From NCBI RefSeq assembly GCF_018889955.1, contig NZ_CP076545.1:1-64000 (forward strand): a stretch of DNA of 64,000 bases, in the 5' to 3' direction. This document shows positions 1 to 64,000 of this stretch, piece after piece (the first letter of the stretch is position 1; every line of letters begins with the position of its first letter). Source of the DNA: Collinsella sp. zg1085. GTDB lineage: Bacteria > Actinomycetota > Coriobacteriia > Coriobacteriales > Coriobacteriaceae. The notes under the pieces were generated by a model. The model ran no database searches. It was not told the DNA's origin and worked only from the letters and a program-made list of their open reading frames with translations. The position numbers and the translations under genes were made by a program.

Positions 1-9
1 AGAGTAACT

Positions 10-1728
10 ATGGAAAGCGATGCAAAACTCCTCCTTGACGATACTGTGGCGTATCTCAGCCGAGACAAGCAAGAAGAGCGTCTTATTCACATGTTGTTAC
101 AGTCCCGTCCAACAACATTAGAAGAAGATACGCTCACCATTGAGGCTCCCAACCGCTTTGCTCTTACCTTCTTAGAGCGCAATCGAGCACTTATTGAGTC
201 ATACCTCAAACAAGTTGCCTTTACTCAGATTACGCTTGTGATTAAAGAACCATCTCATCAGCCTATAATACCAAACTTACAAACTGATGGTGTTTTTCAT
301 ACACAGACAAACGCTTCTCCTTCATCAGAAGCGTTTATTAACCATGAACAAACGGTACCTTCTCAAGACAACATAGCTACCCCTATATCACAGCACACAG
401 CACGTGACACTCAAATGCCAACACCACCAGCCTTGAAACGTTCTCAAACTGACGGAGAATCTGCTGATGGTATTAAAGTGAGTAACACTATTTCTAAAGA
501 TGAGTTTGTTGCTCTTAAAAACCGTATGAACAACCAACTATCAAGTGTCATCAACACAGCACAAGCTCAAAAAACATCAGCAAACTTTATTCCACAGCCT
601 GATGAAGCTTTTCAACCCATTCATATCAACTCAAAATTTACTTTTGCAAATTTTGTTTATGGTGACGAAAACAAACACGCCTATCATTCAGCTCAGCGAT
701 TTGCCGCCTTTGCCGATGAACCAGGTCAGTCAAACTCACTCTTTATATATGGTGGTTCAGGGCTTGGAAAAACGCATCTTCTTTTAGCTATAAAGAACTA
801 TCTCGCTGAAACAAAACCATATATCCAGGTTAAATATGCCAACTCGCAAGTCTATATTGATGACTTTATTAATGAGATTGCTCAGCAAAAAACTCAAAAC
901 CGTGCCATTTTGCAGGACTATCATAAGGCTAACATTCTCATAATTGATGATATTCAAAACATCATTGGTAAGCAGGCATCTATTGAGTATTTCTTTAGCT
1001 TGATGGATGAGTTTATTCGAGAGAACAAAAAGATTGTAATCGCTTCTGACCGTGCTCCTAAAAAGCTTGGCATGGATGAGCGTCTTACCAGCCGTTTTAA
1101 TGCCGGTATGCTCTGTTTAGTATCAGAGCCCGGCTTTGAGATGAAATACACTATTCTTAAACGCTACTACGAAACTATTATCCGTGGAGGTAATGACGGG
1201 GCGGTTATGAATGTAGATGCCAGCCTTTTAGGAGCGCTACATCCCCGTGAAGGAAAACTTACCGACGAACAACTACGTCATATGGCAGAAATCTCAGGCA
1301 ATAATATTCGCGAGCTTGAAAGTTTTTGCGAACGTTGTGCCAGCTTATCGTTTGAACGTGAGCAGGCAGGACTTGAGCTTAGCGCAGAAGATATTGAGCA
1401 AGTAGCAGATGAATACTTTGACACCGTTCATAAGGTTATACATGTAGATACTATTCAAGATGTTGTTGAAGAGTTCTATCACGTAAGCCACGAAGAATTA
1501 GTAGGTCCTAAACGCTCACGTGATATTGCCTTTGCTCGACATGTAGCAGTTTATCTCGCTAATTCACTCTGTGATTTATCATCAAAAGCCATTGGTGAAC
1601 AATTTGGTGGGCGCGACCACTCAACCGTTATCAATAGTCTTAAAGTTGTTGAGAAAAAAATCAAAGAAGATCGCCGTATCTGTGATGACTTACAGCAACT
1701 TAAAAACAAAATCACCCTCAGGTCCTAA
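10..1728 (+). CDS. dnaA: Chromosomal replication initiator protein DnaA
   Basis: DnaA binds 9 bp boxes at the origin and, with ATP, melts the DNA so the DnaB helicase can load. The 572-residue protein has a divergent N-terminal domain I, a long polar Gln/Ser/Thr-rich linker (roughly residues 85-205) and an AAA+ core. Walker A GGSGLGKT is at 248-255 and the Walker B aspartates are D313-D314. The C-terminal helix-turn-helix carries the family signature GGRDHSTV at 533-540. It is longer than the common ~450 residues because of the linker. Start ATG follows AGAGTAAC near the window edge, so its promoter lies outside the window. The downstream gap carries DnaA boxes, which fits autoregulation and an origin. 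Identity is certain. Confidence 0.98.
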   Translation: MESDAKLLLDDTVAYLSRDKQEERLIHMLLQSRPTTLEEDTLTIEAPNRFALTFLERNRALIESYLKQVAFTQITLVIKEPSHQPIIPNLQTDGVFHTQTNASPSSEAFINHEQTVPSQDNIATPISQHTARDTQMPTPPALKRSQTDGESADGIKVSNTISKDEFVALKNRMNNQLSSVINTAQAQKTSANFIPQPDEAFQPIHINSKFTFANFVYGDENKHAYHSAQRFAAFADEPGQSNSLFIYGGSGLGKTHLLLAIKNYLAETKPYIQVKYANSQVYIDDFINEIAQQKTQNRAILQDYHKANILIIDDIQNIIGKQASIEYFFSLMDEFIRENKKIVIASDRAPKKLGMDERLTSRFNAGMLCLVSEPGFEMKYTILKRYYETIIRGGNDGAVMNVDASLLGALHPREGKLTDEQLRHMAEISGNNIRELESFCERCASLSFEREQAGLELSAEDIEQVADEYFDTVHKVIHVDTIQDVVEEFYHVSHEELVGPKRSRDIAFARHVAVYLANSLCDLSSKAIGEQFGGRDHSTVINSLKVVEKKIKEDRRICDDLQQLKNKITLRS

Positions 1729-1970
1729 TAATAAGTCGGAGTATCTATGTTGATAAGCGGTAGGAAAAATCAGGGAAAACAGGTGAGTAACATACACTCA
1801 ATAGTGGATAGAAAACGGGTGGATACCGCAATGTTAATAACTGAGTATATTATTCACCGCGTTTTTGGAAAGAAATTAAGCATGTGAACTTGAGAAATGT
1901 CAGTTATCCACATCGTCCACACCCTTATTATTGTTATTACTTATATGTATATATAGGAAGGATAAAATAG
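1729..1970. other. Candidate origin element (oriC part) between dnaA and dnaN
   Basis: This 242 bp gap holds a perfect DnaA box TTATCCACA at 1904-1912. One-mismatch boxes lie at 1749-1757 (TGTTGATAA, minus orientation) and 1850-1858 (TTATTCACC), with weaker GTGGATA matches at 1804-1810 and 1819-1825. An AT-rich tract at about 1924-1956 sits beside the perfect box and would suit as the unwinding element. The dnaA-dnaN gap is a common origin site, but the region upstream of dnaA is not visible, so this may be only part of the origin. The tract also contains the dnaN ribosome binding site (AGGAAGG). Confidence 0.65.
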
Positions 1971-3074
1971 ATGAAGTTCACGGTTAGCCAATCATCACTT
2001 ACCCAAGCACTCACTACCGTCATGAAGGGTATCGCAGGAACTTCAACCCTTCCTATCCTCGCAGGCGTGTTAATGCGTGCTACTGATGGTGTTATTGAAT
2101 TTCAAACGTCTAACTACACTATTGCAATACGTCATCGCATTGCAGCTCGTGTAGATGAAGACGGTGCTATGGTTGTTCCCTGCAAAATGCTTGCCAATAT
2201 TACAAAAACCTTACCTGATGCTCCTGTTAATTTTGAGCTTGAAGACCGTCAGGTAAAGATTAGTTGTGAGAAAAGTTCATTTCGTCTCAATACCCTCGAT
2301 GTAGGAGATTTCCCTGAGTTTCCAAGCTACTCCTTAACTAATTCAGTTGAGTTACCTGCTGATATTTTGTCTGATATGGTTGCTCGTGTATGGAAAGTCA
2401 CCTCAACAGATAAGAATCGACCAGTTTTAAACGGTGTGTATATGACCGTTGAAAACAATACGATTCGCCTTGTGGCTACTGACTCATATCGTCTAGCAGT
2501 ATGTGATACGCAGGTCGAAACATCCTCACTTGAGGGAAGTTTTGAACTTAATGTTCCTTCTGAAGCAATGAATGATGCTCTTTCAATAACAGCAGGACAA
2601 GGAAGCATCACTATTGGTTCCACCGATACACAGGTTGTCTTTATTGCAGGTAATACCACCTATATCGCCCGCCGTATTGAAGGGGTATATCCAAACTACA
2701 AAGCCCTCTTACCTAAAGCGTGCACCACAACGGTTAAAATCAATATTGAGGCCTTATCTGCTGCATTAAAGCGCGTAGCTGTTATTGCACAGAATAACTC
2801 AGCAGTTCGTTTTGAAATTGATACTGATATTAAAACCCTCTCACTATCAGCTATTTCAAATGACCAAGACGCAGCTCATGAATCAATTGATGTTGAAGTT
2901 GAGGGTGAATCAGGCATCATCGCCTTTAACTATCACTACATTTTTGGATGCTTGAATGTGCTTGGGCGTGAGAAAGAGATTACACTTGAGTTGCAAAGTT
3001 ATGCTCAAGCAGGTGTATTCAAGAGCTACGACAAGATTAATTACCTCTATCTTGTTATGCCAGTTCGCATTTAG
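1971..3074 (+). CDS. dnaN: DNA polymerase III beta subunit (sliding clamp)
   Basis: The protein forms the ring-shaped dimer that tethers DNA polymerase III and other enzymes to DNA. It is 367 residues, the usual length, and starts MKFTVSQSSLTQAL, followed by the three repeated clamp folds. The C-terminus YLYLVMPVRI is the typical DnaN ending near the partner-binding pocket. The ATG follows AGGAAGGATAAAATAG. It lies downstream of dnaA across the candidate origin and 14 bp before recF, the conserved replication gene order. Identity is very secure. Confidence 0.98.
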   Translation: MKFTVSQSSLTQALTTVMKGIAGTSTLPILAGVLMRATDGVIEFQTSNYTIAIRHRIAARVDEDGAMVVPCKMLANITKTLPDAPVNFELEDRQVKISCEKSSFRLNTLDVGDFPEFPSYSLTNSVELPADILSDMVARVWKVTSTDKNRPVLNGVYMTVENNTIRLVATDSYRLAVCDTQVETSSLEGSFELNVPSEAMNDALSITAGQGSITIGSTDTQVVFIAGNTTYIARRIEGVYPNYKALLPKACTTTVKINIEALSAALKRVAVIAQNNSAVRFEIDTDIKTLSLSAISNDQDAAHESIDVEVEGESGIIAFNYHYIFGCLNVLGREKEITLELQSYAQAGVFKSYDKINYLYLVMPVRI

Positions 3075-3088
3075 AAGGTAGAACATCT

Positions 3089-4192
3089 ATGCCGCTTTAT
3101 GCGCGCGAGCTGCGGGTGCATAACTTTCGTAGTTATGTAGATATGAGCCTTGAGCTAAACTCAGGGCTCACTATCTTAGTTGGACATAACGCTGCTGGTA
3201 AAACTAATCTAGTAGAAGCACTTCAACTCTTAACCGCGGGGCAGTCATTTCGCAAACCAAGCCCGTCTGAATTGATTAACGAAGATGCAAGCAGTGCAGA
3301 TATACGCCTAGAGCTTATCGGCGATGGACGCCATCTCGACCTAGGGCTTGAGATAAGCCCTGAGCGCCGACGCTTTCTAAAAAATGGCAAGTATGTCAAA
3401 ACTCAAGGCATACGCGGAATACTACCAAGTGTGCTTTTTTGCCCTGACCACCTCGACATGATTAAGAGGTCAGCCTCAACACGTCGTGAAACTCTTGATG
3501 ATTTTGGTTGTCAGCTTAATCAATCATATGCGCAGCTTGTTTCAACATATAAACGTGGTCTTGAGCAGCGTAATAAGTTGTTACGCAACGAGTATCTTGA
3601 CCATGGGCTCCTTGAGGCATGGAATGAAAGTATTGTGCAATCTGGTGCAGCTCTTATTCAGCATAGAACAGCGCTTTTGCAACGTATTGAACAATATATG
3701 CACGTAGTGTATGCCTATATTGCTCCTTCTGAAACTATGCAAATTCGCTATCGCAATAGTTTTTTAGATACAGACGATACTCATCAATACACTCGTGAAG
3801 AGTTGATTGAGCACTTTTATCAAGCGCTTGTACAAACACATACTGATGAGCTTCGTCGTGGGCTTACCCTAGTGGGGCCGCATAAGGACGAAATAGAAAT
3901 CTCAATTAATGGGAGGCTCGCACGCTCATTTGGAAGCCAAGGACAACAGCGTTCTTTAGTGCTTGCCTGGAAAATTGCTGAGCTTGAAGTTACAAAAGAT
4001 ATTCTTGGATATAGTCCTCTTTTACTGCTCGATGATGTAATGAGTGAACTTGATGAAAAGCGCCGCTCAGCACTTGCACATTTTATTCAAGATGAAGTGC
4101 AGACGGTTATAACAACAACCAACCTTGGGTATTTTCAGACATCTATTCTTGAACGGGCACAGGTGGTGAATATCTCCCATGACAACTCATGA
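3089..4192 (+). CDS. recF: DNA replication and repair protein RecF
   Basis: RecF is an SMC-like ATPase that acts with RecO and RecR to load RecA at single-strand gaps. The 367-residue protein begins with the typical RecF opening (ELRVHNFRSYVDMSLEL). Walker A is GHNAAGKT at residues 32-39. The ABC-type signature region (FGSQGQQRSLVLAWKIAE) and Walker B with D-loop (LLLLDDVMSELDEKRR) follow near the C-terminus. It sits 14 bp after dnaN and overlaps the next gene by 14 bp, so the three are probably co-transcribed. Confidence 0.97.
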   Translation: MPLYARELRVHNFRSYVDMSLELNSGLTILVGHNAAGKTNLVEALQLLTAGQSFRKPSPSELINEDASSADIRLELIGDGRHLDLGLEISPERRRFLKNGKYVKTQGIRGILPSVLFCPDHLDMIKRSASTRRETLDDFGCQLNQSYAQLVSTYKRGLEQRNKLLRNEYLDHGLLEAWNESIVQSGAALIQHRTALLQRIEQYMHVVYAYIAPSETMQIRYRNSFLDTDDTHQYTREELIEHFYQALVQTHTDELRRGLTLVGPHKDEIEISINGRLARSFGSQGQQRSLVLAWKIAELEVTKDILGYSPLLLLDDVMSELDEKRRSALAHFIQDEVQTVITTTNLGYFQTSILERAQVVNISHDNS

Positions 4193-4547
4193 GCGCAATC
4201 GAACAACCTTAAGCCTTTCTCAGCTGGCACAAACTATGCGCGAGCAAGTCTTTGGTGGGCAAACAAAAGAGCAGCAAGAGCAGTTTATTCGAGCTGAGAA
4301 GCGTGCGCGAATCTTTCATGCTTGGAATACAGTTATAGGAAAAAGTCGTGAAAAACAGCATGTAACAGGATTGTTTTATATTCCTGAAAAAAATGAACTA
4401 CTGGTGTATGTTGATGAGCCTGTTTGGGCGCAGGAATTTAGTATGCTTCGTGAAATTTTAAGGGCTCGTATGGCGGCTATTGGCGCTGATGTTGCTCATA
4501 TCAGCTTTAAGACATCAACGCATACCAATAACTCACGCCGTGAATAA
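4179..4547 (+). CDS. DUF721 (DciA-family) protein
   Basis: This is a 122-residue DUF721 protein. Family members related to DciA help load or operate the replicative helicase in bacteria that lack DnaC-type loaders; that role here is inferred from family and place. The conserved segment runs from the HAWNTVIGKSREKQHV region through WAQEFSMLREILRARM. The gene overlaps the end of recF by 14 bp, implying translational coupling, and sits just before gyrB, the usual actinobacterial position. dnaB is about 15 kb downstream. No catalytic motif is visible. Confidence 0.85.
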   Translation: MTTHERNRTTLSLSQLAQTMREQVFGGQTKEQQEQFIRAEKRARIFHAWNTVIGKSREKQHVTGLFYIPEKNELLVYVDEPVWAQEFSMLREILRARMAAIGADVAHISFKTSTHTNNSRRE

Positions 4548-6796
<2,249 letters not shown>

Positions 6797-6847
6797 AACT
6801 TGCAGGTCACGATATATATTCATAGCCTGTATTAAAAGGAGATTTTT

Positions 6848-9625
6848 GTGGCAGAAGATACAAATCAAACGTCTCATGATGAAAACCAAGATTCTACTAT
6901 CTTGCCAGAAGACCTACGACGCTTGCTTGCGCGTGCTGATGAGGATGAAGGTACCGAGACATACGACCCTGACGCACCATCAGATGATGACAGTGATGAC
7001 GAGACCGAGTTAGAGGAAAGCTTTGGCGCGGTAGATCGTGGTGATGCGGCTGGCGAGGATGTGAATGGAGGTCAGCTTCAAACCTCGGAGTTTGGTCGCG
7101 AGATGAAGCAGAGCTTCATCGAGTATTCGATGTCGGTTATTACCGCCCGCGCTCTGCCTGATGTTCGCGATGGATTAAAACCGGTGCATCGCCGCATTTT
7201 ATATGCAATGAATGAGAGTGGTATTTTTCCTAATCGCCCGCATAAAAAGAGTGCTTGGACGGTTGGTGAAGTTATTGGTAAATACCACCCTCACGGTGAC
7301 TCTGCAGTATATGAAACCATGGTGCGTTTGGCACAATGGTTCTCCATGCGCACGCCACTCGTTGATGGTCATGGAAACTTTGGCAACATCGATGGTGACT
7401 CCGCCGCAGCTATGCGCTACACCGAGAGTCGTCTTGCAAAGCCTGCTATGGAGCTGTTGCGTGATTTACAAAAAGATACGGTTGATTGGCAGCCAAACTA
7501 TGACGAGTCGCTCGCTGAGCCTAAGGTATTGCCTGCTCGTTTTCCTAACCTCTTAGTAAATGGCTCGAACGGTATTGCGGTTGGCATGGCAACTAATATT
7601 CCGCCGCATAACCTTTCAGAGACGGTTGAGGCAACGTGCTACTTTATTGATAACCCAGAGGCAAGTGTTGAAGAGTTAATGACATACTTACCAGGTCCAG
7701 ACTTTCCAACTGGTGCTCTTATTATGGGTACCGATGGTATTCGCCAAGCATATGAAACCGGTCGCGGCTCAATTACCATGCGCGCAAAAGCACACGTTGA
7801 GTCAACAAAAACCGGCAAGAATCGTTTGGTATTTACCGAGATTCCATATCAGGTTAATAAAGGTTCACTACAAGAAAAAATTGCTCAGCTGGTTAATGAG
7901 AAACGCCTTGAGGGAATTTCTGACATGCGTGATGAATCAACGCAAAAAGGGATTCGCTTGGTCATAGAGCTTAAAAAAGGTGTTATTCCACAGGTTGTTC
8001 TCAACAATCTTTATAAATACACTTCACTTCAAACCACCTTTGGTGTTAACAATCTTGCTCTTGTTGACGGTGTTCCTAAATGTCTTACCTTGCCGCAGAT
8101 TCTGTCTCACTATGTTGAACATCAGGTAGAGGTAGTAACTCGTCGTACACAGTTTGACCTTAAGAAAGCTCAAGCACGCGCACATATTCTTGAAGGTTAC
8201 CTTATTGCGCTTGATCACATTGATGAAGTTATTTCAATCATTCGTGCATCTCAGACAGATCAAGAGGCTTCTCAACGCTTGATTGAGCGCTTTGGGTTTA
8301 CCTCTGAGCAAACCACTGCCATTCTTGAAATGAAACTGCGTCGTTTGACCGGTCTTGAGCGTGACAAGATTGAAGATGAACTAGCTGGTTTACGTCGCGC
8401 CATTGCATACTATGAAGACCTCTTAGCGCATAAAGAAAAGATTCTTGCAGTCATTAAAGATGAGATGCGTGAGATTTCTCATAAGTTTGGTGACAAGCGT
8501 CGTACTGAGATTACGCAAGCAGAAAAAGACCTTGATGTTGAAGACCTTATCGCTGATGAGGATATGGTAGTTACCATCACTCATACCGGCTACGTAAAGC
8601 GTATTCCTGTGGCAAGCTATCGCAGTCAAAAGCGCGGCGGTAAAGGTGTATCGGGTGCAAATCTAAAAGAAGACGACATTATTGATGAGATGTTCATTGC
8701 AAGCACTCATGAATATGTTCTCTTCTTCTCCAACAAAGGTAAGGTGTATCGCCTGAAGGTACATGAGTTACCAATTGGGTCGCGTCAAGCACGTGGTACC
8801 GCAATTGTTAATCTCCTACCATTTGAGGAAGGCGAAAAAATTGCGAGCGTAATCGCGTGCCGTGATTTCCCTGATACCGACTACCTCATGTTTGCTACAG
8901 CAGGCGGCATGGTCAAAAAGACTGTTATGAGCGCATATGGACGTGTCCGCCGCGATGGCATCATCGCTATTAACCTCAGAAGTGGTGACCGACTCTTAGG
9001 TGTTCGTCGCGTTCGCAAGGACGACTTGGTTATTTTGGCAACAACTGCTGGAAAAGCCATTATGTTTAATGAGGACGATGTTCGCGCAACAGGGCGCGAT
9101 ACCTCAGGCGTGCGTGGTATTACGCTTAAAGCAGAGGCTGAAGTACTTGGCATGGAAATATCCAATGGCAAGGGCGACCTGTTTGTAATTACCGAGCGTG
9201 GTTACGGTAAGCGCACCCCGGTATCTGACTATCCAACGCAAGGGCGCGGTGGTCAGGGTGTTTACACTATTCAGATGACGGAGCGCAAAGGCAACCTTGC
9301 TTCTATGAAGGTAGTAGGACCCCAGCACGAGCTCTTTATCATTACTGAGGGTGCAACGGTTATCCGCGTTAAGACAGAAGAGATTTCGCAAACCGGTCGT
9401 GCTACGCAGGGCGTAAAGATGATGAGTGTATCTGAGGGTGACCGTGTTGTTGCGGTCGCTCGTATGACCAGCGCGAAGAAGAAACTCAAGGCTCCTGCGG
9501 TGGCTGAGGGTCAGGACGCACTTGATTTTAGCTCAGTTGGTGGCGATGGTACTTTAGATGATGAGCGTATCGATATTGGCACCGGTGATGAACTACTCGA
9601 AGACCTCATGGATGATGAGTCATAA
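6848..9625 (+). CDS. gyrA: DNA gyrase subunit A with acidic N-terminal extension
   Basis: GyrA makes and rejoins the double-strand break in gyrase. In this 925-residue protein the family core begins only near residue 81 ([17 protein letters not shown]). The first ~80 residues are an extra, strongly acidic stretch (D/E/S-rich) absent from typical GyrA. The catalytic tyrosine is Y191 (AAAMRYTE). The quinolone-determining region reads [10 protein letters not shown], with S152 at the usual serine position and E156 where E. coli has Asp87. The GyrA-box appears as QKRGGKG in the C-terminal beta-pinwheel. The tail is also acidic. GTG start follows AAAAGGAG. A strong terminator follows the gene. Confidence 0.97.
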
Positions 9626-9667
9626 GCGGTTTAGTCTTAAGTGTATTACGTATGTAGGTATGATTGT

Positions 9668-9696
9668 AAAAGAGGGCGCCAAGGCGTCCTCTTTTT
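9668..9696 (+). terminator. Rho-independent terminator after gyrA
   Basis: A GC-rich stem (AAGAGGGCGCC / GGCGTCCTCTT, one G-U pair) with a two-base loop is followed by TTTTT. It closes the gyrB-gyrA transcript about 45 bp after the gyrA stop. Confidence 0.9.
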
Positions 9697-9731
9697 GTTG
9701 GAGTTTTTAGCAGAGTTAGGCTCACTCTTAA

Positions 9732-9885
9732 AGTACATCGACCTAGTGTACGAATTTTTCAAGACAGGGTAAGTACACTCCACTAAGCTAAAGCATCTTT
9801 CCTGCGAAAATGCCGAAAATCTTGCCTATACAGACCCCTTATACTTGGGATGCTGGCAAAAAATCGTACACTAGATTGATGTACT
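9732..9885. repeat. 154 bp element with 28 bp terminal inverted repeats
   Basis: The arms 9732-9759 and 9858-9885 are inverted copies matching at 25 of 28 positions by hand alignment; each contains the core CTAGTGTACGA or its complement. The ~98 bp interior has no recognisable gene. The short open frame crossing it resembles no known protein. It could be a MITE-like non-autonomous element, or a long hairpin between the gyrA terminator and the tRNA genes. No target-site duplication was identified. Confidence 0.55.
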
Positions 9886-10056
9886 CTAGGAAACCCTGTA
9901 ATTCGTTTTGTCTCTTATCTGTATTGTATGTAGAACGCGCACAATTAGCTGTTTTTACTCCAAGGGAAGCGAATAAAACTCAAGGACGGTTTGTAAAGCA
10001 TACACACAAGGCGTAGCTACTAAACCTTATAGATTGCAAGTGCATAATCAAAAAAA
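9886..10056. other. Spacer, nothing recognised
   Basis: Between the inverted-repeat element and tRNA-Ala I see no gene, clear hairpin or promoter. It would hold the terminator for the minus-strand tRNA pair, but no convincing stem with a T run was found. Confidence 0.4.
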
Positions 10057-10132
10057 TGGTGGAGGTTAGGGGGATCGAACCCCTGACCTCAGGCTTGCAA
10101 AGCCCGCGCTCTCCCAGCTGAGCTAAACCCCC
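10057..10132 (-). tRNA. tRNA-Ala (anticodon TGC)
   Basis: Read on the minus strand this folds as a standard cloverleaf of 76 nt with CCA encoded. The acceptor stem is GGGGGTT with AACCTCC and includes the G3-U70 pair that identifies alanine tRNAs. The anticodon loop is CTTTGCAAG, giving TGC. The T loop is GGTTCGATCC. It lies just downstream of tRNA-Ile on the same strand. Confidence 0.97.
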
Positions 10133-10140
10133 ACGCTCGT

Positions 10141-10185
10141 AATAAACACCCCAGCGGCGACTCAGCTCTCGCTGGGGTGTTTATT
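10141..10185. terminator. Strong hairpin between the two minus-strand tRNAs
   Basis: A perfect 16 bp stem (AATAAACACCCCAGCG and its complement) encloses a 13-base loop. On the minus strand it lies between tRNA-Ile and tRNA-Ala, ending in TTTATTAC; on the plus strand it ends in TTTATTTC. It could end tRNA-Ile transcription in part, or act as a processing spacer. The U tract is weak on both strands. Confidence 0.55.
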
Positions 10186-10194
10186 TCAAAGAAG

Positions 10195-10271
10195 TGGTGG
10201 ACCTGACAAGACTCGAACTTGTGACCTCCCGGTTATCAGCCGGACGCTCTAACCAACTGAGCTACAGGTCC
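10195..10271 (-). tRNA. tRNA-Ile (anticodon GAT)
   Basis: On the minus strand this is a 77 nt cloverleaf beginning GGACCTGTAGCTCAGTTGG and ending GGTCC-A-CCA with CCA encoded. The anticodon loop CTGATAACC gives GAT. The D-loop GTTGGTTAGAGC and T loop GTTCGAGTC are normal. Ile-Ala pairs often sit in rRNA operons; here they stand alone. Confidence 0.97.
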
Positions 10272-10399
10272 ATCGCGGGGAAGATATTAACTTAGTTTGA
10301 TAAGCAAAGTCAACACTTTTTTATCCAAGTTGCAAGGATTTGTTAAAAAGCGGGTAAGATACCCAATCATATGAAGCAATACAGCAGGGGAGGTACGAC

Positions 10400-10960
10400 A
10401 TGATTCGTGTTGACATAGAGACTATTGTCATGGCGGCAGGCCCCATGCCTTCGGTCATTGTCCTGCGTGAACGTGCAACAACCGGCTCAGGAGATACTCC
10501 TCAACGGGCACTTTCAATTCCAACAGGACCATATGAGGCAACAGTTATTAGTCGTGGTATTGAACATAAAAAGTCTGAGCGACCTATAACACATGACCTC
10601 ATGGTTCAGGTGCTAAGTAGTATTGGCGCTCGGTTAGAGCGCGTTGAGATTACCAATCTTAAGTCGCCTGTGTTTTATGCATCGCTTGTTATGACGGTGC
10701 CAGAAAGCTTTGATATTTCAGATGTCAAAGCAATTGGTGCTGTGTCACACAGTTCAGCCAATCGCTCACAAGAAATCTCAATAGATGCTCGTCCAAGTGA
10801 TGCAATAGCACTTGCGGTGCGCATGAGTGCACCAATCTATGTTGAAGATGATGTGATGAACCGCGCAGGAAATATTGGCACACAGAATGATAGTATTTCT
10901 GAGCAAGATTTAGAGCGCTTTGATGCATTTGTCCAGTCGGTTTCACCTGATGATTTTTAA
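10400..10960 (+). CDS. Bifunctional nuclease-domain (DUF151) protein
   Basis: The 186-residue protein matches the DUF151/BFN family: the DLMVQVLSSIGARLERVEI segment, the FYASLVM strand and the ISIDARPSDAIALAVRMSAPIYVEDDVM motif are typical. Members have been reported to degrade RNA and DNA, but the cellular role in actinobacteria is not settled. Start ATG follows GGGGAGGTACGAC. It is followed after 13 bp by a small unrecognised gene, with which it probably forms an operon. The C-terminal tail (residues ~160-186) is acidic. Confidence 0.85.
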   Translation: MIRVDIETIVMAAGPMPSVIVLRERATTGSGDTPQRALSIPTGPYEATVISRGIEHKKSERPITHDLMVQVLSSIGARLERVEITNLKSPVFYASLVMTVPESFDISDVKAIGAVSHSSANRSQEISIDARPSDAIALAVRMSAPIYVEDDVMNRAGNIGTQNDSISEQDLERFDAFVQSVSPDDF

Positions 10961-10973
10961 GAGAGAACACAGC

Positions 10974-11429
10974 ATGTCTTCAACAGATTCAACTGAGTAT
11001 GAAACAGTATCGCCTGAGCTTGATGCCATGGTTGGCGATGTATTGGGTGAGTTTTTAGACGCGCTGGCAGTAGGCGAAAACCCAGGTGTAGTCATTTGCG
11101 TAGAAGATGCACAATCAGCACGCTATGAGGCAAGCTTTACTGAAGATGGTATTGAAAGTTGCCTTGGTGCTGCACAAAAGTTTATTACCGACCATAGTAC
11201 CGGTGTAAAAAGCGACGGTGTGTCCTCACTTGTGCGCTATGCCATAGCGTATGTTGGAGCTGTTGACCTAAAAGAAGGTGGCTACCTCGACGCAATTTTG
11301 GTGAGCTTCTTTGAGTTAGGTCTTAAAAGTGCCTATTCAGCGTATGTCGAAATTGAGAACATTGGTGATGAGGAGCGTTTTGCTTGGGCTCCTCCTCAAG
11401 CTGCAGGAGCTGAGACTGCACTTATTTAG
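10974..11429 (+). CDS. Hypothetical acidic protein, 151 residues
   Basis: I do not recognise this protein. The chosen ATG (MSSTDSTEYE) has AAGAGAGAA a suitable distance upstream; an earlier in-frame ATG lies inside the preceding gene and lacks a ribosome binding site. The product is acidic, with no signal peptide, membrane segment or metal-binding cluster, and reads as a soluble alpha/beta domain (for example PGVVICVEDAQSARYEASF). It follows the DUF151 gene closely. No function can be given. Confidence 0.7.
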   Translation: MSSTDSTEYETVSPELDAMVGDVLGEFLDALAVGENPGVVICVEDAQSARYEASFTEDGIESCLGAAQKFITDHSTGVKSDGVSSLVRYAIAYVGAVDLKEGGYLDAILVSFFELGLKSAYSAYVEIENIGDEERFAWAPPQAAGAETALI

Positions 11430-11576
11430 CTTATCCGCGCAGCAAATAATGTATTCCTTCAAAGGTGGTCGCTCTGTGTGAGTGTGTTTAATCATTGTGC
11501 TTATCGGTGTATGTGAGTGTGAAAGTCGCTATTATATGCACGTTTGACATGCGATATAAGGTTGTAGAGGAGAAAT

Positions 11577-13400
11577 ATGCGGGTTGAAAACCTGAGAAAC
11601 ATTGCCATTATTGCCCACGTTGACCACGGTAAAACTACTTTGGTTGACAAGTTGCTGCGCGCAACTGATGCCTTCCGTGCCAATCAGCAAGTTGAAGAGC
11701 GCGTTCTTGATTCAAACGACCAAGAGCGTGAACGTGGCATTACCATTCTGGCAAAGAATATTTCAATCGAGTATAAAGACGTAAAAATCAACGTTATTGA
11801 TACTCCAGGGCACGCCGATTTTGGTGGTGAAGTTGAGCGCGTGCTGCGCATAGCTGATGGTGCTTTGCTGTTGGTTGATGCGTTTGAAGGTCCAATGCCG
11901 CAAACGCGCTTTGTTCTGCGTCATGCCATTGATACAGGACTGGCTATCATGATTGTTATTAACAAAATTGATCGTCCAGGTTCTGACCCTGAACGTGCAT
12001 ATAACGACTGCTTAAACCTGATGGCAGACCTTGGAGCAACTGATGAGCAGCTCGAGTTTGCTATGGAGCATGTTATTTATGCAAGTGCGGTAAACGGATT
12101 TGCTCGTCGTGACCCAGATGACAGCAATATGGATATGTTCCCGCTTTTGGACATGATTTTAGACGACCTGCCTGCTCCAGAGGTAGACACAGATACCAGC
12201 GTTGCTATGCAGTGCGTAACAATTGACCATTCAAACTTTGTGGGTCGCATTGGTATTGGTCGTGTGTATTCTGGCACCTTGCACAAAGGTGAAACAATTC
12301 TGGTTGTCAAAAATGACGGCTCAAGCTCAACTGCTACCATTAAACAGCTCTTTACCTTTGACTATCTTGGTCGCAAAGAATGTGATCAGGTAGGAGCGGG
12401 TGATATTGCTGCTGTTGTAGGTATTGATTCAACTGATATTGGTGATGTATATACCAATCCAGATAACCCCGTATCGCTTGACCCTATTGAAATTGACCCT
12501 CCAACGCTTTCCATTGTATTTGAGGCATCAACTTCTCCCTTGGTTGGTCGCGATGGCGATATTGTGGGCGCACGCCAGCTCAAGGAGCGCCTGTTTAATG
12601 AGGCTGAAAACAATGTCACCATGCGCATAACCGAGCTTGAAGATAAGAGCGGTATTGAGGTATCGGGGCGCGGTATTCTGCATTTGTCGGTGCTGATGGA
12701 AACGCTTCGCCGTGAGGGGTATGAGTTTCAGGTTGGCCGTCCGCGCGTGTTGTTTAAGCGTGATGAGGCTGGTCAGCTGATGGAGCCTATCGAGCAGGCG
12801 GTTGTTGAGTGTCCTGATGAATATGCTGGTAAGGTTATTGAAGTATTTGGTAACGCCGGCGGCACAATGACCAACATGGAGACGGGCTCAACCGTTACTC
12901 ATATTGAGTTTAGGATTCCTACGCGTGGCATTATGGGTTTGAAAAACCGCGTACTCAATGTATCGCACGGTGAAGGTGTGTTCTACCATAATTTCTTAGA
13001 ATATGGCCCTTATGCAGGTGATATTGGTGGACGCAACAACGGCGCCATGATTTCAATGACAACCGAAAAGGCAGTTGCATACGCATTGGGAACCTTACAA
13101 GAGCGCGGCTCGCTCTTTGTTGAGCCAGGTACTGAGTGCTATGAGGGCATGCTGGTTGGTGAGCGGAATCAGCCAGTTGATATGGTTGTCAATATTGCGC
13201 GCACCAAGAATCTGGGTAATCAACGCTCTTCAACTGCAGACATCTCGGTGCAATTGGTTCCACCTCGGACTTTCTCGCTGGAGGAAGCGCTTGAATACAT
13301 TGTGGATGATGAACTAGTTGAGATTACACCTAAGAATATCCGCATGCGCAAGCGTTTGCTCAATGCGACAGATAGAAAAAAGGCCAAGAATAAGCAGTAG
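11577..13400 (+). CDS. typA: Ribosome-associated GTPase TypA/BipA
   Basis: TypA is a translation-factor GTPase needed for ribosome assembly and for growth under stress or cold. The 607-residue protein has G1 AHVDHGKTT near residues 12-20, the switch region RERGIT, G3 DTPGH and G4 NKID. EF-G-like domains follow, and the C-terminal domain bears the family sequence [21 protein letters not shown] follows GAGGAGAAAT. Its 3' end is followed by a long hairpin at 13443-13510. Confidence 0.97.
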
Positions 13401-13442
13401 GCGCTTACTAAAAGGTAAAACAGTTCCTCAATTCTGCACGAC

Positions 13443-13510
13443 AAGATGGAACGTGTTTCTTATAGCTACTACACCAAACGTGGGTTGTTATAAGAGACAT
13501 GTTCCATCTT
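13443..13510 (+). terminator. 22 bp stem-loop downstream of typA
   Basis: The arms 13443-13464 and 13489-13510 pair along all 22 positions. Twenty are Watson-Crick, and the two remaining pairs are G-U only if the plus strand is the RNA; on the minus strand they would be A-C mismatches. The loop is 24 nt. The sequence after it (TGCTTTAGG) is not a strong U run, so it may be an mRNA 3'-end stabiliser or processing site rather than a classical terminator. The rest of 13401-13649 holds nothing else I recognise. Confidence 0.6.
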
Positions 13511-13649
13511 TGCTTTAGGAATCTGATAACAGAACGGTACTTTTTTGCGGTTCAGCAGATTCTTTGCGATGCTGCAGCTCCTGCTTATTTATTGAGCGTG
13601 TGGGTGGGGTACACGCGCGAGCAGCATTTGTGCGTAGCAAATGAAAAAA

Positions 13650-14537
13650 CTAGCTGCGATTATGTTTACGTCCGCGATGCGAGCGGTGCTGGGCTTGTTC
13701 AAGATGCGTTACTTGGCTCCGACGCGCCTCAATTTCAGCTACTACACGTTCGTGCCGCTCATCGAGTGCATGTTCACCTTTTGTAGACTGTATTTGGCGC
13801 AATACCGTTTCTGTGGTACGGGTTTTGAAACGTCGCAAAGGTCGCGCCATCTGCGAAAAATTAACCTCAGTTGGGCTTAAAATATTGTATTTTAACGACA
13901 CCCAACGAAGAACCATAGTGAGCACCGTGCAGGCAATAAGTGCCAAAACCTTGGGAGTATGCCAAACGGTGACCATAAAAACATACACTCCGGTGCCTGC
14001 AAGTGCGGCAATTGCGTAGAAGTTTCCCCGCTGAAAAATATACGGTACACGGCTGAGAATAATGTCGCGCAACATACCGCCACCTACTGCGGTGAAAAAA
14101 CCCATCATAAGCGCTGCGGGCACAGTAAGCTCATAACGCAGTGCCTTATCGGCTCCCATTGCAGCATATAAACCTACTGCAAAAATATCGAAGAAGGCGA
14201 GTAAGCGGTCAGGCTTTTCTACAAGAATTGGAAAAACAAACACCAAGGCTGCGGTGGCAATTGATACGTGCAGTGCCAGTGGCTGGTCAAGAATATATAC
14301 GTCGCCGCGCTGCAAAATGACATCACGAAGTACGCCGCCCCCAAGACCACAGACAATTGCAATTCCGAGTGCGCCAATAAAGTCAAGCTTGTCTTTTCGT
14401 GCAGACAACATGCCTGATGCAGATGCAAACGCAACTGCCAGAAGTTCAAGCGGAACAGGAACCGATACAGGAGCGTCCATACGTATAGGTATCTGAACGA
14501 GCGCAGACATGAACGGCAGCGCATGTAAAGTAAGCAC
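13650..14537 (-). CDS. TRIC/UPF0126-family cation channel-like membrane protein
   Basis: This is a polytopic membrane protein of the UPF0126 family, homologous to eukaryotic TRIC cation channels. It shows the internal duplication typical of the family: GGGVLRDVILQR in the first half and GGGMLRDIILSR in the second, each next to hydrophobic helices (seven predicted by eye). The C-terminal ~60 residues are basic (SHRGRKHNRS ending), longer than in minimal members. Two GTG starts are possible, at 14543 and 14537; the second is better spaced (8 nt) from GGAAAGG. It is transcribed towards typA. Ion selectivity in this organism is unknown. Confidence 0.85.
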   Translation of the reverse strand: MLTLHALPFMSALVQIPIRMDAPVSVPVPLELLAVAFASASGMLSARKDKLDFIGALGIAIVCGLGGGVLRDVILQRGDVYILDQPLALHVSIATAALVFVFPILVEKPDRLLAFFDIFAVGLYAAMGADKALRYELTVPAALMMGFFTAVGGGMLRDIILSRVPYIFQRGNFYAIAALAGTGVYVFMVTVWHTPKVLALIACTVLTMVLRWVSLKYNILSPTEVNFSQMARPLRRFKTRTTETVLRQIQSTKGEHALDERHERVVAEIEARRSQVTHLEQAQHRSHRGRKHNRS

Positions 14538-14627
14538 GTGCACAACCTTTCCGCTATAAAAGCCTACAAAACATCACGCAGCACATCTTACATGGAAGTG
14601 CTGGGATAAAGGACTAAGAATTAGCAC

Positions 14628-14655
14628 TTGCGTGAGCCGCTGCTTCAGGTAAAAT
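14628..14655 (+). promoter_or_regulatory. Candidate promoter for tRNA-Ser(GGA)
   Basis: TTGCGT at 14628-14633 and TAAAAT at 14650-14655 are 16 bp apart, and the tRNA begins 17 bp after the -10. The -35 hexamer is the same as that proposed for rpsF. Sequence match only. Confidence 0.45.
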
Positions 14656-14671
14656 AACCTGTGCACTTCAC

Positions 14672-14762
14672 GGAGAGTTGTCCGAGCGGCCGAAGGAGCA
14701 CGATTGGAAATCGTGTAGGCGCCAAAAGCGTCTCCGGGGTTCAAATCCCCGACTCTCCGCCA
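14672..14762 (+). tRNA. tRNA-Ser (anticodon GGA)
   Basis: This 91 nt class II tRNA has the long variable arm typical of serine. The acceptor is GGAGAGT with ACTCTCC, followed by G and encoded CCA. The anticodon loop GATTGGAAATC gives GGA. The variable arm is at GTAGGCGCCAAAAGCGTC, and the T loop is GGTTCAAATCC. Confidence 0.97.
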
Positions 14763-14803
14763 GTTTTCTTGTGGCCGTAGTAAGGCTGCATTTCACCCCA
14801 TGC

Positions 14804-14894
14804 GGAGGGGTGGCAGAGTGGTTGAATGCGGCGGTCTCGAAAACCGTTTACGGGTACTCCCCGTACGAGGGTTCGAATCCCTCCTCCTCCGCCA
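14804..14894 (+). tRNA. tRNA-Ser (anticodon CGA)
   Basis: This is a second class II serine tRNA, 91 nt, 41 bp after the first and probably co-transcribed with it. The acceptor is GGAGGGG with CTCCTCC (one G-U), with encoded CCA. The anticodon loop GGTCTCGAAAACC gives CGA. The long variable arm contains CGGGTACTCCCCG. Confidence 0.97.
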
Positions 14895-15225
14895 GTATGG
14901 TTAAGTATGTACTCGCAACCTAAAGAGCTTAATAGCTATATCACGCGTGTGTGCTGTGCAGAACACGCTTAGACATAGCGATTAAGCTCATAAGCTCGTA
15001 CAACAGGTTAACTTATGAAATTTATAAGAGTAAAGTAAGCTCTTTGCTTGTTGCTGCAATCATAAGGAAGTATGCAAAATCTGCCTTAAGGCTGGCTTAA
15101 AATAGTGTTAATTGCGGTAAAACACACCAGAACAAGATACACTTGTAACAGGAAGTTATAGCAGCTCATATGTCGTGGTTCACATAAAGCTGTTATAGGT
15201 TTTTCGACAATGTAGAGGAGCGGCG
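14895..15225. other. Intergenic spacer before the DUF4013 gene
   Basis: About 330 bp without a recognisable gene. A TTAAAATAG stretch near 15097-15105 could be a -10 for the next gene but has no convincing -35. A ribosome binding site (GAGGAGCGGCG) precedes the ATG at 15226. No clear terminator for the tRNA pair was found. Confidence 0.4.
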
Positions 15226-16599
15226 ATGAACACATCTGAGTTTAGTCTTAAGCACGCATGGCAATTGCTTACGCGCGACAAAGGCTGGATAAAGCCTATT
15301 CTTATCTTAAGCCTTGTAATATGGATTCCTTTTATAGGTGCAATTGTGCTTTTAGGGTACTTCCTTGAGTGGGGACGTCTCGCTGCTTGGAGAGTTGACG
15401 CAGCCCCTAAACAACGAGGCATACAATACGGAAAAGTAATAAGCACTGGTTGGCGAGGCTTTCTCGTAAGTCTCTCGATGGGTCTTGTGTTTGCAATTAT
15501 TGGTAGCGTGTTCTTTCAAGACAAAGCAATAGGGTCCAGCAGTCTATGGAATTTTCCTTCCCTATCATCCTTGTTTACTCCAGGAGCTCTCTTTTTCTCG
15601 GACTTTGGCTTTGGTTCGGGTATTCTTGCAAGTATTTTTAATATTGTGATTGGTACCGTAATTTCACTTGCAGCTTTGCGCGCCACCATCTATGACAGTT
15701 TTTCTGCTGCTTGGCGCTTGGATAGAATTTGGGATATGATTTCGCGCGATGTGCCAGGCTTCCTCAAGCTATGCGGCATCTCAGTTCTCTTGAGCTTTAT
15801 CAGTGCAGTGGTCCTTGTTGTTTTAATTGCATTGTTGATTGCTGTATTGATGAGTGGAATTGCTGGGTCAGCTGTTCCTCTTGCAGGTTTAATTTCGGTA
15901 GATGGTGGCACATTATCTGGTTCATTCCAAAGTCTTGCTTCCTTTATAAGTTATGTTGGCTCAGGTTTTGCCGTTTTTCTTGTCTGCGCAGTTATCCTTG
16001 TTGTTTATATTGGCCTTGTTTTAGAAGTTATCACCCAACTTCTTATTATGCATATTATTGGTCAATGGGTAGCACGCTTTGATGTTGCTCGTTGGGGAGT
16101 GTCATCTGCTCCACTGCCGCAAGGTGTGCCGTATATCTCTGCCGCTTTAGCTCAAGATACACCTGCAAGCGAGATGCATGCTGCTGCAGTTCCTTCTGCT
16201 CCCAATGAGGTACAACAAAATGTTACGAGCGATGACAACGCGAATGTAACAGCTGAAACACCTGTTGCCGAGGTTCAGCATACTCATGAGCCAAGTGATG
16301 AAGCTTGTCAAAATACAATAGATACACCAGATGCAACGGTTGCAACAGTTTCAGGAAATACACCAGATACACCAGATGCAGAAAATGTAGCATCTGCGTG
16401 CGACATTTCAAGTGAACCATTGGAGCCTTCATGTGAGGCTGTCGCACCAGCTGAGACACCTGAGGAACAAACAGACAGTCAGGATGTCGTTGAAGTAGAT
16501 ACGGACGCGCCTGAGAATGACATGTTGCCTGAAGTTCCTTCAACAACAGATGTTCCAGAAACTCCTGCTAATTCTGGAGATGATTCACTTCAACAGTAA
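15226..16599 (+). CDS. DUF4013 membrane protein with Pro/Glu/Thr-rich tail
   Basis: The N-terminal ~290 residues resemble DUF4013 proteins. They open with a cytoplasmic segment (FSLKHAWQLLTRDKGWIKP) and contain several long hydrophobic helices: 22-48, a region near 80-100, and four or so between ~130 and 275. The last ~150 residues are a disordered acidic tail with low-complexity repeats such as TPDTPDAE and DAPENDMLPE. Function is unknown. The tail is unusual for the family and could reach to a partner on the cytoplasmic side. The gene has its own ribosome binding site and terminator, so it appears to be a single-gene unit. Confidence 0.7.
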   Translation: MNTSEFSLKHAWQLLTRDKGWIKPILILSLVIWIPFIGAIVLLGYFLEWGRLAAWRVDAAPKQRGIQYGKVISTGWRGFLVSLSMGLVFAIIGSVFFQDKAIGSSSLWNFPSLSSLFTPGALFFSDFGFGSGILASIFNIVIGTVISLAALRATIYDSFSAAWRLDRIWDMISRDVPGFLKLCGISVLLSFISAVVLVVLIALLIAVLMSGIAGSAVPLAGLISVDGGTLSGSFQSLASFISYVGSGFAVFLVCAVILVVYIGLVLEVITQLLIMHIIGQWVARFDVARWGVSSAPLPQGVPYISAALAQDTPASEMHAAAVPSAPNEVQQNVTSDDNANVTAETPVAEVQHTHEPSDEACQNTIDTPDATVATVSGNTPDTPDAENVASACDISSEPLEPSCEAVAPAETPEEQTDSQDVVEVDTDAPENDMLPEVPSTTDVPETPANSGDDSLQQ

Positions 16600-16624
16600 A
16601 GCGAAATAGCACATAGCGGCTTAT

Positions 16625-16675
16625 ATAACCAGAGGAAGAACTAACGTAAAACGTTTTCTCCTCTGGTTATTTTTT
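16625..16675 (+). terminator. Rho-independent terminator after the DUF4013 gene
   Basis: AACCAGAGGA and TCCTCTGGTT form a 10 bp stem with a further GAA/TTC step and a loop of about 18 nt, followed by ATTTTTT. It lies 30 bp after the stop codon. Confidence 0.88.
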
Positions 16676-16918
16676 GTGACGGTTCTGCTTACAAGTAATG
16701 TGTCTTTTGCTGATATGTTGAGTTGAAGCTGTGAATGTTACACCTCTAAAACTCAAAGTAACAAGCTTTGTACCTGCAGAAAGTAGAAATAGATGAGTTT
16801 TGAATGAGTTTCAACATAGATATACAGAAGATTAGCAGCAGAAACCTGTTCAATTCATCGGGCATCCTGTAGGTGACGTGGTGGCTATGTGGAAGTGATG
16901 GGATGTAGCTGCAGGTTT

Positions 16919-16947
16919 TTGCGTATTGCGCGCAAAACTACTATACT
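16919..16947 (+). promoter_or_regulatory. Promoter of the rpsF-ssb-rpsR-rplI operon
   Basis: TTGCGT at 16919-16924 and TATACT at 16942-16947 are exactly 17 bp apart. The predicted start (~16954) leaves a ~63 nt leader that contains the hairpin described next. The region 16676-16918 upstream holds nothing I can name. Confidence 0.65.
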
Positions 16948-16964
16948 TGCGTCCGTCTTTCCTG

Positions 16965-17005
16965 CTCTGGGCGCACCTTCACGACCCGGAGCCTTATGCC
17001 CAGAG
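16965..17005 (+). promoter_or_regulatory. Candidate S6:S18 autoregulatory RNA leader
   Basis: A perfect 8 bp stem, CTCTGGGC at 16965-16972 with GCCCAGAG at 16998-17005, encloses a 25 nt region carrying the CCG motif (GACCCGGAG). A hairpin with an exposed CCG before rpsF is the known S6:S18 binding motif in many bacteria, where the protein pair represses its own operon. The 3' arm overlaps the start of the rpsF Shine-Dalgarno (GAGGAGGT), so binding would block translation. Assignment is by pattern and position. Confidence 0.6.
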
Positions 17006-17016
17006 GAGGTGACAAA

Positions 17017-17313
17017 ATGAAGGCTTATGAACTGCTGTTCTTTGTTAACCCAGCTCTCGACCCTGAGACTCGTCTTGCTGTAATGAAGCGTATTGACAAT
17101 ACGATTGCTGAGGGTAAGGGTACGGTTGACAACGTAGACGAGTGGGGTAAGCGCAAGCTTGCTTATCAGATTGATAAACTCGTCGAAGGTGACTACACCC
17201 TCATCAATTTCCATGCTGACCCATCCATGATTGCTGAGTTGGACCGCGTGCTTCGTATTACCGATGCCGTTGTTCGCCACATGATTGTGCGTCGTACTGA
17301 CGTTGTGGAGTAA
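17017..17313 (+). CDS. rpsF: 30S ribosomal protein S6
   Basis: S6 binds S18 in the platform of the 30S subunit. The 98-residue protein has the conserved MKAYELLFFVNP start, the WGKRKLAYQIDK motif and the VVRHMIVR ending strand. The ATG is set by GAGGAGGTGACAAA; an upstream in-frame start would fall inside the leader hairpin. It is the first gene of the rpsF-ssb-rpsR-rplI operon. Confidence 0.97.
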   Translation: MKAYELLFFVNPALDPETRLAVMKRIDNTIAEGKGTVDNVDEWGKRKLAYQIDKLVEGDYTLINFHADPSMIAELDRVLRITDAVVRHMIVRRTDVVE

Positions 17314-17366
17314 TGCTGCAGTGGAGATGAACGCAAAGCGTTCAACACGAGAGGTAGTGAGTATCT

Positions 17367-17828
17367 ATGAGCATCAATCGAGTAATTATTTCTGGAAACC
17401 TTACCCGCGACCCTGAGTTGCGTGCTACCGCAAATGGCACCCAGGTTCTGTCGTTTGGTGTTGCGGTCAATGATCGTCGCCGTAATGCACAGTCGGGTGA
17501 GTGGGAGGACTATCCCAACTTCGTTGATTGCACGATGTTTGGCACCCGTGCCGAGGCTGTGAGTCGCTATCTCTCAAAAGGCTCGAAGGTTGCCATTGAG
17601 GGAAAGCTTCGCTACAGCTCTTGGGAGCGTGACGGGCAGCGCCGCAGCAAGCTTGAGGTCATCGTTGATGAAATTGAGTTCTTGTCGCGCGCGCAACAGG
17701 GTGGTCAGGGCTCTTATGCCCCAGCTCCTACTGCTGACCCGTATGCGGCAGCTGTTTCGGCTCCGGTACCTGCACCCATGCCGGCACCGGGTCCGGTCGA
17801 TGTCTACGATGAGGATATTCCGTTCTAG
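17367..17828 (+). CDS. ssb: Single-stranded DNA-binding protein
   Basis: SSB coats single-stranded DNA during replication and repair and recruits partners through its tail. The 153-residue protein has an OB fold (residues ~1-105, starting MSINRVIISGNLTRDPELR), a Pro/Ala-rich linker and the conserved C-terminal tip DEDIPF. It lies 53 bp after rpsF in the usual S6-SSB-S18 order. Confidence 0.97.
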   Translation: MSINRVIISGNLTRDPELRATANGTQVLSFGVAVNDRRRNAQSGEWEDYPNFVDCTMFGTRAEAVSRYLSKGSKVAIEGKLRYSSWERDGQRRSKLEVIVDEIEFLSRAQQGGQGSYAPAPTADPYAAAVSAPVPAPMPAPGPVDVYDEDIPF

Positions 17829-17879
17829 GTTGTATAGACCTAGGTATGGATTTCACCTATTTTTGAAAGGTATTTTGAC

Positions 17880-18146
17880 ATGGCTAATGATTTTTCAGCA
17901 CGTCAGCCGCGTCGTAAGTACTGCCAGTTCTGCAAGGAGAACACTGAGTTTATCGACTATAAAGACACTCAGCTTCTCCGTAAGTATATGACCGACCGTG
18001 GCAAGATCAAGCCTCGTCGCGTCACTGGCGCTTGCACGCAGCATCAGCACGATATTGCAACTGCCATTAAGCGTGCTCGTGAGATGGCTCTGCTTCCGTA
18101 CACCGTTCCTGTGGTTTCCTCTCGCGGCAACCGCAATCGCGACTAA
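17880..18146 (+). CDS. rpsR: 30S ribosomal protein S18
   Basis: This 88-residue basic protein has the family core [35 protein letters not shown] pair upstream recalls zinc-binding S18 forms; with the other cysteine and histidines a zinc site is possible. ATG follows GAAAGGTATTTTGAC. It partners with S6 on the ribosome and probably in operon control. Confidence 0.96.
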
Positions 18147-18160
18147 GGAAGGAGTGCCAC

Positions 18161-18679
18161 ATGAAAGTTGTTCTTCTTGATGAGATTAAGGGTAAGGGCG
18201 GCGAAGGCGATGTTATCGATGTAGCTCAAGGCTATGCAGAGAACTATCTCATTCCGCAAAAGCTCGCCGTTGCAGCAACCAAGGGCAATCTTAAGCAGCT
18301 TGAGGAGCGCCGTCGCAATATTGCAAAGCGCGAAGAGACGCGCGTTGCTAACGCAGTCGCAACAAAAGAGTCCCTTGAGGGCAAGTCTGTTACGGTTGAT
18401 GTTAAGGTTGGCGAAGAAGGCGTTCTCTTTGGTTCTGTAACCGCTCCTATGATTGCAGACGCTGTTCAGGCACAGCTTGGTATCGAGGTTGACCGTAAGC
18501 GCGTTGAGCTTGGTAAGCCCATTAAGCTTGCAGGTAGCTATACCGTTGAGATTTCGCTGTATCGTGAGATTCGCGCAACAGTAACCGTTTTGGTTGGTGT
18601 TGAAGAGCCAGCAGAAGAGGCTGAGGAAGAAACCGTAGAGGTCTCTGAGACTGAGTCAGCTGAAGAGGCTGCTGAGTAA
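18161..18679 (+). CDS. rplI: 50S ribosomal protein L9, acidic C-terminal extension
   Basis: L9 binds 23S rRNA near the L1 stalk. The 172-residue protein has the signature MKVVLLDEIKGKGGEGDVIDV with NYLIPQKLA, the long connecting helix and the C-terminal domain. Beyond residue ~148 it carries an acidic Glu-rich tail (EEPAEEAEEETVEV) that makes it longer than the common ~150. It sits 14 bp after rpsR, and a terminator follows. Confidence 0.96.
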   Translation: MKVVLLDEIKGKGGEGDVIDVAQGYAENYLIPQKLAVAATKGNLKQLEERRRNIAKREETRVANAVATKESLEGKSVTVDVKVGEEGVLFGSVTAPMIADAVQAQLGIEVDRKRVELGKPIKLAGSYTVEISLYREIRATVTVLVGVEEPAEEAEEETVEVSETESAEEAAE

Positions 18680-18724
18680 CACATACTTACTAAGCATTCA
18701 TACTTGAATGCATTTGAACGTATG

Positions 18725-18752
18725 AAAAGGCACGCTTGCGAGCGTGCCTTTT
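18725..18752 (+). terminator. Terminator of the rplI operon
   Basis: A perfect 12 bp stem, AAAAGGCACGCT with AGCGTGCCTTTT, and a TGCG loop, 45 bp after the rplI stop. The T run is part of the stem and continues as TTGCCTT. Confidence 0.88.
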
Positions 18753-19333
18753 GCCTTGTGGTGACTCAAATATAAAACTTAAGATTTGTCTCGCCGTGCC
18801 AAATTAGAATACTTTTCCTCTTGACATTGAAGAAGGAATAGAAATCCACAGGTAAAAGCCGATCTACGGTAAAACCATCACAAGCTACGCAAAAATTCTC
18901 TCGTACGATCATATGTTTGTTCCACATGCTCCTTGCTGGTGTTTTATAGTTTCAATCTGAACTTGAATACATTTACCTGCGGAAATGCAACAACTCCATA
19001 ATATTTTCACGACAACTAGGTCTCATACAGGGTGCTTTTGAATTTCTAGCTGCACACATCATGTATCTGTGGAAAACTTATCCACACGCACATTTTAATT
19101 GTTGAAAGTGTTGAAAACCGCTCTTTTCGCCGGTAAAAGATAGCGGGGTTTTCCTCTTGCCTTGGGGATATTTGTCACCGCGCACAAATCTATGTGGGTG
19201 CCTGTAGGGCTAAGCTAGAAACCAGCTTTTTGCAAGCATCTCATAAGCCACTGAAAAAAGAAATGTTACTCGACGAAATTGCGTGCATGACCTAGGATAA
19301 GAGCTTACCTACCACCACAAGAACAGGAGCCTC
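18753..19333. other. Long gap upstream of dnaB with DnaA boxes
   Basis: This 580 bp region has no recognisable gene. At 19078-19086 lies a perfect DnaA box TTATCCACA, and one base away in the opposite sense is TGTGGAAAA at 19068-19076 (one mismatch). Weaker matches lie at 18842-18850 and 18918-18926. The gap could be DnaA-mediated control of dnaB, a DnaA titration site or a secondary origin element. No clear promoter was located. The dnaB start is preceded by ACAGGAGCCTC. Confidence 0.5.
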
Positions 19334-20725
19334 ATGGACGCATCGCGCGATTATCAATGGACGCCATCTGGTGTAGCTGAGCGCGGCTCTAAACTTGGGC
19401 TTCCTAATAACAACGAGGCAGAGGCACAAGTTCTTGCTGCTATGATGCTTTCAAGCGATGTCGTTGAAGAAGCGCTTGTAGAATTACTCTCTGAAGATTT
19501 CTATCGTCCGGCTCATAAGACACTGTTTTTGGCGATGCAAGAAATGTATGAGCGAAGCTTGCCCATCGATACCATTTCGCTCATTGACTACCTGACCACC
19601 ATTGAAAAGCTTGATGCTGTTGGTGGTGAGCCATATATTCTTGAATTGGTGGGCAACACCTTATCGCTGGTTAATTGGCAGCACCACGCAGGTATTGTTC
19701 GCCGTGATGCCATGTTGCGCGAGATTATTGGTGCAACCAACCAGATTAACGCCCTTGCCTACAACGCTCCGACCGATACCAAAGAGGTCATTGAGCGCGC
19801 AGAAAGTATGCTGCTTTCGGTCACGGCGCGTGAGGTAAAAAGCTCATATAAGCCGCTTCATGACTACATGAGTGAGGCGTATAGCGAAGCCGAAGAGGCA
19901 CAGGCCGCCGGTGGCGTGGCGCAAGGAGCTCCTACTAAGTTTCCAAGCCTTGACCGCATGCTTATGGGGTTTCGGTCAGGGCAGCTCATCATCATTGGTG
20001 CGCGTCCTGCGGTAGGTAAGACTTCCTTTGCGCTCAACCTTGCGCTTAATGCTGCATCTGAGGGTTATACCGTGGGCTTTTTCTCACTTGAGATGAGCGG
20101 TAAAGAAATTGCGCAGCGTTTTATTTGTGCACACGCTCAGGTTAATATGTCCAATTTCCGCATAGGAAAAATCTCTCCGCAAGAGTGGGGCAACATCAAT
20201 GAGGCAATCGAGGACCTTTCGCGACTTGATATTTTGATTGATGACACGCCAGGTACCACGGTTACCGAGATTCGCGCTAAAGCTCGTCGTATGCTTCACA
20301 ACAAAGAAAAGGCGATTATCATCTTGGACTATTTGCAGCTGGTGAGCCCTCCAGCTGGGCGGCGTGCTGAGTCGCGTGCCGTTGAGGTATCCGAGATGAG
20401 CCGTAGCCTTAAAATCATGGCAAAAGAGTTAGATGTACCAGTTGTATCACTGTCGCAGCTTTCGCGTCAGGTAGAAAGTCGAACAGGAAAGCGCCCGCAG
20501 CTTTCTGACCTGCGTGAATCAGGCTCAATCGAGCAAGACGCTGACATCGTTATGTTTTTAGACCGTTCAAGCTCTGAGCAAGAGGCAGCGCGTGACGATA
20601 GACCCGATGAAGGTATCACGCGCGTTATCTTGGCAAAGAACCGTTCTGGTCCTATTGGAGATGTAGATTTGGTCTTTATGCCGGCTTCCACCAAATTCTT
20701 TGAGCTGACTGACCACGAAAATTAA
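19334..20725 (+). CDS. dnaB: Replicative DNA helicase DnaB
   Basis: DnaB is the hexameric helicase that unwinds DNA at the fork. The 463-residue protein has the N-terminal interaction domain starting at LPNNNEAEAQVLAAMMLS and the RecA-like motor. Walker A is GARPAVGKTSF, Walker B is IIILDYLQLV, and the arginine-finger region SLSQLSRQVESR and DLRESGSIEQDADIV motif follow. No intein interrupts the motor. It stands apart from the rplI operon behind a gap with DnaA boxes. Confidence 0.97.
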   Translation: MDASRDYQWTPSGVAERGSKLGLPNNNEAEAQVLAAMMLSSDVVEEALVELLSEDFYRPAHKTLFLAMQEMYERSLPIDTISLIDYLTTIEKLDAVGGEPYILELVGNTLSLVNWQHHAGIVRRDAMLREIIGATNQINALAYNAPTDTKEVIERAESMLLSVTAREVKSSYKPLHDYMSEAYSEAEEAQAAGGVAQGAPTKFPSLDRMLMGFRSGQLIIIGARPAVGKTSFALNLALNAASEGYTVGFFSLEMSGKEIAQRFICAHAQVNMSNFRIGKISPQEWGNINEAIEDLSRLDILIDDTPGTTVTEIRAKARRMLHNKEKAIIILDYLQLVSPPAGRRAESRAVEVSEMSRSLKIMAKELDVPVVSLSQLSRQVESRTGKRPQLSDLRESGSIEQDADIVMFLDRSSSEQEAARDDRPDEGITRVILAKNRSGPIGDVDLVFMPASTKFFELTDHEN

Positions 20726-20785
20726 AGCGATATTGAAAGCTGATGTATAGACGCTGAAATATCGTTATGGGCTGCTAATCACCTC

Positions 20786-20819
20786 TATAATAGAGCGCCG
20801 GGACCTGAAAATGTCCTGG
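20786..20819 (+). promoter_or_regulatory. purA -10 element and leader hairpin
   Basis: A consensus TATAAT at 20786-20791 lacks a good -35. Right after it, CCGGGAC (20798-20804) and GTCCTGG (20813-20819) form a 7 bp stem with one G-U pair near the 5' end of the expected transcript. No purine riboswitch core is visible. Confidence 0.4.
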
Positions 20820-20846
20820 TGGTGTAAACCCATGTTAGGAGATGCA

Positions 20847-22139
20847 ATGGCGTCAACAGTTTTAGTCGGTACACAATGGGGCGATGAGGGCAAGGGCAAA
20901 ATTTGCGACTTGATTGCCTCGGAGTTTGATGCTGTTGTACGGTATCAGGGTGGCAATAATGCCGGTCATACTATTGTGGTTGATGATAAAAAGTATGGCT
21001 TGCACCAGGTTCCATCAGGCATTATGTATCCCGATTGTTTATCGGTTATTGGCAATGGCTGTGTGGTTAATCCCGCTGTCTTGCTTGAAGAAATTGATAT
21101 GTTTGAGCGCGATGGAATCTCAACTGCCAACCTTAAGGTATCTGGCAATGCACACGTTATTATGCCGTATCACATGGCACTTGATGGAGCGTTTGAAGCA
21201 CGCCTTGGCACAGCGCACATTGGTACCACAAAGCGCGGCATTGGGCCTTGTTATCAGCACAAGATGGAACGCATCGGTCTGCGTATGCAAGACCTGTTAG
21301 ATGAAGCGGTTTTCCGTGAAAAGCTCGAACGTGCTCTCGCAAAGGTAAATCCTGAGCTTGAGTTTATATATCAGCTTCCTACCTATACGGTTGATGAGAT
21401 TTGTGCGAGCTATCTGCCCATGGCGGAGCGTTTGCGTCCCTATATTTGTGAAGCCGGTATTCTTTTGAATGAACTTGTTGCAGCAGGTAAGTCAATTCTG
21501 TTTGAGGGTGCCCAAGCTACACTGCTTGACATTGACCACGGAACCTACCCCTTTGTAACATCGTCAAACTGTACAGCAGGTGGCGCGGTAACCGGCTCAG
21601 GTGTTGGCATGAAACACATTGACCGCGTTTTAGGCATTATGAAAGCCTATATCACGCGGGTAGGCTCAGGTCCTATGCCAACTGAGCTAGCGTATGAGAG
21701 CGAAGCGGGTCACACGCTCACTGAGGTAGGGGCTGAATACGGTGTAACAACCGGTCGCCGCCGCCGTTGTGGTTGGTTTGATGGCGTGATTGCCCGCTAT
21801 GCAGCGCAGGTTAACGGCTTAACAGACATTGCACTTACTAAACTTGATGTCCTCTCGGTTTTTGACACCATCAAGGTATGCACGGCTTATGATTGCAATG
21901 GTGTGCGTTATACCAGCTTGCCTGAGCATCAAGCTTCATTTGCCGCAGCGGTTCCGGTATATACGGAGCTCCCTGGGTGGAATTGCGACATTTCGCAGTG
22001 CAAGACATTTGAAGAGCTTCCACAGGCAGCTCAAGACTATGTTCACTTTATTGAAGAGCTTACCAATACACAGATTTCCTTTGTTGCGGTTGGTCCTGAG
22101 CGCGAGCAAACCATCGTGCGCTCATGGGCTTACCAATAA
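20847..22139 (+). CDS. purA: Adenylosuccinate synthetase
   Basis: This enzyme joins IMP and aspartate with GTP, the first committed step to AMP. The 430-residue protein has the P-loop-like GTQWGDEGKGK at residues 8-18, NNAGHTIV with the catalytic histidine, the GTTKRGIGPCYQHK loop, the FEGAQATLLDIDHGTYPFVTSSN motif and TTGRRRRCGWFD. The start is the ATG after TTAGGAGATGCA, 36 bases inside a longer frame. It has its own -10 element. Confidence 0.97.
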   Translation: MASTVLVGTQWGDEGKGKICDLIASEFDAVVRYQGGNNAGHTIVVDDKKYGLHQVPSGIMYPDCLSVIGNGCVVNPAVLLEEIDMFERDGISTANLKVSGNAHVIMPYHMALDGAFEARLGTAHIGTTKRGIGPCYQHKMERIGLRMQDLLDEAVFREKLERALAKVNPELEFIYQLPTYTVDEICASYLPMAERLRPYICEAGILLNELVAAGKSILFEGAQATLLDIDHGTYPFVTSSNCTAGGAVTGSGVGMKHIDRVLGIMKAYITRVGSGPMPTELAYESEAGHTLTEVGAEYGVTTGRRRRCGWFDGVIARYAAQVNGLTDIALTKLDVLSVFDTIKVCTAYDCNGVRYTSLPEHQASFAAAVPVYTELPGWNCDISQCKTFEELPQAAQDYVHFIEELTNTQISFVAVGPEREQTIVRSWAYQ

Positions 22140-22236
22140 GGCAATTCGCGGGCGCGGTTATAAACCCGTGCTTTTGCGCAGGTATGAGCATGTTTTTGAG
22201 TGCATATGTTGCCTACCATTAGGTTAAGGAGTTTGC

Positions 22237-23556
22237 ATGAGTGAGATAAGTTCGCCGGTGTCAGCTATCAATATCTTGTTACTTGGAAACGGTGGTCGCG
22301 AGCATGCACTTGCTCAAGCGCTCGCCGGAAGTCCGCATTGTGCCAAACTTTTTATTGCGCCCGGAAATGGCGGAACGGCTACAGTGGGCACCAATGTTGC
22401 ACTTGATGCATGCAATCCAGCACAGGTGGTAGATTTTGCAGTCAAACACAACTGCGGTTTAGTAGTCATTGGTCCAGAGGCACCACTGGTTGCGGGGGTC
22501 GCCGATGCGGTACGCGCAGCAGGGATTCCCTGTTTTGGTCCTAACGCAGAGGCTGCTGCCCTTGAAGGGTCAAAGACGTTTTGCAAGGAAATTATGGGTC
22601 TCGCTGGTGTTCCAACGGCGAAGTATGCCTCGTTTACGAGCGAAGATGAAGCAATAGCGTATGCTGAGCGTCTTGGTGCTCCTATGGTGGTAAAGGCTGA
22701 TGGTCTTGCTGCAGGCAAAGGTGTTGTTGTTGCGCAAACATTCGAAGAAGCTCTGGCTGCGGTTCGTGCGTGCTTTGCGGGTGAGTTTGGTGCTGCTGGT
22801 GCAACGGTGCTTATTGAGGAGATGCTTACCGGCCCTGAATGCTCGCTGTTGGCATTTACTGATGGTGTTACCGTGCGCGCTATGTCTCCCTCACAAGACC
22901 ATAAGCGCGCGCTTGAGCAAGATAAGGGTCCAAACACAGGCGGTATGGGTGCCTATAGCCCAGTGCCCATTGTGACTGATGATGAGCATCAGGCTATGGT
23001 TGCTATGATGGAAAAAACAATCCAGACACTCACCAAGAATGGCATTGATTTTCGCGGCTGCTTGTTTGGCGGCTTTATGCTCACACCCGAGGGTCCTAAG
23101 GTACTTGAATTTAACGTTCGCTTTGGCGACCCAGAAACCCAAGTAGTAATTCCACGACTGACTACCGACCTTGTTGAGCTTATGCTTGCCGTGGCTCAGC
23201 AGCGCTTGAGCGAGCTTGAGCTTTCATGGCGCGACGAGTGGGCGGTGACGGTTGTGCTCACGAGCGCAGGCTATCCAGGCTCATATGAGATAGGAAAGAT
23301 AATTACTGGCATTGATGAGGCTTCTGCGCTTTCACAAGTAACGGTTTATCAGGCGGGAACTACGCTTGATGATGAGGGTAATGTGCGAACAGCCGGTGGC
23401 CGTGTGATGGCGGTTACTGCTCTGGGTACAAGTTTTGAAGAAGCGCGCGAGCGCTCGTATGCAGCGTGCGATTGTATTCAGTTTGAAGGTAAAACCTTGC
23501 GCCGCGATATTGGTTTGCGAGCATTGCGCGGGCGTAGTGCGTGGGACGAGAACTAA
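22237..23556 (+). CDS. purD: Phosphoribosylamine-glycine ligase
   Basis: PurD makes glycinamide ribonucleotide from phosphoribosylamine, glycine and ATP in purine synthesis. The 439-residue ATP-grasp protein has LLLGNGGREHALAQAL near the N-terminus, GPEAPLVAGVADA, the SKTFCKEIMGLAGVPTA segment, GPNTGGMGAYSP and the metal-binding EFNVRFGDPETQ. ATG follows AAGGAGTTTGC. It lies 97 bp after purA and might be read from the same promoter. Confidence 0.97.
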   Translation: MSEISSPVSAINILLLGNGGREHALAQALAGSPHCAKLFIAPGNGGTATVGTNVALDACNPAQVVDFAVKHNCGLVVIGPEAPLVAGVADAVRAAGIPCFGPNAEAAALEGSKTFCKEIMGLAGVPTAKYASFTSEDEAIAYAERLGAPMVVKADGLAAGKGVVVAQTFEEALAAVRACFAGEFGAAGATVLIEEMLTGPECSLLAFTDGVTVRAMSPSQDHKRALEQDKGPNTGGMGAYSPVPIVTDDEHQAMVAMMEKTIQTLTKNGIDFRGCLFGGFMLTPEGPKVLEFNVRFGDPETQVVIPRLTTDLVELMLAVAQQRLSELELSWRDEWAVTVVLTSAGYPGSYEIGKIITGIDEASALSQVTVYQAGTTLDDEGNVRTAGGRVMAVTALGTSFEEARERSYAACDCIQFEGKTLRRDIGLRALRGRSAWDEN

Positions 23557-23685
23557 GGGGCAGTGACAGCGCAGCATAAGCTTTGCCAAAACTGCATGTA
23601 GCCTTGGGTTTTGTTAGCAAGTGTGCCTGCTCAGCAGTATGAAGCATATGTAGGTAGCAAGTTATTATGAGAAAGAGGGAGCGCG

Positions 23686-24336
23686 ATGGATGATATGCAG
23701 CTTGATACACAGTTTGTTGGAGATGCGGCAGAACAACCGGAGCAAACCTTGATTTTGGGCGACAATCATCCCAACGATGCACAGTTGCATGAGCGAACCC
23801 TCAGCGAAGAGCAAGCTTGGCGTGGTAATTTTCTTGATGTGAGAAGTGTTCGAGCTGAGCTTCCAAACGGGCATATTGCTACCCGCGATATTGTGCGTCA
23901 CCCAGGTGCTGCAGCGGTTGTTGCTCTTACCTCAGCAGGTAAGATTGTGCTCGTTCGTCAGTATCGCACGGCGCTTGACCGCGTTACCGTTGAGATTCCC
24001 GCTGGCAAGCTCGACCCCGGTGAGGACCCGCAAGTATGTGCTGAGCGCGAACTGCTTGAAGAAACCGGTTTTAAGGCCGGTGAGATGCGCTATCTCACTA
24101 CCATAGCCCCCGCCTGCGGCTATACCGATGAGCTCATTCATATTTTTATGGCAACACATCTTAGCTTTGCTGGTGCAACACCTGACGAAGATGAATTTGT
24201 TAACGTTGATTTGGTTCCTCTATCTGAGCTTATAGATGCTGTGCTTGACGGAAAAATTGAAGATGCAAAAACCATTGTCGGTGCGCTTGCCTGTGATGCT
24301 ATTGCGCATCGTCTTTCCCAAGATATGGATGCGTGA
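23686..24336 (+). CDS. Nudix hydrolase, probably ADP-ribose pyrophosphatase type
   Basis: The Nudix box is complete, from GKLDPGEDPQVCAEREL through LEETGF. The flanking VALTSAGKIVLVRQYRTALDRVTVEIPAG segment is typical of ADP-ribose pyrophosphatases (the YqkG/NudF type). The 216-residue protein has an N-terminal extension of about 45 residues before the domain. Such enzymes cleave ADP-ribose or related diphosphates to AMP and a sugar phosphate; the substrate here is inferred. It is followed closely by an ABC exporter gene. Confidence 0.88.
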   Translation: MDDMQLDTQFVGDAAEQPEQTLILGDNHPNDAQLHERTLSEEQAWRGNFLDVRSVRAELPNGHIATRDIVRHPGAAAVVALTSAGKIVLVRQYRTALDRVTVEIPAGKLDPGEDPQVCAERELLEETGFKAGEMRYLTTIAPACGYTDELIHIFMATHLSFAGATPDEDEFVNVDLVPLSELIDAVLDGKIEDAKTIVGALACDAIAHRLSQDMDA

Positions 24337-24360
24337 GAGAAAGGACGATGACTCAAATTC

Positions 24361-26133
24361 ATGTTTAAGCGTTTTTTATCCTATTATGGTCCCGAAAAAG
24401 GGCTTTTTATAGCAGATACCGTTTGTGCCTTAGTGCTTGCGGGAATCGATTTGGCGTTTCCTATTATTTTGCGCTCGCTTACTGCGGGTTTGTTTGCTCA
24501 AACGCCTGTACAAATTCTTGATGCGCTTGGCTTTATCGCGCTTGGTCTTGCAGGTTTATATGTAGTGCGCATGGCGTGTCGTTATTTTGTTTCAGCACAG
24601 GGTCATATTATGGGTGCGCGTATGGAGTCGCGTATGCGCGAAGACCTTTTTGACCAGTATGAACGCATGAGCTTTAGCTATTTTGACCGGCATAACTCCG
24701 CTGACATGATGAGTCGCGTGGTGAACGATTTATTTGATATTTGCGAGGGTGCTCACCACCTCCCTGAGTGGATTATTATTTGCAGCATTGAAATTATCGG
24801 TGCTTTTGTTATTTTGTTTACCATCTCGCCTGAGTTAACAAGTGTTATGGCGTTGATTACGCTCATTTTTGTGGGTGTTATGGTGCGCCAAAACTTTGCC
24901 ATGCGGGCAGTATACGCTGATAATCGGGTCAAAATATCGGGTATCAATGCGCAGCTCCAAGATTCGCTTGCCGGTATGCGTGTCGTAAAATCTTTTGCTA
25001 ACGAGCAAACCGAGCGCGCAAAATTTAGGCAATCAAACAACACCTATCTTGCTTCAAAAGAGGCAATGTATCATGTCATGGGCCGCTATCAGGCAACAAG
25101 CGCTCTTATGACGGGGTGTTTATATGTATGTATTATTGTGCTCGGCGGCTGGCTTATTGCTCATCAGCAAATGACTGCACCTGACCTAGCTACCTTTGCG
25201 CTGTATATCGGTTTATTTGCAACACCGGTTGAAACCTTGGTAAATTCAACGGAAACCTTCCAAAAGGCAATTGCTGGATTTAAGCGCATGGACGATGTGT
25301 TAGCCACCTGTCCAGAAATTGTTGATGCCCCTCTTGCAAAGCCTCTTGATGTAGACGGCGGACACATTGTCTATAAGGACGTTTGTTTTAGCTATCCTGA
25401 GGGTGAGCGGTCAGAAACCGGTGAGATGCGCCCGGTTATCAATTGTTTGAACCTTGATATACAACCCGGACAAACGCTTGCATTGGTGGGTCCCAGCGGT
25501 GGTGGCAAATCAACAACCTGCGCGCTGTTGCCGCGTTTCTATGATGTGCAGGCGGGGTCCATTGCAATCGATGGTCAAGATGTGCGCGATGTGACCCAAG
25601 AAAGCCTCAGGCGTGCAATTGGGATTGTTCAGCAAGACGTATATCTCTTTAACGGAAGCATTCGAGAAAACATTGCTTATGGCGCACCAGGAGCTACTGA
25701 CGAGCAGATAGCTGCAGCGGCACACAAAGCGCATATCGACGCCTTCATTGAGAGTTTGCCAGAGGGCTACGATACGCTGGTAGGCGAGCGCGGGTCGCGC
25801 CTTTCTGGTGGTCAGAAACAGCGTATAGCCATTGCTCGCGTGTTTCTTAAAAACCCGCCGATTCTTATTTTGGACGAGGCAACTTCAGCGCTTGATAACG
25901 AGAGCGAAGGAGCTGTTCAGGCGGCTCTTGCCGCTTTGTCAAAAGGTCGTACCACCATTGTTATTGCCCACCGGCTTTCTACCATTAAAGGGGCAGATGT
26001 CATTGCAACCGTTGAGGCGGGTTGCGTGGTTGAGCAGGGAACGCACGAGGAGCTTCTTGCTGCAGGTGGCACCTATGCTCGTTACTATCGCATGCAGTTT
26101 GAAGGTATTTCAAGCATGCAACACAGCGATTAG
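24361..26133 (+). CDS. ABC exporter, fused permease and ATPase
   Basis: This is a 590-residue half-transporter: six membrane helices (residues ~15-310) followed by a nucleotide-binding domain. Walker A is GPSGGGKST, the signature LSGGQKQRIAIARVF, and Walker B ILILDEATSALD; the H-loop is IVIAHRLST. It resembles MsbA/multidrug-type exporters; the cargo is unknown. A TGA 12 bases upstream makes this ATG the first possible start. The nearest AGGA is about 15 nt away and lies in front of a six-codon frame (24348-24368) whose stop overlaps this start, so translation may be coupled. A single half-transporter gene suggests a homodimer. Confidence 0.92.
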   Translation: MFKRFLSYYGPEKGLFIADTVCALVLAGIDLAFPIILRSLTAGLFAQTPVQILDALGFIALGLAGLYVVRMACRYFVSAQGHIMGARMESRMREDLFDQYERMSFSYFDRHNSADMMSRVVNDLFDICEGAHHLPEWIIICSIEIIGAFVILFTISPELTSVMALITLIFVGVMVRQNFAMRAVYADNRVKISGINAQLQDSLAGMRVVKSFANEQTERAKFRQSNNTYLASKEAMYHVMGRYQATSALMTGCLYVCIIVLGGWLIAHQQMTAPDLATFALYIGLFATPVETLVNSTETFQKAIAGFKRMDDVLATCPEIVDAPLAKPLDVDGGHIVYKDVCFSYPEGERSETGEMRPVINCLNLDIQPGQTLALVGPSGGGKSTTCALLPRFYDVQAGSIAIDGQDVRDVTQESLRRAIGIVQQDVYLFNGSIRENIAYGAPGATDEQIAAAAHKAHIDAFIESLPEGYDTLVGERGSRLSGGQKQRIAIARVFLKNPPILILDEATSALDNESEGAVQAALAALSKGRTTIVIAHRLSTIKGADVIATVEAGCVVEQGTHEELLAAGGTYARYYRMQFEGISSMQHSD

Positions 26134-26142
26134 GATGTGTCT

Positions 26143-27036
26143 ATGCACGGTACCTCTCGCCTGTCTCCCGAAGAAATTACTAGGCTGTTTTCGCAGATTA
26201 ACGAGGCAGGCATTGTTGACATAAAGCGCGGCAACGCTCAAGCCACACCTCAGCGCGCTATTGACCCTCTTAGTCTGACTGACCCATCGGGCTCAACAGC
26301 AGGTAGGGCAATTAGCAGAACCGCTCTTGCTGTTATTGTGTTGGTGCTGTTTTTTGTGCTGGTGTTACAGATTGGGTATGGTGTTGGTCGCCGTTTAAGC
26401 ACGGCAAATTTGTCTGAAAGCGCCAGTAAAATTAACGTTGAGCACGCCCTAGCAACCGGTGTTGAGTGGGGCAATGGTTTTACTCAGTTTCCCGCGTGGT
26501 CGCATGTAGATGAGGCAGACGAGGCGGCAGGCTTAATTAAAGTTTCGGTAACTGATACCAGCTCAAAAAACGAACTTGAACTGCTATCAAGTACGCAAGT
26601 GCAGTCAACCGCTCTTGCTACTAATGCCCTGTTGAACGAGAAGATTCAACGTGTGGTGTATAACGTTTACGCCATCACAGATAGAAAAGGGAACATTCAG
26701 CATAATAAGTTCTTTGGCTTTATCCCTGCTCAGGGCACGCGCCGCGCTATTTTGACTTACGTGTGGACTAAAGAGGTCTCAGAGCATTCAAATTATATTG
26801 ATTGGAAGCTCAAGATAATTGGCATGGACGACAAGGTCGCTCGCAAAATTCAAAATCAAGTTAACTCAGTGAGCTCGCTTATTGAAGCAGATGCAATAAA
26901 CCAAAAAGTGTTTAATCAGCAACAAGAAGAGCGTACGCGCGAACAACTCCTGCACGGTATAGAGATATTCAAAGGTGGCCATGCTCAAAAGCAGCCTAGG
27001 GATGCACGAGATAAGAGCGCATCCAAAGCTCGATAA
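26143..27036 (+). CDS. Hypothetical single-span membrane protein
   Basis: I do not recognise this ~297-residue protein. It has a cytoplasmic N-terminus of about 62 residues (SPEEITRLFSQINEAGIVDIKRG), one strong membrane helix (ALAVIVLVLFFVLVLQIGYGVG), then an extracytoplasmic domain of ~170 residues and a Gln/Glu- and Lys/Arg-rich tail. The ATG is preferred over a GTG six bases upstream because its spacing from TAGGA is better. It follows the ABC exporter by 9 bp and is probably in the same operon, but a joint role is only a guess. Confidence 0.7.
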   Translation: MHGTSRLSPEEITRLFSQINEAGIVDIKRGNAQATPQRAIDPLSLTDPSGSTAGRAISRTALAVIVLVLFFVLVLQIGYGVGRRLSTANLSESASKINVEHALATGVEWGNGFTQFPAWSHVDEADEAAGLIKVSVTDTSSKNELELLSSTQVQSTALATNALLNEKIQRVVYNVYAITDRKGNIQHNKFFGFIPAQGTRRAILTYVWTKEVSEHSNYIDWKLKIIGMDDKVARKIQNQVNSVSSLIEADAINQKVFNQQQEERTREQLLHGIEIFKGGHAQKQPRDARDKSASKAR

Positions 27037-27185
27037 CGAGCTGCTCAACACACCGCGTATAAGGATACTTCATATCCTTGAAACACATTCATAATGTAGT
27101 AGCTCAGGTTTGGTTGTGCACGCATCAGCGTGTTATGCTTTTTACGTACGCTGGTCCATAAGTCCGCGGAAGAAAGAAGGAAACC

Positions 27186-28088
27186 ATGTCTAACGCAATT
27201 ACCAGCACTGCTGCCCCTGTTTTGTATCAACGGGAGGGTTTGTATATCCCGCGCGTTGCTGCCGTACACGATATGTGCGGCTATGGAAAATGTTCACTGG
27301 GGGTTGCTATTCCGGTGCTTTCAGCAGCAGGTATTGATGTGTGTCCCGTTCCCACTGCGCTATTTAGCGCACACACAAAGTTCCCCGTGTTTTATATGCA
27401 TGACACAACACAAATGCTCAATGAATATCTCAACGCTTGGCAGCAAGAGGGCATTGAGCTTGATGGCGTGTATTCAGGCTTTATTGGGTCTGCTGAGCAA
27501 GTTGCTGTTATACAGCGTTTGTATGGGGAGTATCCTCGTGCACTGCGCATAGTTGACCCTGTTATGGGTGATGCTGGTCAGATGTATCCCACCTATACCG
27601 AAGATATGTGCAAAGCTATGCGTGATTTGGTTGATGGGGCTCATGTGTTAACACCCAATCTTACCGAGGCTTCAATTCTTACGGGTATTTCGTATGAAGG
27701 TCAGGATATTTCGGTTGAGCGTGTACAGGTCTATGCCAACGCCCTGCTTGAAATGGGTGCACAATCAGTGGTAATAAAGGGAATTGTGCATGAAGGTAAA
27801 GCTCTGATTTATAACTATCTTGCCGCACGTGATACCGATGCAGGCGCCTTGCAGGAAGTTGAGTCTGAGTTGCTCCCCTATATGCTTCATGGAACCGGTG
27901 ACCTTTTTGCAAGTGGTTTAACAGCGGCGCTGTTTGCGGGAAAAGACCTACGCGAAAGTGTAGTTTTTGCCGGCGATTTAGTGCGCGATGCTATGCAGCT
28001 CACGCGCCATCAGCCTGACTTTGAGCTGCGCGGTGTGAGTTTTGAGCCAACGCTTGGCAAAGTGGCAGAGTTGTTGGCAACCGCTTAG
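27186..28088 (+). CDS. Pyridoxal/pyridoxamine kinase (PfkB/ribokinase superfamily)
   Basis: The 300-residue protein matches pyridoxal kinases that salvage vitamin B6 by phosphorylating pyridoxal or pyridoxamine. Marks are the N-terminal HDMCGYGKCSLGVAIPVLSAAG, the FSAHTKFPVFYMHD segment, RIVDPVMGDAG, TPNLTEASIL and the anion hole with catalytic aspartate GTGDLFASGL. ATG follows AAGAAAGAAGGAAACC. No other B6 gene is adjacent, so salvage of an imported vitamer is likely. Confidence 0.9.
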   Translation: MSNAITSTAAPVLYQREGLYIPRVAAVHDMCGYGKCSLGVAIPVLSAAGIDVCPVPTALFSAHTKFPVFYMHDTTQMLNEYLNAWQQEGIELDGVYSGFIGSAEQVAVIQRLYGEYPRALRIVDPVMGDAGQMYPTYTEDMCKAMRDLVDGAHVLTPNLTEASILTGISYEGQDISVERVQVYANALLEMGAQSVVIKGIVHEGKALIYNYLAARDTDAGALQEVESELLPYMLHGTGDLFASGLTAALFAGKDLRESVVFAGDLVRDAMQLTRHQPDFELRGVSFEPTLGKVAELLATA

Positions 28089-28146
28089 CTGTAGCGGTAT
28101 TGATTTCACGCTAACTTCGGCTATTTGTTGTACTTACAACGTTTTT

Positions 28147-28223
28147 GAGGCTTTCTTTCTTTAAGATGACAAGCAACGGGCTGTTAAAGCTAACGTGTAC
28201 AGGCATAAAAGAAAGGAAGCCTC
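28147..28223 (+). promoter_or_regulatory. Inverted repeat masking the cupin gene ribosome binding site
   Basis: Arms GAGGCTTTCTTTCTTT (28147-28162) and AAAGAAAGGAAGCCTC (28208-28223) pair over 16 bp with one G-U. The right arm contains the Shine-Dalgarno GGAAG and ends directly before the ATG at 28224; the loop is 45 nt. If it folds in mRNA it should shut off translation, so something may open it. No known riboswitch class is recognised in the loop. Confidence 0.6.
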
Positions 28224-28544
28224 ATGATTCATCAGGTAAACGCTGGTACGGTTGTAGAACTTGCTCAGTTGGTGTCATATCAACCGGGACAAGTTGCACG
28301 TACGGTACTTGCAGAAAGCGACCAGTGCAAGTTGGTACTTATGGGTATCGAGGCTGGCCATGGTCTTGACGAGCATGCAGCTCCCTCAGATGCGCTCTTC
28401 GTAGTTATTGAGGGTGAGGCTCAGGTTATCTATGAGGGGGTTGAGCATATGCTGCACGTTGGTGAGACTATCCGTTTTGATAAAGGCGGTCGCCACAGTG
28501 TACGCGCCGTGTGTGATATGAAGTTTGCCCTGCTTTTGGTGTAG
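28224..28544 (+). CDS. Small cupin-domain protein
   Basis: The 106-residue protein is a single cupin barrel. The first motif resembles G(X)5HX(3-4)E in modified form (GHGLDEHAAPSDALFVVIEGEAQVIYEG). The second includes HVGETIRFDKGGRHSVRAV. Two histidines in motif 1 and one in motif 2 could bind a metal. Ligand or substrate is unknown. Its ribosome binding site is inside a strong inverted repeat, and a terminator follows at 28627. Confidence 0.85.
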   Translation: MIHQVNAGTVVELAQLVSYQPGQVARTVLAESDQCKLVLMGIEAGHGLDEHAAPSDALFVVIEGEAQVIYEGVEHMLHVGETIRFDKGGRHSVRAVCDMKFALLLV

Positions 28545-28626
28545 ATAAGTAGTCTCTTATACCGTCCGGTTGGTGGCAGCTCGTTTTTTAGGTTGAGGTG
28601 CCGCTGATAGAGCTTATTTGCTTGGT

Positions 28627-28672
28627 GTTGAGCCTTGTTATGTGTAGCAACATAGCAAGGCTCAACCCTTTT
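28627..28672 (+). terminator. Rho-independent terminator after the cupin gene
   Basis: A 17 bp stem, GTTGAGCCTTGTTATGT with ACATAGCAAGGCTCAAC (one G-U), a 6 nt loop, then CCTTTT. Confidence 0.88.
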
Positions 28673-29042
28673 GGTGACGAACGATGCGCCGCTCACAAAC
28701 GGCTTTTTAGCGGCTATGGTTTGCTCAATCTAATACCTGTTTACAAAGATAATACCAGTTTAATACCACTTACCGGCGTTTTGATACCGTTTGCCGGTAG
28801 GAGCCGTGTATTATCTGCGTTTTGTTCAGGGGGGGGGTACTTTAGTGTTAGTTCATGCTGCAGGCATGTCCTTGTAGAGGATGGCACGCATCGTTGGGTG
28901 TTCGAGTACGTGACTACGGGTCACACCGGCTGACCAAAAGGTCACATCGAACCCAAAAGGGTTTTCCGAGAGCCCAGCTGCTTTTCTTATACAAGCGTCG
29001 AGCGCAGTAAATGGCATGGATGTCGAAGAAGGGAAGGTATGT
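28673..29042 (+). promoter_or_regulatory. Upstream region of the GH31 gene with a nine-G tract
   Basis: This gap holds a run of nine G at 28829-28837. Three ATACC-led direct repeats start at about 28752, 28763 and 28784. TACCGGC and GCCGGTA (28771-28777 and 28793-28799) form an inverted pair. The run lies about 205 bp before the GH31 start. Mononucleotide G runs change length easily during replication, so expression could vary; no promoter hexamers could be placed reliably around it. Confidence 0.45.
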
Positions 29043-32000
29043 ATGGAACTAACTGGTTTTAACCTGTTCAAGGTTAGCGAGTCTGGATCTCCGGTAAAGA
29101 AGATACTGGCAGCAGCAGCGGTTACCTTTGCTATTGCCTCGCCACTTGCCGCTCCAATTCCAGTCTTTGGTGCTACGTATTCGGGCAGCCTCACATCAGT
29201 GCAGTCTGCTTCTGTAGCAGAGGGAAAAGAGAACGTTGTAAACGTTACCTTTAACGACAACGTTCCTGGCAAGATTACGTTTTTGGAAGATGGTATCTTC
29301 CGTTATAACGTAGATCCAACAGGCAAATTTTCTGAGTATGCGGTACCGCGCAGCAGAGACCATGTGGGAAGGATTCCGGCTCAGCCAGACGCTTCACCAC
29401 TGTATAAGAAGCCGCGTGCTACCGTAACCGAGACTGCCACCGCGTTTGAGATTAAAGCCGGCGACGTAACGGTTGTGCTTGACAAAGCTACGGCTAAGCT
29501 TTCGGTTAAAAAGGGCAGCAAAACAGTGCTGCGCGAGGTGGCTCCGCTTGCAATAGGCAACAAAACAGTTCAGAAGCTTGAAAAGGCGAGCGGCGAGAAC
29601 TATTTTGGCGGCGGTACGCAAAACGGTCGCTTTATTCACACCGGCGAGGCCATTGAAATTATCACCAACAATACCTATGTAGATGGCGGCGTATCATCAC
29701 CAAACCCCTTCTACTGGTCAAGTGGCGGCTATGGTGTTGTGCGCAACACCTTCTCACAGGGTACCTACGACTTTGGAAAATCCAACGGTGACGAGGTTGC
29801 TGCTTCTCATAACGAGGCAGAGTTTGACGCGTACTACATGGTGACCGACAAAACCACCCCGCGCGAAGTTGCCCAAGAGTTGTTGCGTGAATACTACAAG
29901 GTGACCGGTAACCCTGTTCTGTTGCCTGAGTACGCTTTCTATCTTGGTCACTACAACGCATATAACCGCGACATGTGGTCTGATACCGCGCTTCCTGGTT
30001 ATAGAAAGTGGGAAATCAAGGGTCACGGCGCTGCGTCCGCAGCAGATGTAAACGAAAAGGTTACCTACGAAAAGGGTGGCACCGGTACCGCCATGCAAGA
30101 GAACTCTCTGGTAGAGACGCTCAATGGTACTGGCCCCACCGTCTCTACAGATAAAATTCCTAACGGTGTAACCTTTAGCGAGAAGTTCTCAGCGCGTAAT
30201 CGTGTTGACGAATATCTGAGCCGCGATATGTCGCTGGGCTATTTCTTGCCTAATGACGGCTACGGTGCTGGTTATGGTCAAAATGGCTATAACATGACCG
30301 GTGGTGTTAACCCCGATGGTACAAGTTCTCCTGAGCGTCTAGCAGCTATTGCTGCAAACGTAGATAACCTGCGTCAGTTTAGTGAGTACATCAATCCAAA
30401 GGGTGTGCATACTGGTCTTTGGACACAGTCAAGCTTGCTTCCCAATTCAAATCCTGCAACGTTCTGGCAGCTGTTGCGCGACTTTGAAAACGAGGTTAAG
30501 AAAGGCAACGTATCCACCCTTAAAACTGACGTTGCGTGGGTAGGTTCAGGCTATTCCTTTGGCCTAAATGGTACCAAGCAAGCCTACGATATTGTTACCA
30601 CGTCTAAGGGAAATACGGGCACTCGTCCTAACATTGTTACCTTGGACGGTTGGGCTGGTTCACAGCGCTACGTAGGTATCTGGTCGGGCGACCAAGTGGG
30701 CGGCAACTGGGAATATATTCGTTTCCACATTCCTACCTTTATTGGTCAGAGCCTCTCAGGTAACCCGAATGCCGGTTCTGACATGGACGGTATTTGGGGC
30801 GGACACCCCATCATCGCTACGCGCGACTATCAGTTTAAGACATTCGCGCCGCTCATGCTTGACATGGACGGCTGGGGAACCTACGCCAAGATGCCTTACA
30901 CGCATGGTGACCCGTACACCGGTATTAATCGTATGTACCTCAAGCTCAAGAGTACCTTGCTGCCTTATATCTATACAACGGCAGCATCAGCAGCAAATAT
31001 TGATACTGGCAACAACGACACGGGTCTTCCGTTCGTTCGCGCTATCTTGCTGTCTGAAAACTCTAACTATGCTTTGAGCAAGGCTACTCAGTATGAGTAC
31101 ACCATGGGTGGCAATATCTTGGTAGCACCGGTCTATCAAAACACCGACGGCGACAGCGCTAACGGTGGCTTGGGTGACGGCAACGATGTGCGTAACGGCA
31201 TTTACCTGCCAGGTGATGAAAACACCATCTGGACAGACTATTTCACCGGCAAGCAGTATCGCGGTGGACAGGTACTCAACAACTTTGATGCGCCAATCTG
31301 GAAGCTTCCGGTATTTGTAAAGGGCAACTCCATTATTCCTATGTGGGAGCCCAGCATGAATCCGCAAAACATCGACCGCTCAAAGCGCATTGTTGAGTTC
31401 TTTGCCACCAACGGTAAGGGTGAGTACACCTCGTTTGAAGATACTGGTACCTTTATTGAGAACAATATTGATACCAGCGATGCTGAATACGGCAAGCAGG
31501 AAAAGATTTCCTACGGTGAGCATGTATCAACGCACTTTACCTCGTCGGTAAATGGCGACGAGGCAACTTTTACCGCCGAAGCTTCAACAGGTAACTATGA
31601 GGGCTACAACTCCAACCGCACCAGCACATTTGTGGTAAATGTTTCTGCTGAGCCTACAGGCGTTGTTGCTAAGAACGGGGATGCCGCACTTACCATTAAG
31701 AAGGTAAGCAGCGAGGCAGAATTTAAGGCAGCAACCCCTGCTGAGGGTGAGGCAGTCTACTTCTATAACGCCGCGCCTAACCTTAACTACAACGCAACAG
31801 CCGCAGATGAGGCTGTACGCAACGAGGGCTTTAGTGCTACGGCTATTACCACCACGCCTAAGCTGATGGTAAAGTTTGCTAAGACCGACGTGAAGACAAC
31901 CGTTCAAACGTTGACGGTTTCTGGCTTTAAGAACGACGGCAAGCTACCGGTTATGGGTCTCAATGAGAGCCTTGCGGTACCCACCAATTTAGCAGCCGCT

Positions 32001-35000
32001 GAGGAGACTAAGACTCCTACCAGCATTGCGCTTACATGGACCAAGGTTGAGGGCGCTACTGATTACGAGGTTGAAGCCGACGGCGTAGTCTTTAACATGG
32101 GTGATGTTGATTCGTATAACCATCAGCATCTGCCTTATAACAGCACACATACCTATCGCATTCGTTCGCGCAACAAAGATGGCTTCTCGCAGTGGAGCGA
32201 CTCCATTACAACAGCATCACTGCAAGACCCATGGCGCAATGTTCCAAAGCCTGTAGCCAATGACTGGAAACTGGGCGACAGCTGGGGTGCATTTAAGAAT
32301 GCCTTTGACCACAATAAGGGTCAGATGTTCCACTCAACAAATGGAAACACCGTTGGTGTGCCTCTTACGCTTGATTATGGCAAGGCGTACCAGCTTGACA
32401 AGTTTGTTTATACACCGCGTCAAGATAACGCTGGCAACGGCAATATCAAACGCATGAAGGTTGAGACAAGCTTGGACGGCGTGCATTGGCAAGAGCATGA
32501 TGCAGGTGTTTGGGACAATACCGGTGCTGGTAAGTTTGATGATAAGACCGTTGACTTAACTGGTATCATTGCGCGCTATTTACGCCTTACCAACTTGGAG
32601 TCAGCCGGCGGATTCTTCTCTGCAGGCGAGCTTGCTCTATTCAAAAAAGATGGAAGCCGCGCATTTGAGGTAGGTTCGGTAACCTATGGTGCAACGGTGG
32701 GCGATACCGATTATCAGCACCTCAAGGGCAATATGCTTGGTCGTGAGAACCGCGCACCGATGGTTGAAGAGTGGAACACGCATGTTAAATCACATGCCGC
32801 CGACTTTAACCTGAATGGTGCCTACGATGTTTACGACATGGCCTTTACCATGTCAAAGCTTGATGGTGGCACCACCAAGAATGGTGCTATTGCAGGTACT
32901 TTGGTGCCTGTGGTAAGCAAGCAGCAAGTATCTGCTGGTGAGGTTGTTACTGTTGACCTCTATGGCACCAACATCAAGAACGCTAATGCTCTTGGTGCAC
33001 TACTTCACTATGACGGTAGTAAGTTTGAGCTGGTTGAAGACAGTATTAAGCAAGATATGTCTATTGCTGGCATGGAAAACCTCTCCGTGGCACAAGGCGG
33101 CTTTAACGATGGTAAGCAGTCGGTAAACCTTGCCTTTGCCAACCATGGCGACAAGGCACTTTATAGTGGCTCTGGTGTGGTTGCCAGCTTTAAGCTTAAA
33201 GCTAAACAGGATAGCGCGGTTGACTTAACCACCACTACATGGCTTGTTGGTCCCAAGTGTGATGCTATTGAAAACAAGATTGCCGAGGCTGTAAGCTTCC
33301 CAGAGGCTCCGCAGTCTGCTCGCGCTGAGTATCCGATGGATGCCTTCAATACCAGCATCACCAATGATGTTCTAACCACCGATGACGGTAGCAACGCTGC
33401 TAAGATGCTGCAAGACCCCGCAGGATTTGCTGCGCTGTTTGACAACAACGAGACAGCAAATGGCTTTGAGTACAAGTGGGATTGGCAGAACAATTATCTT
33501 GACGGCGCACAAGAGCTGCCAAATTATGTCAAGCTGCCTTCAACGCTGCACTTTGCATTCAAGCAGCCTTCGGTGCTTGATAACGTTGAGGTAGTAAATC
33601 GCCCCAGCGGCAATGGTACGATGCAGTCTATGCGTGCGGTTATTCACTTTGAAGATGGTACGCAGCAGGAGTTTGCGGGTGGTGCCTTTGACAGCATGCA
33701 GGCTAAGTACACCTTGCAGGTGTCTGAGGATAACAAGGACAAGAAAGCTACCAAGGTTGAGATTACTCCGCTAACTTCAACCGGTACTGCAAAGGGTTCA
33801 AACCCCAGCAACCGTATGCTTACCTTGCGTGAGATTAACTTCAACTACATGACTCCAACTCCGAAAGTTGAGTCAATTGCACTGGGTGAGCACCCAAGCA
33901 GCTTGTATGAAGGTGACCTTGCTCCCGTGAAGGCTGACGTGAGAACGCCTGACGACGTATACCCCTACTACACGGTTGAGTCTTCTAACCCTGCTATCGC
34001 AAGCATTTCTGCGGTACAAAACGGTGACAACGTAGACTACTATGTACGCGGCAACGCAGCTGGTACGGTAACCATTACGGCAAAATCTAAGCTGGATGAA
34101 AGCAAGACCGTAAGCTATGAGCTTGAGGTTAAGGCTGGTGTTGATACCACAGGCTTAGTAGCAGCTATCAATATGGCAAATTCCAAGCATGCCAGCGTAT
34201 ATACCAAGGCGAGCATGGAGAAGCTTACTAAAGCGGTTGCTGATGCTCAGGCGGTACTCAAAAAAGAGAACCCAACCAAAGCCAACGTTCAGGCTGCTCA
34301 GCTTGCACTTGAAAAGGCACTGTCAGAGCTTGTTATGCGCCCAGTTAAAGATGAAAACCTCATCAATAAGGATGCTCAGTCGAGTGTTGCTCAGATGGCA
34401 GCTTCAAGCACCGCAACCGAGAACCTTACTCCTGAGGGAGCGGTTGGCTCAACGCTTGACCAGGACCCAACAACCATCTGGCACAGCAACTACAACGCTC
34501 CTCATCGTGGAATGCCACAATGGCTGGTATATGACCTAGGCGAAGAGCGCGACCTAACCGATGTTACATTCTTGCCACGTCAGGATTCTGGTACCAACGG
34601 CGACATCTTTAGTGTTGAAGTGCTGGTTGCTAATACGCCTCAGGCATTTGGTCTTGCAGCTGCTAATGAGGCTGTTCCTGCCTCACGCTCGGCATTCCGC
34701 TCTGCGGCTGAGGCAGAAACACCGCGCAGCCTTGGTGTCTTTAACTTCGATAATGATGGTCGCGTGTTAAAGGACCGTACTGAGTGGAAGCAGATGAGCT
34801 TTGGTGCTACACGTGCACGTTACGTCAAGCTCAACATTTTGCACGCCGGCGGTAGCGAGGCCGATCAGTATGCATCACTTGCCGAGACACGCTTCTATGC
34901 TCGTCCGCCAATGACTCCGGCTGAGAAGGCAGACCTTGAGACCCTCATCAACAAGATTGATGGCGAACATCTTGAGGCAGAAGGCTACACCGATGCTACA

Positions 35001-35777
35001 TGGACTCCGTTTGCAAATGCTTTGGCAGACGCTAAGCGTATTCTTGCCGATGACGAAGCATCACAAGATGAAGTAGATGCTGCACGTGATGCGCTCACCT
35101 CGGCACGCGCCAAATTGGCACAGACGGTAGCTCCTTCGGTCGAGCATGCGGATAAGACAGCGCTCAAAGCTTTGGTTGATAAGGTTAAAGATTCTGACCT
35201 TACGGGTAAGACCCCTGATTCTGTCCGTGCGTTTGAGAATGCTCTGGCTTATGCTAAGCAGGTACTTGCTGATGAGAATGCAAGCGAAGCAAGTATTCAA
35301 GCTGCGTTTAGTCAGCTGCGTAGCGCCGCTGACGGTTTGACTAATGTTGCGGCTCCTGGTGATGCGGGCAACAGTGGCACTGAAAGTGGTGGCACGAGCG
35401 GTGGCGTAACCGACGTTCCGGGTACCACGACACCTAATACCTCAGATTCGTCTACCGGCACACCACCAAGCAATAACGGTGGTTCTGAGAGTGAGAACGC
35501 ATCTGAGAATCAGGGTGGCAGCGGCAATAATGGTGGCGCTGGTGCTATGGGTAATAATGGCGGCACTGGTAACGGTGTAACCAATATTCCGGGAACCACA
35601 AAACCAAACACCACCGACTCCTCAACAGGTCGGGCACCGCATAGTGATGGCAAGCAAAAGCTTGTTGCTACTGGTGATTCAACAATGGGTGTGGTCGTTG
35701 CCTCTGCGGCAGCAGGCACCGCACTGGTTGCTGGAGCTCTTTATAAGCGCCGTCGTAATGAGAAAACAGATGCATAG
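29043..35777 (+). CDS. Wall-anchored multidomain GH31 glycoside hydrolase
   Basis: This is a 2,244-residue surface enzyme. The ATG at 29043 is chosen for GAAGGGAAGG just upstream; an earlier ATG lacks one. A signal peptide (KKILAAAAVTFAIASPLAA) is followed by a GH31 region to about residue 880. Likely nucleophile D496 lies in KTDVAWVG and acid/base D550 in WSGDQVGG. Then, by eye: fibronectin III (~980-1060), F5/8C or CBM32 (~1075-1205), a dockerin-like stretch (~1253-1276), a cohesin-like module, a discoidin-like region, Big2-like (~1607-1698), FIVAR, a second F5/8C, two more FIVARs and a Gly/Ser/Asn/Thr linker with a duplicated VPGTTTPNT-type unit. LVATG at 2207-2211 plus a hydrophobic helix and KRRR form the sorting signal. 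The catalytic motifs resemble GH31 alpha-N-acetylgalactosaminidases, suggesting mucin O-glycans; the substrate is inference. Confidence 0.88.
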   Translation: MELTGFNLFKVSESGSPVKKILAAAAVTFAIASPLAAPIPVFGATYSGSLTSVQSASVAEGKENVVNVTFNDNVPGKITFLEDGIFRYNVDPTGKFSEYAVPRSRDHVGRIPAQPDASPLYKKPRATVTETATAFEIKAGDVTVVLDKATAKLSVKKGSKTVLREVAPLAIGNKTVQKLEKASGENYFGGGTQNGRFIHTGEAIEIITNNTYVDGGVSSPNPFYWSSGGYGVVRNTFSQGTYDFGKSNGDEVAASHNEAEFDAYYMVTDKTTPREVAQELLREYYKVTGNPVLLPEYAFYLGHYNAYNRDMWSDTALPGYRKWEIKGHGAASAADVNEKVTYEKGGTGTAMQENSLVETLNGTGPTVSTDKIPNGVTFSEKFSARNRVDEYLSRDMSLGYFLPNDGYGAGYGQNGYNMTGGVNPDGTSSPERLAAIAANVDNLRQFSEYINPKGVHTGLWTQSSLLPNSNPATFWQLLRDFENEVKKGNVSTLKTDVAWVGSGYSFGLNGTKQAYDIVTTSKGNTGTRPNIVTLDGWAGSQRYVGIWSGDQVGGNWEYIRFHIPTFIGQSLSGNPNAGSDMDGIWGGHPIIATRDYQFKTFAPLMLDMDGWGTYAKMPYTHGDPYTGINRMYLKLKSTLLPYIYTTAASAANIDTGNNDTGLPFVRAILLSENSNYALSKATQYEYTMGGNILVAPVYQNTDGDSANGGLGDGNDVRNGIYLPGDENTIWTDYFTGKQYRGGQVLNNFDAPIWKLPVFVKGNSIIPMWEPSMNPQNIDRSKRIVEFFATNGKGEYTSFEDTGTFIENNIDTSDAEYGKQEKISYGEHVSTHFTSSVNGDEATFTAEASTGNYEGYNSNRTSTFVVNVSAEPTGVVAKNGDAALTIKKVSSEAEFKAATPAEGEAVYFYNAAPNLNYNATAADEAVRNEGFSATAITTTPKLMVKFAKTDVKTTVQTLTVSGFKNDGKLPVMGLNESLAVPTNLAAAEETKTPTSIALTWTKVEGATDYEVEADGVVFNMGDVDSYNHQHLPYNSTHTYRIRSRNKDGFSQWSDSITTASLQDPWRNVPKPVANDWKLGDSWGAFKNAFDHNKGQMFHSTNGNTVGVPLTLDYGKAYQLDKFVYTPRQDNAGNGNIKRMKVETSLDGVHWQEHDAGVWDNTGAGKFDDKTVDLTGIIARYLRLTNLESAGGFFSAGELALFKKDGSRAFEVGSVTYGATVGDTDYQHLKGNMLGRENRAPMVEEWNTHVKSHAADFNLNGAYDVYDMAFTMSKLDGGTTKNGAIAGTLVPVVSKQQVSAGEVVTVDLYGTNIKNANALGALLHYDGSKFELVEDSIKQDMSIAGMENLSVAQGGFNDGKQSVNLAFANHGDKALYSGSGVVASFKLKAKQDSAVDLTTTTWLVGPKCDAIENKIAEAVSFPEAPQSARAEYPMDAFNTSITNDVLTTDDGSNAAKMLQDPAGFAALFDNNETANGFEYKWDWQNNYLDGAQELPNYVKLPSTLHFAFKQPSVLDNVEVVNRPSGNGTMQSMRAVIHFEDGTQQEFAGGAFDSMQAKYTLQVSEDNKDKKATKVEITPLTSTGTAKGSNPSNRMLTLREINFNYMTPTPKVESIALGEHPSSLYEGDLAPVKADVRTPDDVYPYYTVESSNPAIASISAVQNGDNVDYYVRGNAAGTVTITAKSKLDESKTVSYELEVKAGVDTTGLVAAINMANSKHASVYTKASMEKLTKAVADAQAVLKKENPTKANVQAAQLALEKALSELVMRPVKDENLINKDAQSSVAQMAASSTATENLTPEGAVGSTLDQDPTTIWHSNYNAPHRGMPQWLVYDLGEERDLTDVTFLPRQDSGTNGDIFSVEVLVANTPQAFGLAAANEAVPASRSAFRSAAEAETPRSLGVFNFDNDGRVLKDRTEWKQMSFGATRARYVKLNILHAGGSEADQYASLAETRFYARPPMTPAEKADLETLINKIDGEHLEAEGYTDATWTPFANALADAKRILADDEASQDEVDAARDALTSARAKLAQTVAPSVEHADKTALKALVDKVKDSDLTGKTPDSVRAFENALAYAKQVLADENASEASIQAAFSQLRSAADGLTNVAAPGDAGNSGTESGGTSGGVTDVPGTTTPNTSDSSTGTPPSNNGGSESENASENQGGSGNNGGAGAMGNNGGTGNGVTNIPGTTKPNTTDSSTGRAPHSDGKQKLVATGDSTMGVVVASAAAGTALVAGALYKRRRNEKTDA

Positions 35778-35807
35778 TGCATAAACACTAGCTCAACGTC
35801 TGCGCTG

Positions 35808-35846
35808 CACAGGGTCTAGGGCATATGCCTTAGACCCTGTGTTTAT
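35808..35846 (+). terminator. Terminator after the GH31 gene
   Basis: CACAGGGTCTAGGGCAT pairs with ATGCCTTAGACCCTGTG as an almost continuous 17 bp palindrome with one G-U, followed by TTTAT. It separates the GH31 gene from purE. Confidence 0.85.
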
Positions 35847-35965
35847 CTGCGCCACTTCATGGAGATGCGACGCAAGATTTTTTGCCATTGAACTTGCGAA
35901 AGTTAAGACAGCTCAGAGATGGATATACTAGAGACTAGTTTTGATTACACCGTTAGGGAGGACGC

Positions 35966-36433
35966 ATGGCACAAACAGAAACACCCCTTGTAGGTATTAT
36001 CATGGGCTCTCAGTCGGACATGTCCGTTATGGAAGCATGTACGAAAGAACTTGATAGCCTTGGTGTGCCGTATGAGCTGGTGGTTGCAAGTGCGCATCGC
36101 ACTCCTGATAAGGTGCACAAGTGGGCGGCAAGTGCTGCTGAGCGTGGCTTGAAGGTAATCATTGCTGCAGCAGGTAAGGCTGCACATTTAGGCGGTGTTG
36201 TTGCTGCTTTTACGCCGCTTCCGGTGGTGGGTGTTCCCATTAAAACAAGCGATTTGGGCGGCATGGACTCTTTGCTTTCAATGGTGCAGATGCCATCTGG
36301 TGTGCCGGTTGCCTGTGTGGCAATTAATGGTGCAAAGAACGCTGCTATTTATGCAACGCAAATTCTAGGTGCAAGTTTGCCCGAATATCGCCAAGCAATA
36401 GAAACACTAAAGCAAGAGATGGCAGAAGCGTAA
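35966..36433 (+). CDS. purE: N5-carboxyaminoimidazole ribonucleotide mutase
   Basis: PurE interconverts N5-CAIR and CAIR in purine synthesis. The 155-residue protein has the class I signature [12 protein letters not shown], the [15 protein letters not shown] segment with the catalytic histidine, [25 protein letters not shown] and [13 protein letters not shown] follows GGGAGGACGC. A -10-like TATACT lies at 35924-35929. No purK is next to it; 45 bp downstream starts the sortase gene, an odd pairing for a purine gene. Confidence 0.96.
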
Positions 36434-36477
36434 CTTACAACGTTTAGTGTTGGTACGTGACGCTGAAAGGAGCGCGT

Positions 36478-37776
36478 ATGGCGCGTTTTCGCGAAGATAA
36501 TCAAGGCACATCACAAGGTAACGCGCCTGCAGGCGCTCCCCGCGCTGCTGGCCGTCATTTTCGTTCTACAGGCTCAGCAGGTGCTGGTGCCGGTATGGGC
36601 ACGGGTTCGAGTGCACGCGCTGGTGCCGGTGTAGGTGCTGGTGCCGGTGCCGGTTCGAGCGCAGGCACGGGAGCTGGTGCGGGAGCTGGACGGGCGTTCC
36701 CACGCGGGGGTCATGCGGCTCACCCAAGCCAGACAGTGGCAGCACGCCCGCTTCAACGGGTGGCCCCCGGCGCTCCTGGTGCTTCCGGTGTTGGTGGGGC
36801 TGTCGGAGCTGCACCATTGAAACATGGCAACCGTGCTGGTAGACCAGGCGATAGCGCTAGCAAAAGAGCTTCTAAAAAGAACGCTGCAAAGGGTTCTGGT
36901 AAGAAGCAGCGCTCGGCACGCGATATTATTTCAACCGTGCTGATTGTGCTCGGTGTGGTTTTGCTTTTAGTTGCAGCAGGCATTTTTATCAATGCTCAGC
37001 TTGGTTATCAGGCTGCTCAGGGTTCATATAAAAAGCTTGAGCAATTTGCGGTATCAGATGATGCGGGCGACGGTATTCCTGATGTCAATTTTGACGAGCT
37101 TGAAAAAATCAACCCCGATGTTGTTGGCTGGGTTTATGTGCCCAATACCGTTATTAACTATCCGGTGGTGCAAACTGACAACAACGAGACGTATCTTTCT
37201 AAGCTGTTTGATTTGTCGGGCAACGGTGCTGGTTCTATCTTTATGGATATGGACAACAACAAGCCAGGCATGGTTGACCAGCAAACAACAATTTATGGTC
37301 ACCATATGTATGACGGCAGCATGTTTAAGTACATTGATGACACCCTTAATCAAGAGGCTTTTGATTCGGTAAAGACGGTCTATTACATCACGCGCCAAGC
37401 AACATATAAACTAACACCGCTGTTTACCATGCAGGTTGAAGACACCTATAACGATGCACGTGTTCCAAACTTTGCGGGTGACCAAACACTTGCCGATTAT
37501 CTGCGTGCAAGCCTAGGACAGGCCAAGGCTAAGGCAGCTGATGCAGAGGCGCGTATCGACCAGACGCAGCAGGTGTTGACGCTTGTAACCTGCGCGGGTG
37601 AGATTATTCCGCGTACTACGCGTGCAGCTATGGTGTGTCAGCTGGTTGAGGTGGTGCCGCGTGGTCAAGCTGGGGTGGCCGCTGCGGGAGAGCAGGGTGC
37701 TGGTGAGGCAGCTGCTGAGCAAACTGGCGATGCAGCACCTGCAGAAGGTGGCGAGGCTCCTGCTGAGGGAGAATAG
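36478..37776 (+). CDS. Class B sortase with Gly/Ala-rich N-terminal region
   Basis: Sortases cleave a sorting motif and link surface proteins to the cell wall or pilus. The 432-residue protein has one membrane helix (IISTVLIVLGVVLLLVAAG, ~148-166) and a class B catalytic domain: H275 in YGHHM, C372 in TLVTC and R382 in TTRAAMV. The first ~140 residues are cytoplasmic low-complexity sequence with repeated GAGAG units, then a basic stretch; this is not part of a normal sortase. The last ~40 residues are Ala/Glu/Gly-rich. ATG follows AAAGGAGCGCGT. It is 700 bp after the LVATG-anchored GH31 gene, so that protein is a natural substrate candidate. Confidence 0.92.
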   Translation: MARFREDNQGTSQGNAPAGAPRAAGRHFRSTGSAGAGAGMGTGSSARAGAGVGAGAGAGSSAGTGAGAGAGRAFPRGGHAAHPSQTVAARPLQRVAPGAPGASGVGGAVGAAPLKHGNRAGRPGDSASKRASKKNAAKGSGKKQRSARDIISTVLIVLGVVLLLVAAGIFINAQLGYQAAQGSYKKLEQFAVSDDAGDGIPDVNFDELEKINPDVVGWVYVPNTVINYPVVQTDNNETYLSKLFDLSGNGAGSIFMDMDNNKPGMVDQQTTIYGHHMYDGSMFKYIDDTLNQEAFDSVKTVYYITRQATYKLTPLFTMQVEDTYNDARVPNFAGDQTLADYLRASLGQAKAKAADAEARIDQTQQVLTLVTCAGEIIPRTTRAAMVCQLVEVVPRGQAGVAAAGEQGAGEAAAEQTGDAAPAEGGEAPAEGE

Positions 37777-37777
37777 C

Positions 37778-39253
37778 CTATTGCACGCGGCTTGATTGTC
37801 GTGGGTGTATGGTCATACTCTGAAAGCGATGCTGCATGTAGTCGTTGTTGTAGTAGGTGGCATAAAACTGCTGGAGCGCGATGGTTGGCTCGGTACCTGA
37901 GACTCGTTGGAACCAGCAGTCGAGTGCGCCGAGGGTCATGAGGCAGTTAATGAGCATAAGAACAGCACCGACAGATGTTACTGAATAGCGCCATTTCCAT
38001 GGAATGAGATTGATAAAGTTGAGCAGGCGCGGAAGCAACAGGCGAATCCATATCAGACCCAATACACCCCACATACCTGCAAAAAAGCTGCTGGTTCGCC
38101 CGTGACAAAGAACAGCAATGGGGTCAGGAATAAGCCCAAAGAGCGTTGCCGAGCTATAATCCCAAGCAATGGCTCCAAAACCTAACTGCATAAAAAGGCT
38201 AACAGCCATCTCAAACGCGCCTCCAATGGCTGCGCTCACCAAGAAAATAAATAGGGGATTGCTGCGATAAAAGCGATTGAGCACGCAAGTCATAAGAAGC
38301 GCGCCAAAGCCATAAATGGGGGAGAACGGTCCGTAGAGCAGTCCCGCGCGGTCTTGATATACGCCTGGGTCAACAATCGCCATATGCCAAATAATTTCTA
38401 GTACAAGACCTATAACACTACAAACAACAAAGACCCAAAACAGGTTAAAAAAGTTGAGTTTGATGTATCCCGCGCCTGAGAGGTCACGTCCAAGTAAGCC
38501 TTCTTCGGCGGCTGCGCGGTCTTGTATTTCGTCAAGCTTGCGCTCCATGCGGCCTTTCAGCTCGCGTTCGCGTACAAGCTCTGGGTCAATACGAGCTGAG
38601 AGCACAATTAAGATGATGACCTGTGCAAAAGGTATCAACAGCGTGAGCGACAGACCGCTTGACATAATGCTGGATAGAATTTCGGCTATGCCCACAAAGA
38701 TAAGCGTGTAAGCCCAACGCCCAGCATTGCGGCGCTCGTTTTTGAGAAGCGACCAACCAAGCACGGCAAGCCCAGCAGAGCCAAATAAAGACAGCACAAA
38801 GGCAACAACGTTAATGATGACCAAGGTCATAGGGTCATTGCCAAGGCGCAGTGATTGAGGATTGGTAACAAGTTGCATGAATGAATATGTAAAAGCAACC
38901 GTTAAGAGTACGGTTCCCAATCCACCGTAGATAAGGCAAATAAACCCATAGAGCTTGACACCTAACGGAATAGAGCGCGTCTCGTGAGGGGTGCCGGTTG
39001 GCGCATCTTGCAAGACGGCGTTTGGCGAGCTATGGGAAATGCTACTTGGCACACCGTGAGAGTTACCGCGTGGCGAACCATGCGAGTAGTCGCTGCATGG
39101 TACAGCATGAGCGTTGCTGCCTGGCATATCCTGCAAACCACCGTCCAGCGCACCGTGAGCACTACCCAGACCAGCAGCTGCGTTATCGCTTACGGCATCT
39201 GCCGCATCTGAAGTATGAGGGCTTTGAGAAAACCTTGATAGAGGTTCTGACAT
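37778..39253 (-). CDS. CmpB-type putative ABC transporter permease family membrane protein
   Basis: The C-terminal half matches the family named putative ABC-transporter type IV/CmpB: FFNLFWVFVVCSVIGLVLEIIWH, GLLYGPFSPIYGFGALLM, GGAFEMAVSLFMQ and HGRTSSFFAGMWGVLGL. The middle has four membrane helices with a charged segment (ELVRERELKGRMERKLDEI). The first ~85 residues are a low-complexity cytoplasmic region rich in Ser/His/Gly/Asn-Pro motifs. The ATG at 39253 follows AGGAG and is preferred over one 36 bases upstream. It ends one base from the sortase stop, converging on it. No ATPase partner is nearby; true function is unknown. Confidence 0.75.
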   Translation of the reverse strand: MSEPLSRFSQSPHTSDAADAVSDNAAAGLGSAHGALDGGLQDMPGSNAHAVPCSDYSHGSPRGNSHGVPSSISHSSPNAVLQDAPTGTPHETRSIPLGVKLYGFICLIYGGLGTVLLTVAFTYSFMQLVTNPQSLRLGNDPMTLVIINVVAFVLSLFGSAGLAVLGWSLLKNERRNAGRWAYTLIFVGIAEILSSIMSSGLSLTLLIPFAQVIILIVLSARIDPELVRERELKGRMERKLDEIQDRAAAEEGLLGRDLSGAGYIKLNFFNLFWVFVVCSVIGLVLEIIWHMAIVDPGVYQDRAGLLYGPFSPIYGFGALLMTCVLNRFYRSNPLFIFLVSAAIGGAFEMAVSLFMQLGFGAIAWDYSSATLFGLIPDPIAVLCHGRTSSFFAGMWGVLGLIWIRLLLPRLLNFINLIPWKWRYSVTSVGAVLMLINCLMTLGALDCWFQRVSGTEPTIALQQFYATYYNNDYMQHRFQSMTIHPRQSSRVQ

Positions 39254-39326
39254 GCATCTCCTATCAAGAGCAGTAATAGCTATGCACAACTGTAGCAGAC
39301 GCTAAGCTTGTGTTGTGTGTGTTTCA

Positions 39327-39356
39327 TTGGGTGCAAGGAGCGTTCTCTGTCATAAT
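39327..39356 (+). promoter_or_regulatory. Candidate purF promoter
   Basis: TTGGGT at 39327-39332 and CATAAT at 39351-39356 are 18 bp apart. The expected start (~39363) is at or just before an upstream in-frame ATG (39365), which supports the downstream start chosen for purF. Confidence 0.4.
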
Positions 39357-39391
39357 CAGCGCGTATGCAACTTGATAGGCAAGGGGAGCGC

Positions 39392-41002
39392 ATGGCTCAG
39401 GGAACCTCTCACGTACAATGTGATGATACGCTTCATGAGGAATGTGGCGTTTTTGGTGTATGGGCGCCGGGGCGTGACGCTGCTCGTTTAACCTATTTTG
39501 GCTTGCGGGCATTGCAGCACCGCGGTCAGGAGTCGGCAGGAATTGCTGCGGGCGATGGCGGTACCGTAATGGTGCGCAAGGACCTTGGTCTTGTAGGTCA
39601 TGTATTTTCAAATGCCGATTTGAGCGCCTTGCCTGGTGAGCTTGCTATTGGACATGTGCGCTATGCTACGGCAGGGTCTAAGAGCTGGGAAGCCGCTCAG
39701 CCGCATCTCTCAACCATCAACGACGTTATTATTGCGCTTGCTCATAACGGCACGCTGGTTAACACCGATGAGCTGCGCCGTCAGCTTATTAACCTCGGCG
39801 TTCCGTTTTTATCTAACTCAGATTCTGAGGTTGCTGCAAAGTTAATTGGCTACTTTACACAAGCCACCAATCATCTGCGCGAAGGTATCCGTAAAACCAT
39901 GGAGCTGGTGCGTGGTGGCTATGCTATGACACTTATTAACGAGGAAGCGCTTTATGCGTTTCGCGATCCGCATGGTTTGCGTCCGTTGGTGCTGGGTCGC
40001 CTTGTAGACCAAGGGCTTGACCAAGTAGACCTTGAGCAGGTTTCTAAGCTACCGGCGGAGGCTGAGGCAAACGCAGATGGTACGTATGCATCTGGTAGCG
40101 GCTGGGTAGTTGCCTCCGAAACCTGTGCGCTTGATATTGTGGGAGCAGAATACGTGCGCGATATTCGCCCAGGCGAGATTTTGCGCATTAACGCTCAGGG
40201 CTTGGTATCTGAGCAGGGAGTTCCTGCGGCAAAAACCGCTGCAAACTGTGTGTTTGAACAGGTGTATTTTGCGCGTCCCGATAGCATCATGAACGGCAAG
40301 TCGGTCTATGCCTGCCGGTATGATATGGGTCGGCAGTTGGCGCGTGAGGCACCTGCTGATGCTGATATGGTAATTGGTGTACCTGATTCTGGTTTGCCGC
40401 CGGCAGAAGGTTTTGCTCGTGAGAGCGGTTTGCCTTTTGGCGAAGGGCTTATCAAAAACCGTTATGTGGCGCGAACTTTTATTGAGCCAACCCAGGAGCT
40501 ACGCGCCATGGGCGTGCGCATGAAGCTAAACCCTTTGCGCGATAACATCGCTGGTAAACGCCTTGTGGTAATTGACGACTCCATTGTGCGTGGTACAACC
40601 ATGGTGCAGCTGGTGCGTATGCTGCGGCAGGCAGGCGCTCGGGAAATTCATGTGCGCATCAATTCGCCTGAGGTTGTGTGGCCGTGTTTTTATGGCATTG
40701 ATACCGATGTGCAGGCTCAGTTGATTAGCGCAAATAAGAGCGTTGAAGAAATTCGCGAGCTTATTGGTGCTGATTCGCTGGCGTTTTTGTCGGTTGAAGG
40801 TCTGCGCACCTGTGTTCCGGCTGGTGGCTATTGTGAGGCTTGTTTTACCGGCGCATATCCGGTGGCCATTCCTGAACGTTTCAGCCGGGGTAAGTTCATG
40901 GAAGGCTATGTGCCAAGGAATTTGTCGGAAAACCCGGTGTTTGCTCAAGATGAAGTGAGCAAGAAGTACCAAGACAAAAGCTGGGAAGAGAGCAACCAGT
41001 AA
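39392..41002 (+). CDS. purF: Amidophosphoribosyltransferase
   Basis: PurF makes phosphoribosylamine from PRPP and glutamine, the first step of purine synthesis. The 536-residue protein starts with a short propeptide ending HEE before the catalytic cysteine C18 of ECGVFGVW, as in processed PurF enzymes. The glutaminase motifs RALQHRGQESAGI and GHVRYAT follow, then the PRPP-binding RLVVIDDSIVRGTT. C-terminal cysteines (CFYGIDT, YCEACFTG) fit the Fe-S type PurF. The ATG after AAGGGGAGCGC is chosen over one 27 bases upstream that has no ribosome binding site. purM is about 3.9 kb away, beyond the repeat-flanked ABC group. Confidence 0.96.
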   Translation: MAQGTSHVQCDDTLHEECGVFGVWAPGRDAARLTYFGLRALQHRGQESAGIAAGDGGTVMVRKDLGLVGHVFSNADLSALPGELAIGHVRYATAGSKSWEAAQPHLSTINDVIIALAHNGTLVNTDELRRQLINLGVPFLSNSDSEVAAKLIGYFTQATNHLREGIRKTMELVRGGYAMTLINEEALYAFRDPHGLRPLVLGRLVDQGLDQVDLEQVSKLPAEAEANADGTYASGSGWVVASETCALDIVGAEYVRDIRPGEILRINAQGLVSEQGVPAAKTAANCVFEQVYFARPDSIMNGKSVYACRYDMGRQLAREAPADADMVIGVPDSGLPPAEGFARESGLPFGEGLIKNRYVARTFIEPTQELRAMGVRMKLNPLRDNIAGKRLVVIDDSIVRGTTMVQLVRMLRQAGAREIHVRINSPEVVWPCFYGIDTDVQAQLISANKSVEEIRELIGADSLAFLSVEGLRTCVPAGGYCEACFTGAYPVAIPERFSRGKFMEGYVPRNLSENPVFAQDEVSKKYQDKSWEESNQ

Positions 41003-41100
41003 GGTAGCTCTTGGCGCGCGGCGGCGTTGGCAGCGGCCGGTGTTGGTGCTCCGATTTGTGCCGAGCGCTGTCCCACTATCCTTATGGGCTGCCCCGTTTT

Positions 41101-41203
41101 CTTGGGCGTAGAGAGCCTCTGAACTTCGGTTGATGAGGTGGTTTCAAGCTTTTCTAGGTGCAAATAGCTTGCGTACCTCGATTGATGAGGTAGTTTTCGT
41201 TGT
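41101..41203. repeat. Two degenerate ~50 bp direct repeats
   Basis: Segments 41101-41150 and 41154-41203 share the core TTGATGAGGTRGTTT and partial matches on both sides. Translated on the minus strand both give TTSS(T/I)EV-(Q/R)-(R/K)-L, so they might be remnants of a repeated coding sequence. The rest of 41003-41230 is otherwise empty. Confidence 0.4.
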
Positions 41204-41250
41204 ATAAGTACCATATATAAGCATACTGCCTAATAAGCAATTTATGTCAC

Positions 41251-41416
41251 TTTTGACAGAAATGGGCAATTTGGCAGTGTAGAACCCCCGTGGGTTGGTA
41301 GTGATTTTATAAAACCGCAGGTAAACGGATTGCCGATTTTTCGCCTGTAGGGGGTTAATTACCACATTGCCCATTTTTGTCAGAATTTACTGCCAGATTG
41401 CCCGTTTTTGTCAAAA
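41251..41416. repeat. 166 bp inverted-repeat element, copy 1
   Basis: The element has terminal inverted repeats of 28 bp (41251-41278 and 41389-41416; 25 of 28 match) starting TTTTGACA. Inside is a second pair, AACCCCC/GGGGGTT. The motif ATTGCCCRTTTTTGTCA occurs twice near the right end and once, inverted, at the left. A second copy in the same orientation at 44593-44758 differs at about 11 positions by hand alignment. Similarity extends ~20 bp left of the terminal repeat (from 41231). No coding capacity: MITE-like. Confidence 0.8.
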
Positions 41417-41558
41417 GCTATGTGAGCTATGCACGTGAAAACTCTTTATGTCGCTGATGTATATGAAACCCCTCAATATCCCGCTATAATATAGACATGT
41501 CACAAGGGATTTGTTGTACATCTCCTCGGCTTTTATTCGCTCAACTTGGGAGCGCGTT
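41417..41558 (+). promoter_or_regulatory. Upstream region of the ABC cassette
   Basis: A consensus TATAAT lies at 41485-41490 with no convincing -35. The first gene of the cassette has GGGAG 7 nt before its ATG at 41559. Confidence 0.4.
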
Positions 41559-42407
41559 ATGAAAACACTTCGTCTTTGTAGGGTTTACATACACAGATTG
41601 CCCCAGCGACTCCAGTTCAAAATAGCGGTAACCGTGTGCTTGGTTTTTGTTTTGTTTGCAACATTAGAGCTGGCATTTCGTTTTTATGGACTTGATGTAA
41701 GCCAGCTTCCTTCTGCGGCATATGGTTAGGCTTGGAATTTTGACGCGTTGCAAAACAATTCAAGTCGCGTATTTCTTCATTTTGTCTTGATGTTTGTTGC
41801 TGCGCTTGCATGTGCAGATGCAGGACAAGAGGAGCTGCGTGGTGGCACAGCGTCGCTCATAATCAGTCAAAGCTCAATAGGTTCTTATCTAGGAGCTCAT
41901 GCACTTTGCAGCTTTATATCTGGGTTTTTGCTTATTGCTACCACTCTTGGTTTGTTACAGCTTGTTGCATTGCTTATGTTTCCCCTGCAGGGAACATTTG
42001 AGGGTGCATTCGGCACACCGCTTTATGTTGATGTTATTCCATCGTCGTATGCATTCCATGAGCTTTGGGCAACTCAACCTTTTATCTATAACGGGATATA
42101 TCTGATTTGGACAGCTGTATGGGGAGGTTTTTCGGCTTTATTATCGTGCGGGCTTTCACTGCTATTTAAGCGGAGCCGTGCGATTGGTTTAGTGTCTCCA
42201 ACCTTGCTATTTGTTGTGGCATATCAGCTGTTCCCCCTTTTACTGAGTGGAGGAACACAGTATTTGTTCTATCGTCTGTCGTATCCCAGCTACAACGTGA
42301 GCACCGCTGAAATTCCACTTATGATGGCATATCCTCTTGTGCTTGCGATTCTTTCTCTTGTTTGTTTTATTTTGGTTGCAGGAAAGAGAAGGGATATATG
42401 CATATGA
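41559..42407 (+). pseudogene. ABC-type membrane protein gene interrupted by in-frame TAG
   Basis: A single reading frame of 283 codons runs from an ATG with a good ribosome binding site, but codon 57 is TAG (41727-41729). The N-terminal part has one membrane helix (FKIAVTVCLVFVLFATLELAF). After the stop the frame goes on with about six more hydrophobic segments and ends just past the start of the next gene. The context AYG-stop-AWNF suggests a former sense codon such as TGG. A restart at TTG 41748 has no ribosome binding site. It looks like the first permease of the following ABC system, now probably broken unless the stop is read through. Confidence 0.65.
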
Positions 42408-43117
42408 ACGCCCTTCTTACTATGCTGATTAAACGAAATCGTATGGCGATTATTATGTTTGTCAGCTTATTGGTATTACGAATATCTCAATTTATTTACC
42501 TGCAAAATCATAGTGAACTATCAACTTGGGACACTCAATATCTTTTTGTGCAAGGTATTCATATAGCAGGGTTTGTAATTATTCCGCTGTGCGCATATTG
42601 GTATCTAAAGGTTATTCGTTTTCAGAGTTCAAGCTTGGTGCTTGTAGCAGCACCTTCACGTTTAGCTGCGGCAATGCAATCACTGCAACGAGCAATTACG
42701 TTTGGCATCTTTATATCGGGAGTTCTGAATGTAAGCATTCTTGCGATTTTAGGGCTTCCGCTACAAGAGACTTCTTTTATTGACCTTTTTATGCGCTGCA
42801 TTATGCAAGCTATTTTTATCGCGGCGCTTTGTCTTTTTGCAAATAGCTTATATCTTCTAACAGGGGTTTCGAGTTTCTCATTTTTAGCACTGTGTTTATA
42901 TGGCATATGGGATTTTATGGCGCAGACAGTAGTGGGCGGCGGTCTACCTAGTATTGGGTGGAGCTTAACGCTTGCAAGCTCAAATAATGTGCCCTATCTG
43001 CCCTATCAGTGCTCAGTTTTAGGGCTTATATGTTCGGCGGCGCTCCTAACGCAGTTTTTTGCTTATCAGACACTTGACCTTGGTATTCATGCAGTTAATA
43101 CTCAACGGGGCTTGTAA
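42398..43117 (+). CDS. Polytopic membrane protein, probable ABC permease subunit
   Basis: This 239-residue protein has about six hydrophobic segments, starting with MAIIMFVSLLVLRISQFIYL, and few charged loops. I cannot name a family; size, topology and the ATPase directly downstream suggest an ABC-2-like permease. The ATG follows GAGAAGGGATAT and overlaps the end of the upstream frame by 10 bp, pointing to one operon. Confidence 0.65.
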   Translation: MHMNALLTMLIKRNRMAIIMFVSLLVLRISQFIYLQNHSELSTWDTQYLFVQGIHIAGFVIIPLCAYWYLKVIRFQSSSLVLVAAPSRLAAAMQSLQRAITFGIFISGVLNVSILAILGLPLQETSFIDLFMRCIMQAIFIAALCLFANSLYLLTGVSSFSFLALCLYGIWDFMAQTVVGGGLPSIGWSLTLASSNNVPYLPYQCSVLGLICSAALLTQFFAYQTLDLGIHAVNTQRGL

Positions 43118-43127
43118 GGAAGCTGTC

Positions 43128-43799
43128 ATGGTAAACCTAAGTAACACAGACCAACACATTGCAGTTCGCATACATAAGGTTTCAAAGCATATTAAAGACC
43201 GACAGGTTTTAGCATCAGCAACCGCCGAATTTCCAGCGGCGCATATTGTGGGTATTTCTGGTCCAAACGGTTCTGGAAAAACTATGCTTTTGCGCGCAAT
43301 CGCTGGTCTTCTACATATTAATCAAGGAACTATTGAAGTTTGGGGAAAGAGTCTCGGTACAAATGGGTCATTTCCAGAAAGCATGGGGATTTTAATTGAG
43401 CCTATTGCGTTGTGGGACGAGTTAAGCGGAGCAGAGAATCTAAAGCTTCTGGCGCAGGTAAAAGGTAATACTACAAATGATAAGGTTCAACACGCGCTTG
43501 AACGTGTTGAGCTGAACCCTCACGATAAACGGCCAATTCGTTCATATAGCCTCGGTATGAGGCAGCGCCTGTATATTGCTCAGGCGATTATGGACCAGCC
43601 ACAACTGATTTTGCTTGATGAGCCAACCAACGCCTTGGACGAATCGGGGAAGGCACTTGTGCGCTCTATACTGTTTGAGGAGCGGAATCGCGGTGCGCTG
43701 ATTGTTGTGGTGTCGCATGATAAAGACGAACTAGACGCAATTTCAGATTCTCGGTACACCATGTATGAGGGCGTATTGTCAAAGGTTGATGCGCTATGA
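43128..43799 (+). CDS. ABC transporter ATP-binding protein
   Basis: A 223-residue nucleotide-binding domain: Walker A GPNGSGKT, signature YSLGMRQRLYIAQA (LSGGQ variant SLGMRQ, common in ABC-2 and bacteriocin-resistance transporters) and Walker B LILLDEPTNALDE. The H-loop is VVVSHDKDELD. The ATG after AAGGAAGCTGTC is preferred over an earlier start within the permease gene. The last bases overlap the next gene (ATGA). It likely energises the adjacent membrane proteins. The cargo is unknown; efflux or immunity is possible given the signature type. Confidence 0.88.
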   Translation: MVNLSNTDQHIAVRIHKVSKHIKDRQVLASATAEFPAAHIVGISGPNGSGKTMLLRAIAGLLHINQGTIEVWGKSLGTNGSFPESMGILIEPIALWDELSGAENLKLLAQVKGNTTNDKVQHALERVELNPHDKRPIRSYSLGMRQRLYIAQAIMDQPQLILLDEPTNALDESGKALVRSILFEERNRGALIVVVSHDKDELDAISDSRYTMYEGVLSKVDAL

Positions 43800-44545
43800 G
43801 ACGCCAGCATACTGTACGCAAAGACCTGCGCTCCATAGTTTCAGTTCATCGGGTATGGATAGTATTGTTGCTTGTTGTTGTAGGTATATCTATAGTGACC
43901 CGTCTAAGCTATAGCAACCTTAATGTTAACTATGAGCAGCTGATGCAAATTCCTTATCGCGTGGGACCGTTCTCGGTTGAGCATTATCAGAAGCAGTTGG
44001 AGTTTGTACCTGAGAATAAGCCCTCAAAACTATTGCCAACAGCTCAACTCATTGTGGAAGGCGTTGTAGAAGATAAGCCACAGTTGAGTTATCAAAGCAT
44101 GCTTCGCGCAGTTCGTGTGCTTCATGTTTATAAAGCAGCAAATTCAAATAAGGGTGCACATGAGCTTGGCACTGTTAAGGAAGGTCAGGTTATTTCGGTT
44201 TATGAACCGCTTGCCCTGGAAGGCATACCGTCAGAGCGGGTATTTTGGGGGAGCAGTAGCTATCAATTGGGCGGCGTTCCTATGACAAAAGGTAATAAGT
44301 ACCTGCTCTTCTTAAATCCTGCTCCTGAGCGCCAGGCAGTTTTGCATGCCTATATGATGCTCGATTCTCCCTTTTCAAAGTTAGCGCTTGATGATGAAGA
44401 GGTGGTTTTGCCTCAGTCGCCAGGTTTGGTGGATTTGAGTTTTAATCAGTTGAGCAACGTTGCACTTGTTGCAGCAGACGAGACTGCGAAGCAGTTGTAT
44501 TTAGAGACACGTGCACAGCTTATTAAGAGCTTCATGGAAACCTAG
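43796..44545 (+). CDS. Hypothetical membrane-anchored extracytoplasmic protein
   Basis: I do not recognise this 249-residue protein. It has a basic N-terminus (RRQHTVRKDLR) and one membrane helix (VWIVLLLVVVGISIVTRL), then an outside domain of ~210 residues with beta-rich sequence (QLIVEGVVEDKPQLSYQSMLRAVRVLHVYKA and GNKYLLFLNPAPE). Its start overlaps the ATPase stop as ATGA, so it is translationally coupled to the transporter. An accessory or substrate-sensing role is a guess. Confidence 0.7.
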   Translation: MRRQHTVRKDLRSIVSVHRVWIVLLLVVVGISIVTRLSYSNLNVNYEQLMQIPYRVGPFSVEHYQKQLEFVPENKPSKLLPTAQLIVEGVVEDKPQLSYQSMLRAVRVLHVYKAANSNKGAHELGTVKEGQVISVYEPLALEGIPSERVFWGSSSYQLGGVPMTKGNKYLLFLNPAPERQAVLHAYMMLDSPFSKLALDDEEVVLPQSPGLVDLSFNQLSNVALVAADETAKQLYLETRAQLIKSFMET

Positions 44546-44592
44546 TATGGGAACAGGCAATATAAAAGTGTCTGATAAGCAACTTATGTCAC

Positions 44593-44758
44593 TTTTGACA
44601 GAAATGGGCAATTTGGCAGTGTAGAACCCCCGTGGGTCAGTAGTTATTTTATAAAACCGCAGGTAGACGGACTGTCAATTTTTCACCTGTAGGGGGTTAA
44701 TTACCATATTGCCCGTTTTTGTCAGAATTTACTGCCAGATTGCCCGTTTCTGTCAAAA
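44593..44758. repeat. 166 bp inverted-repeat element, copy 2
   Basis: This is a direct repeat of 41251-41416 with the same length and the same 28 bp terminal inverted repeats (44593-44620 and 44731-44758). It starts 47 bp after the last gene of the ABC group, and similarity to copy 1 again extends ~20 bp to the left. Downstream, 44759-44898 carries a short GCTCAG repeat and the purM leader but no clear promoter. Confidence 0.8.
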
Positions 44759-44898
44759 ACCGTTCAGACCTTGTGCAGCTCAGTACGGCTCAGCACAGCT
44801 CAGACATCTACGCTTTCAGCGAACACGACGACCCCCAGTATTGCTACAGGTCAACATGGTAGTATGGGATACGTTCATGCACCAATAAGGGGGAGTAT

Positions 44899-46002
44899 AT
44901 GACCACTACTAACACGCACGTTAGCTACGAGGACGCCGGTGTTGACACGGCGGAAGGCGGACGTGCGGTAGATGCCATTAAAGCTATGGTTGCAAGCACC
45001 AATCGAGATGAGGTTATCGGTGGTATTGGCGGCTTTGGCGGCCTTTTTTCTGCAGCTGCTCTTAAGGACATGGAGGACCCCGTTCTTATTTCGGGTACCG
45101 ATGGCGTGGGAACTAAGTTGGTGCTGGCACAGCTGCTCGACCGGCACACTACCGTTGGACAAGACCTTGTTGCCATGTGTGTCAACGACATTTTGGCTTC
45201 TGGTGCAGAACCTCTCTTTTTTCTTGATTACGTTGCGATTGGTCATATTCGAGCTGAGTATATGGCCAAGATTGTTGCGGGCATTGCTCAGGGTTGTAAA
45301 CTTGCGGGCTGTGCACTTATTGGTGGCGAGATGGCAGAGCACCCAGGTGTTATGCGTCCGGACGATTATGATTTAGCAGGCTTTACTGTGGGCGTGGTTG
45401 ATAAGCCTAAGATGCTCGACCCGCAACGTGTTCGCCCGGGTGATGTCATTATCGGTTTGCCGAGCACCGGTGTACATTCAAACGGCTACTCATTGGTACG
45501 CAAAGTTATTGGTGTTGATAGCATTGTGCTCCATACGCCCGAAGCACTAGCTAAGCGCGCCGAGCTTGAGCAGCCGCTTCCTGAGCTCGCAGGTGCAAGT
45601 TTGGCTGATGCGCTCATGGAGCCTACGCGCATTTACGTAAAACCCGTCCTTGATGTGCTGCACCAAGGTATAGATATACACGCGATTGCACACATTACCG
45701 GCGGCGGTATCACCGAGAATCTTAACCGTGCGCTTGCACATGATGTTGATGCTTTGGTTGAGCGCCCGTCGGGTGCGCCTACCTGGGACGTTCCGCCTAT
45801 CATCAGCTATATTAGCTCTCGCGCTCAGCTCACGCCTAATGAGGCATGCAAGACTTTCAATATGGGTCTTGGCTTAGCCTTTATTGTGGCACCTGAGGTT
45901 GAGGCTACGCTCGTAGCAGCCCTTAAAGCGGCGGGAGAGGCACCGTTTTATGTTGGAACGTGCGTACCGGGAACCGGCAAGGTTCGTTATTCTGACGAAT
46001 AG
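44899..46002 (+). CDS. purM: Phosphoribosylformylglycinamidine cyclo-ligase (AIR synthetase)
   Basis: PurM closes the imidazole ring to AIR with ATP. The 367-residue protein shows VSYEDAGVDTAEGGRAV, GGFGGLF, LISGTDGVGTKL, the DILASGAEPLFFLDY motif, GGEMAEHPGVM, HSNGYSLVRK and HITGGGITENLNR. ATG follows AGGGGGAGTAT. It is slightly longer than the common ~345. An 18 bp tandem repeat begins four bases after its stop, and purN follows. Confidence 0.96.
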   Translation: MTTTNTHVSYEDAGVDTAEGGRAVDAIKAMVASTNRDEVIGGIGGFGGLFSAAALKDMEDPVLISGTDGVGTKLVLAQLLDRHTTVGQDLVAMCVNDILASGAEPLFFLDYVAIGHIRAEYMAKIVAGIAQGCKLAGCALIGGEMAEHPGVMRPDDYDLAGFTVGVVDKPKMLDPQRVRPGDVIIGLPSTGVHSNGYSLVRKVIGVDSIVLHTPEALAKRAELEQPLPELAGASLADALMEPTRIYVKPVLDVLHQGIDIHAIAHITGGGITENLNRALAHDVDALVERPSGAPTWDVPPIISYISSRAQLTPNEACKTFNMGLGLAFIVAPEVEATLVAALKAAGEAPFYVGTCVPGTGKVRYSDE

Positions 46003-46005
46003 GAC

Positions 46006-46059
46006 GAGAGGCTTGACGTAGGCGAGAAGCTTGACGTAAGCGAGAGGCTTGATGCAAGG
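46006..46059 (+). repeat. Three 18 bp tandem repeats after purM
   Basis: Units 46006-46023, 46024-46041 and 46042-46059 follow the pattern GAGARGCTTGAYGYARGS, with one to five differences between copies. They start right after the purM stop. The rest of the gap to purN has a small stem GCTTTATA/TATAAAGC at 46122-46141 and no terminator. Confidence 0.75.
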
Positions 46060-46242
46060 AGCTAGCTAGACAGCCGGCTCACCGGTAGCTTTCATAAGTC
46101 TTAAGTTGTTTGTGGTTTTAGGCTTTATATGGCTATAAAGCTACAATGAACAGAGTGTTTAGTATACCCGCTTAGTCGCTTGGAAGCTGGTGTAGCCCCA
46201 TGTTGATTGTGCACGGTTAGAACGTTTGAACAGGAGTTTGCC

Positions 46243-47139
46243 ATGGCAGCACTCGATGATGAATATCGTCGCCTAGTTGAGGAGGCTGGCTTGCCGCCCG
46301 AGGCGCTTCCAAGCAACGCATTCTTTAGCAATGCGGTTGAACATGAGCTTAATCGCGCCATGGCTGAGCAGCACGTGTCGGCAGAGAAAGCGTCTGACCC
46401 TATTCAGGTTGACTGGGATGGAGACTGGAATACGCTATCTAGTATTCCTGCTGGTCATCTTGATGGAAACACCTTGCAAGCCTGTGTGGCACAGCGCCTC
46501 GCCGCAGGAGCCAAGCTGGCTCCTATGCCAATTGCTGTCCTTATTTCTGGAACAGGAACTAACTTGCAGGCAATTATTGACGCAATTGCTGCAGGTAGCC
46601 TGAATGCTGAGATTAAACTTGTGGTTGCAAGCCGTCCTGATGCGGCAGGCTTAAAGCGTGCTGAGGCAGCTGGATTGCAAACACTAACCCTCTCAAAAGA
46701 TATATATAGTGACCCCATTGTTGCAGATGAGGTAATAGCTACAGAGCTTTATCGAGCGGGCGTTGCCTATGTAATTATGGCTGGTTATATGCGCAAAGTG
46801 CATCCACCCATTCTTGCTACCTTTCCAGAGCGCGTTATTAACTTACACCCCGCCCTGCTGCCGAGCTTTCGCGGTCTTGATGCCATTGTGCAAGCATATG
46901 AGCGCGGCGTAAAAGTGGCAGGCATAACTATTCATATTGCAAACGCAGCGTATGACCAAGGTCCAATCCTTGCGCAAAAAGCTATAATGGTTGAGGAAAC
47001 ATGGACGCTTGAGCAGCTTGAAGATGCAATTCATGCTCTTGAGCATACATTGTATCCAGAGCTTATTCAGATACTATCCGAAGGACGGGTTAAGGTTTTG
47101 CCGGATTTGCGCGTAGCTATAGCGCCCGTACGCGCATAG
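46243..47139 (+). CDS. purN: Phosphoribosylglycinamide formyltransferase with N-terminal extension
   Basis: PurN transfers a formyl group from 10-formyl-THF to GAR. The catalytic domain begins at M95 (MPIAVLISGTGTNLQAIID) and contains the signature INLHPALLPSFRG, with catalytic Asn and His, and the later ANAAYDQGPILAQ aspartate. The first 94 residues (for example EYRRLVEEAGLPPEALPSNAFF) are extra, acidic and helical, with no known domain. The ATG follows AGGAGTTTGCC, a good site, whereas the internal ATG at 46525 is poorly placed, so the extension is probably translated. Confidence 0.93.
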   Translation: MAALDDEYRRLVEEAGLPPEALPSNAFFSNAVEHELNRAMAEQHVSAEKASDPIQVDWDGDWNTLSSIPAGHLDGNTLQACVAQRLAAGAKLAPMPIAVLISGTGTNLQAIIDAIAAGSLNAEIKLVVASRPDAAGLKRAEAAGLQTLTLSKDIYSDPIVADEVIATELYRAGVAYVIMAGYMRKVHPPILATFPERVINLHPALLPSFRGLDAIVQAYERGVKVAGITIHIANAAYDQGPILAQKAIMVEETWTLEQLEDAIHALEHTLYPELIQILSEGRVKVLPDLRVAIAPVRA

Positions 47140-47190
47140 GCAAGACTGTGCGACAATACAAACCACGAATCATCACCTGAAGGGAATGCG

Positions 47191-48474
47191 ATGGCAGCGA
47201 TAAAAACACCGCATAAGAAAAGCATGAAGGTCAAGCGCGAGGAGCCAAAAGAGGAAAGCAGTAAGCCAAAAACTGCTGGCGCGCGCAAAAAGCAAGCTAA
47301 AGAAAAGCTTTCCAAGACAGCAAAGGTTGTTCTTGTGCTTATTGGTGTTGCTGCAATGTTGCTTTCGGTAACCGCAATGGCATGTTCGGGCATTCTTAAT
47401 CAGGTTAACAAGAAGCAGCCCTATACGCTCACGGGCGGTGTGGCAGCTACCGTAAACGGTGTGAATATCACCGAAGATACCGTTACTAAGCAGATTATGT
47501 CTACACGTGCTTCAGGAAAATACACTGACGATAAAGCGTGGGCACAATATTTGGTAAAGCAAGGCAAAACCCCCGAGACATATCGTGAAGATGTGATTCA
47601 AGGTCTTGCGCGCCAGTATCTGCTATCTCAGGCCATCAAAGACGAGCAGGTAAGCGTATCGAACGAAGAGGTTCAAAAGGCGGTTGATTCTGCCATTGAG
47701 CAATACGGCGGCAAAGATAATTTCTTACGGATTATTAGCGCCATTGGATATACCGAAACAACGTATAAAGACTTCCTTCATCAAAACCTGCTTCGCCAGG
47801 CGCTGCGTGATAAGGTTGCTCCTATCAAGGACGTGAGCGACCAGCAAGTCCTTGATAATTTCAATGAGAATTTTGCAACCTACAACGACGCTCGTCGCTC
47901 AGAAAACCTGCTCATTAAAGTTGATGCTAAGGCAAGCGACGAAGATAAAGCAAAAGCAAAAGAAAAGATTCAAGGCATTCTGGACAAGATAAATGCGGGC
48001 GAGATGAGTTTTGAAGATGCTGTAAAGGAGTATTCTGAGGACAAGGGTTCTCAAAAGAATAAGGGCGATGTTGGCTGGGATAAGCTTACGCGGTTTGTAG
48101 CTGAGTATCAGTCTGCTCTTTCGCAGCTTGGCAAAGACGGTGTTTCTGGTGTGGTTGAAACCAGCTATGGTTATCATCTCATCAAGTGCACCGATGTCTT
48201 TAAGCTTGATGATAAGGCAGAAAAGATTGACCAGCTGCCCAAAGAGTTCAAAGAGTATTTGACCAATGTCATAAAAACGCGCACTCAACAGACGGCATAT
48301 GCAGAGTGGATGGATGCTTACGTTAAAAAGGCTGACATCAAAATTAATGATATGCCAGCCGAAGTTCCGTATAACGTGAGCCTTGAGGGTGTAGGGGCCG
48401 AAACAGGTAGTCAGGCAGTAGCACAAACAACTGGAACAGCCTCTACTACAACCGATAAGGGTTCCGCTGAATAG
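47191..48474 (+). CDS. Membrane-anchored parvulin-type peptidyl-prolyl isomerase (PrsA/SurA-like)
   Basis: This is an extracytoplasmic foldase for secreted proteins. The 427-residue protein has a long basic N-terminus (~45 residues) and a hydrophobic segment (VVLVLIGVAAMLLSVTAMACSG) that may be a lipoprotein signal ending at Cys or a plain anchor; the lipobox is weak. A SurA-N-like domain (GGVAATVNGVNITEDTVTKQI) and a parvulin domain (residues ~235-345, with FEDAVKEYSEDKGSQKNKGDVGW and SGVVETSYGYHLIKC) follow. The tail is Thr/Ala-rich. Surface enzymes such as the GH31 protein would be natural clients. Confidence 0.9.
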   Translation: MAAIKTPHKKSMKVKREEPKEESSKPKTAGARKKQAKEKLSKTAKVVLVLIGVAAMLLSVTAMACSGILNQVNKKQPYTLTGGVAATVNGVNITEDTVTKQIMSTRASGKYTDDKAWAQYLVKQGKTPETYREDVIQGLARQYLLSQAIKDEQVSVSNEEVQKAVDSAIEQYGGKDNFLRIISAIGYTETTYKDFLHQNLLRQALRDKVAPIKDVSDQQVLDNFNENFATYNDARRSENLLIKVDAKASDEDKAKAKEKIQGILDKINAGEMSFEDAVKEYSEDKGSQKNKGDVGWDKLTRFVAEYQSALSQLGKDGVSGVVETSYGYHLIKCTDVFKLDDKAEKIDQLPKEFKEYLTNVIKTRTQQTAYAEWMDAYVKKADIKINDMPAEVPYNVSLEGVGAETGSQAVAQTTGTASTTTDKGSAE

Positions 48475-48499
48475 TTAAGCCCAAACAGGAGGGGCGCAT

Positions 48500-48943
48500 A
48501 TGACAAAAATTGAGCTCCATGAGCAGATGGTTGCTGCCATGAAAGCGCGTGAAAAAACGCGTCTTGCGATTATTCGCTTGGTGATGGCCGAAGTAAAAAA
48601 TGTTGAGATTAACGAGCGTCGCGACGCAAGCGAAGAAGACGTTAACAACATGATTAAGCGTCTTATTAAGCAGACGCGTGAGACGCTTGAGATGTCTATT
48701 AAGGCCGCTAATGATGACGAGCGTACACAAACGCTTACCGAGCAGGTGGCCATGCTTGAAGCTATGTTGCCTGAGCAAGTATCAGGCGATGCGTTGGTTG
48801 CTCTTGTTGAGCAGGTAATTGCTGAGACTGGTGCTGCTACAAAGCGCGACATGGGCAAAGTTATGAGCGCTCTGAATGCTGCAACAGGTGGCAACCTTGA
48901 TAAGGCGGCGGCTGCGCGCGAGGTAGGTGCTCGTCTTTCGTAA
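48500..48943 (+). CDS. GatB/YqeY-domain protein
   Basis: The 147-residue protein is a stand-alone YqeY-like domain related to the tail of the GatB amidotransferase subunit. Conserved parts include RLAIIRLVMAEVKNVEIN, EEDVNNMIKRLIKQTRETLEM, LEAMLPEQVSGD and DMGKVMSAL. Its role is uncertain, possibly tRNA-linked. ATG follows GGAGGGGCGCAT. It is 9 bp before the next ABC gene. Confidence 0.88.
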   Translation: MTKIELHEQMVAAMKAREKTRLAIIRLVMAEVKNVEINERRDASEEDVNNMIKRLIKQTRETLEMSIKAANDDERTQTLTEQVAMLEAMLPEQVSGDALVALVEQVIAETGAATKRDMGKVMSALNAATGGNLDKAAAAREVGARLS

Positions 48944-48952
48944 GGAGACCAT

Positions 48953-49684
48953 ATGGCAAATATGATCGAAATTAAGGGTTTGCATAAGTATTTTGGCGAC
49001 CTACACGTGCTTAAAGACATCAATTTGAGTGTTGCCGCAGGTGAGAAGTTAGTCATCATTGGCCCCTCGGGTTCGGGTAAATCGACGCTTATTAGGTGTG
49101 TTGATTATCTTGAAGAGCCGTCGCAGGGGCAGGTTTTGATTGATGGGATTGAGCTCACCAAAAAGAATCACCTAGAGATGGCACGAAAATATTCATCGAT
49201 GGTGTTTCAGCAGTTTAATCTTTACCCCAATATGACGGTGCTGGGTAACTTGACACTTGCACCCATTAAGCTGCAAAAAAAGTCAAAAGAAGAAGCAGTG
49301 CGCATAGCTATGGCAGCTCTTGAGCGCGTTGGTCTTGCAAACAAGGCGGGCGAGTATCCGCAAAATCTTTCTGGTGGTCAGCAGCAGCGCGTGGCAATTG
49401 CGCGTGCGCTCTGCACTAAGCAGCCAATCATTTTGTTTGATGAGCCAACAAGCGCTCTTGACCCTGAGATGGTCCAAGAGGTGCTTGATGTTATGGTTGA
49501 GCTGGCGCATGAAAACATCACCATGATATGCGTTACCCACGAGATGGGTTTTGCGCGGCAAGTAGCAGACCGTGTTATCTTTATGGATGATGGTCAGATT
49601 TTAGAAGAGGGTTCACCGGACCATTTCTTTGAGAATCCGGAAAACCCCCGCTGCCGTGATTTCTTGGCAAAGATTTTGCACTAG
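48953..49684 (+). CDS. Polar amino acid ABC transporter ATP-binding protein
   Basis: This 243-residue GlnQ-type ATPase has Walker [10 protein letters not shown], the Q-loop [15 protein letters not shown] typical of amino acid importers, signature [15 protein letters not shown], Walker [15 protein letters not shown] and switch [21 protein letters not shown]. It heads a complete importer with a binding protein and two permeases downstream. The amino acid is not certain. Confidence 0.94.
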
Positions 49685-49759
49685 GCAGTTTTGTATGAGC
49701 GCCAAACGGTTTGGCGCTCAGTTGGTAATGTAGTGACACATTATGAAAGAGGTACAACC

Positions 49760-50605
49760 ATGGCACTATCCCGTCGAGAGTTTTTGCAGGTAAGCGGTCT
49801 TGGTGCGTTAGCACTTTCAAGCATGGGCATGTTGGCAGCGTGCGGCGGCTCAACGGAAGGCTCAAGCGCCTCAAAGCTAGAAACCATCAAAAAGCGCGGC
49901 AAGCTTAAGGCTGGCGTTAAGAAGGATGTTGTAGGGTATGGCTTGCTCGATACAGCAACCAATACCTATCAGGGTTTTGAGATTGATTTGACCTACCAGG
50001 TTGCAGCGGCAATCTTTGGCGTGAGTTATGAGGACGCAAAAGAGAAGGAGCTTGTTGAGTTTACCGACGTTACGCCTAAAACACGCGGTCCGCTCATCGA
50101 TAACGACACCCTTGATATTATTTGTGCTACCTACACCATTACTGACGCGCGTAAGAAAGACTGGGATTTCTCAACGCCGTATCGCACCGATCACGTTGGC
50201 GTGCTTGTTAAAAAAGATGCTGGTATGAAGAGCATGGCAGACCTTGATGGCAAAATGATTGGCGTTTCTCAGGGTTCCACCACCAAAGAGCTTGTTTTGA
50301 AGATGCTTGCTGACGAGGGAATTAAAGCTACGCCCGACTTTAGCGAATATCCTGATTACCCTTCAATCAAATCGGCACTTGATTCGGGTAACGTTGATGC
50401 TTTTGCGATGGACCGCTCAACGCTTAAGACCTATACCACCGATGATTGCGAACTCCTTGACGCCTCCATCGAGTTTGGTGCACAGGACTACGGCATTGCC
50501 ACCAAAAAGGGCTCTGACCTTTCTGAGGTGGTGGATAGTGCCATCAAGAAGCTCAAGAGCGAGGGCTGGCTTGAGCAGGAGTATGCTACTTGGAAATTGC
50601 TGTAA
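49760..50605 (+). CDS. Amino acid ABC transporter substrate-binding lipoprotein
   Basis: A 281-residue family 3 binding protein. The N-terminus carries a twin-arginine motif SRREFLQ (residues 4-10), a hydrophobic stretch and a lipobox LAAC with C28, so it looks like a Tat-exported lipoprotein. The ATG follows AAAGAGGTACAACC; an earlier in-frame start lacks a signal peptide. The mature part has LKAGVKKDVVGYGLLD, FEIDLTYQVAAAIFG and the DAFAMDRSTL region. Glutamate, glutamine or cystine are typical ligands; not resolved here. Confidence 0.92.
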   Translation: MALSRREFLQVSGLGALALSSMGMLAACGGSTEGSSASKLETIKKRGKLKAGVKKDVVGYGLLDTATNTYQGFEIDLTYQVAAAIFGVSYEDAKEKELVEFTDVTPKTRGPLIDNDTLDIICATYTITDARKKDWDFSTPYRTDHVGVLVKKDAGMKSMADLDGKMIGVSQGSTTKELVLKMLADEGIKATPDFSEYPDYPSIKSALDSGNVDAFAMDRSTLKTYTTDDCELLDASIEFGAQDYGIATKKGSDLSEVVDSAIKKLKSEGWLEQEYATWKLL

Positions 50606-50620
50606 GTAAGAAGAAGCGAT

Positions 50621-50663
50621 GCTCGTGCCTTAGCTTTGCTGCTAAGGTGCGGGCATTGTTTTT
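50621..50663 (+). terminator. Intra-operon terminator/attenuator after the binding-protein gene
   Basis: GCTCGTGCCTTAGC pairs with GCTAAGGTGCGGGC over 14 positions including three G-U pairs, loop TTTGCT, followed by ATTGTTTTTG. Placed between the binding protein and the permeases, it would let the binding protein be made in excess. Confidence 0.7.
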
Positions 50664-50675
50664 GAGAGGAGCCCT

Positions 50676-51422
50676 ATGCTCGGCGACTTGATTGATCCTG
50701 CGCGCTGGTCTATTACTCTGGCCGAGATGCCCGCCTTTACCGAAGGTTTTTTGGTAACGCTACAGGTTGTAGCTGCTGGTTTATTGCTGTCGTTGGCACT
50801 CGGAACCTTGCTGGGAGTTTTTTCGACAACGCACTCACGAGTATTGCGCATGGTGAGCCGCATATACGTTGAGTTTTACCAAAATACACCCCTGCCGGTA
50901 CAGGTCTTTTTTATGTACATGGCAGGTCCTAAAATTTTGCAGGCGCTAACAGGCGCTCAAACACCGGTGCGTACCAGTGCATTTGTATTGGGCTTCTTGG
51001 GCGTTGGTCTCTATCATGCTGCTTATGTAAGCGAGGTTATGCGCACAGGAATTGAAGCGGTTCCTCGTGGACAGATGGAAGCAGCGCGTTCTCAGGGCTT
51101 TTCTCGGGTGCAGGCGTATCGCTACATTATTTTGCCGCAAACCTTTAAGGTGATTTTGCCTCCTCTCACCAATCAAGCGCTTAACCTAGTAAAGAACAGT
51201 TCAGTGCTTGCCTTAATAGCTGGTGGCGACCTTATGTATCAGGCTGATAATTTTGTATCTACATGGGGCTATCTTGAGGGTTATATCCTTGCCTGTGTTT
51301 TTTATTTTGCCGTATGTTTCCCACTGGCTGTTCTGGTGCAGTGGCTCGAAAAGCGCTCCCAACGCCGGCCTCGGGCTAAAAAACTGGCTGAACTTGTGCC
51401 CGCTACAGGAGAGGAGGCGTAA
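50676..51422 (+). CDS. Amino acid ABC transporter permease (first)
   Basis: The 248-residue membrane protein of the HisM/GlnP type has about five helices and the EAA loop ARSQGFSRVQAYRYIILPQTFKVILPPLTNQ that contacts the ATPase. The YVEFYQNTPLPVQVFFMY motif is typical. ATG follows GAGAGGAGCCCT. The second permease starts 6 bp after it. Confidence 0.93.
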   Translation: MLGDLIDPARWSITLAEMPAFTEGFLVTLQVVAAGLLLSLALGTLLGVFSTTHSRVLRMVSRIYVEFYQNTPLPVQVFFMYMAGPKILQALTGAQTPVRTSAFVLGFLGVGLYHAAYVSEVMRTGIEAVPRGQMEAARSQGFSRVQAYRYIILPQTFKVILPPLTNQALNLVKNSSVLALIAGGDLMYQADNFVSTWGYLEGYILACVFYFAVCFPLAVLVQWLEKRSQRRPRAKKLAELVPATGEEA

Positions 51423-51428
51423 AGGTTT

Positions 51429-52082
51429 ATGGACTTTTCTTTGCTTACGCCTGCTAACCTAAACTTCATTTTGATGGGCTTTCTAAAAACCCTCCAGATT
51501 TCGGTGCTGGCCATTTTGTTCTCGCTTGTGCTAGGTAGTGCTCTTGCCATGATTAAGCAGTTTGCGCGTGGTCGTTTGCGTGTGCTTGCATGGCTGGTGA
51601 GCGCCTATATTGAGTTGTTTCGCTGTACTCCTAACCTGCTATGGATTCTCTTTATCTACTTTACGGTTAAGGGGTCTGATATTTTTATTTCGGTGTTAGC
51701 GTTTACCATTTTTACCTCGGCCGTAATGGCAGAAATTGTGCGCGGCGGGTTTAACTCAATTCCAGCAGGTCAGTTTGAGGCAGCACGCTCGCAGGGTTTT
51801 GGCTTTATTACCACTATGCGCTATATCGTTTTGCCGCAAACCTTTAAGACCATTATCCCGGCGCTGTTCTCGCAATGCACCACTGTTATTAAAGACAGCT
51901 CGTATTTGGCTGGTGTAAACGTTGCCGAGTTTATGTACTCAGCGAAGGTGGTTATGGCTCAAACCTCAGATTTAACGGGCGTTTTGAGTCTTTATGGCTT
52001 TGTGTTTGCGCTTTATTTTGCACTTAATTTTGGAATCTCGCTCATGGTACGCGCGTATCAGCGCCGCGTCGTTGCAGCATAA
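51429..52082 (+). CDS. Amino acid ABC transporter permease (second)
   Basis: This 217-residue HisQ/GlnP-type permease has an EAA loop ARSQGFGFITTMRYIVLPQTFKTIIPALFSQ and the YIELFRCTPNLLWILFIYF motif. With the preceding permease it forms the heteromeric membrane pore. The gene after it follows within 11 bp. Confidence 0.93.
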   Translation: MDFSLLTPANLNFILMGFLKTLQISVLAILFSLVLGSALAMIKQFARGRLRVLAWLVSAYIELFRCTPNLLWILFIYFTVKGSDIFISVLAFTIFTSAVMAEIVRGGFNSIPAGQFEAARSQGFGFITTMRYIVLPQTFKTIIPALFSQCTTVIKDSSYLAGVNVAEFMYSAKVVMAQTSDLTGVLSLYGFVFALYFALNFGISLMVRAYQRRVVAA

Positions 52083-52092
52083 AGGGGGAGTT

Positions 52093-52794
52093 ATGGGGTT
52101 CTTTTCGCGTCGCATGCTCGCGCGCGTTGAAGAGCAAGTATCTGCATCTGATGCGTTGCGCGCAGGGCAACCGGTAGTAATTACTATCGCCCGTGACTTT
52201 GGAGCCGAGGGGCACGAGATTGGCAAGATGCTTTCGGTTGAGCTGGGGATTCCGCTCTATGACAATGAGTTGCTCGTGCGCTCAAGTGTACGTAGTGGTG
52301 AATCCCTTGACAAGATTGCCGCCTATGACGAGCGTCAAGCTGCTGAGTTTATGGCGTTTTTGCCTGACCGTGTTGATACACGCAGTCTCTCCGACCGTTT
52401 ATTTAAGGCTATGACGCAGGTCATTTTAGATTTGGGAGCAACTGAGAGCTGCATTATCGAGGGGCGTTTGTCAGATTATTTGCTACGTCATAATCCCAAC
52501 CATATTGCCGTATTGGTAACCGCGCCGTTTGAAGAGCGCGTTGAGATTGTGCGCAACAAACGCGGTCTTAGCCGTGCGAAGGGTGCTAAGTTGGTGCGTG
52601 AAATGCAGCGTGCGCGCGAGCTGTTTTACAAGCGCTATTCTGCGGGCAGATGGAAGATGACCGACGGAAAAGACATTGTGGTAAACCGTGCAAAACTGGG
52701 TCGTCAGGGCTGTGTGGATGTTATTGCAGCGGCGTACCGGTCAAAGCTTGCCGAGCTTGAGATGATGAGCGTTACTCCCGAACAAGCGCAGTAA
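52093..52794 (+). CDS. Cytidylate kinase-like family protein
   Basis: The 233-residue protein belongs to the cytidylate-kinase-like family: VVITIARDFGAEGHEIGKMLSVELGIPLYDNELL resembles the P-loop region, though without a strict GxxGxGKS, and IIEGRLSDYLL and ITAPFEERVE-like motifs follow. A basic segment (NKRGLSRAKGAKLVREMQRARELFYKRY) would be the lid. The ATG after AAAGGGGGAGTT is chosen. It closes the amino acid transporter operon. Whether it is a nucleotide kinase or has another role is unknown. Confidence 0.82.
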   Translation: MGFFSRRMLARVEEQVSASDALRAGQPVVITIARDFGAEGHEIGKMLSVELGIPLYDNELLVRSSVRSGESLDKIAAYDERQAAEFMAFLPDRVDTRSLSDRLFKAMTQVILDLGATESCIIEGRLSDYLLRHNPNHIAVLVTAPFEERVEIVRNKRGLSRAKGAKLVREMQRARELFYKRYSAGRWKMTDGKDIVVNRAKLGRQGCVDVIAAAYRSKLAELEMMSVTPEQAQ

Positions 52795-52854
52795 TATTAT
52801 GACCCTGCCTAGTTTGCGGTGTTGCTGCGCATACGGGGTAGGGTTGAGATGCAC

Positions 52855-52880
52855 ATACAAGTTGTATAAATAGTTGTACA
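52855..52880. promoter_or_regulatory. Candidate GntR operator upstream of the regulator gene
   Basis: ATACAA-G-TTGTAT at 52855-52867 is a perfect short palindrome. It overlaps a second near-palindrome ending TAGTTGTACA (52871-52880). The same TAGTTGTA core occurs upstream of the PTS operon. No promoter hexamers are convincing. The rest of 52795-52929 shows nothing else. Confidence 0.5.
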
Positions 52881-52929
52881 CACTAGGGTAGACTAGGGCA
52901 GATGAGTTATCGATACAGAAAGTTACCCT

Positions 52930-53760
52930 ATGCCCGCTTCTTCCTCACAGCTTTCATCAACCATGCGTTCTGCGTCACGTAGTATTCAAACACCAGTTTC
53001 ACGGCGTGCTCAGGTGTCCCCTGTTGCAGCTGTTAAGCTTGAGCCCGGAGAGCCGTTTTATACTCAGCTTGCCGGTGTTATTCGAGAGAAAATCTATACA
53101 AAAGAATGGTTGCCGCGTACCAAGATTCCGTCTGAGCATATGCTTATGGAGCAGTTTCAGGTTGCGCGTGGTACGGTGCGCAAGGCTCTTAAGCTGCTGG
53201 TTGAAGAAGGTATTCTTGTGCAGATGCGTGGGAGTGGCACCTATATTGCTGAGCCAGGAATAACGCACGCTGCAGGCGTGCGCCCGCTGTCATTTGCCGA
53301 GTCTCTTCATGAGCAGGGTAAAGACTTTGTGACGCATGTTATTGAGAAATATATTGCGCCAGCTTCGCCAGAAGTTGCACGTGAGCTTGGCATTGATGAG
53401 GGTGCAGACGCGATGTTTATGCGCCGTGTGCGTACGGTTGATGATGACCCCATTATGTGTCAGGAAAGTTGGCTAAATTTTGGTGCGTGTCCGGGGCTTT
53501 TTGACATTGATTACACTAAAGAGTCGTTGTTTAATGCCGTGCAGCAATGCTCAGGTAAAAAGATTAAGACGTCTCGTATGAGGTATTCGGCGCGAGTTGC
53601 AGGTCGCGAACATGGAGAGCTCCTCAAGTGCAGCGAGACAGCGGCGTTGCTCTTGCTTGAGCAGAATATTAGCTTGGTGAACGGCACTGTCATTGAATGG
53701 TGCAACACATGGTTTAAGCCGGGGCAGTCGGTGGTGGGCACAGCAACACAGGCAGAATAG
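52930..53760 (+). CDS. GntR-family (UTRA) transcriptional regulator
   Basis: This is a 276-residue HutC-type GntR regulator. A polar N-terminal stretch of ~35 residues is followed by the winged helix (FYTQLAGVIREKIYTKEW, ending VRKALKLLVEEGILVQMRGSGTYIAEP). The UTRA ligand-binding domain starts at the RPLSFAESLHEQGKDFVTHVI segment and ends with TVIEWCNTWFKPG. UTRA domains usually sense sugar phosphates or similar ligands. Its position in front of a PTS operon, and shared operator-like sites, make it the likely regulator of that operon and of itself. Confidence 0.92.
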   Translation: MPASSSQLSSTMRSASRSIQTPVSRRAQVSPVAAVKLEPGEPFYTQLAGVIREKIYTKEWLPRTKIPSEHMLMEQFQVARGTVRKALKLLVEEGILVQMRGSGTYIAEPGITHAAGVRPLSFAESLHEQGKDFVTHVIEKYIAPASPEVARELGIDEGADAMFMRRVRTVDDDPIMCQESWLNFGACPGLFDIDYTKESLFNAVQQCSGKKIKTSRMRYSARVAGREHGELLKCSETAALLLLEQNISLVNGTVIEWCNTWFKPGQSVVGTATQAE

Positions 53761-53934
53761 CCGTTTTTGTATTGGGTTATACACTGCTGCCCACTCCGCT
53801 TATTTTTCGTGCCCAAATTGAGCAAGATTTTGGGTTAGTGGTGCCTGTATTTTGAGCTGATTAAGCGGGCTTGCGGCATTTCATGTAATAAAATTTGGCA
53901 ATTTACTACCGTTCAGCGACAAAAATATACCGCT

Positions 53935-54020
53935 GGGGGGGGCGCTCCCTGATTTTGACTAGCAAAGTTGACCATAATAGTGTATACAAGTAGTTGTATA
54001 TGTTGATGTGTACAACTATA
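53935..54020 (+). promoter_or_regulatory. PTS operon upstream region: eight-G run and operator
   Basis: A run of eight G lies at 53935-53942, followed by -35-like TTGACT (53955-53960) and TTGACC (53968-53973). The palindrome TATACAAGTAGTTGTATA is at 53983-54000, with a further TGTACAACTATA at 54009-54020. The palindrome resembles the site before the GntR gene. An exact -10 cannot be chosen. The rest of 53761-53934 shows no terminator I would trust. Confidence 0.5.
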
Positions 54021-54093
54021 GGCTTCTGGATACGAGATGTTCATAGGGCATGTACGTTCTTCGGAAACCTATACAGGAAGGAGGGGTTTTGTG

Positions 54094-54789
54094 ATGAGTG
54101 CACTGAGTTTGCGCGCTCCCTTTTTTGTGGTGAACCCAAAGTCATATCTCTATGGCGATGCGCTTTTGAGCTTGGCAAAAAAAGCCGACGAACTGGCTCA
54201 CAGCTATGACTTGGACATTCTGTTTACCGCTCAACTTATTGATTTGCCGTCTATCGTTGCTAGGTTTCCGCATTTGATTGCGTGTGCGCAGATGATGGAA
54301 AGCTTGCAACCGGGGCGCGGTATGGGTCATGTCTTGCCTGAGGCGCTTGCTGCAGCTGGTGTGGGTGCAACATTTCTCAATCATGCAGAAAACCCTCTCA
54401 CGGTTCATGAGCTTGCAGCAACTGTAGCACGTGCTCGTGAGCTTGATATTCGTTCGGTTGTATGCGCAGATTCGGTTGAAGAGGGAACGTGGATTGCGCA
54501 TCTTCACCCTGACATTATGGTTTGCGAGCTTACTAGTCTTATTGGAACTGGCACAACTGCTGATGAGGCATATATGCGTGAGTCAACGCAGGCAGTAAAA
54601 GCAATTTCACCTCAAACGCAGGTACTTCAAGCGGCGGGCATCTCAACTCCTGATGATGTGTATCGTGCGATTGCATGTGGAGCTGATGGTACGGGCGGAA
54701 CATCAGGCATTGTTGCTGCTGATAATCCGCATCAAGTTCTTGAAGATATGATAGCGGCGCTGGTACGTGCGCGTGCCGATTTTTACTAG
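54094..54789 (+). CDS. Triosephosphate isomerase-like protein
   Basis: The 231-residue protein is a divergent member of the TPI barrel family. The catalytic set is conserved: K16 in NPK, H97 in FLNHAEN and E145 in VCELTSLIGTG, plus phosphate-binding IGTG and the GTGGTSGIV loop. It is clearly not the housekeeping enzyme (FVVNPKSY and other unusual contexts). Relatives in sugar operons isomerise other phosphorylated ketoses or aldoses, for example L-erythrulose 1-phosphate; that role here is a suggestion. The ATG (a GTG lies directly before it) follows AAGGAGGGGTTTT. Confidence 0.82.
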   Translation: MSALSLRAPFFVVNPKSYLYGDALLSLAKKADELAHSYDLDILFTAQLIDLPSIVARFPHLIACAQMMESLQPGRGMGHVLPEALAAAGVGATFLNHAENPLTVHELAATVARARELDIRSVVCADSVEEGTWIAHLHPDIMVCELTSLIGTGTTADEAYMRESTQAVKAISPQTQVLQAAGISTPDDVYRAIACGADGTGGTSGIVAADNPHQVLEDMIAALVRARADFY

Positions 54790-54798
54790 GAGCATAGT

Positions 54799-55320
54799 AT
54801 GACGGTCTATAAAGAACAGCTTGTGTATGAAACGCTTTCTGGAAAGCCTACTTACGTAGACATCACTCAAGGCGTGCAAGAAATTGTGGCTGCATCGGGT
54901 ATTCAAGAAGGCGTGGTTGTTGTTATTTCTTGTCACACCACCTGCGCGGTTTTTTCAGAAGAATACGACCACGACCACACCCCTGATGGCGATACCTTTT
55001 TACAGGCAGATTTGAGTGATGGTCTGAACAGAATTTTTCCTGAACAACATGACTGGAAGACCTATCGCTATCCAGGTGTTTTGCATTTTGAAGAAGTTGA
55101 ATCATGGCCAAACCCTGAGTCGTATCTTCCCAATCTTGACCGCCGGATGCTCATGAACGGTGATGCGCATCTGCGCGCAACGCTTATTGGGAGTAATCAG
55201 ACGTTTGAAGTAGCACATGGTGCACTTGAGCTTAATGGGCTCGCAAGCATCTATTTTGTTGACTTTGACCGTACGCGTTCGCGTTCTCGTCGGGTGAAGG
55301 TTTGCGTGATGGGTGAATAG
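54799..55320 (+). CDS. YjbQ/UPF0047-family protein
   Basis: The 173-residue protein matches the YjbQ family, whose members show weak thiamine-phosphate synthase activity and whose true role is unsettled. Conserved parts are VVISCHTTCAVFSEEYDHD, the HLRATLIGSNQTFEVAHGALELN segment and FVDFDRTRSRSRRVKV. Histidines and acids in these motifs could hold a metal. The ATG follows AGGAGCATAGT, 9 bp after the isomerase gene. Its presence in a sugar PTS operon suggests a sugar-phosphate-related function. Confidence 0.85.
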   Translation: MTVYKEQLVYETLSGKPTYVDITQGVQEIVAASGIQEGVVVVISCHTTCAVFSEEYDHDHTPDGDTFLQADLSDGLNRIFPEQHDWKTYRYPGVLHFEEVESWPNPESYLPNLDRRMLMNGDAHLRATLIGSNQTFEVAHGALELNGLASIYFVDFDRTRSRSRRVKVCVMGE

Positions 55321-55346
55321 ACCCAGTGTATAGAAAAGGAGTAGCT

Positions 55347-55634
55347 ATGAAAAAAATTCTACTGGCATGCGGTTCGGGCATTGCAACATCAACGGCGGTG
55401 CGCCAAAAGGTTGAGGAGATGCTCAAAGAGAAAGGCTTTGGCGGTCAGTTTGAAATCACGCAGTGCAAAGTGTCTGAGGTGCCCGCCAAGTCTTTGAACT
55501 TCGACTTTGTTATTGCAACAACTATGGCACCAGCTGGTTTGACCCGTCCTTTTGTAAACGGAATTCCCTATCTTACAGGCGTTGGTGTTGACGTGGCTGA
55601 GCAGCAAATTCTTGAGCTTATGAACGCGGATTAG
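55347..55634 (+). CDS. PTS EIIB component, galactitol family
   Basis: The 95-residue domain passes phosphate from EIIA to the sugar. The active-site cysteine is C8 in ILLACGSGIATST, the P-loop typical of galactitol-type EIIB. ATG follows AAAGGAGTAGCT; an earlier start is unneeded. It sits between the YjbQ gene and EIIC; the matching EIIA is at the end of the operon. Confidence 0.92.
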   Translation: MKKILLACGSGIATSTAVRQKVEEMLKEKGFGGQFEITQCKVSEVPAKSLNFDFVIATTMAPAGLTRPFVNGIPYLTGVGVDVAEQQILELMNAD

Positions 55635-55803
55635 GGAGCATGAAGCTAAACGACCTGCGTTAGGGGTTTGTCGCTAACAAAGGTGCACGTAGGTTTGCTG
55701 CGCTGGTACAACTTGAGCTGGAAAGACAGAGCTGTGCCTCTGATAGGGATTTCTGTATCAAAAAGAGTAGAAGACATAGACGGATAGATATTAGGAGGAA
55801 ACC

Positions 55804-57207
55804 ATGGATGCCGTATTACAGTTCTTCTCGTTTATTAACTCTTTGGGTGTTTCGGTGGTAATGCCTATTGTAGTGACCATTTTGGGCTGCGTGCTGGGCG
55901 CTAGTTTTGGAAAAAGCTTACGCGCCGGTCTTACGGTTGGCATTGGATTTATCGGTCTAAGTTTGGTTATCAACAGCCTTTTGGGCACTACGCTTGCACC
56001 TGCCGTACAGGAGATGATTGAGCGCTTTGGCTTTAGTTTGTCTGTGGTTGATGTAGGTTGGCCTGCTGCGGCTGCAATTGCTATGGGGTCGGTGGTGGGC
56101 ACCATCATTATTCCGCTCGGTCTTATTGTGAACATTGTTATGCTGCTCACCAACACCACACAAACGGTTGACGTAGATATTTGGGATTATTGGCACTTTG
56201 CGTTTACTGGCGCGCTGGTGGCTATTGTGACCGATAACCTAGCGCTTGGTGTAGTTGCTGCGGTTGTTAATATGGTTGTGATTATGGTGTTGGGCGATTA
56301 TACGGCTCCACAGGTAGAGAAGTCTCTTGGCATGCCGGGCGTTTCGCTTCCCCATGGTTTTACGGCGGCATATGCGCCTATTGCTATGCTCTTTAACTGG
56401 GTTTTTGACCACATTCCAGGCATTAAAGATATTGATATTAACATCGAAAAACTCCAGCAAAAGTTTGGCATCTTTGGTGAGCCTATGATTATTGGCACCG
56501 TTATTGGTTTAAGCATTGGTGCCTTGGCGTATTGGAATGGGGCAGACCCGCAGGCTTCCGTTACAAAGATTTTGATGACAGCAATGTCTTTAGCTGCGGT
56601 ATTAGTGCTGATTCCCAAGATGGCAGCACTGCTTATGGAAGGTCTTATTCCTATTAGCGACTCTGCCTCTGAATTTGTTCAGAAGCGCTTTAAGAATCGT
56701 GGAAAAGTCTATATAGGTCTGGATTCCGCGGTTGGCGTTGGACATCCAACAACCTTAACCATTGCCTATATTCTGGTACCGCTCATGATTGTGCTTGCCG
56801 TATTTTTGCCCGGTAATCGCGTGCTGCCCTTTGCCGACCTTGCTGTGGTTCCATGGATGTTTGTGCTTATTACCCCGGTAGTGAACAACAACGGTTTTAG
56901 GGGCATTTTGATTGGCATTATTGTACTCACCGTAGGTCTCTACATTGCAACTGATTTGGCTCCGCTCATCACTCAAGCTGCTAATAACGTGGGATTTGAC
57001 ATTGCGGGTGCAACGGGTTCGGCAAGTACGATGATTTCGTCAATTTGCGACGGCGCAAACCCCTTGACCTGGGTTATTACGCGCTTGAATGGCTGGTTGG
57101 GCTATGCCGGCATGGGTGTGAGTATCGTTGTGGCAGCAGCCCTTGCCTTGTGGAATCGTGCACGCATTCTCAAAGAGGCTCGTGCGATGCATGAGGCAAA
57201 AGAATAA
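55804..57207 (+). CDS. PTS EIIC component, galactitol family
   Basis: The 467-residue membrane transporter of the GatC family has about 10-12 hydrophobic helices. Typical segments are FGKSLRAGLTVGIGFIGLSLV, DVGWPAAAAIAMGS and GVGHPTTLTIAYILVPLM. It would take up a polyol or ketose while phosphorylating it with the EIIB above. ATG follows TTAGGAGGAAACC. A gap of about 170 bp separates it from EIIB. Confidence 0.92.
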   Translation: MDAVLQFFSFINSLGVSVVMPIVVTILGCVLGASFGKSLRAGLTVGIGFIGLSLVINSLLGTTLAPAVQEMIERFGFSLSVVDVGWPAAAAIAMGSVVGTIIIPLGLIVNIVMLLTNTTQTVDVDIWDYWHFAFTGALVAIVTDNLALGVVAAVVNMVVIMVLGDYTAPQVEKSLGMPGVSLPHGFTAAYAPIAMLFNWVFDHIPGIKDIDINIEKLQQKFGIFGEPMIIGTVIGLSIGALAYWNGADPQASVTKILMTAMSLAAVLVLIPKMAALLMEGLIPISDSASEFVQKRFKNRGKVYIGLDSAVGVGHPTTLTIAYILVPLMIVLAVFLPGNRVLPFADLAVVPWMFVLITPVVNNNGFRGILIGIIVLTVGLYIATDLAPLITQAANNVGFDIAGATGSASTMISSICDGANPLTWVITRLNGWLGYAGMGVSIVVAAALALWNRARILKEARAMHEAKE

Positions 57208-57304
57208 GGGTCTATCAGCGGTTTTTATCTTAGGGATTTCTCAGAGATGCCTTGCGTTCTAACTGAGAACAACATTGCAATAAGACGAGCGAATCTATCG
57301 AGGT

Positions 57305-57333
57305 GAGGCTCCGCTATCTGTGCGCGGAGCCTC
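57305..57333 (+). promoter_or_regulatory. Intercistronic hairpin after the EIIC gene
   Basis: GAGGCTCCGC and GCGGAGCCTC form a perfect 10 bp stem with a 9 nt loop; GGGGGAG, the ribosome binding site of the next gene, follows directly. No U tract, so it is more likely an mRNA stability or processing element than a terminator. Confidence 0.6.
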
Positions 57334-57344
57334 GGGGGAGCGCC

Positions 57345-57920
57345 ATGAAACGCTATACGTATATCAGACGGTTTTACCTCATTGAGGTGGTATTAACAGC
57401 GTTTATCTGCGCTGGCGTGTTGGTGGTAGCACCGCTGCTCGCTTTGCAAGGAGTGTATCCTGGTCTCATGCTGGTTTTTATGGTTCCTGCAGCGTATCAG
57501 CTTTGGAATAGTTTGATTGCTGGTGCTAACCCGCACGTCGTTGAGCTGAGGGAGCCAGGAGCTGCGGCACGTGAGACTCGGCATAATGATGTGCGGCTTG
57601 ATGAACAGGAGCTCTCCTTTATTTCTTGGGGGCATGCACATCGATACAAGCTCGCTGAAGTGCAAGAATTTCGAGTACGTGAGTTTCCAAGTGCCGGAAA
57701 GTTGTATATTCGCATAAACGGCGGGGGTCTATTGCGTGGTCGATATTGGCTACAGACGAAGGTAATGACCGAGGGTGCAGAGCTCTTTCAGCGCATAATT
57801 GACCTCGAATACGCCAAGCACCCCGATAGTCTCAAAGCCTATGCTCGGCGCGTTAATTCGGGAGAAGCAGGCGATAGTACAGCAAAAGAAGGCGCTTGTT
57901 TGGTAGATGATACTCAGTAG
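57345..57920 (+). CDS. Hypothetical two-span membrane protein in the PTS operon
   Basis: I do not recognise this 191-residue protein. It has two N-terminal membrane helices (residues ~10-55, LIEVVLTAFICAGVLVVAPLLAL and LMLVFMVPAAYQLW) and a soluble, PH-like C-terminal part (LSFISWGHAHRYKLAEVQEFRVREF and GRYWLQTKVM). The ATG follows GGGGGAGCGCC. It lies between EIIC and the aldolase genes, after a hairpin. No link with sugar use is known. Confidence 0.7.
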   Translation: MKRYTYIRRFYLIEVVLTAFICAGVLVVAPLLALQGVYPGLMLVFMVPAAYQLWNSLIAGANPHVVELREPGAAARETRHNDVRLDEQELSFISWGHAHRYKLAEVQEFRVREFPSAGKLYIRINGGGLLRGRYWLQTKVMTEGAELFQRIIDLEYAKHPDSLKAYARRVNSGEAGDSTAKEGACLVDDTQ

Positions 57921-58007
57921 ATGACGGTGCAACTTTAGAAGAAGCCAGCACGAATTTGGAAAAGACCGGCACAAATGTAGTGGGTATTAGCATAAAAAGG
58001 AAAAACA

Positions 58008-58706
58008 ATGTTTGAGAAGCAAAAAGAACAAGTGCTTCAAGCAGCACGAACACTTGACCGTTATGGCTTGATTGCGCTTTCAGGTGGTAATGTTAGTTGG
58101 CGTATGCCTACCGGTGAGGTTTTGGTAACCCCATCAGGCATGATATATGACCAGATGGTGCCCGAGGATATGCTTGTTGTTTCGCTGGACGGTAGCATTA
58201 TTGAGGGCACACTAAAGGCTTCTGTTGATACTGAGGCACTGTTGTATATCTTTCAACATAAACCTTCGGTTCAGGCAATTATTCACACACATCAACCGTA
58301 TGCCACGGGTCTCGGCCTGGTTATGGATGAGATTCCATGCAATTTATCAACTATGGCAAACGCCACGGAAGGTCCGGTAGCGGTTGCAGCATACGGGGAC
58401 CCAGGCAGCTTATCTATGGGTGTTGAGGCGGTTCGAGCGTTGGGCGAGCGCTTAGCCGTGGTGCTTAAACATCACGGGGTTATTGCGGTTGGCAAAGACC
58501 TTAAGCAAGCGCTGTATGCCTGCGTTTATCTGGAAGAAGCTTGTAAAACTATCTCGGTTGCTATGGGCACTGGAAACCCTATGGCAGCGATGACACAGGA
58601 ACAAATCAATGAAGCGGTTGCAGTGTTTCATCGTTATGGACAAGATGTTCCAGCGGCGGACAGCTCAAGCGCGAGCAATAAAGACGTAGATATAGCTTTG
58701 GTTTAG
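58008..58706 (+). CDS. Class II aldolase/epimerase (fuculose-1-phosphate aldolase family)
   Basis: The 232-residue protein belongs to the zinc enzymes that split ketose 1-phosphates to DHAP and an aldehyde, or epimerise L-ribulose 5-phosphate. Visible are SGGNVSWR (phosphate binding), the zinc histidines in IIHTHQPYATG and the third in LKHHGVIAVG. The usual acidic residue region reads KASVDTEALL, slightly different from the fuculose enzyme (PSSE...). The ATG follows AAAAAGGAAAAACA. The reaction cannot be fixed from sequence. Confidence 0.85.
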   Translation: MFEKQKEQVLQAARTLDRYGLIALSGGNVSWRMPTGEVLVTPSGMIYDQMVPEDMLVVSLDGSIIEGTLKASVDTEALLYIFQHKPSVQAIIHTHQPYATGLGLVMDEIPCNLSTMANATEGPVAVAAYGDPGSLSMGVEAVRALGERLAVVLKHHGVIAVGKDLKQALYACVYLEEACKTISVAMGTGNPMAAMTQEQINEAVAVFHRYGQDVPAADSSSASNKDVDIALV

Positions 58707-58785
58707 AGACGTAAGGCACCGTCGTGACGGGCTTTTGCGTTGCGCCTGCTGGCTGGTAGAAAACGATGTATAAGGATGAACAACC

Positions 58786-59658
58786 ATGATTCTCAATCTA
58801 GGTGATATATGCCATATTGCTGAGCAGCATGAGATGGCGCTGGCAGCATTTAATGTTCCCAGTTTAGAGGCTCTGCGTGCCGTGTTGGACGCAGCAGAAG
58901 AAACAGGTTACCCCGTTATTATTCAACATGCCGAATGTCATGAAGAAATGGTGCCGCTGCGGGTGATGGGACCTGCAATGGTAGCGCTTGCGGAGTGCTC
59001 GTCGGCACAGGTTTGTGTGCATTTGGATCATTGCGAGCATTTATCGTATATGCGCGAGGCGCTTGAGCTGGGATTTTCAGGCGCTATGTTTGATGGGTCA
59101 ATGTTGCCCTATGAGAAAAATGTTGAACTGTCGGCATACGCGGCTGAAATGTGTGCGCCTTATAACTGTGGACTTGAGTGCGAGCTTGGCAGCATGGGTG
59201 CGCGCGAAGGGGGAGATGATGCTCAAAATCCTGCAGCTCAGGCAATGTATACCAATCCTGAACTTGTGTCTGATTTTGTAGCAGCAACAGGGCTTGATAT
59301 ATTGGCGTGCTCTTTTGGCACGGTGCACGGTCTGTATCGGGGTGAGCCAAAGTTATCAATTGAGATTTTGAATCAAATTCGTGAGCGTGTGCATATTCCT
59401 TTGGTTATGCACGGAGGGTCGGGCGTATCTGACGACGATTATCGGCGCGCAATTGAGGCGGGTATTCGCAAAATTAACTACTATACCTATGGCGTAAAGT
59501 ATGCTGCTGAGGCGGTATTATCACTGGTAGATTCTGCGCGCACTGCTGGTACAACGCTGTATTGGCATGACATGACAGGTGCGGCATATGAGCGTATGCG
59601 TCAAGACGCCGTGCGCGTTATGACTGTGTTTGCTAACGGTGCAGCACCGGTTTGCTAA
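58786..59658 (+). CDS. Class II ketose-bisphosphate aldolase (Fba/GatY-like)
   Basis: The 290-residue zinc aldolase cleaves a ketose 1,6-bisphosphate to DHAP and glyceraldehyde 3-phosphate. Marks are AFNVPSLEALRAVLDAAEE, VHLDHCEHLSYM with the catalytic aspartate and zinc histidine, YNCGLECELGSMGAREGG and LVMHGGSGVSDDDYRRAIEAGIRKINYYT. It could be a tagatose- or fructose-bisphosphate enzyme; but the operon has no kinase to make a bisphosphate, so that product would need a kinase elsewhere. It lies 79 bp after the other aldolase. Confidence 0.88.
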   Translation: MILNLGDICHIAEQHEMALAAFNVPSLEALRAVLDAAEETGYPVIIQHAECHEEMVPLRVMGPAMVALAECSSAQVCVHLDHCEHLSYMREALELGFSGAMFDGSMLPYEKNVELSAYAAEMCAPYNCGLECELGSMGAREGGDDAQNPAAQAMYTNPELVSDFVAATGLDILACSFGTVHGLYRGEPKLSIEILNQIRERVHIPLVMHGGSGVSDDDYRRAIEAGIRKINYYTYGVKYAAEAVLSLVDSARTAGTTLYWHDMTGAAYERMRQDAVRVMTVFANGAAPVC

Positions 59659-59743
59659 GGTGCTAGTAAATATTTAGGCATGCATCGCCAAACAAAACTG
59701 TGTGCGCGGCGGTATGTGTGGCTTGATTGAGAGGATAAGAGTT

Positions 59744-60220
59744 ATGACACAGGTTGATGCTGAGCTCTTTGCTTCTGAGCTGGTCTTTTTAGATATAGAT
59801 GTAGAAGATAGGACGACATTGTTTGCTGAGTTGGGCAAGCGTTTGCGTGAGCTTGGCTACATTAAAGAAAATTGGTTTGAAGCCATTACCAAACGCGAGG
59901 TGGATTACCCCACCGGTCTAGCGTGCCAAGCTATCAACGTGGCAATTCCGCACACCGAGCCAGAGCACCTTATTAAGCCCTATATTGCAGTTATTAAGCC
60001 AAAGCAGCCAGTGCTCTTTGAGGCTATGGCGCATATGGGCAATGATGTTCCTGCGCAGTTGGTGGTTAACCTTGGGCTCCTTGCGCATGAGGACAGCCAG
60101 GTAGCAGCCTTGCAAGCACTCATGGCGTGCTTCATGAATGAAGAAGCATGTGCTGATATTCTTGGACAAACAAGCCCTGAAGGCATGGTTGAGGCGATGC
60201 GAAAGTATTGCGCTGTATAA
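59744..60220 (+). CDS. PTS EIIA component (fructose/mannitol/galactitol type)
   Basis: The 158-residue EIIA accepts phosphate from HPr on H70 in VAIPHTEPEH and donates it to EIIB. Typical features are the KRLRELGYIKENWFEAITKREVDYPTGL segment. The ATG after GAGGATAAGAGTT is used. It ends the operon, apart from its EIIB and EIIC by about 4 kb, an unusual split for these three genes. Downstream is a tandem-repeat spacer and a bidirectional terminator. Confidence 0.9.
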   Translation: MTQVDAELFASELVFLDIDVEDRTTLFAELGKRLRELGYIKENWFEAITKREVDYPTGLACQAINVAIPHTEPEHLIKPYIAVIKPKQPVLFEAMAHMGNDVPAQLVVNLGLLAHEDSQVAALQALMACFMNEEACADILGQTSPEGMVEAMRKYCAV

Positions 60221-60436
60221 ACTTGTGGGCAAATCAAAATAGGGGAGCATAGCGTCGGAATTAGACTGGTTCCGGCATATTGGTATAACGATATGCCCCC
60301 AAGCTAAACAAAGCTCCAGGCTAAAGAAAGCCTCAGCTAGAGGACCCTTCAGCTAGAAAAGTTCTCAGTTTGAGAGTTCTCAGCTAAAAAAGTTCTTAGC
60401 TAGAAAACTATCAGCTAGAAAAGCTCTCAGCTAACC
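60221..60436. repeat. Intergenic 16 bp degenerate tandem repeats
   Basis: From 60302 to 60428 there are eight units of 15-17 bp, each starting AGCTA or a near variant, with the theme AGCTAGAAAAGTTCTC. A ninth degenerate start leads into the terminator. No protein is encoded. Positions 60221-60301 are empty. Confidence 0.7.
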
Positions 60437-60470
60437 AAAAAACTCCCGAGCTAAAAGCCCGGGAGTTTTT
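60437..60470. terminator. Bidirectional terminator between the PTS operon and nfnB
   Basis: AAAAACTCCCGAGC and GCCCGGGAGTTTTT pair with one A-C mismatch, loop TAAAA, T run on both strands. It serves the two convergent operons. Confidence 0.88.
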
Positions 60471-60529
60471 ACGTCGCGTGGGTGGCACACTCAAGATTTT
60501 ATGCAGCGTGCCAGTATAAACAGCAACAA

Positions 60530-61936
60530 CTATTCGTCAGCAAGCAAGGTCTCGGCAATGGAGTGTGCAGCGGTTTTACCGGCACCCATAGCCAAAATAA
60601 CCGTTGCAGCGCCAGTAACAATGTCGCCACCAGCCCAAACCTTGGGATTAGAGGTGCGTCCACCCTCGTCGGTTTCAATAAGACCCCAACGGTTGGTTTC
60701 AACGTCGGCGCAGAGCTTAGCAAAGGGATTTGCGCGTGTGCCAATGGCGGTAATTGCAATGTCGCAAGGAATCTCAAATTCAGAACCCTGGACAGCAATA
60801 GGACGACGGCGACCTGAAGCATCCTCTTCACCGAGCTCCATGCGCTCAAGCTTAACGGTTGCAACATTGCCGTTTTCATCGGCTGTAAACTCAAGTGGGT
60901 TAACCAGCTCGAGAATCTTTACACCCTCTTCTTTGGCGTGGTGTACCTCTGCCAAACGCGCAGGCATTTCAGCCTCACCACGACGATAAGCCAAGGTAAC
61001 CGTTTCGGCACCAAGACGCAGAGCCGTGCGCGCTGCGTCCATAGCGACGTTTCCGCCACCAAAGACCACAACGTTTTTACCGCGCTTAATCGGCGTATCG
61101 TGTACGGGGAACTCGTAGGAGTGCATGAGGTTGGTACGCGTTAGGTATTCGTTTGCGCAGTATACGCCAGGGAGATTCTCGCCAGGAACATGCAGGAAGC
61201 GCGGCAGACCAGCACCAACAGCAAGGTAGAGGGCATCAAAGCCGTCTTCCTCAAAGAGTTGGTCTGCAGTAAAGAGGCGACCAGCCACTGAGTTGTACTC
61301 AAAGTGGACGCCCATCTGCTCAAGACCCTTGATTTCGCGCTCAACAATGCTCTTGGGCAGGCGGAACTCAGGAATACCGTAGGTCAAAACACCGCCGCCG
61401 GTAAAGAAGGCTTCAAAAACCGTAACGTCAAAGCCAAGGCGGGTAAGCTCGCCCGCGCATGCAATACCGCTCGGACCAGAGCCAACAACAGCAACACGCT
61501 TGCCATTTTTAGGAGCAAGCTCGGGCTCCTCGCCCACCTCATCGGCCATGTCGCCCAGCATACGCTCAAGCTGACCAATGGCAACAGGCTCACCCTTGCG
61601 ACCAAGAATGCACTTGCCTTCGCACTGGTTTTCTTGCGGGCATACACGACCACAAACAGAAGGCAGCAGGTTGTCGCCCTTAATGGTGGCAAGTGCGCCG
61701 CCCCAGTCTTGGTTGCGAATCTTAGCGATAAACTGCGGAATATGTACGCCCACCGGGCAGCCCTCCATGCAGAAGGGGCGCTTGCAGTCAAGGCAGCGAT
61801 TAGCCTCAATAAGGGCGTTTTCTTTGGTAAAGCCGTTATCTACCGGACGAAAGTCGCAAGCACGCTCGGCTGCAGGCTCCTCATTGGGCAGAACGCGGGG
61901 GTCACGGCTGGGACGGTACCGAGTTACTTCTGGCAT
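60530..61936 (-). CDS. NfnB-like NADPH-dependent oxidoreductase (GltD family)
   Basis: The 468-residue flavoprotein resembles the small subunit of glutamate synthase and the large subunit of NfnAB, the electron-bifurcating ferredoxin:NADP oxidoreductase. Two Fe-S cysteine sets lie near the N-terminus (CLDCKRPFCMEGCPVG and CGRVCPQENQCEGKC), then FAD and NADPH Rossmann motifs (VAVVGSGPSGIACAGEL and VVVFGGGNVAMDAART). The ATG at 61936 is 7 nt from GGAGG; one six bases further up is too close. It overlaps the preceding nfnA by 13 bp, so the two subunits are coupled. With no glutamate synthase large subunit nearby, the Nfn role is favoured. Confidence 0.88.
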   Translation of the reverse strand: MPEVTRYRPSRDPRVLPNEEPAAERACDFRPVDNGFTKENALIEANRCLDCKRPFCMEGCPVGVHIPQFIAKIRNQDWGGALATIKGDNLLPSVCGRVCPQENQCEGKCILGRKGEPVAIGQLERMLGDMADEVGEEPELAPKNGKRVAVVGSGPSGIACAGELTRLGFDVTVFEAFFTGGGVLTYGIPEFRLPKSIVEREIKGLEQMGVHFEYNSVAGRLFTADQLFEEDGFDALYLAVGAGLPRFLHVPGENLPGVYCANEYLTRTNLMHSYEFPVHDTPIKRGKNVVVFGGGNVAMDAARTALRLGAETVTLAYRRGEAEMPARLAEVHHAKEEGVKILELVNPLEFTADENGNVATVKLERMELGEEDASGRRRPIAVQGSEFEIPCDIAITAIGTRANPFAKLCADVETNRWGLIETDEGGRTSNPKVWAGGDIVTGAATVILAMGAGKTAAHSIAETLLADE

Positions 61937-62760
61937 GCGCATGCCTCCTCATGACGATGTACGGATTCGGCTTCTTCGGGCAGATACGTTGCCTGGCGAC
62001 GCGCCAGGTCTTCCCAGTCAATGAGGGTTGCATCAAAGTCGGGACCGTCTACGCACGCAAACTTAGTCTCGGCTCCCACCTCAACGCGGCAGCAACCGCA
62101 CATGCCGGTGCCATCAACCATGATGGGGTTCAGGCTGGCGATGATAGGAATCTTGTGCTCGCGGCAGGTAAGTGTGGAGAACTTCATCATGGGAACTGGA
62201 CCCACGCAGAAGGCAGAATCGATTTCTTCAGCCTCACACAGACGCTTGAGCGGAAGTGTGACCACGCCCTTTTCACCCATGGAGCCGTCGTCGGTGGTAA
62301 CAAAGAGGTTTTTGAGCGGCAGTGCAGCAAACTGTTCAAACAAAATCATAAGGTCTTTGTTGCGGGCACCCATGATAACCGTTACCTCTTTGCCCTGCTC
62401 GCAGGCAGTGCGGGCAACGGGGTATGCAATAGCCAAACCAACGCCGCCACCAATAACAGCCACGCGGTCGCCCTCAATCTCGGTGGGGCAGCCAAGCGGA
62501 CCTGTGATGTCGCGAATGTAGTCACCCTCGTTAAGCTGGGAGAGACATTTGGTGGTTTTGCCGATTACCATAAAGATAAATTCGACCCAACCCTCCTCAG
62601 CATCCCAGTTGGCGAAAGTGAACGGCACGCGTTCGCCGGTTTCATCGATGCGCACCATAAGGAACTGGCCGGCGTGTGCCGCGCGTGCCATTCGCGGTGC
62701 ATGGACGCGGAACTCAAAGACTTTCTCTGAGAACTGCGTCTTTTTTAGGATCTGGAACAT
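61924..62760 (-). CDS. NfnA-like ferredoxin-NADP reductase subunit
   Basis: The 278-residue protein is a ferredoxin-NADP reductase-like subunit with FAD domain (GQFLMVRIDETGERVPFTFANWD), NAD domain (VAVIGGGVGLAIAYPVAR) and a [2Fe-2S] cluster near the C-terminus (GTGMCGCCRVEVGAETKFACVDGPDFD). It matches NfnA, also seen as sulfide- or dihydroorotate-dehydrogenase-like subunits. The ATG after AGAGAGGGGTTCT is chosen over a longer frame without a site. With nfnB it would link NADH, NADPH and ferredoxin pools, typical for anaerobes. Confidence 0.87.
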   Translation of the reverse strand: MFQILKKTQFSEKVFEFRVHAPRMARAAHAGQFLMVRIDETGERVPFTFANWDAEEGWVEFIFMVIGKTTKCLSQLNEGDYIRDITGPLGCPTEIEGDRVAVIGGGVGLAIAYPVARTACEQGKEVTVIMGARNKDLMILFEQFAALPLKNLFVTTDDGSMGEKGVVTLPLKRLCEAEEIDSAFCVGPVPMMKFSTLTCREHKIPIIASLNPIMVDGTGMCGCCRVEVGAETKFACVDGPDFDATLIDWEDLARRQATYLPEEAESVHRHEEACACQK

Positions 62761-62980
62761 AGAACCCCTCTCTGGCGATGGGGCATGCAAGACGAGCTCA
62801 GCACTTGTGCGAGCCTGCCCCCTCCGCAACGAATACGATATGCGCATGACGACGACACATATCATTTTGTATAGTATAGCGCAGTTTCTACGGAGGAAGC
62901 AGACCCAATATATGGCGAAGTCTGCAGGTTAAAGTGGTAATTGAGACCTCATACCAGATGTATTATTTTCCCCGGTTTAC

Positions 62981-64000
62981 CTATTGATTATTGGATATTT
63001 TAGACGCGTCGCGTTTTCCAAGTACATAGGTCACTATGAAGCTGATAACGACAGCTGTAAGCATAACGCTCAGTGAGATAACAAGGTTGCTTAGTGTGCC
63101 GTCAGGAGCAATATAGGCAGCAAACGAAATAAATCCAGGAGCCGAAACAACATATTGTGTCATGCCTAAAAATCCTGCGAGCAAGCCGCCAATGCCGCCG
63201 CCAATCATGGCGCCAATGAGGGGAAACTGCTTGGTAAAGAGCACGCCGTACACGCCCGGTTCAGTAATGCCGCACAGCGCGGTGATACCTGCGCTGGTAG
63301 CAACAGAGCGGTCTTCAAGGGTGCGTGCGGCAAATGCAACTGCCAGGCAAGCACCACCTACAGCAACATTGGCAGGAGCCATGCCAGTGCAGATAAGGGG
63401 GTCAGAGCCAATTTCTGCCATGAGGGCAAAAAGAATAGGATAGGTTGCATTGTTCATGCCAAAAAAGACCAGCCACGGCGTGCCAAGACCTACAAGTGCA
63501 ACCGCGGCAGGCGGGGCAATGCGATACAGCGCGAGAAAGCCTTGAGCTACCCAGTTGCCGGCGATGTTGCCAATAGGGCCAAGCACCGGAAGAGTTACTG
63601 GCACGGTGATGAGCATGGTAATGAGTGGAACAAAGATTGTGCGCAGGTAAAGGGGCATGTGCTTTTGCAAAAAGCGATAGAGCACGCTCAAAAAGACCGA
63701 ACCCAAGATAACGGGGAATACCGTTGAGTTGTAGGCAACAATCTGGACAGGAATACCAATAAAGCTCAAGGCATCTTCACCGGCGTTTGTACTAAAGAAC
63801 AGAAGGGTTGCACCCAAAAATGCACCAAGATAGGCGTTGGATTTAAGACGTTGAGCAGCAGAGAAGCCAATAAAGATAGGCAGGAAGTAAAAAGTTGCCT
63901 GGTTGAGAAACCAAAAGACCTTATAGGTGCCGTCGTTAGGTGAAACACCAGCAAAGGTGGTTAGAAGGGTTAGCACTGCGCCCGTAAGACCACCTGCCAC
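62981..64000 (-). CDS. PTS EIIC, glucose/beta-glucoside family (partial)
   Basis: The gene enters from beyond the window end; its stop is at 62981. The visible 339 residues are a membrane EIIC of the beta-glucoside/sucrose/trehalose type, with FLPIFIGFSAAQRLKSNAYLGAFLGA, GMNNATYPILFALMAEIG, ITEPGVYGVLFTKQFPLIGAMIGGGIGG and the ending VLGKRDAS. No EIIA domain follows, and any EIIB would be in the hidden N-terminus. The sugar cannot be told. The spacer to nfnA (62761-62980) shows only AT-rich sequence near 62865. Confidence 0.88.
   Translation of the reverse strand: MAGGLTGAVLTLLTTFAGVSPNDGTYKVFWFLNQATFYFLPIFIGFSAAQRLKSNAYLGAFLGATLLFFSTNAGEDALSFIGIPVQIVAYNSTVFPVILGSVFLSVLYRFLQKHMPLYLRTIFVPLITMLITVPVTLPVLGPIGNIAGNWVAQGFLALYRIAPPAAVALVGLGTPWLVFFGMNNATYPILFALMAEIGSDPLICTGMAPANVAVGGACLAVAFAARTLEDRSVATSAGITALCGITEPGVYGVLFTKQFPLIGAMIGGGIGGLLAGFLGMTQYVVSAPGFISFAAYIAPDGTLSNLVISLSVMLTAVVISFIVTYVLGKRDASKISNNQ

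Follow-up and report, generated by a model that had tools for sequence, protein, structure and literature searches.

A GntR-controlled galactitol-type PTS operon of Collinsella sp. zg1085 with a TIM–YjbQ gene pair predicted to act on ketose phosphates

What does a bacterium degrade with a galactitol-type phosphotransferase system (PTS) and two aldolase-family proteins, when the operon encodes neither a dehydrogenase nor a kinase? This question is raised by a locus in the first 64,000 nucleotides of contig NZ_CP076545.1 (hereafter the window) of Collinsella sp. zg1085, which we take to be a gut bacterium. Pfam and NCBIfam searches recovered every gene named in the initial annotation, on the + strand and in the same order, and a ninth gene encoding an integral-membrane protein was found between those for EIIC and the class II aldolase. 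As the initial annotation had stated, no dehydrogenase or kinase gene is present among the open reading frames from 52930 to 60220. The features are as follows.

52853-52881, +: candidate GntR operator 5' of gntR, ATACAAGTTGTAT...TAGTTGTACA, a TAGTTGTAYA occurrence
52930-53760, +: GntR/UTRA-family regulator (PF00392, PF07702), which opens the locus in relatives too
53983-54018, +: candidate GntR operators 5' of tim, the near-palindrome TATACAAGTAGTTGTATA (53983-54000) and an inverted half-site (54009-54018)
54094-54789, +: TIM-like isomerase of the archaeal-type TPI subfamily (PRK04302)
54799-55320, +: long YjbQ (UPF0047; PF01894) of 173 aa, predicted partner isomerase, with an AF2 model
55347-55634, +: PTS EIIB, galactitol type (PF02302; PRK10310 under its cut-off)
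55804-57207, +: PTS EIIC, EIIC-GAT family (PF03611, 305 bits, 1e-90; TIGR00827, 434 bits against a cut-off of 542)
57345-57920, +: membrane protein kept in the operon, without a Pfam or NCBIfam match
58008-58706, +: class II aldolase/4-epimerase family protein (FucA/AraD-like; PF00596; PRK06557, 180 against a cut-off of 251), an optional member
58786-59658, +: class II Fba-like aldolase (PF01116), predicted to use a ketose 1-phosphate
59744-60220, +: PTS EIIA (PF00359, PTS_EIIA_2)

The tim gene starts at 54094 and not at 54037, as alignments of relatives begin at 54094, and the probable start positions are about 55347 for the IIB gene, 57345 for the membrane protein gene and 59744 for the IIA gene. 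The AF2 model of the membrane protein (pLDDT 91) combines a beta domain with two long helices at the N-terminus, and a fold search with it gave no confident PDB match. Gene order is retained in congeners, and the motif TAGTTGTAYA occurs three times in the window (0.17 expected), each time in one of the two intergenic regions of the operon; the grouping of these genes is therefore not a matter of chance. One relative (L032) has the perfect form of the operator, TACAACTAGTTGTA, 85 bp upstream of its tim gene, and a conserved operator is untraceable in most of the others.

The Gat-type IIA, IIB and IIC resemble those of the E. coli gat operon for galactitol, and the Fba-like protein resembles GatY and KbaY, the class II aldolases of the gat and kba (tagatose) operons. 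Their origin in galactitol-operon families would suit degradation of galactitol, tagatose or a pentitol by an established route, with the genes for the dehydrogenase and kinase located elsewhere, but we consider this very improbable. IIB, IIC, IIA and Fba all score under the galactitol/tagatose cut-offs. The operon lacks a GatD-type dehydrogenase, GatZ and a kinase, has TIM and YjbQ in addition, and differs from gat/kba in the tail pocket of its Fba. The galactitol-1-phosphate dehydrogenase and tagatose-6-phosphate kinase that a gat operon requires are likewise missing from orthologous operons, including those of another phylum. Most of the MDR-carrying Gat PTS operons that we read encode different IICs, at 42-48% to the one in the window. 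To our knowledge, no galactitol, tagatose or pentitol operon has a TIM or YjbQ gene, which also counts against this explanation. Family searches of the genome found four MDR dehydrogenases and seven PfkB kinases; so far these do not support the idea of genes encoded elsewhere, those inspected being the two MDRs and one kinase of a single ydjHIJ-type operon. A cluster at 686-692 kb, considered as a separate galactitol operon, was rejected as ydjHIJ-type. Since a dehydrogenase is missing from both the window operon and the conserved operons that combine a Gat PTS with Fba, TIM and YjbQ, the imported sugar is more likely a ketose than a polyol, in agreement with the initial annotation.

The core of the operon is a near-obligate two-gene TIM–YjbQ cassette. 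The TIM-like protein belongs to the triosephosphate isomerase superfamily, archaeal type, as it has both the family match (PRK04302, 173.8 bits, cut-off 132; Pfam PF00121) and the presumed catalytic Lys, His and Glu (K16, H97 and E145), which are invariant among 13 diverse members (A3). YjbQ matches PF01894 with 87 bits (threshold 27), falls slightly under the TIGR00149 cut-off (62 bits, cut-off 67.75) and has the family fold, as its AF2 model (pLDDT 95) aligns with 1vmj and other solved YjbQ structures at Z 19. Outside YjbQ itself the best fold match was an uninformative Z of 4.3, and no likeness to any known isomerase was found. YjbQ proteins occur in bacteria and archaea and many of their structures have been solved; we know of no accepted function for them. 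Among 398 Bacillota genomes, the TIM subfamily (E<=1e-30) and the long YjbQ (E<=1e-60) were present in the same 12 and adjacent in all 12. Over all loci, YjbQ accompanies 80 of 82 TIM genes, directly downstream in 75, directly upstream in 3 and divergently nearby in 2.

The neighbors of this cassette are swapped. It stands behind a Gat PTS in 55 loci (with Fba in 50), and behind a Gut PTS with DXR-II in six, all with Fba. Two loci combine it with a Fru PTS, HxlB and Rpe and have no Fba, and a short contig also carries HxlB and Rpe. Other copies follow a Man-type PTS, or an FGGY kinase together with a dehydrogenase or an AraA-like isomerase, and Bacillus versions have an extra Rpe and an aldehyde dehydrogenase. 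The galactitol PTS is therefore not the defining part of the cassette. The initial annotation had suggested comparing these neighborhoods, and had pictured a ketose that is imported, cleaved as its 1-phosphate, and its products isomerised and rejoined. The comparison upholds ketose import and lends no support to rejoining; because the near-obligate pair is also found where Fba is missing and where the entry modules differ, TIM and YjbQ more likely act on a ketose phosphate before cleavage.

Aldol cleavage of a ketose 1-phosphate, the other part of that proposal, agrees with the active site of the Fba-like protein. Its catalytic, metal-binding and DHAP-phosphate residues are retained in 59 of 59 sequences. 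In the pocket for the second phosphate of bisphosphate substrates, positions 49-53 and the C-terminal region are unlike KbaY/GatY, and in two Fba clades that are deeply separated from each other the tail pocket has become A-[EQ]-x-H. An intact DHAP half-site with an altered tail pocket in both clades points to ketose 1-phosphates as substrates, and the enzyme is predicted to be a DHAP aldolase. E. coli YdjI is likewise a class II Fba-family protein annotated with a ketose 1-phosphate substrate (L-glycero-L-galacto-octuluronate 1-phosphate). It forms a clade apart from both operon Fba clades, and its orthologue (75%) is found elsewhere in the Collinsella genome. The class II aldolase-family protein, when aligned with FucA, shows Asp at the position of the catalytic Glu and may thus be an epimerase instead of an aldolase. 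Its gene is missing from many orthologous operons.

Taken from sequence and gene context, our best explanation, which we offer tentatively and rate somewhat below an even chance, is that this is a self-contained, GntR-controlled operon for the uptake and degradation of a rare ketose, in which TIM and YjbQ walk the carbonyl between a ketose 5(6)-phosphate and a ketose 1-phosphate. The Gat-type PTS would import and phosphorylate the ketose to a ketose 5-phosphate, YjbQ would shift the carbonyl from C2 to C3, and the TIM-like enzyme would shift it to the position beside CH2OP, a shift of the type that its homologue EryH/LerI carries out on erythrulose phosphate. The Fba-like aldolase would then split the ketose 1-phosphate so formed, releasing DHAP together with an aldehyde that carries no phosphate. 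TIM and YjbQ might work in the reverse direction where a kinase or a fructose-type PTS supplies the 1-phosphate. HxlB, which accompanies the cassette in some loci (207.7 bits, cut-off 160), takes a 3-keto sugar phosphate as substrate, which is the type of intermediate that the carbonyl walk needs, and so counts in its favor. The class II aldolase is unaccounted for in this pathway, which counts against it, as does YjbQ, which is unlike any known isomerase and for whose family only a weak thiamine-phosphate synthase activity has been reported.

Two other explanations, each of which we regard as unlikely, use the same genes. In one, the pathway is that of a tetrulose: TIM is an erythrulose-1-phosphate isomerase like EryH/LerI, YjbQ replaces EryI/DerI (RpiB) in converting D-erythrulose 4-phosphate to D-erythrose 4-phosphate, and Fba uses or makes erythrulose 1-phosphate. 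Isomerases of such chemistry exist in LerI and DerI (PMC10733421), and the erythritol/threitol systems (EryA-B-C-H-I; LerI/DerI) share a TIM homologue that shifts the keto group of a ketose 1-phosphate. A Shinella cluster of an SDR, a TIM-barrel epimerase, TIM, YjbQ and an FGGY kinase looks like EryB/C/H/A in which YjbQ has taken the position of EryI. However, the window operon has YjbQ rather than RpiB, adds PTS entry and an aldolase, and of the erythritol-type set (FGGY kinase, dehydrogenase, EryC, EryH and EryI) holds the TIM homologue only. Cleavage of erythrulose 1-phosphate would yield formaldehyde, an odd catabolic product; one locus (L061) has, alongside the cassette, RpiB, which can already perform the EryI reaction; and the DXR-II, HxlB and Rpe of sister clusters point to C5/C6 sugars. 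Alternatively, Fba and the class II aldolase could cleave the imported ketose 1-phosphate directly, with TIM only converting DHAP to GAP and YjbQ as an accessory, supplying thiamine phosphate or repairing damage. The intact DHAP site of Fba would suit this, as would the weak, secondary thiamine-phosphate synthase activity reported for the YjbQ family (Morett 2008, as cited in PMC4731195). Yet the operon has no thiamine-dependent enzyme, a housekeeping TPI is already encoded in the genome, at 1.16 Mb, and TIM–YjbQ also occurs in clusters without a class II Fba. As an observation on the preferred carbonyl walk, the erythritol-type C4 look of the Shinella cluster counts against it.

DXR-II, E1/E2 and HxlB are all missing from the window operon, so its substrate has to be deduced from relatives, which is a weakness of the preferred explanation. 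DXR-II (DRL), with its published diagnostic residues kept, adjoins the TIM–YjbQ–Fba cassette in the Gut-PTS loci. TIM and DXR-II are both present in 3 of the 398 genomes and lie within about 7 kb of each other in all three (chance about 2e-7); the co-occurrence itself is close to the 1.1 genomes expected by chance, and only the physical linkage is striking. Most DXR-II loci that we read are Gut PTS–DXR-II operons, most of them with E1alpha-E1beta-E2 and often beside a Gat PTS. These links make a 1-deoxyketose a candidate, and 1-deoxy-D-xylulose, which would give DHAP and acetaldehyde, is the leading though unproven one. A broader proposal, more speculative and in our estimate improbable, is that the carbonyl-walking cassette, as the first physiological role of YjbQ, joins DXR-II, Gut/Gat PTSs and Fba or E1/E2 in an undescribed network for the catabolism of 1-deoxy-D-xylulose and 2-C-methylerythritol. 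We found no description of the operon, its exact gene set or such catabolism in the literature searched, consistent with the initial annotation. DXR-II has been described as an enzyme of isoprenoid biosynthesis and reported in bacteria in which the MEP pathway is otherwise missing (PMC3847144); if the substrate is read correctly, DXR-II would be catabolic in these bacteria, which could explain its presence there.

The carbonyl walk, if true, would be the first pathway for YjbQ, whose function can be tested directly given a near-obligate partner, defined swapped neighbors and a hypothesis that names a specific reaction. The strongest PF03611 hits in Bacillota (most of L220-L246) were not recovered when the window IIC was used in tblastn at 1e-10 and so were unusable as outgroups in the IIC tree. 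In that tree the window IIC, with only about 51% identity to DXR-II-linked IICs, lies in a separate clade, which counts against the preferred explanation; in its favor, the Gat IICs of two cassette operons (L062 and L101) nest among those from DXR-II genomes (support 100/99).

The operon at 52930-60220 (+ strand) is borne out as a nine-gene unit, although the gene starts of the initial annotation had to be corrected and one further gene, for a membrane protein, was added. The window (G000:C1:1-64000 of a 1.72-Mb genome) finds its nearest matches in Collinsella-like Coriobacteriia, and the operon set is syntenic in five congeners. Since the class II aldolase is missing from the operon of one congener (L016) and another (L012) retains only gntR, TIM, YjbQ, IIB, IIC and the membrane protein, the TIM-like isomerase, YjbQ, IIB and IIC constitute the invariant part. 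The sequence TAGTTGTAYA has three copies in the 64-kb window (0.17 expected), all within the operon's two intergenic regions, and we infer an autoregulated unit under GntR control. The membrane protein (57345-57920) has a beta domain, matches no known family, and is kept in the operon from Coriobacteriia through to a Streptococcaceae MAG. A cytidylate-kinase-like gene (51994-52794) lies immediately 5' of gntR, and also upstream of the operon in locus L014.

The initial annotation proposed comparing the neighbourhoods of the TIM-like and YjbQ genes, and this comparison found the pair in nearly all loci. A profile search of genome contigs with the TIM alignment as query returned 55 loci, which belong to Coriobacteriia, Enterococcaceae, Bacillaceae, Clostridia and further groups; the majority of Firmicutes loci have Fba, TIM and YjbQ in immediate succession. 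Over all loci, YjbQ is directly downstream of TIM in 75/82, directly upstream in 3/82 and divergent nearby in 2/82, the two exceptions being a MAG contig, L039, where transposase-like sequence adjoins TIM, and an additional TIM copy in L119. Of 398 evenly sampled Bacillota genomes, 12 have the TIM subfamily and these same 12 have long YjbQ (a raw count that ignores kinship), the two genes being adjacent in every one; the remaining YjbQ matches are much weaker (E about 1e-13). The pairing is firm.

The TIM homologues EryH and LerI, of the erythritol and threitol pathways, interconvert CH2OP-CO-CHOH-R and CH2OP-CHOH-CO-R. The TIM-like enzyme would perform such a keto shift next to CH2OP, in the style of the EryH/LerI-type enzymes of those pathways (PMC10733421). 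Because YjbQ is the sole other constant enzyme, it is proposed to make the second shift, which would be required for reaching ketose 5-phosphates. In this hypothesis TIM and YjbQ would together walk the carbonyl between ketose 5(6)-phosphate and 1-phosphate before cleavage by Fba; the substrate, too, is hypothetical. The gene set is not described in the literature searched, a coverage mostly outside subscription journals.

The AF2 model of YjbQ has a confident YjbQ fold (pLDDT 95, pTM 0.88) and matches YjbQ structures alone among solved structures (Z 15-19; next best 4.3). Its invariant residues H46, E55, D71, H96, D122 and H124 might together provide a metal or acid-base site. When overexpressed, E. 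coli yjbQ alleviates the vitamin B6 defect due to pdxB through an unexplained route (PMC7954711), which would be compatible with, though no proof of, activity on small sugar phosphates.

In an alignment that includes KbaY, GatY and YdjI of E. coli, the operon aldolases keep D82, H83, E132, E134, H180 and H208, as well as the DHAP-phosphate residues G181, S211 and N230 (T233 in all but one), whereas their tail-side loop is exchanged for A50-[EQ]51-x-H53. The coriobacterial and Firmicutes aldolases form two deeply separate clades with the identical loop change. With residue roles that we assume from class II aldolases in general, the alignment gives fair grounds for predicting DHAP chemistry with a non-phosphorylated tail. 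The window's own genome also carries a ydjHIJ-type operon (G000:C1:686390-691965), with identities to E. coli of 75% for YdjI, 60% for YdjJ and 58% for YdjH.

Several entry modules surround the cassette. A Gat PTS serves 55 loci, with Fba in 50, and a Gut PTS with DXR-II occurs in six, all with Fba. A Man-type PTS, assigned from gene size and order, accompanies an Rpe-like epimerase and Fba in L043, L044 and L046; an FGGY kinase adjoins the cassette with dehydrogenases in L086, L105 and L054, and with an AraA-like isomerase and DeoC/LacD aldolase in L114. A fructose-type (Fru) PTS with a TIM-YjbQ-HxlB-Rpe cluster, and with neither Fba nor HxlA, marks L108 and L109; L110, a short contig on which no PTS EIIBC is visible, has the same cluster. 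HxlB of L108 exceeds its equivalog cut-off, as does Rpe of L070, L108, L110 and L116 for ribulose-phosphate 3-epimerase. It is suggestive that the three isomerases of the HxlB clusters would be enough for a hexulose's three shifts. On the exit side stand Fba or, in Bacillaceae, Rpe with an aldehyde dehydrogenase; a PDH/acetoin-dehydrogenase-type E1 adjoins YjbQ in L113, L116, L117 and L119.

The oxidoreductase of the Gut-PTS loci is DXR-II (E 2e-103 for L061 and 1e-85 for L050 against B. abortus 3upy/3upl). Read by eye against published sites (PMC3847144), both alignments retain G121, T229, H250 and R320, and V351 is kept in L061 but replaced by Ile in L050. DXR-II is present in 37 of the 398 Bacillota genomes; about 15 of 20 loci inspected have Gut PTS IIC or IIBC genes, the majority of these also E1alpha-E1beta-E2, and several are adjoined by Gat PTSs without a dehydrogenase. 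From this gene content we infer a methylerythritol route, ME -> MEP -> DXP -> acetyl-CoA + GAP. The cassette-operon IICs of L062 and L101 cluster with IICs of DXR-II genomes (support 100/99). The window IIC falls in a different clade, so the substrate assignment is uncertain for the window operon.

A conserved Bacillota operon, SorC-Gut PTS-DXR-II-E1alpha-E1beta-E2 (L200-L217, e.g. L203, L204, L207), is predicted to serve 2-C-methylerythritol catabolism. The Gat-type PTSs of L251, L253, L254, L257, L262 and L265, which lack a dehydrogenase and have DXR-II or E1/E2 adjacent or a DXR-II operon nearby in the genome, are possible 1-deoxy-D-xylulose importers. Locus L264 joins a Gat PTS to an MDR dehydrogenase and E1/E2 (E1 identity 64-71%), perhaps for a 1-deoxypentitol. 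In L258 two genes of the class II aldolase family come after a Gat PTS whose IIC is at 56% to the window's reference set.
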